DNA from: Deltaproteobacteria bacterium
Lineage (GTDB): Bacteria > Desulfobacterota > RBG-13-43-22
Assembly: GCA_016219225.1 (NCBI GenBank)
Contig: JACRBX010000159.1
Span: forward strand, 1 to 36,369
Reading direction: 5' to 3'
DNA length: 36,369 nt
The translations under genes and the position numbers were made by a program. Below are positions 1 to 36,369 of this stretch, piece after piece (the first letter of the stretch is position 1; every line of letters begins with the position of its first letter). A model generated the notes under the pieces. That model searched no databases. It had not been told where the DNA came from and saw only the letters and a program-made list of their open reading frames with translations.

Positions 1-823
1 AAAGATTATTCTTGATATCGACGCTGACCGCCTGGCCGCCTGAGTCGGTGACCGCCTTCCACATCATCTCGATCAGGGGATCGGTGGACCCACAGATGTG
101 CAGGACCTTGGGAGACCGCCAGGCCGCTAAGATGCGGGTCAGTCGGGGCGCAATCAATTCCTTGAAGGTCCTGGGACTCAGTAAATCCGCGGCTACGCCG
201 GGTTCTCTGAGGGTAATATAATCCGCCCCGGCCGCCAGGAGGGCCTTCCCGTTATTGATGATCATTTCGGTGAATTGATCCAGGATGTCCTCCACCCGGG
301 CCTTCTCCTTAAAAACCCCTTTCAGGACCTTGTCCAGCTCAATGGTTTGACCGCACTGGGTGAAAGGCCCTAATTGCCAGGCACCGAGGGCCAGCTCGGG
401 GGCTTCTTTTTTGACGATCTTGATGGCCTCGGGAATAATATTCATCGGATACCGGTCGATGAGATGCTCAATGTCATCCCGGGTAATCCTCACTTCCTCC
501 AGGGTAGTCCATTTTTTAGTGGGAATCGTCGGGTAGAGGGTATCCTCGGAATCTTCGTAAAGGCTGATTTCATTTCCCAGGGCCTGGGATTCCCAACACA
601 TATCATAGGGGATGACCACCGAATCCAGCTTGAACATGCGGGCCGATTCGATGCCCGACCAGGCCAGTCTTTCGGCATTACGGTGGACGGTGGGAAATTT
701 ATAACCCAATTTCTTGATGGCCGGACGGAGCACCATACCCATCCCGGAAAAAAAGGGCATCACATCCACCGGTTCGCGGTTAAAAAAACGTTTTACTCTT
801 TCTATAGGCGTAAGATTAGCCAT
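1..823 (-). CDS. MtaA/UroD-family corrinoid methyltransferase, C-terminus cut by window edge
   Basis: Translation from the ATG at 823 gives 274 residues with no stop before the window edge. The start MANLTPIERVKRFF is typical of the uroporphyrinogen decarboxylase/MtaA fold (Thr-Pro-x-Glu-Arg at the N-terminus). Residues 241-245 read LHICG, so H242 and C244 form the His-x-Cys part of the zinc site that MtaA-type enzymes use to activate a thiol. The third ligand, near residue 316 in MtaA, would lie beyond the window. A Shine-Dalgarno AAAGGAG precedes the ATG by about 8 nt. It lies downstream of the MtrH and GltD-like genes and is probably part of the same methyl-transfer operon. The substrate cannot be told from sequence. 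True uroporphyrinogen decarboxylase is unlikely given the zinc motif and the neighbours. Confidence 0.85.
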   Translation of the reverse strand, partial: MANLTPIERVKRFFNREPVDVMPFFSGMGMVLRPAIKKLGYKFPTVHRNAERLAWSGIESARMFKLDSVVIPYDMCWESQALGNEISLYEDSEDTLYPTIPTKKWTTLEEVRITRDDIEHLIDRYPMNIIPEAIKIVKKEAPELALGAWQLGPFTQCGQTIELDKVLKGVFKEKARVEDILDQFTEMIINNGKALLAAGADYITLREPGVAADLLSPRTFKELIAPRLTRILAAWRSPKVLHICGSTDPLIEMMWKAVTDSGGQAVSVDIKNNL

Positions 824-900
824 GGCACATACTCCTTTCTTCTTCCTCTCTGATATGTTTAAGGGTTGTTCATTTGATGGTAATTTCGCACATGAAAAAA

Positions 901-974
901 AGTTCAAGGTCCAGGTTCAAGGAAAAACCGAAACCTTCGTTAATTCCGAAATCCGCAATCCGCAATCCGAATTC
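901..974. repeat. Intergenic heptad quasi-repeat (TTCAAGG and AATCCGC words)
   Basis: Two short arrays with a 7-nt period fill half of the 149-nt gap. One (901-922) is built on TTCAAGG and the other (943-974) on AATCCGC, AATCCGC, AATCCGA. It belongs to the window-wide family described in the findings. Confidence 0.6.
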
Positions 975-2922
975 AAACCGCTATGGTTACCACCCGGTAA
1001 CAGCGCAAACAGCGCTCCGCCTCGGCCACCGCCTCGGCCGGAGAAAAACCCTGTTCCACTTCTTCAAAAGAAGCCTTCCGGGTTTCAGGGTTCAACTTTG
1101 CACCATCTTTTCGATTACGAACCTCGGAAACCTTGACCACTTCTTCCGGGTTATAAATTTTGATGGTTTTAAAAAGGAGATCGAAATAGTCGTCGTTCCC
1201 CTCTGTAAGCGGCAAACCGTTTATGAGCCGATCCATGGCCAAAGCTGCTTTTTTACCCATGGCGCCGGCCTCGATCAAGGACCGGGGGCCCAGGGCGGCA
1301 TCCCCGCCGGCAAAGAGGAAGGGATCTTCTGTTTGCAGGGTAAAGGGATCGAACTTCATCGTCCCCCATTCGGTGAGGGTGCAGGCACAGTCAGGCCCCA
1401 AACAGGCCCAGTCCGATTCCTGACCCAGGGCCGGGATGACCCCGTCCACTTCTAAAAGGAACTCCGAGCCTTCGACCGGTATGGGACGGGGACGGCCGCT
1501 GGCATCCGCCTGGCCCAAAGTCATCTTGAGACATTCGATGGCCTTGACCTTTCCATTTTCTCCAATAATACGCTTGGGGTTGGTCAACAGGTGAAACCGG
1601 ATGCCTTCGGCTTCACAGTCTTTTATTTCTTCCTCAAGGGCCGGCATTTCTTCCCGGCTCCGCCGGTAGATAATAAATGCTTCTTCGACTCCCAATCTCC
1701 GGGCTGTTCGAACCGCATCGATGGCCACATTCCCGCCGCCGATCACGGCGACACGTTTTCCCGGCATTATTTTTTCCCCTAATCGCACCTCCCGGAGAAA
1801 ATCGACTCCGGGATAAACCCCTTCCAGGTCTTCCCCGGGAAGTCCCAGTTTTTTACATTCATGGGCCCCGATGGAGATAAAAACCGCCTGGTAGCCTTCC
1901 TTTCGGAGTTGCTCGGTGGTCAGGTCCTTCCCTATTTCCAAACCGGTTTTGATCGTAACGCCCAGGTTTTGAATCGCCTCGATCTCGGACTGAACAACGG
2001 TACCGGGGAGGCGATATTCCGGGATGCCTATGGCCATCATCCCGCCGGCCAGGGGTTGTTTTTCAAAAATCGTAACCTCATGTCCTTTCAGGGCCAAATG
2101 ATAGGCGCAGGCCAGACCGGCCGGACCTGCGCCGACAATAGCCGCTTTCCCCCCCTTTTCCGAAAGGGTGACCTGAAATTCAGGCCCTTTCCCTTTTAAC
2201 CATTCCTGGTCGGCCACGAACCGTTTCAACAGCCGGATGGCAATAGGCTCATCGGCATTGGCCCGTCGGCAATGCTGCTCACAAGGGTGATAACAAACAC
2301 GGCCCACCACGCCCGGCAGGGGCAGTTTCTCGCGAATCACCCCCAGGGATTCGGGGAACTTGGCATCCTTGATCAATTCGACATACTTGGGTATGTCCAA
2401 GTGGATCGGACAGGCGTCCATGCAAGGGGCGGTCAACTTAGAATAACAGGTTACTTTCTCGCCTCCCTCCCCTCGAGTCGAAGGATGGAAGGCCTCGGGA
2501 AAATACTTCAGGGCATGGAAAAGGGGGGTTGGACCGGCCTTGCCGATGCTGCATTTGGAGCTGTCCATGACCGCTTCGGCCGCCGATTTTAAAAATTCCA
2601 GGTCCTCCTCAGTGGCCTCGCCGCTTTGGATATCGGCGATGACCTCCAACAGTTCTTTATAACCCGTGGTGCAGTAATTACATTTTCCGCAGGTCTTTGA
2701 GCTTTCATGAAGGGCTTCCAAATAGACCCGGCAGAGATCCACGATATCCAGAGCGCCGGAACGGAGAATGATCCCGTCCCAGCCGATCAAGGCCTTGATC
2801 TTTTCCTGGGCCTTAAAGGTTTCCGGTAAGTTGAAAAGGTCCGGGGATTCGTAGGTACCGGGGTCTTGCCCGCGATTATCAACCAGTCGCCCTCCCCAAG
2901 AACTAAAAACGATGTCTGTCAT
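973..2922 (-). CDS. NuoF-type iron-sulfur domain fused to GltD-type FAD/NAD(P) oxidoreductase
   Basis: A flavin and iron-sulfur oxidoreductase of about 649 residues. The first ~150 residues carry the NuoF-like 4Fe-4S binding domain, with the cysteine run TCGKCNYC and a fourth cysteine in KCSIGKAGPTP. Next come the GltD N-terminal Fe-S domain (APCMDACPIHLD and CYHPCEQHC), a FAD Rossmann motif GAGPAGLACAY, a second dinucleotide motif GGGNVAIDAVRTARRLG and the C-terminal FAD motif FAGGDAALGP. A final CLRC lies ten residues before the end. I chose the ATG at 2922 because GGGAG sits 8 nt upstream; an ATG at 2937 has no ribosome site. It follows the MtrH gene by 42 nt and so probably supplies or takes electrons in the methyl-transfer pathway, perhaps for corrinoid reactivation. 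That role is inferred. Confidence 0.85.
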   Translation of the reverse strand: MTDIVFSSWGGRLVDNRGQDPGTYESPDLFNLPETFKAQEKIKALIGWDGIILRSGALDIVDLCRVYLEALHESSKTCGKCNYCTTGYKELLEVIADIQSGEATEEDLEFLKSAAEAVMDSSKCSIGKAGPTPLFHALKYFPEAFHPSTRGEGGEKVTCYSKLTAPCMDACPIHLDIPKYVELIKDAKFPESLGVIREKLPLPGVVGRVCYHPCEQHCRRANADEPIAIRLLKRFVADQEWLKGKGPEFQVTLSEKGGKAAIVGAGPAGLACAYHLALKGHEVTIFEKQPLAGGMMAIGIPEYRLPGTVVQSEIEAIQNLGVTIKTGLEIGKDLTTEQLRKEGYQAVFISIGAHECKKLGLPGEDLEGVYPGVDFLREVRLGEKIMPGKRVAVIGGGNVAIDAVRTARRLGVEEAFIIYRRSREEMPALEEEIKDCEAEGIRFHLLTNPKRIIGENGKVKAIECLKMTLGQADASGRPRPIPVEGSEFLLEVDGVIPALGQESDWACLGPDCACTLTEWGTMKFDPFTLQTEDPFLFAGGDAALGPRSLIEAGAMGKKAALAMDRLINGLPLTEGNDDYFDLLFKTIKIYNPEEVVKVSEVRNRKDGAKLNPETRKASFEEVEQGFSPAEAVAEAERCLRCYRVVTIAV

Positions 2923-2964
2923 TATGTGCGCTCCCATCAGTGGCGGCCGTAAACAATCGATTTC

Positions 2965-3954
2965 TTATCGTTCTACTTTTTTCAATTCACCGGCCTTGTC
3001 CCAACTGACCTGGAGCTGATTGGCAAAATCAGGCCACAACTTGAACAGGGGATGGTTCGGGTCTTTCGGTAATCGTTTGGTTTCATCAAAAACCGCTGTA
3101 GCTAAAAAGGCATCCCCTACGGCTACGGCCGGCATCACCCTTCCTGAACCGGCCATGGGACCGGTAAAAATCAGATCATTAAAATAAAAAGCCGCCAGGG
3201 CTTCCAATCCGGCATCCATCCCGGCCCAGCTTTTAAAATCCCATTTTTCCTTGTATTGTTTAAACATCATATAAGATCCATTGCTGGGAGCGCTGGCCGT
3301 GGCAAATCCCCATTTCTCCTTGATCAAGCGATTGGCCAGTCCGCAAATAGCCGTGGCCGGGGCATTTAAAACGGAGGTGTCAACGATGATGGTCTCAAAT
3401 TTGGCTCCCACTTTTTCAATGGCATTCAGGAGTTTCTGGGTCCCGGTGATCCGTCCGGTGGCCATCTGGTCGGCCATATCAAAGGCGACTAAGAGGACAT
3501 TTTTTACCCCGATATCGGAAATCTCCCTAATCTCGGTTTCAATATTTTCTTCCCAGACGGTCAGGCTGTTATAAAACATACGATCCAATAATCCCTTTTC
3601 CGCGCAATAGGCCGCCCCTTCGATCTTCGATTTCATCATAATGGCATCGATACAAAAAGGCATCTTGCTGACGGAAGTAACAAAGTCAATGTATTTGTCG
3701 AACTTCTCCCCTGGACTGGCGACGATATCGGCCATGGCCGGGACGCCCATTTCATCGGTAAATTTATCAACATTTTTCAGTATTTCTTCGGCCCGCTTTT
3801 CATTAAATCCTTTTCGACGGGCACCCTTATCAAAGAGTTTGTCGCTCTCCTGAAAAATAGAGAAACAACAGATGGTCGGATAATCACCCGATTGCCCTCC
3901 GATCTTTATGCCTCCGATCTCTCCAACTTTTTGCTCTGTTTTTATCTCAAACAT
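2965..3954 (-). CDS. MtrH-family methyltransferase (methyl-corrinoid:pterin type)
   Basis: 329 residues beginning MFEIKTEQKVGEIGGIKIGG, the characteristic opening of tetrahydromethanopterin S-methyltransferase subunit H. MtrH-like proteins outside methanogens move a methyl group between a corrinoid protein and tetrahydrofolate, for example in acetogenic O-demethylases. The family TIM-barrel runs the full length (ADIVASPGEKFDKYIDFV near residue 75, and the C-terminal FTGPMAGSGRVMPAVAVGDA). A strong Shine-Dalgarno GGGAGGGG lies 8 nt before the ATG. Two MtaA-family genes and a redox flavoprotein flank it. This supports a role as the second methyltransferase that hands methyl groups to folate. 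The methyl donor is unknown. Confidence 0.9.
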   Translation of the reverse strand: MFEIKTEQKVGEIGGIKIGGQSGDYPTICCFSIFQESDKLFDKGARRKGFNEKRAEEILKNVDKFTDEMGVPAMADIVASPGEKFDKYIDFVTSVSKMPFCIDAIMMKSKIEGAAYCAEKGLLDRMFYNSLTVWEENIETEIREISDIGVKNVLLVAFDMADQMATGRITGTQKLLNAIEKVGAKFETIIVDTSVLNAPATAICGLANRLIKEKWGFATASAPSNGSYMMFKQYKEKWDFKSWAGMDAGLEALAAFYFNDLIFTGPMAGSGRVMPAVAVGDAFLATAVFDETKRLPKDPNHPLFKLWPDFANQLQVSWDKAGELKKVER

Positions 3955-4036
3955 AAAATCCCCTCCCTTATATCTCGATGATAACTAATGCAAATTACTA
4001 TATTATTACTATTTAATTAGCCTTAACCCGGAAAGA

Positions 4037-4067
4037 AAAGGTCTTTCCCCATCGGCCAAAGACCTTT
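4037..4067 (-). terminator. Hairpin between thioredoxin-like gene and mtrH-like gene
   Basis: Perfect 10-bp arms (AAAGGTCTTT and its complement) around an 11-nt loop. On the minus strand the stem is followed by TTCTTTCC. It could be a partial terminator or an mRNA-processing structure that sets the ratio of upstream and downstream products. Confidence 0.4.
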
Positions 4068-4071
4068 GCCA

Positions 4072-4121
4072 CCTGGGAAGAAGACTGAAACGGGAAAACC
4101 CCGTTCCCGCCTCTTCCCAGG
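4072..4121 (-). other. Nested hairpin downstream of thioredoxin-like gene
   Basis: The outer stem has 10 bp (CCTGGGAAGA at 4072-4081 with its complement at 4112-4121). An inner 6-bp stem (AACGGG at 4089-4094, CCCGTT at 4100-4105) sits in the loop. It lies only 12 nt after the thioredoxin-like stop codon and next to the hairpin at 4037-4067. There is no U-run after it, so a stabilising or regulatory RNA structure fits better than a classic terminator. Confidence 0.35.
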
Positions 4122-4133
4122 AATAAAATTTTC

Positions 4134-4526
4134 TCAGGAGTCAACACGGGTCTTTGTACCTGACCCGGCTTTCTTTAAATTTTCCTGAATCTTGTCGAAC
4201 TCAAACCCCACTCCCCTCAAGGACTTGATCCGCTCGGCCATTTGAGGATTCGGGGCCCGTTTAGCCATCTCATCGATCAATTCTTCATATTGAGGGATGA
4301 TGCTTTCAAAAACGAGGTCATTCTCAATGCAGATGGTCGGCAAAACCCTGCCTTTCATTTCAATAAATTTGCCTATACCCTCTTTATTCTTGATCGACCA
4401 TTCTTTATATTCGATCATGTCCTGGACGTCTTTGGGTAAGGCGGCAATCGATTCCATCATATACCCGCAGGCCGCACATTGGACGCTGTCCAGCGTAAGA
4501 ACGCTAATCGTTATTTTATCTGCCAT
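4134..4526 (-). CDS. Thioredoxin-like protein with CAAC active site
   Basis: 130 residues. C17-A-A-C20 follows a first beta-strand (ITISVLTLDSVQ), and a cis-proline context (RVLPTICIEND) comes near residue 80, both as in thioredoxin-fold proteins. No signal peptide is present, so it is cytoplasmic. The ATG at 4526 has AAAGGAGG 8 nt upstream and begins 28 nt after the stop of the selenocysteine-type MtaA gene, so the two are co-transcribed. It may keep a thiol or selenol of the neighbouring methyltransferases reduced, or serve as a methyl acceptor. That role is inferred. No specific family name is recognised. Confidence 0.8.
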   Translation of the reverse strand: MADKITISVLTLDSVQCAACGYMMESIAALPKDVQDMIEYKEWSIKNKEGIGKFIEMKGRVLPTICIENDLVFESIIPQYEELIDEMAKRAPNPQMAERIKSLRGVGFEFDKIQENLKKAGSGTKTRVDS

Positions 4527-4554
4527 GGCTTCCCTCCTTTGGGTTTATCCCGTC

Positions 4555-5589
4555 TTACCATTTTTCAGGATATTTGGCGTAATATTGTTCAAACCAGGCC
4601 TTGGCTTCATACGCTTGATCCATATGTTCCACCGGAACATCGTAGGGCATGTCTCAGCCAGGGGCGAAGGTAAATCCGGTGGCCCCTCCGGAAGCCAGGC
4701 TGACGATGGCGTCTTCCCGCGGAGACAGCAATCCCAGACTCAGGGCCAAGGTCAGTTTAAGATTGCCTCCAAAGCCCACTCCGTATTTGAGGGCCATATC
4801 CCGAACCCAAAGCAGATTAAGTTGTTCATCAATAGCGAAACCGTGGGTTCCGATCTTGCAAACCTCTTCCATGACCCGGGTGCAATCACCGCAAATAAAA
4901 AACGAAGAGGTTTTTCCGGCATCATGAATGGCCTTAATGGCCGGTTGGCAATTGGGGGTGACAAATTCCCTGAAGGTCTCCGGCTTAATCTGGGAAGCCA
5001 CCGGGTCAACGATGGCGATAATATCACAGCCCATTTCCGCATAAAATTTAGCTGAAAGGGCCCCGACTTCTCCGGCAAATTTGATGACTTCATGGGCCTT
5101 GGCTTTATTTTTGTAGACATCGGTAAAAATCCGCACCCCGGCCAGGTGGGAGGCCAAGGTCAAAGGACCACAAAGAAGCCCCATCATGACGCAGTCCGCT
5201 TCATCCAATAGGGGTTTGGCCAGCTTGGCGCCTTCGAAGATGGTCGGCCAGCGTCCCGAATCCTTGGTGGGAAACTTCAACCCCGAGTCGGCCAGACTTT
5301 TGTCGGATAAGGGATGGTTGGTAACCGAGGGGACGTTGTCGGGCCACCATTTCAGATCGCAGCCTACGGCATTGGCCTCCACCGAAAGATCAAAGAGCAA
5401 GGGAACGCCATCGGCATGGTATCTCTTGGCGGCGGCAACGACTCCTTTAGCCAGGAGCTGGGGGTCCTTCAAAAATTTGTCCGCTGGTTCGTTGATCAGA
5501 AAAGCGCTATGAACACCTGAATAAGGCACCCAGGGTACCGAGGCAGGTCTTTTCCCCCGATAAGCATCAATCAAATTCTGTTTAGACAT
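4555..5589 (-). CDS. MtaA/UroD-family methyltransferase, probable selenoprotein (UGA at codon 312)
   Basis: The frame opens at ATG 5589 (GGGAGGAGG upstream) and reads 311 residues to a TGA at 4656-4654. It then continues in the same frame for 32 more residues to a TAA at 4557-4555, for 344 residues in all. Around the TGA it reads T-F-A-P-G-[UGA]-D-M-P. The MtaA/UroD family normally has A-P-G-C-D-[IMV]-P here, and this cysteine is the third zinc ligand (Cys316 in Methanosarcina MtaA as I recall it). The TGA therefore most likely encodes selenocysteine. C233 matches the other cysteine ligand, but the usual histidine two residues before it is F231. The tail after the TGA (VPVEHMDQAYEAKAWFEQYY) is family-like. 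Stopping at the TGA would remove a ligand and the last helix. Decay or sequencing error is possible but less likely, given the hairpin downstream. Confidence 0.85.
4624..4656 (-). promoter_or_regulatory. Candidate bacterial SECIS element after the in-frame UGA
   Basis: A perfect 7-bp stem starts 13 nt after the TGA: ATGTTCC (4640-4634), a GGT loop (4633-4631), then GGAACAT (4630-4624). The loop begins 20 nt after the TGA and starts with G. Bacterial SECIS elements typically have a short stem whose G-containing apical loop lies about 16-37 nt from the UGA, so position and loop both fit. The stem lies wholly inside coding sequence, as it must in bacteria. Confidence 0.65.
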
Positions 5590-5973
5590 TTTTTTCCTCC
5601 TCCCACAAAATTGTTTGCACTTGGTCCTGATCCAAAACAACACCCTTTCTTATCTATTTTTTACCCTTCCACCTCCTTTCACACTGCGAGATTCGATTCC
5701 AGTTTGTTGACAAGTGAGACCCTTACAACGCTTTTATTCCGCTCCACCATCGTCAGGGCAAGTGAAACGCCACCTGGAATCCAGGGTTTCTCATTATTTT
5801 CGGATTCCGGCTTTCGCCAGACGGTTTTGGAACCGTTTCAAAAGGTTCGAGTTATTTTCTGACACAGAGTCGCTTAGGGGCGTTAGATAGCTTTTCCAAC
5901 GTTCGTCACTATTTCAGATGGGTTGATCCCCTCGGGGGAGGAGAGTTTTTTTCCAAAATGTCATCAGATGAGA

Positions 5974-5992
5974 ATTGTACGAGATGTACAAT
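5974..5992. promoter_or_regulatory. Possible operator: 7-bp inverted repeat
   Basis: ATTGTAC-GAGAT-GTACAAT is a perfect 7-bp inverted repeat with a 5-nt spacer in the intergenic region upstream of the methyl-transfer operon. The geometry suits a dimeric regulator. No regulator gene is adjacent apart from the NarL-type one ending at 6089. Confidence 0.35.
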
Positions 5993-6053
5993 CTGGTTTA
6001 TCATGCGGATTTCCCCCTTGGTATCGTCTAAAGGATGATTTTTAATAAAAAGG

Positions 6054-6074
6054 GGATGATTTTTAAAATCATCC
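6054..6074 (-). terminator. Palindromic terminator after the two-component operon
   Basis: Perfect 10-bp arms (GGATGATTTT and complement) about a single central base, 15 nt after the response-regulator stop. On the minus strand it is followed by CCTTTTTATT, as expected of a Rho-independent terminator. A direct copy of GGATGATTTTTAA lies just beyond, at about 6033-6045. Confidence 0.6.
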
Positions 6075-6088
6075 ATGGAAGAGGAGGC

Positions 6089-6751
6089 CTACAATTCCGG
6101 CTCCACTAACCCCAAAGAAATGGCGTAGTGAACCAACTGGGCGGGTGAATCGACTTCGAGTTTTTCCATAACCTTCTGACGATGGGTTTTGACCGTGCTG
6201 ATGCTGATACAAAGCATTTGAGAAATCTTTTTGGTGGAATGCCCTTCGGCAATGAGCTGAAAAATTTCCCGCTCCCGGTTGGAAAGCTGGTTGAACCGCT
6301 CCTCCCTCGGAGAACTCTTGCGCAGGGACAAATATCGGTCCACCAGGACCTTGGAGATCGGTGGGCTGAGAAAGGTCTCCCCTTTCATGGCCGCCTGAAT
6401 GGCATCGATGATATCCCGGCCGCTTGAATCTTTTAATAGATACCCGGATATCCCTGCTTCCAACAGCTCATGGATATAATGTTCGTGGGCATACATGGAT
6501 AATATGATGATTTTGCTTTGGGGGAGATGTTTGCGGATCCGCCGGGCCGCCTCGATGCCGTTTAGCAAAGGCATGGCAATATCCATGATCACCACGTCCG
6601 GTTTTAAGGCTAAGGACTTTTCGATGGCCATATTGCCGTTGACCGCCTCACCAATGACTTTAAACCCGGCATGATCTTCCAACAGCCTGGCCAACCCCTG
6701 ACGAACGATGGTATGATCGTCGGCGATCAATATTTTAATGGGTGGTTCCAT
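6089..6751 (-). CDS. NarL/FixJ-family response regulator
   Basis: 220 residues with an N-terminal receiver domain (ILIADDHTIVRQGL, acidic pair D11-D12, phosphoacceptor D57 in VVIMDIAMP, conserved K in YLLKDSS) and a C-terminal LuxR-type helix-turn-helix (LSNREREIFQLIAEGHSTKKI, then ISISTVKTHRQKVMEKL). It is a DNA-binding activator or repressor controlled by phosphorylation. The ATG lies inside the end of the histidine kinase gene (17-nt overlap), so the two are translationally coupled and form a cognate pair. It is the last gene before a palindromic terminator. Its targets are not evident; the beta-oxidation genes upstream in the same transcription direction are natural candidates. Confidence 0.93.
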   Translation of the reverse strand: MEPPIKILIADDHTIVRQGLARLLEDHAGFKVIGEAVNGNMAIEKSLALKPDVVIMDIAMPLLNGIEAARRIRKHLPQSKIIILSMYAHEHYIHELLEAGISGYLLKDSSGRDIIDAIQAAMKGETFLSPPISKVLVDRYLSLRKSSPREERFNQLSNREREIFQLIAEGHSTKKISQMLCISISTVKTHRQKVMEKLEVDSPAQLVHYAISLGLVEPEL

Positions 6752-8996
6752 ACTCCTGGCGTTCCTTCAATGGAATTTCTATCCGGATTTTGGTCCCTTC
6801 CCCTTGGTGACTTTTCACTTGGAAGGTCCCTTCTAAAAGGGAGGTCCGCTCCCTGATTCCCAACAGCCCCAGGCTCCTTTTTTCATTGCCCCCTATTCGC
6901 CCGTCAAAGCCGATTCCGTCGTCTTCGGCCAAAAAGATGATTTTGGGATAGCTTTTTATAATGGAGAGTCGAAAATGCTCGGCCCGCGAGTGCTTTATGG
7001 CATTGTTCAAGGTTTCCTGGCTGAAGCGATACAAGACGGTTTCCATGTTCGGATCCAATCGATGATCAAAACCGACCATCCGAAAGTCTATTTTCAAGTT
7101 GGAACGGCTGGACACCCCCTTCAGATATAATTCCAGTGCCGGCTCCAGTCCTAAATCGCTCAATAAGGTCGGATGAAGACGGTAGGAGAGTCTCCTGATT
7201 TCGGAAGAAGTGCGCAGGAGCATCTGGCGAATCTCTTCCACCTGTCCCTTGAGAGGTTGGTCTTCCGCCGGAAGGGCCTCTTCCAGCCGGTCTAAGCCTA
7301 ATTTAACCGCCGTTAAGGCCTGACCGGCTTCATCGTGAAGTTCCCGGGCAATACGACGTCGTTCCTCTTCCTGGGTCTGAAAGAGTTTTTCGGTCAGGCG
7401 CCTGAGTTCCTGCCGGTGCCGGCGAATCGTCTTAATCAACTTGGCATTCTCGATGCCTCCTCCTAAAAAATTGGCTAATGAACCGATCAGATGGGTTTCG
7501 TGGGGACTCAAAATGCGTTTCGGAGGGATATCCAACCCAAAGAAGCCCAATCCCTTCCCTTTGGAAGTGATTAAAAAACAGGACAACCACGGGAGATCTC
7601 CCCCCTTTTTTAACTCATAGGTAATTTGAAAGGGCGGGAAAATAGGTTTGGGAAAAAAAGACCCGTTTTTCTCCAGGAGATATTTCTTTAAAAGGGTATC
7701 CTTAAAAAGGATCCCCTCCGGATCCGTTATTTCCAGAGGAGGGAGCCCGTGACGGACTTGAAGTTCGACCCTTTTTTTCTCGGGATCGAGCAGGAAAATC
7801 CCTCCTCGGCTCAGGCCTATCACTTTAATGAGATTTTTCAGCGACTCCTTGAACACCAGGTTCAAATTCAGGGAACGATTGAGGGCCATGGCCGTAGCAT
7901 TCAGGACGGAGAGTTCCACATTTCTTTGTTTCATGGCCTCTTCGGCCAGTTTACGCTGGGTGATGTCTTTGATGATCCCTTCAAATTCGATTTCGCCTGA
8001 TTCGGGGTTCTGGTATTGACGGCTGGAAATCAGGACATGAACCGGGGTGCCTTCCCGTTTTTTAAAATCTATCTCAAAGTCCCTCACTGAACCTTCTTGG
8101 CTCATCGCTTTCAAAAATCGGTTACGATCTTCGGCCTTTTTGTAAAGACGCTTGACGGTTCCTACGGAAAGCATCTCCTGTTTATTCGAATAGCCGAGCA
8201 TCTCCACCCCGGCCTGATTGACATCCAGGATGGTTCCCTCCAAATTGGTGATATAGATCATATCATGACTGCCTTCGAATATGCGTCGGTACTTTTTTTC
8301 CCTCCGGACGATTTCCTCCTGCAAATTTTTCAGTTCAGTGATGTCCTTAAAGATTTCGATCCCCCCGGTGATCCTTCCCTCATGGTCCCGAAATACCGTG
8401 GTGGAACAGATGATCGGTATCTTTCGGCCTTCGATATTGGTGATGGAATATTCCCGGTTGTAGATATTCGTTTTATTTTTGATCGCCTGTTTTAGGGCAC
8501 AATCGTTTTCACAAATCCGGTTTTTAAATACATCCTTGCAGTACATGCCCACAGCATCGTAGGCGGTAAAACCGGTGATTTTTTCTGCGGCCGAATTAAA
8601 ATAGGTAATCCGGAATTCTTGATCGGTAGTAAAGAGGCCGTCGGGAATGCGGTTCAGGATTTCCAGAAAACTCTCTTCCTTCTGGTAGATTTGTTCCATG
8701 ACCTTGGCATTGTATCGTCTCAACTGTTCGGTCATAAACAAGCTCCATCCGCCTTTCTCCTGTTCTCCTTTCATCTTGAAAAAAGGGCAGTCCAGACAGG
8801 CCGCCAACTTTTGAAAAAAGTCATCCCCGACGTAAACGCCGCAATGGGTCTTTGGAATGAGCCAGCAGGAGGAACCCCTTTTCCCATAGGCCGGACAGAG
8901 GACTTTGGCACAGTTGAGAAATTCCCAACAATTCGCCGGCGGTCTGGCCTCTTTTTCGGAAGGCTCCCTAAACCCTCTTTTGGGCAACAAACTCAC
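6735..8996 (-). CDS. Cytoplasmic sensor histidine kinase: two-CW-like Cys-rich, PAS-PAS-GAF-HisKA_3-HATPase
   Basis: About 753 residues from a GTG at 8996, chosen because AAAGGAG lies 9 nt upstream; the ATG at 9047 would overlap the preceding gene by 80 nt. Residues 23-73 hold seven cysteines (CWEFLNC, CPAY, SCWL, HCG, CLDCPFF), resembling the two-CW domain. PAS 1 (~108-223) has its own cysteine trio (YCKDVF...ICENDC). PAS 2 spans ~235-348 and a GAF-like region ~368-523. The HisKA_3 box has phospho-accepting H554 (RRRIARELHDEAGQ), followed by a HATPase with NNAIKHS, DDGIGFDG and GLLGIRER. No membrane segment was seen, so it senses a cytoplasmic or redox signal. It overlaps the V4R gene before it and the regulator after it. 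Confidence 0.9.
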   Translation of the reverse strand: MSLLPKRGFREPSEKEARPPANCWEFLNCAKVLCPAYGKRGSSCWLIPKTHCGVYVGDDFFQKLAACLDCPFFKMKGEQEKGGWSLFMTEQLRRYNAKVMEQIYQKEESFLEILNRIPDGLFTTDQEFRITYFNSAAEKITGFTAYDAVGMYCKDVFKNRICENDCALKQAIKNKTNIYNREYSITNIEGRKIPIICSTTVFRDHEGRITGGIEIFKDITELKNLQEEIVRREKKYRRIFEGSHDMIYITNLEGTILDVNQAGVEMLGYSNKQEMLSVGTVKRLYKKAEDRNRFLKAMSQEGSVRDFEIDFKKREGTPVHVLISSRQYQNPESGEIEFEGIIKDITQRKLAEEAMKQRNVELSVLNATAMALNRSLNLNLVFKESLKNLIKVIGLSRGGIFLLDPEKKRVELQVRHGLPPLEITDPEGILFKDTLLKKYLLEKNGSFFPKPIFPPFQITYELKKGGDLPWLSCFLITSKGKGLGFFGLDIPPKRILSPHETHLIGSLANFLGGGIENAKLIKTIRRHRQELRRLTEKLFQTQEEERRRIARELHDEAGQALTAVKLGLDRLEEALPAEDQPLKGQVEEIRQMLLRTSSEIRRLSYRLHPTLLSDLGLEPALELYLKGVSSRSNLKIDFRMVGFDHRLDPNMETVLYRFSQETLNNAIKHSRAEHFRLSIIKSYPKIIFLAEDDGIGFDGRIGGNEKRSLGLLGIRERTSLLEGTFQVKSHQGEGTKIRIEIPLKERQEYGTTH

Positions 8997-9567
8997 AGAA
9001 AGGATCTCCTTTGGCCCGGCAGGAAACTTCGTCCGTTTTAAATGCAAAACAGCCTTCCGGGTACTCTTCTCCGTAGAGCAGGTCCATAAAGGCTGCGGCC
9101 ACCCCCTGGAGCATATAGCATTTTCCGGAATCGGTCAGTCCATAGCGCTTGAGATATCCCGTAGCTTCATAAGAGTCGCTGACCCTTATCACCAATTTTT
9201 CATCGGCCAGAATCTCCATCACTTTGAGATCACCCCAACCGAAGGCCTCGGCCATGGCCGTAAACCCATAGATTTGATCTTCCTTTTTTTCTATCATGGG
9301 TTGGACGACTTCTTCCCATTCCCAGGAATTTCGAATCCCTTGAAAGGTGGCATAACCGCATTCCTGGGCGGCCTCGACCAAAAGGGTGGCCGCTTCTTTT
9401 TTCGGGTCCTTTCCCCAGGCCTTTTCGAACTGAAAGGAAAGCTGGTTATAATAATCGACAAAAAAGAGGGAAAGATAGACGCCGAAGGTGGGAATGATCC
9501 CCTTGGCATCCCTTATGCGACTCCCTTCCATAACGGCCTGAACAATTTTAATCCCGTCGATAGGCAT
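8968..9567 (-). CDS. Stand-alone V4R-domain sensor protein (second copy)
   Basis: 199 residues from ATG 9567 (GAGG upstream). The C-terminal part is a V4R (4-vinyl reductase) domain: ESYEATGYLKRYGLTDSGKCYMLQG, then AFMDLLYGEEYP and the family signature SCRAKGDPFCEF. V4R domains bind small hydrophobic or aromatic ligands in activators such as XylR/DmpR and in Bchl-J-type proteins. No output domain is present. It overlaps the upstream V4R gene by 20 nt and the kinase start by 29 nt, so all four signalling genes are coupled. The longer frame from 9660 is less likely because it would overlap the first V4R gene by 113 nt. Confidence 0.85.
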   Translation of the reverse strand: MPIDGIKIVQAVMEGSRIRDAKGIIPTFGVYLSLFFVDYYNQLSFQFEKAWGKDPKKEAATLLVEAAQECGYATFQGIRNSWEWEEVVQPMIEKKEDQIYGFTAMAEAFGWGDLKVMEILADEKLVIRVSDSYEATGYLKRYGLTDSGKCYMLQGVAAAFMDLLYGEEYPEGCFAFKTDEVSCRAKGDPFCEFVAQKRV

Positions 9568-10090
9568 GTGCGCCCTCGCTGATCTTGAAATGGCATTGCG
9601 GGTCCCCGACCATCTTACAACTCTGCTCTTCCACCCGATAATATCCCAGGGGCCGTTCATAAATCACTTCCAATACCCCGGCGATCCAGCCCCGGACAAA
9701 ATGACATCCCGGCGCCTCCCGGCGCCCATGTTTGGCCAGCCAGCCGGTCACATGATGGCTGGAGAGACTGATAATACGCCCCCCTTTAGGACTTACCTTT
9801 TCAAAGTGGATGATGCCCAGGCCGCAATTTTGATAGAGGGTGGAAAAAAGTTCCAATTTGGATTTAACGGTCCGGAGCCGGTCGAGCTGGCCGAGCAGGG
9901 ATTGAAAACCGGTGAAACAGGCATTCTCTGCCGCCTGGACCATCAATTCTATCCCTTTTTCTCCCAAATGGTCTTCCAACATTTTTTGAAGATTGATGTT
10001 GTAGTGGTGACAATGCATAGCGATGTGAAGCCCGGAGAGGGTGATCCGGGAACCTTCACGGGTAAGTTCACTGCGCCAATCCAGAATCAT
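9548..10090 (-). CDS. Stand-alone V4R-domain sensor protein (first copy)
   Basis: 180 residues ending in a V4R signature, SCKMVGDPQCHFKI. The middle (SSHHVTGWLAKHGRREAPGCHFVRGWIAGVLEVI) matches the V4R ligand-binding fold and parallels the next gene, so the pair look like diverged duplicates. An N-terminal helical region (HCHHYNINLQKMLEDHLGEKGIELM) also recurs in the second copy in altered form. No DNA-binding or kinase domain is present. It starts 67 nt after the adenosyltransferase stop and opens the V4R-V4R-kinase-regulator set. A ligand sensor feeding the kinase is the simplest reading, and is inferred. Confidence 0.82.
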   Translation of the reverse strand: MILDWRSELTREGSRITLSGLHIAMHCHHYNINLQKMLEDHLGEKGIELMVQAAENACFTGFQSLLGQLDRLRTVKSKLELFSTLYQNCGLGIIHFEKVSPKGGRIISLSSHHVTGWLAKHGRREAPGCHFVRGWIAGVLEVIYERPLGYYRVEEQSCKMVGDPQCHFKISEGAHAYRRD

Positions 10091-10157
10091 TTACTGTCCC
10101 CATTGGCTATGGTTATTAACGATGGTAAAACGCGAGGGCTGCTAAAACCGAAACCTT

Positions 10158-10700
10158 TCATCTCTCACTGCTGATACGATCAGGTATTCCTTTATCATAA
10201 TAATGCTTGAGGTTTTTCATTTCGGTGACCAGGTCGGCTTTTTCCAATATTTTCGGAAGGGCATTCCGCCCGGTCAAGATGAGTTCCATGGCTTCCGGCT
10301 TAGAGTCTATGACTTCTATAAGGTCCTGAACAGGGATCAGATTATAGGCCACGGCCACATTCACCTCATCCAGGATAAGGATGTCGCAGGCATTTTTTCT
10401 GATTAGCTCTTTGGCGTATTCCAGGGCTTTCCGGGCCAATTGTTTATCCTCGGGGTCCGGGTTAACGGTATTGATAAAGCCATGACGTCCCATGGGAATG
10501 ATGGTCAACAGAGGAGCCAATAGTTTTGCAGAAACCCGTTCCCCCGATATCTCATGCCCTTTAAGAAATTGTATAATGATCACCTTGCGGCCATGTCCTA
10601 CGGCCCGCAAGGCCAGCCCTAAGGCCGCCGTGGTCTTTCCCTTTCCGTTTCCGGTATAGACCTGAACCATGCCTCTTGATAGGTTATTCACTTTTTCCAT
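10158..10700 (-). CDS. cobO: Cob(I)alamin adenosyltransferase, CobO/BtuR family
   Basis: 180 residues; 190-200 is usual for the family. The P-loop GNGKGKTTAALGLALRA at residues 18-34 and the family segments VIIIQFLKG, ILDEVNVAV and LTGRNA are all present. The enzyme transfers the 5'-deoxyadenosyl group of ATP to cob(I)alamin, making the cofactor that a B12 mutase such as the one at 28.7-31.1 kb needs. It follows the acyl-CoA dehydrogenase gene after a 125-nt gap that contains a heptad repeat. Its place inside a catabolic operon, not a cobalamin-synthesis operon, suggests a supply role for the mutase pathway. Confidence 0.93.
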   Translation of the reverse strand: MEKVNNLSRGMVQVYTGNGKGKTTAALGLALRAVGHGRKVIIIQFLKGHEISGERVSAKLLAPLLTIIPMGRHGFINTVNPDPEDKQLARKALEYAKELIRKNACDILILDEVNVAVAYNLIPVQDLIEVIDSKPEAMELILTGRNALPKILEKADLVTEMKNLKHYYDKGIPDRISSER

Positions 10701-10738
10701 CCCAATACATGTTTTCCAAAATAGGGTTAGGGGATAAA

Positions 10739-10825
10739 CCGGTATAAGGTGTAAGGTTTACGGTGTATGGTTTTCAGGAATCTATAACCCTGAACCTTGG
10801 ACCTTAGACCTTAGACCTTGGACTT
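10739..10825. repeat. Intergenic heptad quasi-repeat, inverted arms (AAGGTNT words)
   Basis: The left arm (10739-10770) is built from AAGGTGT, AAGGTTT, ACGGTGT. The right arm (10787-10825) is built from CCTTGGA, CCTTAGA, CCTTAGA, CCTTGGA. The arms are roughly complementary, so the region could fold back on itself. The period is 7 nt. Confidence 0.65.
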
Positions 10826-11977
10826 TCACCCGCCCAGCAAGGACTTGGCAATCACCAGACGCTGGATCTCGGAAGTCCCCTCATACAAGGTGGTTACCCG
10901 CACGTCCCGGGCCAACCGTTCCACCGGATAATCACCCGTATAGCCGTAGCCGCCCAGCATCTGGACGGCTTTGTAACAGGCCCGGTTGGCCGCCTCCGTA
11001 GCCAGAACCTTTCCCATAGAGGCCTCACGGGTGAATGGTTTACCGGATTCTTTCAGAAAAGCGGCACGCAGGATAAGCAGTTGGGCGGCCTCCAATTCGG
11101 TATAGGCATCTGCCATCATGCACTGGATGGCTTGAAAGTGGGAAATAGGCTGGCCAAATTGTTCCCGGGTTTTAGTATAATCCACGGCAAAATCCATGGC
11201 CGCCCGGCCGATGCCGATGGACAGGGAACCGATACCGATCCTGCCGCCGGCCAATTCCATGAGAGCGATCCGAAAACCGTCGTCTAACGAACCCAGAAGA
11301 TTTTCTTTGGGGATACGGCAGTTGTCAAAAATAAGCTGGTTGGTGCTGGAGCCTTTCTGTCCCATCTTTTTTTCATCGGCCCCAACGATATAACCGGGGG
11401 TACCCTGCTCAACAACAAAGGCGCTGATCCCCTTTCCCTTGGGAGCCATCTTATTGGTCACGGCCCAGACCACCACCACCCCGGCATATTCGGCGCTGGT
11501 AATAAAGATCTTCTGCCCGTTGAGGACCCAATCGTTGCCGTCTAATACGGCAGTTGTTTTCATGCCGGCCGGATCCGAACCGGCCCCCGGTTCGGTCAAC
11601 CCGAAGGCCCCGGCCGTGTATTCTCCGGAACAGAGGCGCGGGATATGCGTATTCTTTATTTCTTCAGTACCGAACTCCAGCAGCACCTCGGCCACCATGT
11701 TGGTCACCGACATGGTGGCGGCCGTGGCGGCGCAGCCGGCCCCGATCTCGGTCATAGCCAGGCTGTAAGCCATTACCCCAACCTGGGCACCGCCATAGAT
11801 CTCGGGGATATTCATGCCCATCAACCCCAGATCGGCCATCTTTTTCAGATTGGCCTTGAGTATGGTCCGGTCCCTGGTTTCATCCAACCGGGCGGCCTGG
11901 GGGGCCAATTCGGTCCGTGAAAAATCCCGGCACATGGCCTGGATCATCTTTTGTTCTTCGGTCAGGGCAAAGTCCAT
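10826..11977 (-). CDS. Acyl-CoA dehydrogenase (short-chain type), copy 1
   Basis: 383 residues from ATG 11977 (AAGGA upstream; MDFALTEEQKMIQAM is the normal family start, so the eight extra residues of the longer frame are not needed). Family signatures are GAFGLTEPGAGSDP (FAD and substrate loop), KIFITSAEYAG, REQFGQPISHFQAIQ and LGGYGYTGDYP. The catalytic base lies in TLYEGTSEIQRLVIA. It oxidises acyl-CoA to 2-enoyl-CoA, passing electrons to an electron-transfer flavoprotein that is not in this window. It is 108 nt downstream of a paralogue, with a heptad repeat between them. The chain length preferred is unknown. Confidence 0.93.
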   Translation of the reverse strand: MDFALTEEQKMIQAMCRDFSRTELAPQAARLDETRDRTILKANLKKMADLGLMGMNIPEIYGGAQVGVMAYSLAMTEIGAGCAATAATMSVTNMVAEVLLEFGTEEIKNTHIPRLCSGEYTAGAFGLTEPGAGSDPAGMKTTAVLDGNDWVLNGQKIFITSAEYAGVVVVWAVTNKMAPKGKGISAFVVEQGTPGYIVGADEKKMGQKGSSTNQLIFDNCRIPKENLLGSLDDGFRIALMELAGGRIGIGSLSIGIGRAAMDFAVDYTKTREQFGQPISHFQAIQCMMADAYTELEAAQLLILRAAFLKESGKPFTREASMGKVLATEAANRACYKAVQMLGGYGYTGDYPVERLARDVRVTTLYEGTSEIQRLVIAKSLLGG

Positions 11978-11993
11978 TGGATTTCCTTGATTT

Positions 11994-12085
11994 CGGCGCA
12001 AGGCGTAAGGCGCAGGGCGCAGGGCGCACGATTCTTTGTTTATTTATTGTTTTGAGCCTTGGACCTTGTGCCTTAAGCCTTATGC
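11994..12085. repeat. Intergenic heptad quasi-repeat, inverted arms (AGGCGC/GCCTTA words)
   Basis: The left arm 11994-12030 reads AAGGCGT, AAGGCGC, AGGGCGC, AGGGCGC. The right arm 12053-12085 reads AGCCTTG, GACCTTG, TGCCTTA, AGCCTTA, TGCCTAT. Both have a 7-nt period and roughly complementary sense. Confidence 0.65.
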
Positions 12086-13234
12086 CTATTTGCCTTTAAG
12101 GACATTATTAGCAATAACAATCCTCATGATCTCATTGGTGCCTTCATAGATCTGGGTGATCTTGGCGTCCCGCATATGGCGTTCCATGGGGTATTCCCGG
12201 CAATAGCCATAACCACCCAGGACCTGGACCCCCTCAACGGCCGCCTGCATAGCAGCATCGGAGGCGTACAGCTTGGCCATGGCCGCCGCCTTCTCATAAT
12301 GAAGATGATTATCTTCCATCCAGGCGGCCCGTAGGGTCAACAGTTCGGCGGCATCCAACTGGGTAGCCATATCGGCCAGTTTCCACTGAATGGCCTGGAA
12401 AGCGGAAATCGGTTGGCCGAATTGTTCCCGGGTTTTGGCATAGTCGACAGCCTCTTCCAGAACTGCCCGGCCGATCCCGATAGCCTGGGAGGCGATGCCG
12501 ATCCGGCCTCCATCCAGGGTGGTCAGCATCTGTTTAAATCCCTCTCCGGGACTACCCAACAAGGCATCCTTGGGAAGCCGGGCATTATCAAAAATCATCT
12601 CGGCTGTACCCGAGGCATTGATCCCCAATTTTTCTTCTACCCGGCCCAAAGAATAGCCCGGGGTGTTTTCCAGGTCTACCACGAAGGTGCTGATCCCCTT
12701 ATAGCCTTTCTCCTTATCAGTGACCGCGGCCAGGACACAAAACCCGGCCACATTCCCATTGGTAATAAATTTCTTTTCGCCGTTGATGACCCACTCATCA
12801 CCGTCCAAAACTGCGGTAGTCCGCATGCGGGCCGGGTCCGATCCGGCGCCGGCTTCGGTCAAGCCGAAACAGCCCAATTTTTCCCCGCTGGCCACCGGCG
12901 TAAGGTACTTCAATTTTTGTTCGTGGGTCCCGAAGGCCATGACCGGAAAGCAATATAGGGAATTGTTGACCGACATGATTACGCCGGTAGAGGCGCAGGC
13001 CTTGGAAATCTCGATCAGGGCCACCACATAGCTGATATAATCCATACCGCCGCCACCGTATTCCTCGGGAACGGCAATTCCCAAAAATTTAAGCTCCGCC
13101 AGTTTCTTACAAATCTCGGCCGGATGTTCATGGGTGGCATCCAGACGAGCGGCCACCGGTTTGATCTCGGCCTCGGCAAACCTCCGGGCCATCTCCCGGA
13201 CCATCTGTTGTTCTTCGGTTAAATTAAAATCCAT
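12086..13234 (-). CDS. Acyl-CoA dehydrogenase (butyryl-CoA type), copy 2
   Basis: 382 residues, the usual family length. Signatures: GCFGLTEAGAGSDPARM, KKFITNGNVAGFCVL, REQFGQPISAFQAIQ and LGGYGYCREYPMERHMRD. The catalytic glutamate lies in QIYEGTNEIMRIVIA. The overall pattern is closest to butyryl-CoA dehydrogenases of anaerobes. It acts in the cytoplasm in the first beta-oxidation step, or in reverse as a crotonyl-CoA reductase. It precedes the other dehydrogenase and follows the crotonase gene. Having two paralogues side by side suggests different chain lengths or branching. Confidence 0.94.
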   Translation of the reverse strand: MDFNLTEEQQMVREMARRFAEAEIKPVAARLDATHEHPAEICKKLAELKFLGIAVPEEYGGGGMDYISYVVALIEISKACASTGVIMSVNNSLYCFPVMAFGTHEQKLKYLTPVASGEKLGCFGLTEAGAGSDPARMRTTAVLDGDEWVINGEKKFITNGNVAGFCVLAAVTDKEKGYKGISTFVVDLENTPGYSLGRVEEKLGINASGTAEMIFDNARLPKDALLGSPGEGFKQMLTTLDGGRIGIASQAIGIGRAVLEEAVDYAKTREQFGQPISAFQAIQWKLADMATQLDAAELLTLRAAWMEDNHLHYEKAAAMAKLYASDAAMQAAVEGVQVLGGYGYCREYPMERHMRDAKITQIYEGTNEIMRIVIANNVLKGK

Positions 13235-13249
13235 CTTTTCTCCTTAATG

Positions 13250-13416
13250 CGAGTTACGTGTTCCGCGTTGCGGGTTGCGGGTTATAAAATCATTTTCCGG
13301 AGCCTTCAATCCGAAACTGGCAACGAAATATCACGCCCGCCTGATGAGGATATCGACGAAGTATGAAAATGTTGTTAGTTTTGAACGCGCAACTCGTAAC
13401 TCGTAACCTGCAACTT
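13250..13416. repeat. Intergenic heptad quasi-repeat, inverted arms (GTTGCGG / AACTCGT words)
   Basis: The left arm (13250-13283) repeats GTTGCGG. The right arm (13386-13416) reads AACTCGT, AACTCGT, AACCTGC. Between them lies ACGAAGTATGAAAATG, a core also found near 29.3 and 31.2 kb. No gene is present in this 192-nt gap. Confidence 0.6.
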
Positions 13417-13426
13417 TATTTTCTTA

Positions 13427-14212
13427 TTATATTTCCCCCTTAAATTCCGGCTGGCGTTTTTCCAGGAAGGCGGTCAATCCTTCCTTCGCATCGGAACTGG
13501 TAAAGGCGATGGCAAAGGCGTCCACTTCCATGGCGCAGCCGTTGCGCAGATCCACATCAAAGCCCCGGTTCATGGCCTGTTTAACGGCCCGAAGGGCCGC
13601 CCGGCTTTTGGAGGCCATCAGCTTGGCAGTCTTCTGTGCCTGGCCCATTAATTCTTCAGGCGGAAAGACCTTATTGACCATGCCGATCTCTTTGGCCTGC
13701 TGGGCTGTGATCATCTCTCCGGTCAGACACATTTCCTTGGCCAGGCCTTTTCCCACCAGGCGGGCCAGACGCTGGGTTCCGCCGAATCCGGGGATGATCC
13801 CGAGATTAATTTCCGGTTGCCCGAATTTAGCCTTTTCCGAGGCATAGATAAAGTCACAGGCCATGGCAATCTCCGTCCCCCCACCCAGGGCGAAACCGTT
13901 GACCGCGGCGATAATCGGTATCTCCAAAGCCTCCATGGCAAAAAGGACCTCATGCCCTGAAGCGGAGAAGCGTTTGGCCTCCATAGGGTTCATTTTGGCC
14001 ATAGTCGCGATATCCGCCCCGGCCACAAAGGCCTTGTCCCCGGTCCCGGTCAGGATAACGGCCCGAACTTCTTTATTTTTGGCAATCTGCCTGAAGGCTT
14101 CGCCTAACTCTTCCACCACTTCGGGATTCAAGGCATTCAAGGCCTTGGGACGATTAATGGAGATGGTAGCAATCCCCTCCTGGATATCCAACAAAATGTT
14201 ATTAAATGTCAT
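13427..14212 (-). CDS. Enoyl-CoA hydratase/crotonase family
   Basis: 261 residues. The oxyanion-hole segment is KAFVAGADIATM, and GFALGGGTEIAMACD and FGQPEINLGIIPGFGGTQRL supply the two catalytic glutamates. This full set marks an active hydratase and not one of the decarboxylase or isomerase members. It adds water to crotonyl-CoA or a similar 2-enoyl-CoA to give the (S)-3-hydroxyacyl-CoA. AAAGGAG lies 7 nt before the ATG. It lies between the thiolase and dehydrogenase genes in one beta-oxidation cluster. A 3-hydroxyacyl-CoA dehydrogenase, needed for the next step, is missing from the window. Confidence 0.94.
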   Translation of the reverse strand: MTFNNILLDIQEGIATISINRPKALNALNPEVVEELGEAFRQIAKNKEVRAVILTGTGDKAFVAGADIATMAKMNPMEAKRFSASGHEVLFAMEALEIPIIAAVNGFALGGGTEIAMACDFIYASEKAKFGQPEINLGIIPGFGGTQRLARLVGKGLAKEMCLTGEMITAQQAKEIGMVNKVFPPEELMGQAQKTAKLMASKSRAALRAVKQAMNRGFDVDLRNGCAMEVDAFAIAFTSSDAKEGLTAFLEKRQPEFKGEI

Positions 14213-14235
14213 GATCTCTCCTTTCGATTATCTTA

Positions 14236-14395
14236 TAGCTGATAGCGGTCAGCGGTCAGCCAAAAAAAAACAACTTACTAACCCCTCATGCCTCCGTGAA
14301 ACCTCATGAGATATGAAAAAGAGGTTCTCCGAACTCTGAACTCCGAACTTTTGTCGTGTTTTAGCTGAGTGCTGACCCCTGACCGCTGAAAGCTG
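14236..14395. repeat. Intergenic heptad quasi-repeat, inverted GGTCAGC arms around GAACTCC words
   Basis: The left arm 14236-14261 (AGCGGTC, AGCGGTC, AGCC) and the right arm 14362-14395 are complementary at about 20 of 24 positions by eye. Between them, 14327-14350 repeats CCGAACT, CTGAACT, CCGAACT. All have a 7-nt period. Confidence 0.7.
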
Positions 14396-14397
14396 TC

Positions 14398-15576
14398 TTA
14401 CTTTCTTTCCAAAATCAAAGCCGCTCCCATGCCCCCACCGACACACAGGGTGGCCAGCCCCAGGGCAGACTGTCTTTTGATCATCTCATAAAGCAAGGTT
14501 ACCAGGATCCTGGCTCCGCTGGCCCCGATGGGATGACCGATGGCAACGGCCCCGCCGTTGACATTGACCTTTTCCGGGTCCCAGCCCATGGCCCGGTTAA
14601 CGGCCACGGCCTGGGCGGCAAAGGCTTCATTGGCCTCGATGAGATCCAAATCTTTTGCCGAGAGACCGGCTTTCTCCAAGGCCTTTTTAGAGGCCGGAAT
14701 TGGCCCGGTGCCCATGATCCAGGGGTCCACCCCAGCCGTGGCATAGGAACGGACAAAGGCCAGGGGCTGAAGGCCCATCTCTTTGGCCTTGTCTAAGGAC
14801 ATGACGACAAAGGCAGCGCCCCCGTCATTAATACCCGAGGCGTTGCCGGCCGTCACGGTGCCGTCTTTTTTAAAGGCCGGTTTGAGTTTGGCCAGGTCTT
14901 CCAGGGTCGTGGCCCTGGGATGTTCGTCGGTATTAAATAAAATCGGATCCCCTTTTCTCTGGGGAATAGGCACCGGGATGATCTCTTCCTTGAACCGGCC
15001 TTCTGCTAAGGCCTTCTGGGCATTTTGCTGACTCCGCAAAGATAAGCGGTCCTGGTCTTCCCGGGTAATGCTGAATTGTTCCGCCACCTTTTCGGCCGTC
15101 AGGCCCATATGGACCTGACCAAAGACATCGGTCAACCCGTCATAGATCATCAGATCCACCAATTCCCCATTGCCCATCCTGGCCCCCCAGCGGGCCTGTC
15201 TTAAGGCATAAGGGGCCATGCTCATACTTTCCATCCCTCCGGCCACAACGATATCGGCATCGCCTGCTTTGATGGCCTGGGCGGCCATCATGACCGATTT
15301 TAGCCCCGAGGCGCAGACCTTGTTGATGGTGGTGGCCGGAACTTCCTGGGGAATACCGGCATGGATCACCACCTGGCGGGCCGGATTCTGACCCAGGCCG
15401 GCCTGGAGGACGTTACCCAAAATAACCTCGTCTACCTGGCCCGGAGAAACTTGTGCCCTTTTCAGGGCCTCCTGAACGGCAACAACTCCTAATTTAACGG
15501 CCGGTATCTCTTTTAAGGTACCGCCGAATCTTCCCACCGGCGTACGCGCTGCACTGACAATAACAACCTCTTTCAT
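14398..15576 (-). CDS. Acetyl-CoA C-acetyltransferase (thiolase), copy 1
   Basis: 392 residues, the normal thiolase length. The nucleophilic cysteine is in [39 protein letters not shown] supplies the catalytic histidine, and [17 protein letters not shown] the second cysteine. EANEAFAAQ is also present. It cleaves acetoacetyl-CoA or a longer 3-oxoacyl-CoA with CoA, or runs in reverse. A strong Shine-Dalgarno GGGGAGG precedes the ATG. It is the downstream member of a tandem pair and is likely biosynthetic-type by sequence, although its operon points to fatty acid breakdown. Confidence 0.95.
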
Positions 15577-15600
15577 AAAACCTCCCCTGAATTCAGTATT

Positions 15601-15692
15601 GAGTTAAGAGTTCGGAGCTGGTAGTTGTGAGAAACCTTCTCTTTTGTCCTATCAAGCCTTTGCTCCGAACTAATTACTCCGAACTCCGAACT
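15601..15692. repeat. Intergenic heptad quasi-repeat, inverted arms (TTCGGAG / CCGAACT words)
   Basis: The left arm 15601-15620 (GAGTTAAGAGTTCGGAGC) and the right arm 15661-15692 (CCGAACT repeated) are roughly complementary. They fill the gap between the two thiolase genes. Confidence 0.6.
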
Positions 15693-15696
15693 TTTT

Positions 15697-16881
15697 TTAG
15701 ATTTTTTCCACAATCAAACTAACCGCTTCTCCTCCGCCCAGACACAAAGAGGCCATGCCCCGTTTGGCCCCGCGGTCCTTCATGGCATAAAGGAGGGTCA
15801 CCAGAACCCTGGCTCCGCTGGCCCCGATGGGATGTCCCAGGGCCACAGACCCGCCATGGACATTGACCTTCTCGGGATCCAGCCCCAGTTCCCTGATGAC
15901 CGCAATGGTCGAAGAGGAAAAGGCCTCATTGACCTCCTGAAGGTCAATGTCGCCATAAGACAGCCCGGCTTTTTTAAGGACCTTGGGGATGGAAAGTAAA
16001 GGGGCCACCAGGACATATTTGGGGTCCAACCCCGAAGCCCCCTGGGCACTGACACGAGCCATAGGGATAACTCCCAGTTCCCGGACCTTGCTTCCTGACA
16101 TGAGGACCAGGGCCGCAGCCCCGTCACTGATCTTGGAGGCGTTCCCGGCCGTCACTGTCCCGTCCTTTTTAAAGGCCGGTTTTAAAGCGGAGAGGGCCTC
16201 CAGACTGGTTTCCCGAAGTATTTCATCCTGGTCAAAAATCAACGGTTCTTTCCCTTTACGGGGGATGGAGATAGGCATTATTTCTTCTTTAAATTTCCCA
16301 TCGGCCCTGGCCTTAAGGCCCTTCTGATAGGAATTAAAGGCAAATAGGTCCTGATCTTCCCTGGTTACCCCATATTTCTCGGCACAGTACTCGGCGCTGA
16401 CCCCCATCAGAAAATCATTATTAATATCCCTCAAGCCGTCATGATCCAGGGAGTCGATCAAAACCCCGTTGCCCATCCGATAGCCGGTCCGGGCCTTTTC
16501 CAGATAAAAAGGGGCCCGGCTCATATTCTCCAGTCCGCCGGCCACCACCACTTCGGCATCCTTCAGGGCAATGGCCTGGGCGGCTAACATAACGGATTTT
16601 AAGCCTGAACCACAGACCTTATTGACTGTAATGGCCCCCACCTCATAAGGAAGCCCGGCCTTGAGCATGGCCTGACGGCCCGGATTTTGCCCCAGACCAG
16701 CCGGAAGGACATTGCCCATAATGACCTCATCCACCTGCTCATTAGTCAATCCGGCCCGGCGGATGGTCTCGGTGATGACCATTGCCCCCAATTCGGTGGC
16801 CAAAAAAGGGCTCAAACTCCCATTAAAAGACCCTAAAGGCGTCCTGACTGCGCTGACGATAAAGACCTCTTCCATCATCAT
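15697..16881 (-). CDS. Acetyl-CoA C-acetyltransferase (thiolase), copy 2
   Basis: 394 residues with [18 protein letters not shown] (nucleophilic cysteine), [18 protein letters not shown] (histidine) and [17 protein letters not shown] (second cysteine). Three in-frame ATG codons (16881, 16878, 16875) follow AGGAG; the second or third has the better spacing. It is a paralogue of the next thiolase and is the first gene of the beta-oxidation cluster. It lies behind a plausible sigma-70 promoter in the 320-nt gap. Two differing thiolases suggest that the pathway handles two substrates, for example acetoacetyl-CoA and a branched or longer 3-oxoacyl-CoA. Confidence 0.94.
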
Positions 16882-16935
16882 TCTACTCCTGCGGAAAAAT
16901 TAGGTTATAGGCAAGATACAGGATTCACTTTTTAG

Positions 16936-17086
16936 CACCTGCAACATGAAACTTGCAACTTGCAGCTCTCTCTTCAACTGACCCTAGATTCCCTCTTTTC
17001 GAACTAAGCGTTCATGCCAATAATTAGGTACCACGACGTATCAAAAAAGGTTTTCGCCGAACGCCGAACTCTGAGCGACGAACGTT
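16936..17086. repeat. Intergenic heptad quasi-repeats (AACTTGC and CGCCGAA words)
   Basis: 16936-16967 repeats AACTTGC, AACTTGC. 17054-17086 reads CGCCGAA, CGCCGAA, CTCTGAG, CGACGAA. Both have a 7-nt period. Confidence 0.55.
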
Positions 17087-17100
17087 ATTTTCGTCCTTAC

Positions 17101-17128
17101 CTTATCGGGTTTTAGGCCAATTTGTCAA
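17101..17128 (-). promoter_or_regulatory. Candidate sigma-70 promoter for the thiolase-led operon
   Basis: On the minus strand TTGACA (17128-17123) is followed after 16 nt by GATAAG (17106-17101), which matches TATAAT at four of six positions. Transcription would start near 17095 and lead into the thiolase gene at 16881. Confidence 0.4.
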
Positions 17129-17201
17129 TTCTTTTGTGACTAAAATCACTTAATATTTTTTGGTTTTTTCTTCCAGGGGTATAGAAAGGAATAGGGATCC
17201 A

Positions 17202-18506
17202 TTATTTATAAATCAGTGACGGGAACCAGAGCGTCAGCGGCGGCCAATAACAGGCGATCATAAGCACGGTGATGGCCACAACGGCCAGGGGCATCACCGC
17301 CCGGGCCACCTGTCCCAGCGGCAGCCCGGAGATCCCGCAGGCCACGAACAGGCAGATGCCCACCGGGGGGGTCAACATGCCGATAGCCAGGTTGACGACC
17401 ATGAGCACCCCGAACTGGATGGGGTCCACCCCCATCTGGGGGGTAATGATCGCCAGGACCGGTACCAGCAGGATCAGGGCGGCCGTCGTCTCCATGACGC
17501 AGCCCACGATCAAGAGCCCGGTCATGACCAGCAGCAGCAGGCCCCAAGGGGGGAGCGCCAGGGACTGGATGGCATTTTGCAACAGCACCGGGGTCTGCTT
17601 CATGGCCAAAAGCCAGGTAAACATCTTGGCCATGGCGATGATGAAGAGGATGGTGGCGGCCACGATCTGGGAGCGGATAATGAGGGCAGGCATGTCCTTC
17701 CATTTGATCCTTTGGTTGACGGCCATGGCCACAAACAAGGCATAGAAGACCGCCAGGGCGGCCGCTTCAGTCACCGTGACAATGCCGAACAGGATCCCGC
17801 CCAGGACGATGACCGGCGCACCCAGGGACCAGAAGGCCTCTTTGAATGCGATCCCAATCTTTTTCAAAGAAAAGGGATTACGGGTCCCCCACTGGTGGCG
17901 CCAGGCCAGCCAGACGGATAGGGCCATGAAGCTGAGACCGAAGAGGATCCCCACCATCATGCCCCCGGCGAAAAGTTTGGCGATGGAGACATTGGTCAGG
18001 AAACCGAAAATGACCATGGGGATGGAAGGGGGGATGATAACGCCGATAGAGCCGCCGGCCGCCACCAGGGCCGCCGAGAAGGCCGGCGGATAGCCCTGGC
18101 GGATCATGGCCGGTATGGCGATGGCCCCCAGGGCGGCCGTGTCGGCCGCGGCCGAACCGGAGATACCGGCGAAGAACATAGAGGCCACCACCACGGCACA
18201 AGCCAGCCCGCCCCGCACCCAACCCACCAGGCTGTCCGAGAAATCGATAAGCTGGCGGGAAATCCCGCCGGTCTCCATGATCGACCCGGCCAGCATGAAA
18301 AGGGGTATGGCCAAAAGATCGAAGGAATCCACGCCGGCGAAAAGCAGTTGGATGATCGTCTGACCCAGTGCCGACAGATGAACGCTGGCGGGAAAGACCC
18401 CGGGTGCCAGCATGAAGCCGATGGCCGGCAGGCCGATGGCCAGGGCAATGGGCAGCCCCAGGGCGATCAGCAGGAACAAAGCCCCGAACAGAAGGACAAT
18501 GATCAT
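17202..18506 (-). CDS. dctM: TRAP transporter large permease (DctM)
   Basis: 434 residues, almost wholly hydrophobic, with about a dozen membrane segments, matching DctM length and topology. Family segments include GLPIALAIGLPAIGF near the N-terminus, SGSAAADTAALGAIAIPAMIRQGY (a hallmark loop), GGSIGVIIPPSIPMVIFGF and NLAIGMLTPPVGICLFVACG. It is the ion-coupled inner-membrane channel that takes up a carboxylate delivered by the periplasmic binding protein. The ATG overlaps the dctQ stop by 4 nt. The DNA here looks richer in G+C than its surroundings, with long open alternative frames, which may mean transfer from elsewhere. Confidence 0.95.
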   Translation of the reverse strand: MIIVLLFGALFLLIALGLPIALAIGLPAIGFMLAPGVFPASVHLSALGQTIIQLLFAGVDSFDLLAIPLFMLAGSIMETGGISRQLIDFSDSLVGWVRGGLACAVVVASMFFAGISGSAAADTAALGAIAIPAMIRQGYPPAFSAALVAAGGSIGVIIPPSIPMVIFGFLTNVSIAKLFAGGMMVGILFGLSFMALSVWLAWRHQWGTRNPFSLKKIGIAFKEAFWSLGAPVIVLGGILFGIVTVTEAAALAVFYALFVAMAVNQRIKWKDMPALIIRSQIVAATILFIIAMAKMFTWLLAMKQTPVLLQNAIQSLALPPWGLLLLVMTGLLIVGCVMETTAALILLVPVLAIITPQMGVDPIQFGVLMVVNLAIGMLTPPVGICLFVACGISGLPLGQVARAVMPLAVVAITVLMIACYWPPLTLWFPSLIYK

Positions 18507-18976
18507 AATTTAGTTTCTCCCGATTTGAAGATGTCCGCCAGCACGTGGATGACGAAGATGACAGCCCCAATCGGTATCACCGCAAAGGGGAGCGACATGG
18601 GAAGCGGTACAGAGGACCAGGCTTGTTCCCAGGTCTTTAAGGTGTAGCCGGCCCCGAACCAGGCGATTAGCAAAAAGCAGGCCAGGGTCAACCCCTGCAG
18701 GCAGACTATGATGGCCCGCTGAATGACCGGTCCCAGGCTATGACCAAACCCTTTCAAACCGATAAAGTTCGTTCGTTTGTAAGCCACCGTTCCACCCAGA
18801 AAGGTGATGGCCACCAGGAGATACCGGCTTACTTCCTCGGACCAGCCCAGGGAGTTACCGGCATACCGGGAGACCACCTGGGCGAATAAAATAAGGCAAA
18901 TAATCGCCCCTATAACAAAAAGGACTTTTTCCACCACTGCATTAATGGCCGAACTTAATCGCTGTAATACCAGCAT
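18503..18976 (-). CDS. dctQ: TRAP transporter small permease (DctQ)
   Basis: 157 residues with four predicted membrane helices: VVEKVLFVIGAIICLILFAQVV, YLLVAITFLGGTVAY, IIVCLQGLTLACFLLIAWFGAGY and MSLPFAVIPIGAVIFVIHVLADI, in part given here. The motif GWSEEVSRYLL between helices 1 and 2 is typical of DctQ. It partners the large permease in a heterodimer. AGGAG stands 8 nt before the ATG. A heptad repeat separates it from dctP. Confidence 0.92.
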   Translation of the reverse strand: MLVLQRLSSAINAVVEKVLFVIGAIICLILFAQVVSRYAGNSLGWSEEVSRYLLVAITFLGGTVAYKRTNFIGLKGFGHSLGPVIQRAIIVCLQGLTLACFLLIAWFGAGYTLKTWEQAWSSVPLPMSLPFAVIPIGAVIFVIHVLADIFKSGETKL

Positions 18977-19006
18977 AGGCTACTCCTGCCTGTTTGGGAT
19001 AATGAT

Positions 19007-19094
19007 GGGGCTATAGGGCTATAGGCTATAGGCTATGGGCTATGGGCCAGGTTTTTTTAATGCCTTTCGCCTATAGCCCCTTGCCTATCGCCCG
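19007..19094. repeat. Intergenic heptad quasi-repeat, inverted arms (GGCTATA words)
   Basis: The left arm 19007-19048 runs GGGCTAT, AGGGCTAT, AGGCTAT, AGGCTAT, GGGCTAT. The right arm contains GCCTATAGCCCC and TGCCTATCG. GGGGCTATAGG and its complement recur across the gap, so a long hairpin is possible between dctP and dctQ. It could lower expression of the permeases relative to the binding protein. Confidence 0.7.
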
Positions 19095-19100
19095 TAGTTA

Positions 19101-20075
19101 CTACTTCACCGTCTGCAGGATCTGATCCACCAGCTTCCTGGTGTCGCCCGTCACCGAGTTGATGACCGGGGCCGTGGCCTTGCGGAAGGCCGCCAAATCG
19201 GGCTTGTCCTCCACCAGCATCCCGGCCGTTTTGAGTTCGGCTAATTGTTTGGCCTCGTTGCCCCGGATGAACTGGCGTCCTTGAAGGGCCGCTGCCCGGG
19301 CATTGTCCGTAATCACCTTGCGTTCCTGGGGAGACAACCCGTCCAGAAAGGACTTGCTGGCCAGGAAGACCAGGGCCGAATAGACATGCCGTGTCAGGGT
19401 CAAATATTTCTGACCGGCCTCGTGGAGCTTGGCGGCATGGATTACGGCGATGGGATTCTCCTGGCCGTCGATGACCCCCTGTTGAAGCTGTGTAAAGATG
19501 GGCCAGGCCATGGGCGTCGGGTTGGCCCCTATGGCCCGCCAGATCGCCAAATGAGTAGGAGCCTCCATGGTTCTGATTTTCAGCCCTTTAAGGTCCTCGG
19601 GCATCTTCACGGAACGTTTGGAATTGGTGACGTTGCGGAATCCGTTGTCCAGGAAAGCCAGGGCCACAAACCCGGATTTCTCGAATTTCCTGGCCAGATC
19701 CTGACCGACCGGTCCGTCCAGCACCTTATCGGCTGCATCGTAGGAGGGGAAAACGAAAGGCATTTCCAGGGCCTTGATTTCCGGCACGAAGGCCTCGATG
19801 GGCCCGGTGGTGCAGACCGCCATCTGGGTGGTGCCCAACTGAATCTGCTGAAGCACCTGGGTCTCGCTGCCCAAAACGGCCGAGTGGTGGACCATCACAC
19901 TGATCTTACCAGGCAGGGCCTTTTCCACACTCTGTTTGAACCAGTTGGCCGCCCTCGTGTGGACGAAATCCGGATTGACGACTACAGCAACGTTGATCTG
20001 GGTTTTAGCCGCTGCCGATCCGGCGAAGACCGCCAAACCTAAGCTGAATAAAATTACCATCATTCGTAAACGCAT
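19101..20075 (-). CDS. dctP: TRAP transporter periplasmic substrate-binding protein (DctP)
   Basis: 324 residues. A signal peptide (MRLRMMVILFSLGLAVFAG, with cleavage after SAAA) leads into a DctP fold. ADKVLDGPVGQDLARKFE, the binding-site arginine in LKGLKIRTMEAP and the signature QQGVIDGQENPIAV are present. The arginine normally pairs with the carboxylate of the ligand, so an organic acid is the likely cargo; which one cannot be told. GGAGG lies 8 nt before the ATG. It is the first gene of a complete dctPQM operon, just downstream of a broken trmO copy. Confidence 0.95.
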   Translation of the reverse strand: MRLRMMVILFSLGLAVFAGSAAAKTQINVAVVVNPDFVHTRAANWFKQSVEKALPGKISVMVHHSAVLGSETQVLQQIQLGTTQMAVCTTGPIEAFVPEIKALEMPFVFPSYDAADKVLDGPVGQDLARKFEKSGFVALAFLDNGFRNVTNSKRSVKMPEDLKGLKIRTMEAPTHLAIWRAIGANPTPMAWPIFTQLQQGVIDGQENPIAVIHAAKLHEAGQKYLTLTRHVYSALVFLASKSFLDGLSPQERKVITDNARAAALQGRQFIRGNEAKQLAELKTAGMLVEDKPDLAAFRKATAPVINSVTGDTRKLVDQILQTVK

Positions 20076-20104
20076 TGTGTTTCCTCCTTCTTTTTTTTAT
20101 TTCG

Positions 20105-20339
20105 TTATTCTCTTCCTGTTGGTTTGGGACGCCATCCCTTGCCGGTCGTCCATCCTCCGGAAGCATAAGGTTTCAATATCCTTCAAGCCGGCATAATAGG
20201 CTCTAAACACCTCGACCTGTCCTATTGATTCAGAGTTATAGGATGGTTGGATAGGACATTCCTCTTGGGTCGTAAAAGGAGTGTGTATGGTCCCGATTGG
20301 TTCTATCTTCATGAGATTGTCCAAGGTTAAGCTATTCAA
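20105..20339 (-). pseudogene. Truncated trmO copy with internal deletion and frameshift
   Basis: The first ~50 codons (from MKIEPIGTIHTPFTTQEECP) closely match the intact trmO at 27218-27679, through GQVEVFRA and AGLKDIETL. Then about 80 codons are missing. The remaining DNA matches the very end of trmO but in another frame: read in that frame it gives GWTTGKGWRPKPTGRE and a TAA at 20107-20105, against GWTAGKEWRPKPTGRE in the intact gene. The junction is near 20160. The apparent 80-residue open frame (20097-20339) therefore ends in nonsense residues. It is a relic of duplication and not a working gene. Both copies lie on the same strand, 7 kb apart. Confidence 0.85.
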
Positions 20340-20367
20340 TGGTCTCCGTATAACCCCCTATACGGAT

Positions 20368-22020
20368 TCACTTACAGACGGCACCTTCTTTGCTGGAAGA
20401 AACCAATTTAATGTACTTGGACAGGTACCCGTTTTTGATTTTGGGGTCGGGACGGTTCCATTCATTTTTTCTTTTAACCAGCTCCTGTTGTTCAACCTGC
20501 AGGTCAAGGGTTCTCTCCTCGAGGTCATATTTAATCAAATCACCCTCCTGAATCAAGGCTATGGGGCCTCCTTCATAAGCCTCCGGCGCTACGTGACCTA
20601 TACAGTTGCCCCGAGTGCCTCCGGAAAATCTCCCGTCAGTAAGCAGGGCCACCTCGTCCCGTAAACCAAGACCGACCAAAGCGGCGGTTGTCGCCAGCAT
20701 TTCACGCATACCAGGCCCTCCCTTGGGACCTTCATACCGGATAACAATGAAGTCCCCAGGTTTGATGCCATTGTTCAAAACCTCTGCCATGACCGCCTCT
20801 TCTGAATCAAAAACCCTTGCCCGACCTTCAAATTTTCGCATATTTTCGTTCATCGCCGATGCTTTGACTACGGCGCCGTCAGGGGCCAGGTTCCCAAACA
20901 AAATAGCGATGCCGCCTTCTGGGCTGATCGGGTCATCCAGAGACCTGATCACCTCAGGGTCACCCACCCGGCCCTCACCGGCCAATTCCAGCACGGTCTT
21001 GCCCGAAACGGTGATATTATCCTTTAAAAGCGGCTTAATGACGTTCATCACGGCAGGTATACCGCCGGCATACTCCAGGTCCTCCATGGTATAATCCCCC
21101 GATGGCTGAATACCGCACAAGTAAGGGGCATTGGCGTTAATTTTCATGAAGTCGTCGTAGGTTAATTCGATTCCTCCCTCATAAGCGATCGCAGGCAGGT
21201 GCAGCACCGTATTAGTCGACCCTCCCAGGGCCATGTCCAAATAAATGGCGTTTTCAAAGGCATTTTTATTTAAAATTTTCTTGATCGTTATTCCGCTTTT
21301 CACCAGATCAACGATTCTTTCCCCACTTTCAAAAGCTATTCGCTTTTTCTTGGCCGATACGGCCAGAGACGTCCCGCACTCCTTCAGGGAAACTCCCATG
21401 GCTTCACATAAACAGGCCATCGTATTCGCCGTATAAAGCCCCTGGCACGCTCCAACCCCAGGACAGGCCTCCATTTGGAAGCAATTTAATTCTTCTTCAC
21501 TTATCTTCCCGGCCCGGAATGATCCAACGGCTTCAAAGGTGTTTTTAACCAGAGTCAATTTCCTTCCCTGGTAACGTCCAGTCATCATCGGACCAGCACT
21601 TACAACAATGGCCGGGATATCCAATCTCATGGCCCCCATCAGCATTCCCGGGGTGATTTTATCGCAGTTGGTCAGCAAAACCAGGCCGTCCAATGCATGG
21701 GCCACGGCCACCGATTCTATCGAGTCGGCGATTAATTCGCGGGAAGGCAAGGAATAATGCATGCCGATGTGACCCATTGTAATGCCGTCACACAATGCCG
21801 GGATGCCGAATATAAATGAATATCCACCGCCGGAGTGAATCCCTTTTTCAACATATCTCTCGAGATTACGCATGTCCGCATGCCCCGGAACCAGATCGGT
21901 AAAACCGCTGGCTATGCCTATAAAAGGCTTCTCCAGGGCCTCTTTGGTTATCCCTGTTGCATGCAACAGCGCTCGCTGCCCCGTATTACCAAACCCTTTT
22001 TTGATTTTGTCGCTGATCAT
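20368..22020 (-). CDS. ilvD: Dihydroxy-acid dehydratase family (IlvD/Edd)
   Basis: 550 residues, matching the shorter IlvD class. Iron-sulfur cysteines C119 ([15 protein letters not shown]) and C192 ([15 protein letters not shown]) are seen, together with [18 protein letters not shown] and the C-terminal [11 protein letters not shown] and HVAPEA. It dehydrates 2,3-dihydroxy acids to 2-oxo acids, classically 2,3-dihydroxyisovalerate to 2-oxoisovalerate. GGAGG lies about 11 nt before the ATG. It follows the VOR gamma gene in a sigma-54-controlled operon, with no other valine-biosynthesis gene nearby. It may therefore be catabolic and feed VOR. A sugar-acid dehydratase role cannot be excluded. 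Confidence 0.92.
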
Positions 22021-22086
22021 GATAAGACATACCTCCGCATTAGATTCTAAAACTCACAATTTGCCAATTTATCCCTGACTTCCTGA

Positions 22087-22152
22087 CGGTTACGGTATAT
22101 TGCGTTCGTTGCTGGTTGCTCGACAAAACGAGAAACGAGTAACCAGTAACAA
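22087..22152. repeat. Intergenic heptad quasi-repeat, inverted arms (GTTGCTG / AAACGAG words)
   Basis: The left arm 22087-22122 holds GTTGCTG, GTTGCTC. The right arm 22126-22152 holds AAACGAG, AAACGAG, TAACCAG, TAAC. They are complementary in sense and close together, so a hairpin could form between the VOR gamma and ilvD genes. Confidence 0.6.
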
Positions 22153-22173
22153 AGAAATGTCAAATAGGGTTGA

Positions 22174-22755
22174 TTAGATTCTTGATTCACACAGGTATTT
22201 CTCAATTACACCTCCCCCGCCATCAATGAAGCGCCACCCCGCCGAGAGAGCCTTTTGGTTTGTTTCCAGGAGGTGTTGTTTGGATGGTCCCAAATAATTG
22301 CCAATCGCCTCTTGGGCAGCATCAAGAGATACCGTGTTGCTTACGGCAATGTAAGCGCCAAGCATAACAATATTACCTGCCCGCCTCAGACCTATTTCCT
22401 GTGCTATATCATCTGCCGGAACACGATGTACTGGGAGTTCAAACTGCTTAACCTCAGTCGGAATCATACATGAATTCAGGATTACCAGAGTTCCCGCCCC
22501 AAACTGTGGCTCAAATTTAACCAGAGAAGGTTCATTAAAAATCAGGGCTACGGAGATCTTTTCCGCCAGAGGAGAGCCAATAGGCCGATCGGAAAGGGTG
22601 ATAACACAAGAGGCAGTACCGCCACGCTGCTCGGGGCCGTAGGAAGGCATCCAGGTCACTTTTTTCCCTTCACGAGTGGCTGCCAGGGCCAGGATTTGTC
22701 CGCAAGTTAACACCCCTTGCCCGCCGAAGCCGGCGATCAAAACCTGATGGACCAT
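22174..22755 (-). CDS. 2-oxoacid:ferredoxin oxidoreductase, gamma subunit
   Basis: 193 residues with the family opening VLIAGFGGQGVLTCGQILALAA and the segment WMPSYGPEQRGGTASCVITLSD, both hallmarks of the POR/KOR/VOR gamma domain. It is one of four subunits encoded delta-alpha-beta-gamma in order. The gamma domain takes part in CoA handling at the alpha-gamma interface. Its ATG lies 56 nt after the beta stop. The four-subunit layout and the VorB-like alpha subunit suggest 2-oxoisovalerate oxidation. Confidence 0.92.
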   Translation of the reverse strand: MVHQVLIAGFGGQGVLTCGQILALAATREGKKVTWMPSYGPEQRGGTASCVITLSDRPIGSPLAEKISVALIFNEPSLVKFEPQFGAGTLVILNSCMIPTEVKQFELPVHRVPADDIAQEIGLRRAGNIVMLGAYIAVSNTVSLDAAQEAIGNYLGPSKQHLLETNQKALSAGWRFIDGGGGVIEKYLCESRI

Positions 22756-22811
22756 AATGGTTTCACGCTCCTTTTCCTTTTTCGGTTACTCCCGGGAAGC
22801 CGTGCTGTTAT

Positions 22812-23576
22812 CTACAAGGCTGCTGATGGGGCCATCATTTCCGTATCTTTAAAAACTCCCAACGGATAATATTTGATCATTTCTTTCTCAAGCCATTGTA
22901 AAGCGGTCAGGGGCTCCATCCCCCAATTGGTAGGGCAGGCCGCCAGTATCTCGACCATAGAAAAACCCAGACCCAGTTTTTGGCACTGGAAAGCCTTCCT
23001 GATGCTTTTTTTGGCCTTAATGACTGCACCGGGATTATGAATCGCCACTCGTGTTATATAGGAAGGTCCATCCAGGACCGCCAATATCTCGGCCATTTTT
23101 AATGGATATCCGGCCTGGCCCACATCCCGTCCCTTGGGCGAGGTCGTGGTTTTTTGGCCGGGCAAAGTCGTGGGGGCCATTTGCCCTCCGGTCATTCCGT
23201 AGTTGGCATTGTTGATAAAAATAACGGTAAAATTCTCCCCGCGCCCGGCCGCGTGAACGATTTCTGCCAACCCGATGGAGGCCAGGTCACCATCGCCCTG
23301 ATAGGTGAACACGAAACGGTCTGGCAGGACCCGTTTGATTCCTGTGGCCACGGCCGGCGCTCTTCCATGGGCCGCTTCTTGTATGTCCAAATCTAAATAG
23401 TTATAAATCAGGATTGAACATCCCACAGAGGCCACACCAACTGTTTTTTCCCGTAAGCCGAGTTCGTCAATTACTTCAGCCACCAGGCGGTGGGCCACAC
23501 CATGGCCGCAACCCGGACAATAATGAAATCTGACCGGCGTCAATATTTTCGGTCTGACCAATAATGGTTTAATCAT
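22812..23576 (-). CDS. 2-oxoacid:ferredoxin oxidoreductase, beta subunit (thiamine diphosphate)
   Basis: 254 residues from ATG 23576, which overlaps the alpha stop by 4 nt; the longer open frame upstream is a shadow of the alpha gene. HYCPGCGHGVAHR provides iron-sulfur cysteines, and GDGDLASIGLAEIVHA with NNANYGMTGGQMAPTT forms the thiamine-diphosphate and magnesium site. It decarboxylates the 2-oxo acid and passes electrons through its cluster to the delta ferredoxin subunit. It ends shortly before the gamma gene. Confidence 0.94.
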   Translation of the reverse strand: MIKPLLVRPKILTPVRFHYCPGCGHGVAHRLVAEVIDELGLREKTVGVASVGCSILIYNYLDLDIQEAAHGRAPAVATGIKRVLPDRFVFTYQGDGDLASIGLAEIVHAAGRGENFTVIFINNANYGMTGGQMAPTTLPGQKTTTSPKGRDVGQAGYPLKMAEILAVLDGPSYITRVAIHNPGAVIKAKKSIRKAFQCQKLGLGFSMVEILAACPTNWGMEPLTALQWLEKEMIKYYPLGVFKDTEMMAPSAAL

Positions 23577-24628
23577 CCCCCGTTGCCCCCCATGATTCGC
23601 ATGATTTCGACCTCGATTTCCAGGGCCGAAACTACAATTCCGCCCATCCTCCCGTAAAAGCCGATCTCCCGGCCGGGCAAGGCCAGTCGCACGTCTTCCA
23701 GCATCTGGCCGGCATTCATTTCCACAGTCACCAGATGTCTTACCCTTTCGGCAGCTTCCTTTAACGAAGCGGAAGGAAAAGGCCACAAAGTTACAGGCCG
23801 GAATAATCCGACCCGCAGGCCTTTCTCCCTTAAATGGTCTACAGCCGTGCGCCCCACCCGTGCGCAGATACCAAAAGCAATAATCAATACCTCTGCGTCT
23901 TCAAGATGGTAGCCTTCGAAACGGACTTCCTTTGCGCTTAATCGTTTAAATTTAGCCTGAAGGTGTAAATTGTGGGATTCCAATTCACCGGAATCCAGGT
24001 AAAGGGTTTTTATCAACCGTCTTGGACGATGTTGACAGCCATCGGTAATCCAGGGTTTCATATACTCATGGGTTATCTCTTCCGGTAATAAGACGGGTTC
24101 CATCATCTGTCCCAATACACCATCCGTAAGCAGTATGACAGGAGTACGGTATTGTTCAGCCATATCGAAAGAATTGTAAACCAGGTCTACCATCTCCTGG
24201 ATGGAAACCGGAGACAGGACCGGCAGGCGGTAATCGCCGTGGCCGCCGCCCCGGGTGGCCTGGGTGTAATCCCCCTGAGACGGCTGAATAGTGCCCAAAC
24301 CCGGTCCGCCCCGCATCACATTAACAATCACGCAGGGAAGTTCAGCCGATGCCAGGAAAGAAATTCCTTCTTGTTTAAGACTGATGCCGGGTCCGGACGA
24401 AGAGGTCATGGCACGTCCCCCGGCACCGGCTGCCCCATAGACCATGTTCACGGCCGCCAGTTCACTTTCCGCCTGCAGGAATGTGCCGCCGACTTCAGGC
24501 AGACGTCGGGCGAGGTATTCCATAAGCTCGGACTGGGGTGTTATGGGATAACCGAAATAATACCGGCATCCGGCCCGTAATGCCGCTTCCCCTATGGCTT
24601 CATTGCCTTTCAACATTACCTGATCCAT
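23573..24628 (-). CDS. vorB: 2-oxoacid:ferredoxin oxidoreductase, alpha subunit (VorB type)
   Basis: 351 residues from ATG 24628 (GGGAGGTGGAG upstream). RAGCRYYFGYPITPQSE, QAESELAAVNMVYGAAGAGG, TSSSGPGISLKQEG and MRGGPGLGTIQPSQGDY closely follow the VorB pattern (3-methyl-2-oxobutanoate:ferredoxin oxidoreductase) more than pyruvate or 2-oxoglutarate enzymes. The likely reaction is 2-oxoisovalerate + CoA + oxidised ferredoxin to isobutyryl-CoA + CO2 + reduced ferredoxin. The start overlaps the delta gene by 29 nt. Substrate range in this family is broad, so the exact acid is not certain. Confidence 0.92.
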   Translation of the reverse strand: MDQVMLKGNEAIGEAALRAGCRYYFGYPITPQSELMEYLARRLPEVGGTFLQAESELAAVNMVYGAAGAGGRAMTSSSGPGISLKQEGISFLASAELPCVIVNVMRGGPGLGTIQPSQGDYTQATRGGGHGDYRLPVLSPVSIQEMVDLVYNSFDMAEQYRTPVILLTDGVLGQMMEPVLLPEEITHEYMKPWITDGCQHRPRRLIKTLYLDSGELESHNLHLQAKFKRLSAKEVRFEGYHLEDAEVLIIAFGICARVGRTAVDHLREKGLRVGLFRPVTLWPFPSASLKEAAERVRHLVTVEMNAGQMLEDVRLALPGREIGFYGRMGGIVVSALEIEVEIMRIMGGNGG

Positions 24629-24887
24629 GGCACTCCACCTCCCGGCTGAAGTTAAAAACCACATCCGGACACATCAAAAAGCATTGCAAACAACCCCGGC
24701 AGGCCTTCTCATCAGATAATTCCACCACCGGGTAGCCGAAAGAATTTAATTTTTCCGCCCAAATCAGCGTTTTCTCCGGACAAAAAGCCATGCAAATTCC
24801 GCAACCCTTGCAATATTCCGCCTGAATCACTGCCCTGAATCTTCCGTCTTTTTTTTTCAATGGAAAGAATTCTTGATTAACCGGCAT
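24600..24887 (-). CDS. 2-oxoacid:ferredoxin oxidoreductase, delta subunit (2x[4Fe-4S])
   Basis: 95 residues carrying two ferredoxin motifs, CKGCGICMAFCP near residue 26 and CRGCLQCFLMCP near residue 63. It moves electrons from the thiamine-diphosphate site to soluble ferredoxin. GGAG lies 9 nt before the ATG. It is the first gene of the operon, about 185 nt downstream of a strong sigma-54 promoter. A small dRS3-like hairpin sits in its leader. Confidence 0.93.
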   Translation of the reverse strand: MPVNQEFFPLKKKDGRFRAVIQAEYCKGCGICMAFCPEKTLIWAEKLNSFGYPVVELSDEKACRGCLQCFLMCPDVVFNFSREVECHGSGNVERQ

Positions 24888-24923
24888 AATTGATCTCCGT
24901 TTTGATTTACATTTTCTTAAAAA

Positions 24924-24958
24924 CCTGGATTCCCAATAAAGACGTTCGGGAATGACGG
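24924..24958. repeat. dRS3-like hairpin element, single copy
   Basis: CCTGGATTCCC, 13 nt, then GGGAATGACGG. ATTCCC/GGGAAT form the stem. It is a variant of the dispersed element at 27.85, 28.6 and 34.3 kb. It lies in the untranslated leader of the VOR operon, 37 nt before the delta-subunit start. Confidence 0.55.
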
Positions 24959-25081
24959 GAAAGGAGTGCTATCATGATAAATCAACTGCCCCATAGGAGC
25001 CACTTCTTCCGGGCAAGCATAGATCCTCCTTTTCTTCCGTGCCTGGGTTTCACCGAAGCAATGGCAGCGGCTTATTACGGG

Positions 25082-25097
25082 AGCAACTTCTATGCCA
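25082..25097 (-). promoter_or_regulatory. Sigma-54 promoter for the VOR-ilvD operon
   Basis: On the minus strand it reads TGGCATAGAAGTTGCT, against the consensus TGGCACG-N4-TTGCW. The -24 GG and -12 GC are exactly 10 nt apart. Transcription would start near 25071. The neighbouring gene upstream encodes a sigma-54 activator, which supports the call. Confidence 0.75.
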
Positions 25098-25205
25098 GTA
25101 TCATGGCCAGTTGGTTGAAGTCGAGGGCCAAGAATCGACTAAATGGATATCGTTTTCAATCCGATCTAAGGTGGGACTAGAGGACTAAATTGTTATAGAT
25201 TTTTT

Positions 25206-25240
25206 AATTCCGCATTCCGAAATCCAAAATCTGAAATTGG
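25206..25240. repeat. Intergenic heptad quasi-repeat (AATCCGA words)
   Basis: ATTCCGC, ATTCCGA, AATCCAA, AATCTGA, AATT: a 7-nt period with drift at each unit. It lies between the candidate activator site and the sigma-54 promoter. Confidence 0.55.
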
Positions 25241-25284
25241 AAAGAGTCAGAGGAAGGAAGGATGGGGATTCAGTCTGCAGAAAA

Positions 25285-25315
25285 TTGCATGATCCCTGCA
25301 CGATTCTGCATGCAA
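25285..25315. promoter_or_regulatory. Candidate upstream activator site (TTGCATG inverted repeat)
   Basis: TTGCATG and CATGCAA form a perfect 7-bp inverted repeat with 17 nt between them, inside a TGCA-rich stretch (25275-25327). It is about 190 nt upstream of the sigma-54 promoter, a usual distance for an enhancer-binding protein, and just beyond the end of the activator gene. Confidence 0.5.
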
Positions 25316-25348
25316 CAAAATGCAATCGAAAAGGTTTTGTTTAACGGT

Positions 25349-27091
25349 TCAGGATGATCCGATTTGATATTTTTCTAATTTATTATAGAGGTTCCTTATG
25401 GAAATGCCCAATTTTCTTGAACAATCAGTCTTATTGCCATTGGACTCGGCCAACATTCTCATAATGTGTTGTTTCTCTATCCCGGATAAAACCGATCTCA
25501 ACTCCTGCCTTAGTCCCTCGTCCTCCTTCGTCAGCGGTTGGCCCTGGTCATTCAAGGATTTTTCCGGAGACGGGCCGATTGGAAATTCCAGATTCGGAAG
25601 ATGTTCCCTCATGATGATTGAATCACTGAACTGCATCTTAATAATGCATTGAGCCAAAACATTTTCCAGTTCTCGAATATTGCCCTTCCACTCAACCCCT
25701 TCGAGAATCTCCATTGCCTTCGGCTCGATCAAGGTGATGTTGCGTCCGAACTGCTGATTCAATTTTCGGATGATGTGGCAGGCCAAGACCTCAATATCCC
25801 CTTTTCGATCACGAAGCGGCGGGATGTCAATAGGCATCACATTCAATCGGTAATAAAGGTCTTCCCGGAATCGGCCTTCTTTTACGGCCTTTTGCAAATC
25901 TTCATGCGTAGCGGCAATGATCCTGACATCGATGGAAACTGATTTTGACCCTCCAACGCGGACAATTTCTTTCTCTTGCAGAACACGCAACATTTTTGCC
26001 TGCACATTCATCGGTAGCTCACTGATTTCATCCAAAAAGATGGTCCCTTCGTTGGCTTCTTCAAACAGTCCCTTTTTCCCTCCACGCTTAGCGCCGGTAA
26101 AGGATCCTCCTTCATAACCAAACAGTTCGCTCTCAAATAGACTATCAACGATTGCCGCACAGTTTATGCGGATAAACTGGTGATTTTTTCGATTACTTTC
26201 GTTGTGAATGGCATGGGCAAACAGTTCCTTCCCGGTCCCCGATTCCCCTCTCAGTAAAACGGTAGCCGGTAGACGGGCGGCCCTTTTGGCCAAATTGATG
26301 GCGTTGAAAATCTGCCGGCTTTCACCCACTATGTCCTTAAAGGAGTATTTGGCCTCCAAAACCCGGATAATCCGTCTGGCCAAGGTCAGTTCTTCGGATA
26401 ATCTCAGTAATTCCGAAACATCGTGAATAATGCCCACACTTCCCTTTATGTCCCCATCCACCATAATCGGGGCGGCATTGACGATGACCTCCTTTCTCTG
26501 AGGTCCTACCTTGAGATGGGCCCCGATGACCGGTTGGCCCGTCTTCAGGACCTGCATATGCACGCTTTCCCCTTCCGATATATCGGCTTCAGCCGGTTTG
26601 CCGATGATATCGGTCCCGGCAAATCCGGTCAGGCGCGTGTAGGCCGGGTTAATAATAATCCCCACACCCTTTTCATCCACAACGGATACGGCGTCCTGAG
26701 AGGCGGCAATGACGGCCTCCAATAGACTGCGCATTTTTTTTAAGGAGGTGTTCTGGTCGGCCAGGGCGGCCGTTTCGGTAATGTCCCGAAAAAAGCAGAC
26801 CGCCCCGATGACTTTACCTTTACCATCGAAGACGGGTTTTCGGGTGGTCACAATCCGTATACCCTCCGAAATGAACTGCTCCTGGTTTACCTCGGCCATT
26901 CCGGTCTTCAGGACCAGATGAAGCCGGGAGTTCGGAATGGTATCGGCAGCCAGACGTCCGATGGCCTGATCCGGTGCAATTCCCATAATACGGCCGGCCG
27001 CCGTGTTGAAGTGGGAAATCGTGCCCTTACGATCGATGACCATAAACCCATCATCGATTGAGTTTATGATGGTATTCAGTAAGTGTTCCAT
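25349..27091 (-). CDS. Sigma-54-dependent transcriptional activator, PAS-PAS-AAA+-Fis
   Basis: 580 residues from ATG 27091; a TTG at 27112 is possible and neither start has a clear ribosome site. Two PAS domains span roughly residues 5-112 (ending VCFFRDITET) and 120-228. The AAA+ domain has Walker A GESGTGKE (282-289), the sigma-54 loop GSFTGA (329-334, where the usual form is GAFTGA) and Walker B GTIFLDE (349-355). A Fis-type helix-turn-helix at the C-terminus reads NKTDCSRKLGISIRNLYNKL. There is no receiver domain, so the PAS domains probably sense a small molecule directly. It lies immediately upstream of a sigma-54 promoter driving the VOR-ilvD genes, its probable target. Confidence 0.93.
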   Translation of the reverse strand: MEHLLNTIINSIDDGFMVIDRKGTISHFNTAAGRIMGIAPDQAIGRLAADTIPNSRLHLVLKTGMAEVNQEQFISEGIRIVTTRKPVFDGKGKVIGAVCFFRDITETAALADQNTSLKKMRSLLEAVIAASQDAVSVVDEKGVGIIINPAYTRLTGFAGTDIIGKPAEADISEGESVHMQVLKTGQPVIGAHLKVGPQRKEVIVNAAPIMVDGDIKGSVGIIHDVSELLRLSEELTLARRIIRVLEAKYSFKDIVGESRQIFNAINLAKRAARLPATVLLRGESGTGKELFAHAIHNESNRKNHQFIRINCAAIVDSLFESELFGYEGGSFTGAKRGGKKGLFEEANEGTIFLDEISELPMNVQAKMLRVLQEKEIVRVGGSKSVSIDVRIIAATHEDLQKAVKEGRFREDLYYRLNVMPIDIPPLRDRKGDIEVLACHIIRKLNQQFGRNITLIEPKAMEILEGVEWKGNIRELENVLAQCIIKMQFSDSIIMREHLPNLEFPIGPSPEKSLNDQGQPLTKEDEGLRQELRSVLSGIEKQHIMRMLAESNGNKTDCSRKLGISIRNLYNKLEKYQIGSS

Positions 27092-27104
27092 CAATACGAA
27101 AATA

Positions 27105-27136
27105 CGGTTCAAGGTTCAGGGTTCAAGGCTCAAGGG
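27105..27136. repeat. Intergenic heptad quasi-repeat (GGTTCAA words)
   Basis: GGTTCAA, GGTTCAG, GGTTCAA, GGCTCAA, GG: a clean 7-nt period just upstream of the activator gene. It takes the place where a ribosome site and promoter would be expected. Confidence 0.65.
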
Positions 27137-27217
27137 CCGGGAAAAACCATTTCCAGGCCTCGCGGTGCCCTCTTGGACATGAAGGCTTAGTGTCTCCTCC
27201 CGAATAAAAGGAAATGG

Positions 27218-27679
27218 TCATTCTCTTCCTGTTGGTTTAGGTCGCCATTCTTTACCCGCCGTCCACCCTTCGGAAGCGAAAACAATGGCATCATACTTCG
27301 GCATGTAAGGTTTTATGTCCAAAAGAGGCGTCTTGTCCAGCATATCAACCCCTTCAACGACCAGGGTATTTCCCTCCCGCCGTATCAGCCTGACCACCGA
27401 CAACCCTAGGCCGTTTGGCCGACACGGATGTCTTGAAGCATAGATGCCATGTGGGGTGTCATCCAGAAAGGTGGGGCGCACCAGTTCAATTCCGCCCGAA
27501 CGATCAAAGAAATACAGCAGATAGAGGTGGGAAAAGGTTTCAATGTCCTTCAAGCCGGCCTCAAACTCTCTAAACACCTCGACCTGTCCAAGGGCATTAG
27601 AGGCATAGGACGGTTGGATAGGGCATTCCTCTTTCGTGGTATAAGGCGTTTGTATGGTGCCAATTGGTTCTATGGTCAT
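27218..27679 (-). CDS. trmO: tRNA (N6-threonylcarbamoyladenosine37-N6)-methyltransferase TrmO
   Basis: 153 residues from ATG 27679; a GTG at 27703 would add eight. Family motifs are IGTIQTPYTTKEECPIQP, RHPCRPNGLGLSVVRL and LLDIKPYMPKYD, which build the S-adenosylmethionine-binding beta-barrel of the TsaA/YaeB family. It methylates t6A37 in certain tRNAs. A damaged second copy lies at 20105-20339. Its place at the end of the mutase/MaoC gene group seems unrelated to tRNA, but small TsaA-like genes are often seen in such clusters. An alternative small-molecule methylase role is possible. Confidence 0.88.
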   Translation of the reverse strand: MTIEPIGTIQTPYTTKEECPIQPSYASNALGQVEVFREFEAGLKDIETFSHLYLLYFFDRSGGIELVRPTFLDDTPHGIYASRHPCRPNGLGLSVVRLIRREGNTLVVEGVDMLDKTPLLDIKPYMPKYDAIVFASEGWTAGKEWRPKPTGRE

Positions 27680-27849
27680 CTGATTTCCAATAAATTCGGA
27701 CACAGATTTTCGCCGATACCCGTAGAAAATTATTCTTTATATTCAAAATCCTGGTGATCTACACGATCGGCCTTCTGCCGATCCGAGTTCATCTGCGTCC
27801 AAAATGCAAATTCCTATATTATTAAATTTTTTTAATTGGTTACGCCTGG

Positions 27850-27879
27850 CCTGGATTCCCGCCTGCGCGGGAATGACGG
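27850..27879. repeat. dRS3-like hairpin element, single copy
   Basis: ATTCCC, 8 nt, GGGAAT (27855-27874) with flanks CCTGG and GACGG. The inner 8 nt GCCTGCGC lengthen the stem. It is identical in its core to the copy at 28611-28638. Confidence 0.7.
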
Positions 27880-27953
27880 ATTTTTACAAGATCATCAATA
27901 ATAGCTTAACAAATATTTTGCAACAACTAAATTATAAGGTTTTTAATAATAAA

Positions 27954-27972
27954 CTCCCGGTTCTGCCGGGGG
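27954..27972 (-). terminator. Probable Rho-independent terminator after the maoC-like gene
   Basis: On the minus strand CCCCCGG-CAGAA-CCGGGAG forms a 7-bp stem (one G-U pair) followed by TTTATTATT. It is about 75 nt beyond the stop codon at 28047. Confidence 0.5.
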
Positions 27973-28046
27973 TCGTTAAACCCAATTCCTGATTTAATTT
28001 TAGTTGATAAGTGCTCGGGCTTGCAGAATTTGGAGGATCTATGGGC

Positions 28047-28475
28047 CTATTTCCCGGAGGCCTTGGTTGGGCTGGCGACAGCCTCTCCATCCAGAACCAG
28101 GGTTCCATCCTGGTTGGTACAAGAAGTTCTTAAACGGACCCGATTTTTTTCAAGCATAATCTCAAGGACTTCGGCCCGGGCCGTGATGGAATCACCGATA
28201 CGCACCGGGGCCAGAAAGTTCAATTCCTGGCTGATATAGATGCCTCCGGGGCCGGGCAGTTGGCAGCCCAGAACGGCCGAGATAAACCCTGCCAACAACA
28301 TGCCATGGGCTATCCTGGTTTTGAAAAAAGTTTTTCCCGCATAGACCTCGTTGATGTGGGCCGGATTAAAATCACCGGTCACCCCGGCAAACAAATAGAT
28401 ATCCGATTCGGAAACAGTTTTGGTAAATTCCGCCACATCCCCTATTTTTATCTCATTAATCGTTTTTCCCTTCAT
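28047..28475 (-). CDS. MaoC-family (R)-specific enoyl-CoA hydratase
   Basis: 142 residues from ATG 28475 (AAGGAG 8 nt upstream); the frame open to 28511 adds residues without a ribosome site. The hydratase-2 motif is SESDIYLFAGVTGDFNPAHI with catalytic D35 and H40, equivalent to D31/H36 of PhaJ. RIAHGMLLAGFISAVLG follows. It hydrates 2-enoyl-CoA to the (R)-3-hydroxyacyl-CoA, or removes water in reverse. It lies downstream of the mutase genes, so it may act on the mutase substrate or product. A crotonase giving the S isomer is encoded elsewhere in the window. Confidence 0.92.
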   Translation of the reverse strand: MKGKTINEIKIGDVAEFTKTVSESDIYLFAGVTGDFNPAHINEVYAGKTFFKTRIAHGMLLAGFISAVLGCQLPGPGGIYISQELNFLAPVRIGDSITARAEVLEIMLEKNRVRLRTSCTNQDGTLVLDGEAVASPTKASGK

Positions 28476-28556
28476 CTTGAATTCTCCTTCCTTTTTGACG
28501 CAGTCAGCCATCAGCTTTTAGATTTCAGCAAGATCATTTATCTGAACGTCCCTTTT

Positions 28557-28638
28557 CGTCATTCCCGTGAAAACGGGAATCCAGTGCTTTTATAATTAGT
28601 TAGGTATGGCCTGGATTCCCGCCTGCGCGGGAATGACG
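28557..28638. repeat. Inverted pair of dRS3-like hairpins
   Basis: The left element (28557-28583) has ATTCCCGT-GAAA-ACGGGAAT flanked by CGTC and CCAG. The right element (28611-28638) has CTGGATTCCC, GCCTGCGC, GGGAATGACG. The two face each other, so the whole 82 nt can also fold as one long hairpin. It sits between the mutase small subunit and maoC-like genes. Confidence 0.7.
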
Positions 28639-28734
28639 AGTTTTTACATAGGCTCATCCTTAATGGGGTGCCTAAACCCTGATCGTTGACTGCTGAAAGC
28701 TCTATCCGGAAATATTGATTTACCGGATAAGAAT

Positions 28735-29133
28735 CTAATTCACAGAAACATTCTGCGTGATAAACCCGACGATTTCCTCTTTGGTGGCACTGGGGCCGAA
28801 GATACCGCTGAATCCGATTTCTTTTAGTTTGGGAATGTGTTGGGGAGGGAAAATCCCGCCCATCATAAATATCACATCCTCCCTCATGTTAAATTCTTTA
28901 GCCTTATCAACCAAATCCTTGCCGAAAATCAGTTCGGCTCCACACAAAATGCTGATGCCGATGGCATCCACATCCTCCTGAATAGCCGTCCTGGCAACCT
29001 GGTCGGGTAGAGAGTTACTGATATAGATGACCTCCATCCCGGCATTTCGCAACATATTGGCCACGGTAATAATGCCCCGGGAATGATTTTCCAGACTCGG
29101 TTGTGACAGCAGCACTCTGATCTTTTTTTCCAT
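28735..29133 (-). CDS. B12-binding small subunit of acyl-CoA mutase
   Basis: 132 residues forming only the cobalamin-binding Rossmann domain of the methylmalonyl-CoA mutase family. The B12 motif normally D-x-H-x-x-G appears as E15-N-H17-S-R-G20, so the axial histidine is kept and the aspartate is replaced by glutamate. The second motif ISILCGAE and the MMGGIFPPQ glycines also contact the nucleotide tail. It should pair with the large subunit encoded just upstream, as in split isobutyryl-CoA and 2-hydroxyisobutyryl-CoA mutases. AAGGAG precedes the ATG. A 219-nt gap with heptad arrays separates the two genes. Confidence 0.92.
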   Translation of the reverse strand: MEKKIRVLLSQPSLENHSRGIITVANMLRNAGMEVIYISNSLPDQVARTAIQEDVDAIGISILCGAELIFGKDLVDKAKEFNMREDVIFMMGGIFPPQHIPKLKEIGFSGIFGPSATKEEIVGFITQNVSVN

Positions 29134-29156
29134 AAACAGTCTCCTTCAATGTCATT

Positions 29157-29342
29157 AGGTGCAAGGTACAGGGTAAAGGGGTCGGGGGTCAGGGGTCAGG
29201 GGCCGGAGTTGAGAGTACAGGGTTTTGTAACTTGAAACTTGCATCTTGAAACTTTTTTTCCATATACGCCTTCATGCCCAGGTAGGGCACCACGAAGCAT
29301 GAAAATGGTTTACTCCGAACTCCGAACTCTAAACTCCGAACT
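29157..29342. repeat. Intergenic heptad quasi-repeats (GGGGTCA, AACTTGA and CCGAACT words)
   Basis: Three arrays: 29157-29205 (GGGGTCG, GGGGTCA, GGGGTCA), 29227-29253 (AACTTGA, AACTTGC, ATCTTGA) and 29312-29342 (CCGAACT repeats). Between the last two lies a dispersed core with TTCATGCC and CCACGAAGCATGAAAATG (29272-29308). They fill the gap between the mutase subunit genes. Confidence 0.65.
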
Positions 29343-29352
29343 TATTTTCGCA

Positions 29353-31107
29353 CTAAACAATCAAACCCGATCGCCACGGCCCGAAGCCCTCGACAATGGC
29401 CCGGCGCATTTCCCCTTTGGTGGCATTGGACCGGGCGGCCTCCAGGGTGTGATAAGTCACATTCTCGCCCTTTTCACAGGCCTCTTTCAGGTTTCTAAGG
29501 CACCGGACAACCTGGTTGTTATCCCTTTCCCTCCTGATCCGGTCCAGTTTGGCCTTCATCTTTTCCTCCAGACCTTCCGGATAATCCGGTACCCTGATAT
29601 CAGGCAGTTTTACATCCGAGGTCCGGTAGTAATTTCGGCCGACTATTGTTATCTCTCCTTTTTCGATCATATCCTGCTCGTTATGGATGAATTCAGAAAC
29701 CTTTTTTTGCAGCCAGCCCCTTTCTACACATTTGGACAGGCCGCCCATCTTTTCTATCTCTTCGATTTCATCCAGAATGGCCTTTTCAACCTGATTGGTC
29801 AGGGTTTCCAGGTAAAAAGAACCCCCCAAAGGATCCACCACCTGGGTCACGGCGGTTTCCGCTTCGATAATCTGCTGGGTCCTCAAAGAGAGCAGGGAAG
29901 ATTCTTCCGTAGGAACGGAATAGGCTTCATCATAGGAATCCACATGGAGCGACTGGGCCCCGCCCAGGATAGCCGCCAGGGCATGATAGGAGGCCCGGAT
30001 GACATTATTCATCGGTTCCTCCCGCATCAGGGAAATACCTGAGGTCTGCACATGGCAGCGCATCCACATGGACCTTGGATTTTGGGCATTAAACCGGTAT
30101 TTCATAATACGATACCATAACCTTCTCACCGCCCGGAGCCTGGCCACCTCCTCAAAAAAATCATTGGCCGGGGCCCAGAAAAAAGCTACCCTTTCGGCCA
30201 CCCAGTCCACCTCATGCCCCCTTCGGATTATCTCTTCAAAGCTTTCAATGGCATTGGATAAGGCCACGGCCATTTCCGTGATGCCCGAGCTACCGAACTC
30301 CCGCAAATTGTAACCGTTCAAGGTGACATAATTCCAGCGGGGTACATTTTGCCGGATAAATTCGATATTATCGCATTGCAGTTTGAAAGTAGCTTTGGGC
30401 GAGATGAACTCCGGTCCGTTACGGACCACGCTCTCCATAATAAAATCATTCTGCACACTGCCTTCCAGTTTGTCCCAGGGGATGCCTCTCCTTTCGGCCA
30501 TGACCAGGTACATGGGAAAAATGATGGCCGTATTCCTTGGAAAGTGGGTCACAATGGAAGCGCTTATCTTATCAATGGGGATGTCTTTAAATATTTCTTC
30601 CATATCCGCGACACAATCGACCGGAACCCCCACTACGCCCACATGTCCTCTGGCCTCGGGCTCATCCGAATCAAACATTTGAACCGTGGGCAGGTCCAGG
30701 GCCAAATTCATACCGGTAGCCCCGTGATCCAAAAGCATTTTAATCCGCTTATTGACGTACTCCGGGGAACCGGCCCCGGACAACTGACGCCGGGTAAAGG
30801 CCCGGCCCCGGTACATATTGGCATGAATTCCCCGGGTAAAAGGCTCCGAGCCGGGATACCCCAGGTCTTCCAGATAATCCGAATCCTTGACATCCGAAGG
30901 ACCGTAAAAAAGATTCCTGGGGATCTTCGACCCCAAAATGGTCTGGGGGGTTACCTCCCAGTTTTTCTTATCCGCTTCGCGGACCTTGGTTTCCCTCCAA
31001 TCCCCGATGGTATCATCGATTCTCTGAAGCGCCTCGGGATTATAAAGCGGCGTCCATCGGGCGTCCTTTATTTTTTCCCCTAATATTTCCTTGGTTGTTT
31101 TATCCAT
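29353..31107 (-). CDS. Adenosylcobalamin-dependent acyl-CoA mutase, large subunit, atypical active site
   Basis: 584 residues of the methylmalonyl-CoA mutase catalytic barrel without the B12 domain. Family segments present: RGIHANMYRGRAFTRRQ, SVQNDFIMESVVRN, QTSGISL, GGAQSLHVDSYDEA and DPLGGSFYLE. Aligned by eye to Propionibacterium MutB, Tyr89 is L109 (RQL in place of RQY), Arg207 is kept as R229, and His244 is N267 (NGYNLRE in place of SGYHMQE). Isobutyryl-CoA mutase has Phe and 2-hydroxyisobutyryl-CoA mutase Ile at the first site, so the substrate here is probably different or new. A strong GGGAGG precedes the ATG. It lies between the B12 subunit and benzoyl-CoA-reductase-like genes. Confidence 0.9.
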   Translation of the reverse strand: MDKTTKEILGEKIKDARWTPLYNPEALQRIDDTIGDWRETKVREADKKNWEVTPQTILGSKIPRNLFYGPSDVKDSDYLEDLGYPGSEPFTRGIHANMYRGRAFTRRQLSGAGSPEYVNKRIKMLLDHGATGMNLALDLPTVQMFDSDEPEARGHVGVVGVPVDCVADMEEIFKDIPIDKISASIVTHFPRNTAIIFPMYLVMAERRGIPWDKLEGSVQNDFIMESVVRNGPEFISPKATFKLQCDNIEFIRQNVPRWNYVTLNGYNLREFGSSGITEMAVALSNAIESFEEIIRRGHEVDWVAERVAFFWAPANDFFEEVARLRAVRRLWYRIMKYRFNAQNPRSMWMRCHVQTSGISLMREEPMNNVIRASYHALAAILGGAQSLHVDSYDEAYSVPTEESSLLSLRTQQIIEAETAVTQVVDPLGGSFYLETLTNQVEKAILDEIEEIEKMGGLSKCVERGWLQKKVSEFIHNEQDMIEKGEITIVGRNYYRTSDVKLPDIRVPDYPEGLEEKMKAKLDRIRRERDNNQVVRCLRNLKEACEKGENVTYHTLEAARSNATKGEMRRAIVEGFGPWRSGLIV

Positions 31108-31213
31108 GATTAAACCTCCCTTTAGTTCGAAAATAACGTTCGTCGTTCAATATTTTCATGCTTCATGATCTTCGTGGTAAGCGAGTATGAAAGTTTAATA
31201 GGCAACTGTAGGT

Positions 31214-32005
31214 CTATCTAACCCCCACTTCCTTCCAGCAGCCTTCTCTTGCCAAAAGGGCCGCCCCGAGGGCACCAACGATCTGGGGCTCTTCCGGTAT
31301 GAATAGTTTAAAGCCCACTTTTTTTTCTATCAGGCTCACAATAGCCGGATTCTTGGCAATCCCACCCGTGACGACCAAATCCTTTTCGATTCCCACCTGG
31401 CGCATAAGGCCATAGACCCTTTCGGCCACGGCTTCATGCAACCCCGCCACTACGTCTTCCTTTTGACCCCCGCCCTTGATTAACGAAATCACCTCCGACT
31501 TGGCAAATACCACACATCGAGAATTGATTCGAATCTCATTTCGAGATTGGAAGGGCAAACGGCAGAAACGTTCCAAAGGAAGTTTCAGCAATTCCGCCAT
31601 GATTTCCAAAAATCTTCCCGTCCCGGCCGCGCATTTGTCGTTCATGGCAAAGTCAACGGGATTTCCTCTTTCCTCCACACGAATAACTTTACAATCCTGA
31701 CCGCCCATATCGAGCACCGTCCGGACGGACGGGAATAACCATTTTGCCCCTTTGGCATGACAGGTGATTTCGGTAATAATTTTATTGGCAAAAGGGACCA
31801 TAATCCTTCCATATCCGGTGGCAACCAGATAATCGATATCCTTTACGGAGAAACTCTGATCTTTCAATGCCTGCCGCATACCTTCTTCGGCGGTTTGAGC
31901 ACTTTCCGGACCGGTGGAGATAATAGCCGTAGACAGGATTCGGTCATCCCTCAAGACGGCCACCCCGGTGGTCCTGGAGCCGATATCAATGCCGGATACG
32001 ATCAT
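31214..32005 (-). CDS. BcrA/BadF/HgdC-family ATPase, BzdP-like subunit
   Basis: 263 residues of the acetate-kinase/Hsp70 fold. ATP motifs are GIDIGSRTTGVAV at the N-terminus, VLDMGGQDCKVI (98-108) and VVTGGIAKNPA. C125 (NDKCAAGTGRF) and C164 (NSRCVVFAKSEV) are the cysteines that hold the bridging [4Fe-4S] cluster between two such subunits. In class I benzoyl-CoA reductases this dimer couples ATP hydrolysis to electron transfer; in 2-hydroxyacyl-CoA dehydratases it is the activase. No clear ribosome site is seen at ATG 32005, whose upstream DNA is a heptad repeat. It pairs with the next gene upstream. Confidence 0.88.
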   Translation of the reverse strand: MIVSGIDIGSRTTGVAVLRDDRILSTAIISTGPESAQTAEEGMRQALKDQSFSVKDIDYLVATGYGRIMVPFANKIITEITCHAKGAKWLFPSVRTVLDMGGQDCKVIRVEERGNPVDFAMNDKCAAGTGRFLEIMAELLKLPLERFCRLPFQSRNEIRINSRCVVFAKSEVISLIKGGGQKEDVVAGLHEAVAERVYGLMRQVGIEKDLVVTGGIAKNPAIVSLIEKKVGFKLFIPEEPQIVGALGAALLAREGCWKEVGVR

Positions 32006-32148
32006 ACGAATGCGGATTTCGGAATGCGGATTTCGGATTTTAAAAACCCTTTTTTCATGATCTATAATGCCTCCTCGGGAATGAGGGTCGATAGAAGATT
32101 TTTATGCTTCCACTGACCCCCGATCCCCACTCCCGACCCCTGAAGTGG
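32006..32148. repeat. Intergenic heptad quasi-repeats (GGATTTC and CCCCGAC words)
   Basis: 32006-32042 reads GGAATGC/GGATTTC in alternation. 32111-32148 reads CTGACCC, CCGATCC, CCACTCC, CGACCCC and is bounded by CCACT and AGTGG. Both have a 7-nt period and fill most of the gap between the two ATPase genes. Confidence 0.65.
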
Positions 32149-32150
32149 AC

Positions 32151-32930
32151 CTATCCGGATTTCCGCCAGGAATCCTGGGCGATCAAGGCGGCACCCAGGG
32201 CACCGACCGTCTCAGGACTGTCCGGGACCCGGACTGATTGTCCCAGTCTGTTTTCCAGGGCCTTGACAAGCCCCAGGTTTTTCGCCCCGCCACCACTCAG
32301 GACCAGGTTATTCCCGATTTTTACCCGGTTTAACAACTCCATCAGGCGATCGGCCACCGATTCATGGATGCCTGAAACGATATGGTCTTTGGGAACCCCC
32401 TTATGAATATTGGAAATGACTTCGGATTCGGCGAATACGGCACAGAAACTGCTGATCCTGGCCTTACCGCCGGCCTGAACGGCTGCGATCCCCATTTTCT
32501 CTATCGATAGATTCATAATCTTGGCCATGGTCTCCAAAAATATCCCGGTTCCGGCGGCACATTTGGAGTTAACGGTAAAATCGGCCACCCGTCCGCCCTC
32601 CTCTAATTTCACAGCCCGGCTCCCTTCCGCACCGATATCGAGCACGCCTTTGGCCGACGGAATCAGATAAAAAGCGCCTCGGGCATGACAAATCGGATCC
32701 GATTTTTTCTTCCAGCTCGACGGAGTCGAACCTTTGCCTATTCCGGTTGCCAGGATGCCCGATATTTTCCCGAAGGAAACACCGGCCTCCCAAGCCGCCT
32801 GGTTAAAGATTTCTTCATAGGAAATATCCTCATCCCCGCTTATCAGAACCTTGGCGAAACAGGGTCTCCCATGGTTCAAAAGCACTATCTTGATAGTCGT
32901 TGTCCCAATATCAATACCGCCAAAAACCAC
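32151..32930 (-). CDS. BcrA/BadF/HgdC-family ATPase, BzdQ-like subunit
   Basis: 259 residues from a GTG at 32930, nine bases after the stop of the BzdN-like gene, so the two are coupled. The N-terminal phosphate loop GGIDIGTTTIKIVL and cluster cysteines C124 (NSKCAAGTGIF) and C163 (SSFCAVFAESEV) are intact. The second phosphate motif reads VLDIGAEGSRAV (residues 96-107) where a homodimeric activase has DIGGQD. Such asymmetry between two ATPase subunits is a feature of heterodimeric BcrA/BcrD-type pairs, so this with the next gene fits a reductase more than a homodimeric dehydratase activase. Confidence 0.87.
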   Translation of the reverse strand: MVFGGIDIGTTTIKIVLLNHGRPCFAKVLISGDEDISYEEIFNQAAWEAGVSFGKISGILATGIGKGSTPSSWKKKSDPICHARGAFYLIPSAKGVLDIGAEGSRAVKLEEGGRVADFTVNSKCAAGTGIFLETMAKIMNLSIEKMGIAAVQAGGKARISSFCAVFAESEVISNIHKGVPKDHIVSGIHESVADRLMELLNRVKIGNNLVLSGGGAKNLGLVKALENRLGQSVRVPDSPETVGALGAALIAQDSWRKSG

Positions 32931-32939
32931 GGCCCTGGC

Positions 32940-34118
32940 TCAAGCCCCGATCATCTCGATAAATGTTTCGATCCGGCCCCTCATCTGGTTCAATCCTTCC
33001 GGCGTATAATCCCCCTCCAAAAATAAAACCGGGATATGAAACACTTCCTTAATCTTCTCCTTTAAAAAAGGATTCTCCAGGGAACGGCATTCGCAGCAAT
33101 TCAGGTTGTAAAAGACGGCCCCCTTCACCTGATAACCCTCCATGGTCCTCTTGAGATAGTTCCAGCGAAACATGGGATAAGGTGCCTTCAGGGTTGCCGT
33201 GACGGTTGAACGGGGGCACGGGGTGGCCAGGGAGCGTTCGACCATGGCCTCCAGGGGCGGGATGGTGGGATTCAACGTAATCCCGCTGTAATGACTGCTT
33301 CCGGCACTGATGTCTTCGGAAACGACTTCTCCGCCACATTCCCCGATGATCTTGTACAATTCAGCGGTCTCCCGGTCCAGGGCACTGGCCGATAGATATA
33401 ACCTGACTTTCTTTTCGGGTTTATCCGGGCGAAGGGGAAGTTCCTTTAGATATTCCCGGAGCAGGGCATTATGTTCGTTTTTCGGCATCAGGAGGCCGGC
33501 AAATTCCACCTGCCAGGCCTCATAACCGGATATAAGAGGCGGATCCTGCTTCCTTAATTCATCCAATTGTTCCATTAAAGCATAGTGTTCGTTGTAAACC
33601 CCTATGGCCTCCTGCAGCATCTCATCTGTGATGAGTTGCTCACTCATCCTTTCCAGATATTGTTTAAAGGTCCGAAGCTGCATAAGATAAAAAGAATTGA
33701 CCTTCGGGCCCGTAACCTTTTCCGGATAATTCAAATAATAGACATAGGGATGGCTCTCCTGTCCTTCATTGAGGGGAGTGGTGCGGGGGCAAAGTTCCCG
33801 CCACCAGTATTCCAGTTTAGGGATCAGATCGCAGGTATTGGGGATGATCACACCGTCCAGATAATCATAAATGCCCCGGGCGGCCAGATCCAGACAACTC
33901 CGGACAAAACCGCATCCGTACTGGGGCACGTGATCCGGGACTACTTCTAATTTTTCGGAACTCCCGGCAATGCGTACCGGCAGTAGTCCGCTGGCATAGA
34001 TCATCTCCTCCGGGGTGATACAGCAGAAATAGCCTACGACCCTCTTTTGATTTCTTTCCTTCCATTTCCGGGCTATTTTGTGGCGGTTTTCTATAATTTC
34101 CTGAAAAACATTGTTCAT
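32940..34118 (-). CDS. Benzoyl-CoA reductase/2-hydroxyacyl-CoA dehydratase family, BcrC/BzdN-like subunit
   Basis: 392 residues (BcrC and BzdN are close to 380-390). Conserved cysteines occur in GYFCCITPEEMIYASG (C32, C33), YGCGFVRSCLDLAARG (C69, C75) and IPNTCDLI (C96), and the C-terminal cluster is YNLNCCECRSLENP (C341, C342, C344). The fold binds an iron-sulfur cluster that delivers low-potential electrons to the CoA-bound substrate. GGAG lies before the ATG. The gene stands between the B-like subunit and the two ATPases, giving an O-N-Q-P order overall. A 2-hydroxyacyl-CoA dehydratase role remains possible. Confidence 0.88.
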   Translation of the reverse strand: MNNVFQEIIENRHKIARKWKERNQKRVVGYFCCITPEEMIYASGLLPVRIAGSSEKLEVVPDHVPQYGCGFVRSCLDLAARGIYDYLDGVIIPNTCDLIPKLEYWWRELCPRTTPLNEGQESHPYVYYLNYPEKVTGPKVNSFYLMQLRTFKQYLERMSEQLITDEMLQEAIGVYNEHYALMEQLDELRKQDPPLISGYEAWQVEFAGLLMPKNEHNALLREYLKELPLRPDKPEKKVRLYLSASALDRETAELYKIIGECGGEVVSEDISAGSSHYSGITLNPTIPPLEAMVERSLATPCPRSTVTATLKAPYPMFRWNYLKRTMEGYQVKGAVFYNLNCCECRSLENPFLKEKIKEVFHIPVLFLEGDYTPEGLNQMRGRIETFIEMIGA

Positions 34119-34457
34119 AAGTTATTCTCCAGCACAAGGCGTTACAATGGTTTTGGCGATTGGGTTAAATCAACAGCCCAAGGAACGACACGTTGAGTAT
34201 GAAAACAATGAATGTCGAAGGTACAAACAACTTCCTAATTCAAAATTCATTATAACTACGGCCATTATTTGCGTCATTCCCGAATGTCTTTATCGGGAAT
34301 CCAGGTTTTTCAAGAAAATGAGAAATCAAGGCCGCTGGATTCCGGCTTAAACCATGCCGGAATGACGCATAAATGGGCGCATCGGTAAAAAGATTCGCTC
34401 CCGTATTATTCGTTATTCTCTTTTTTCTGTTTTCTCCGAACACCGAACTCCGAACTC
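34119..34457. other. 339-nt gap between BzdO-like and BzdN-like genes
   Basis: No gene seen. It holds an inverted pair of dRS3-like hairpins (34271-34369) and a heptad array (34435-34463). The remaining DNA shows no clear promoter. Confidence 0.5.
34271..34369. repeat. Inverted pair of dRS3-like hairpins
   Basis: The left copy 34271-34305 starts GCGTCATTCCCGA and ends TCGGGAATCCAGG. The right copy 34335-34369 starts CTGGATTCCGGC and ends GCCGGAATGACGC. Each is a hairpin, and the two are mirror images of each other, as in the pair at 28557-28638. Confidence 0.7.
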
Positions 34458-34463
34458 TTAACT
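34435..34463. repeat. Intergenic heptad quasi-repeat (CCGAACT words)
   Basis: CCGAACA, CCGAACT, CCGAACT, CTTAACT immediately after the BzdO-like gene. It shares its word with the arrays near 14.3, 15.7 and 29.3 kb. Confidence 0.65.
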
Positions 34464-35846
34464 TCGATTCAGCAGTTGTTCCCCGAAGGCATCCAACCGG
34501 ACAAAGGCCTGGGATTCGGCAAAAATCCTTTCATCCACCAGGTCGCTTTCCAGGTTGACCGAGGGGACACTCAGTTCCTCCCTCAGGATCTTTGCGATCT
34601 CCACCACCGGGTAAACAATATACCGGCAGGTAATCAAATAGGCCAGAACCGCCCCATCGATCTTGTATTCCCTGGCCTCCTGGACAACCTCAGAAAGGGA
34701 ATCTCCGATACTAATGGGACCCGTTATGGCCCCGAGCCTGTTCTGAAAACACTTGATGGCCAGTTCCTTGATCGGGTCCTCCGGTCTGCGGGGAGGAAGC
34801 AGACCGGTGTTATAAAAAGTCTCCCAGACGAAAACACCGCCGATTTTCTCAAAATAGTTGAAGATGCCCATGTTAAACCAGGTCGGCAGGCCGTACCACA
34901 TGAGACGGAATTTCTCTTCAGGGATTACCCCGATTTTCTGGGCTACCCGTTCCTTAATCTCATCCCGTAAGGCGACAAAAAATTCATAGCATCGCCGGGT
35001 CCCCATTAAATAAAGTCTGGGGAAAGCACAGGCGAATCCATCGGCCGAAGACATGGGCGCCGGGACGGCCTTCCGCAATTGATAGATTTGACGCTCGATC
35101 TCCGCAGTCTTGTAGGACCATTCCAGGGCTTCATTGAGTTTGTCCGGGTTATATTTGTGTCCCGTCACATCTTCGATAAAGGCGATACAGTCTTCCCATT
35201 GAGAAACCATATAATCCAGATCGTAGTCCTTCGGACTGGTGACCAGTGGCCGCCTCCCTTTTTTAAACCGTGATTCGGGGAAAATAAGAGGTTGACGTCC
35301 GCTGGGCAGCGTGGCCGGCAAATCATGGGGCAATTCCGGGACATCCAGAAGGAAAAAGGGGACTTTCATCATCTGGGCCATGGTTTCAAACCATTTCATG
35401 CGGGCATCGCAGGTATAACTGGTGGAGATCATCAAGTCCGGCAGGGGAAGGCCTCCGAGGGGGGCTTCTTCCCAGGCATTATTCCTGATATTGTCGATCA
35501 CATATCCGAGCATGGCCCGGGCATAACCACAGATATAATCCCGGAAACCTTCGGCTTCGGCCACCTGGCAATATTTGACCGAATAGGTCGGGACGCTTTG
35601 ATCCCGGCTGTTTCCCAACCTTCGGGTGGAAAATAATGAAGCCGCCTGTTCAGGGAAAAAAGGCACTATATCCATAGCCCAGTATATTTCCTTGGGAAAT
35701 AAGGCGCAGGACCAGACCACCGGCTTCCCCTCTTTTTTCAGTTGATGTCCCCTGGCATACTCGTTCTTTTGCAATTCCCAGGCTTGCCTGGTAGCCGACA
35801 GCGTCTTCTTAGAGGCTTTTATTCCCTCTTTTTCCTTGGAAATCAT
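34458..35846 (-). CDS. Benzoyl-CoA reductase family, BcrB/BzdO-like subunit
   Basis: 462 residues (BzdO and BcrB are about 430-450). Cysteine positions and surroundings follow the BcrB/BzdO pattern: C47 in PVVWSCALFPKEIYWAMD, C106 in YICGYARAMLG and C146 in TSYTCDARMKWFETM. QLRKAVPAPMSS and PEEKFRLMWYGLPTWF are close to segments I recall in BzdO and not in 2-hydroxyglutaryl-CoA dehydratases. It should form the substrate-binding part of a two-electron, ATP-driven aryl-CoA reductase with the BzdN-like subunit. GAAGGAG precedes the ATG. The specific arene (benzoyl, methylbenzoyl or hydroxybenzoyl) cannot be told. Confidence 0.88.
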   Translation of the reverse strand: MISKEKEGIKASKKTLSATRQAWELQKNEYARGHQLKKEGKPVVWSCALFPKEIYWAMDIVPFFPEQAASLFSTRRLGNSRDQSVPTYSVKYCQVAEAEGFRDYICGYARAMLGYVIDNIRNNAWEEAPLGGLPLPDLMISTSYTCDARMKWFETMAQMMKVPFFLLDVPELPHDLPATLPSGRQPLIFPESRFKKGRRPLVTSPKDYDLDYMVSQWEDCIAFIEDVTGHKYNPDKLNEALEWSYKTAEIERQIYQLRKAVPAPMSSADGFACAFPRLYLMGTRRCYEFFVALRDEIKERVAQKIGVIPEEKFRLMWYGLPTWFNMGIFNYFEKIGGVFVWETFYNTGLLPPRRPEDPIKELAIKCFQNRLGAITGPISIGDSLSEVVQEAREYKIDGAVLAYLITCRYIVYPVVEIAKILREELSVPSVNLESDLVDERIFAESQAFVRLDAFGEQLLNRS

Positions 35847-35907
35847 AATACTCCTTCACGATGAAACAATTATTTAATCAACCGTTTGCTGATCCTTTGA
35901 TTCAGTC

Positions 35908-36303
35908 TCATGATCGGCATAGCCCGGCCTTATCCCGTTCTTGAAAGACTTCCTTTACTGCCGCCATACCATTCAAGGCAGCCGGAAATCCGGCATAGAC
36001 CGCCATTTGAATGATGATCTCGATGACTTCCTGGCGTGAACAGCCCACATTGAGGGCCCCTTGGATGTGCACCTTCAGTTGAGGTGCGGCATGGCCAAGA
36101 ACAGTCAATGCGGCAACAGCGGCGATCTCCCTGGATTTTAAATCTAGCCCCGGGCGGCTGTAAACGTCCCCGAAGGGAAATTCAATCAAATAATCGGCCA
36201 AACCGGGGGCAATATCCTTGAGACTCTCGATGACCCGATCCCCAACCTCCCCATCCACTTCCTTGAGTTTTTTTAATCCCCGTTCATATCGGTCGCTATT
36301 CAT
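35908..36303 (-). CDS. Carboxymuconolactone decarboxylase (CMD) family protein
   Basis: 131 residues with the CMD core LDLKSREIAAVAALTVLGHAAPQLKVHIQGALNVG and ECIIQMAVYAG-like SRQEVIEIIIQMAVYAGFP, given in part. The segment LGHAAPQLKVH has no Cys-x-x-Cys pair, so it is not an AhpD-type thiol peroxidase and is nearer to PcaC. PcaC-like proteins occur in anaerobes with no protocatechuate pathway, where their function is unknown. The gene stops at TGA-GAC-TGA. It starts 62 nt upstream of the BzdO-like gene and is likely co-transcribed with the reductase subunits. Confidence 0.85.
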   Translation of the reverse strand: MNSDRYERGLKKLKEVDGEVGDRVIESLKDIAPGLADYLIEFPFGDVYSRPGLDLKSREIAAVAALTVLGHAAPQLKVHIQGALNVGCSRQEVIEIIIQMAVYAGFPAALNGMAAVKEVFQERDKAGLCRS

Positions 36304-36335
36304 GGCAAGCTACCCCTTGTCTTTCTTGAAAAAAA

Positions 36336-36369
36336 CTAATCCTTGATTCCGGCCAAATACTTGACGATT
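36336..36369 (-). CDS. 3' end of an unidentified gene
   Basis: Reading in from the window edge on the minus strand, one frame gives IVKYLAGIKD followed by TAG at 36338-36336. It is 32 nt upstream of the CMD-family start, a typical operon spacing. Eleven codons are too few to name a family. Confidence 0.4.
   Translation of the reverse strand, partial: IVKYLAGIKD

Follow-up and report, generated by a model that had tools for sequence, protein, structure and literature searches.

The window, the whole stretch of 36,369 nucleotides that was analysed, contains on its minus strand the genes and features listed in Table 1. Its URO-D/MtaA-like gene runs from position 5589 to 4555 and comprises 345 codons including the TAA stop, with codon 312 as the sole internal TGA. 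The sequence-only reading had described one frame with this TGA in the context FAPG-TGA-DMP, without stating the strand; re-reading of the minus-strand frame agrees with it. The start was placed at the ATG at 5589, behind GGAGGAGGAAAAAA, and not at the GTG of the mechanical ORF 54 bases earlier, because homologs begin at this ATG.

Table 1 Genes and sequence features in the window
Position	Strand	Feature	Basis and remarks
2..907	-	Second URO-D/MtaA-like methyltransferase	Truncated at the contig end; HxC retained (LHICGS); ATG 823 as likely start
973..2937	-	NADH/NADPH flavoprotein with NuoF-type and GltD-type Fe-S regions	Profiles; homologs in L029, L090, L091, L118
2965..3954	-	MtrH-family (MtgA-like) methyl-tetrahydrofolate/corrinoid methyltransferase	PF02007
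4134..4526	-	Thioredoxin-like partner, 130 aa, CAACGYM (Cys17, Cys20)	31 bases past the last sense codon of the Sec gene
4555..5589	-	URO-D/MtaA-like protein, 344 residues, TGA almost certainly Sec312	Frame, profiles, orthologs, AlphaFold2
4624..4640	-	SECIS-like hairpin AUGUUCC-GGU-GGAACAU	Apical loop starts 20 nt past the UGA
4654..4656	-	TGA codon (Sec312), column of the second zinc-site Cys of MtaA	Context FAPG-TGA-DMP
6089..6751	-	LuxR-type response regulator, possible operon regulator	Upstream of the operon; homologs upstream in L028, L029, L030, L089
6735..9047	-	PAS-containing histidine kinase, partner of the response regulator	Profiles, neighbourhood comparison

With the Pfam model URO-D (PF01208) the product scored 152.6 bits, above the gathering cut-off of 23.9. 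The top NCBIfam model was MtaA/CmuA (TIGR01463), but the score of 121.7 bits lies under the curated cut-off of 235.4, and the former assignment to the MtaA family was not upheld. MtaA of Methanosarcina mazei was the sole solved relative found by sequence search, its APGC being aligned to APG-U. The AlphaFold2 model (pLDDT 95.3) has MtaA as its nearest solved structure as well (4ay8, TM 0.88). For the second MtaA-like gene (2-907), the column of the zinc Cys falls beyond the contig end.

Selenocysteine at codon 312

The TGA was present at the codon-312 column in all 24 fetched orthologs reaching that codon. Ten further TGA orthologs came from searching 395 genomes within the same phylum and 399 within that of L038. 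L089 is a repeat of L029; in total about 34 distinct selenocysteine (Sec) orthologs are counted, which span the two phyla Desulfobacterota and Bacillota and have a conserved C-terminus. Since the same TGA recurs in all these sequences, its position is not due to chance. Over codons 313-341 the difference amounts to 0.346 at third positions versus 0.09 and 0.118 at first and second positions, and behind the true stop (TAA) all three positions differ at 0.62-0.70. Coding constraint runs past the TGA and ends at the TAA; the pattern named in the sequence-only reading as speaking against Sec, homologs ending at this TGA with nothing conserved beyond, was not found.

The expectation that homologs would have either Sec or Cys at this column was borne out. 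Besides the TGA of the about 34 orthologs, Cys is encoded in the close relatives L093 (67% identity), L141 and L142b, the latter two in genomes that have a Sec copy as well; about 5.5 kb separate L142a (Sec) from L142b (Cys). Genome G493, of a more distant branch, contains the Sec copy L143 and the Cys copy L127. The clade of proteins fused to a thioredoxin-like domain and the outgroup have Cys at the TGA column. One fused relative, L128 (G551, 1501-2859), differs from the others, which use Cys, by a TGA at the Sec column; this is possibly an independent gain of Sec, and the hairpin downstream of the L128 codon is not canonical. A general recoding of TGA was rejected, because TGA is the ordinary stop of neighbouring genes (frames 4134-4526 and 973-2937).

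Just downstream of the UGA lies a SECIS-like hairpin whose apical loop GGU forms a G/GU apex. Synonymous entropy was calculated for 76 conserved fourfold codons in 28 Sec sequences (median 1.66 bits). It was lowest for V318 (GTT, 27/27) and P319 (CCG, 27/28), the codons that make up the 5' strand of the stem as far as the loop; P310 and G311, flanking the TGA, are among the next-lowest. One base pair is retained in L092 by a double change from U-A to C-G, and five orthologs (L041, L090, L091, L125, L126) have the variant GACGUUCCSGUSGAGAACG, in which the 3' arm is displaced by one base. The Cys gene L093 has GTT CCA GTC at the apex. The Sec gene L143 has the stem TTCC/GGAA, which is broken in its Cys paralog L127 (TTGC/GGAA). 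Covariation is weak, as the columns hardly vary: one compensatory change and 90.6% paired cells were counted, values reached by 103 of 500 shuffles. Covariation alone does not establish the hairpin. The folding energy is ordinary in the window (z about -1) and mostly so across the orthologs, and a search of Rfam gave no match to the hairpin.

Of the selenium machinery looked for in the genome, selA, selB and selD were detected with scores above the cut-offs, and selC in part. The selD gene (L060, G000:C203) has one in-frame TGA and thus encodes a selenoprotein itself. Of selC, the draft assembly (353 contigs) showed only a 3' part that runs from the anticodon loop to CCA (C145:145-224). This part (L107 145-224, G000:C145) stands behind unrelated sequence and looks like the result of an assembly gap or the half copy that an integrated element leaves behind (integration scar). 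A search with the anticodon-loop pattern of selC gave 26 matches, and ARAGORN found no tRNA at any surrounding locus. tRNA-Sec was above the family cut-off in 19 of 20 genomes, a count that includes this genome as the single exception; the other 19 are positive bar possible weak matches. Intact selC was found by ARAGORN in two other fetched members of the genus. Furthermore, selB was present in ten of ten other genomes checked, including those of L093 and of the fused forms L095 and L096. Hence, the use of Cys in these three is not forced by missing machinery.

The earlier proposal of Sec is thus supported by the conserved TGA, the SECIS-like hairpin, Cys in sister proteins and the presence of selA, selB and selD. 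UGA312 of the gene at 4555-5589 almost certainly encodes selenocysteine. That the TGA is a real stop, a sequencing error or the sign of a pseudogene, with a product of 311 residues, would be the default reading and could draw on the incomplete selC of the assembly. But close orthologs all have the TGA save those with a Cys codon, the C-terminus is under coding constraint and selD of the same genome carries a TGA too. This explanation is extremely improbable and refuted for practical purposes. Gene callers truncate the protein at residue 311, so that Sec and the C-terminus are lost.

Thioredoxin-like partner and gene neighbourhood

The best hint at the function comes from the thioredoxin-like partner encoded directly downstream, which was absent from the sequence-only reading. 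Wherever the sequence of a Sec ortholog extends past the gene, a thioredoxin-like gene with CAACGYM or CAACQYM was found 25-89 bases past the last aligned codon. Fusions of URO-D and thioredoxin-like domains were detected in 16 Cys relatives, L095 and L096 among them, and in the Sec relative L128. The fused domains have the motif CAACTYM or CPPCKYM, and for the L095 protein a confident fold was predicted (pLDDT 89.9). From co-occurrence and fusion, a direct redox partnership of the Sec enzyme and the thioredoxin-like protein is suggested. As most fused relatives use Cys, Sec is not essential to the chemistry of the fold. Clade members lacking the thioredoxin-like gene are only L093, L141, L142b and the tandem copy L147b, all with Cys. 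In G493, L143 (Sec) and L127/L144 (Cys) each have their own CAPC thioredoxin-like gene.

An MtrH-family gene adjoins the ortholog in L029, L089, L093, L041 and L142 and is nearby in L118. Orthologs of Desulfobacterota are preceded by genes for a corrinoid protein (PF02607/PF02310), a RACo-type activator, DUF6951 and DUF2284; downstream follow a Thioredoxin_3 protein, a CobW GTPase, a TrxR-like flavoprotein and often a GcvH-like protein. L041 adjoins an operon of MtaB-type methanol methyltransferase. In G717 (L142), annotated by similarity to genes of L041 and L116 and by eye, the order is RACo, MtrH, MtaA2, two DGC-like genes, GcvH-like, Sec-MtaA, Trx, LipA-like, dihydrolipoamide-dehydrogenase-like and GcvH-like, and further on the Cys paralog and a MIP-like channel. 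A corrinoid methyltransferase had been proposed in the sequence-only reading; the MtaA-like fold and the corrinoid methyl-transfer setting stood, while the TIGR01463 cut-off was not reached and the His-Cys-Cys triad is not present.

Genes for LipA-like, dihydrolipoamide-dehydrogenase-like and GcvH-like proteins lie directly behind the Sec-Trx pair in L041 (5503-8517) and L142 (8507-11464). A lipoyl carrier may belong to the system, judging by these neighbours. Channel genes of the MIP (aquaglyceroporin) type were observed near the Sec gene in L038 (5758-6618), L116 (1637-2473), L120 (653-1591) and L142 (14663-15514); the L116 copy was profile-tested (PF00230), the other three were assigned by similarity. 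The channels hint at a small uncharged substrate. SMC-N/RecF-like ATPase genes recur beside the system as well (L114 780-1817, L119 9592-10617, L118 10959-11948, L030, L034, L036). A link to an acyl-CoA mutase pathway, considered for genes beside L041, was rejected for the window; its genes of similar size encode TRAP transporter subunits and a dihydroxy-acid dehydratase.

Active site and proposed mechanism

All Sec forms belong to a clade of 54 members (support 100/98). According to PMC10418091, S-methyltransferases of the URO-D/MtaA superfamily have a His-Cys-Cys zinc site. The His of this site, position 231, is lost in 54 of 54 members, being Phe in 53 and Tyr in L138, so that an intact zinc triad was rejected; the protein of the window has Phe231-Cys233-Sec312 instead. 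As Cys-bearing members lack the His too, its loss is independent of Sec. The sole invariant parts of the site are Cys233 and position 312, which is always Cys or Sec. Elsewhere in the protein, W20, F66, H148, Y183, D195 and E255 are invariant in the clade and rare outside, and D254 is common to clade and outgroup. Cys140 is common in the clade, but it is not invariant; as a substitute ligand it was weakened by its absence in L046, L092, L129, L130, L134 and L145. The residue had been placed at the zinc-ligand position in the sequence-only reading. This stood insofar as Sec312 occupies the column of the MtaA zinc Cys; the partner His is gone, however, so that a role as metal ligand is putative.

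CobW-type metallochaperones nearby and the conserved D254 and E255 leave metal binding possible. As a tentative alternative, Sec312 would ligand zinc together with Cys233, the acidic D254/E255 and either His148 or Cys140 in place of the lost His. By activating a thiol or selenol, which might belong to the thioredoxin-like or a lipoyl protein, the metal would enable methyl transfer in either direction between this group and the corrinoid. Besides the CobW genes, the position of Sec, which falls on the ligand column in an MtaA-like fold, the occurrence of D254 in the outgroup and the invariance of E255 and H148 in the clade are consistent with such a zinc-selenolate methyltransferase. The spacing of 22 residues from Cys233 to Glu255 equals that from Cys643 to Glu665 in E. 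coli MetE, whose zinc ligands are named in PMC7857596, and places E255 near the position of Glu665. But a profile comparison with MetE gave no significant alignment, and therefore this spacing is a lead only. The loss of His231 throughout the clade and of Cys140 in six members also speaks against zinc ligation, which furthermore leaves the strict thioredoxin linkage unexplained.

With some reserve, we lean towards a Sec enzyme that is coupled to thioredoxin, belongs to a corrinoid methyl-transfer system and works with a Cys233/Sec312 pair. From the sequence comparisons, this pair is probably used by the enzyme. Given the lost His ligand, and with Cys233 and Sec/Cys312 as the only invariant parts of the site, a Sec nucleophile forming a selenenylsulfide appears likeliest, and the methyl-transfer setting, the strict thioredoxin link and the invariant pair suggest that this nucleophile is reset by the partner. 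In this mechanism UGA312 would be read as Sec by means of the hairpin just downstream, giving a URO-D/MtaA-fold enzyme of a corrinoid methyl-transfer operon with Sec312 where the active site of MtaA has its metal-side cysteine. The selenolate would be the nucleophile, which attacks the methyl donor or accepts or hands over the methyl group. During turnover Sec312 would form a selenenylsulfide with Cys233, to be reduced by the dedicated CAAC thioredoxin-like protein, whose electrons may come from flavoproteins or lipoyl proteins of neighbouring genes. Tetrahydrofolate would receive the methyl group by way of the corrinoid protein and then the MtrH-type protein. The redox role of the Cys-Sec pair, the direction in which methyl groups flow and the electron delivery are inferences. 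The zinc-selenolate and the Cys-Sec redox mechanisms differ in the predicted metal content and in the role of Cys233.

It seems unlikely that the protein is a selenoprotein other than a methyltransferase, that is, a former MtaA relative acting as thioredoxin-linked reductase or as selenium or metal carrier in a corrinoid operon. The lost His ligand and the thioredoxin, TrxR-like and lipoyl genes nearby would fit such a function, but the Sec gene is repeatedly accompanied by genes for the corrinoid protein, the RACo activator, MtrH and another MtaA-like protein. Going beyond the favoured thioredoxin-coupled methyl-transfer enzyme, the system could represent an unrecognised anaerobic C1 pathway, an extension we regard as rather doubtful. 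Here, a thioredoxin-coupled Cys-Sec enzyme with an MtaA fold lacking the zinc His would move methyl groups between a small substrate, the corrinoid protein and a selenolate or dithiol carrier. If true, such a pathway, with a thioredoxin-like or lipoyl-GcvH-like carrier, would join selenium redox chemistry to corrinoid methyl transfer.

Comparison with known systems

No URO-D, MtaA or MtrH entry is contained in the 2026 inventory of 119 prokaryotic selenoprotein families (PMC13188914), and no matching Sec model in NCBIfam of June 2026. A search of a library of openly accessible papers revealed no such Sec family; the Olavius symbiont families (Zhang and Gladyshev, 2007) were judged via the 2026 inventory. 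The protein would therefore be a new family of the prokaryotic selenoproteome, in a fold absent from that inventory. The system occurs in dozens of sulfate reducers and clostridia, including the named strain Desulfofundulus thermobenzoicus DSM 14055 (L038). Sec and Cys paralogs in one genome and natural thioredoxin fusions provide a case in which the contribution of selenium to methyl-transfer chemistry can be tested.

MtaA of M. mazei (4ay7/4ay8), a methylcobamide:CoM methyltransferase, is alike in fold, in the ICG and APG-C/U motifs and in the corrinoid context. In contrast, the protein described here shares 24% identity with it, has Phe for His and Sec as last Cys, is accompanied by a thioredoxin partner and does not reach the cut-offs of TIGR01463 and NF040654. 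A Sec enzyme coupled to a thioredoxin system (Trx, TrxR) is known from the glycine/sarcosine reductase selenoproteins GrdA/GrdB; their fold is unrelated to MtaA and no corrinoid methyl transfer is involved, which makes this an analogy only. The best named relative of the thioredoxin-like partner is the HUIPC motif thioredoxin-like (seleno)protein NF047660, whose cut-off of 105 bits was not reached (33.1 bits); the partner has CAACGYM, no HUIPC or HCIPC motif and no Sec.

For the dichloromethane mec cassette no matching Sec-MtaA or Trx component is mentioned (PMC9768040), and it was rejected as a counterpart. HgcA/HgcB and the CobW-related NF041053 are selenoproteins in the corrinoid or metal biochemistry of anaerobes, but belong to other families (PMC13188914). 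The MtaA-like proteins of type 1 mlp clusters and SdmABC of Methanococcus occur in anaerobes, often in selenium-using species, and are MtaA relatives combined with a corrinoid protein and an activator, as found here. Unlike the Sec enzyme, they keep His-Cys-Cys with few exceptions, the available parts of both sources mention no selenocysteine in Mlp, and they are tied there to the use of methyl-selenide or methyl-sulfur compounds (PMC10418091, PMC11097638).
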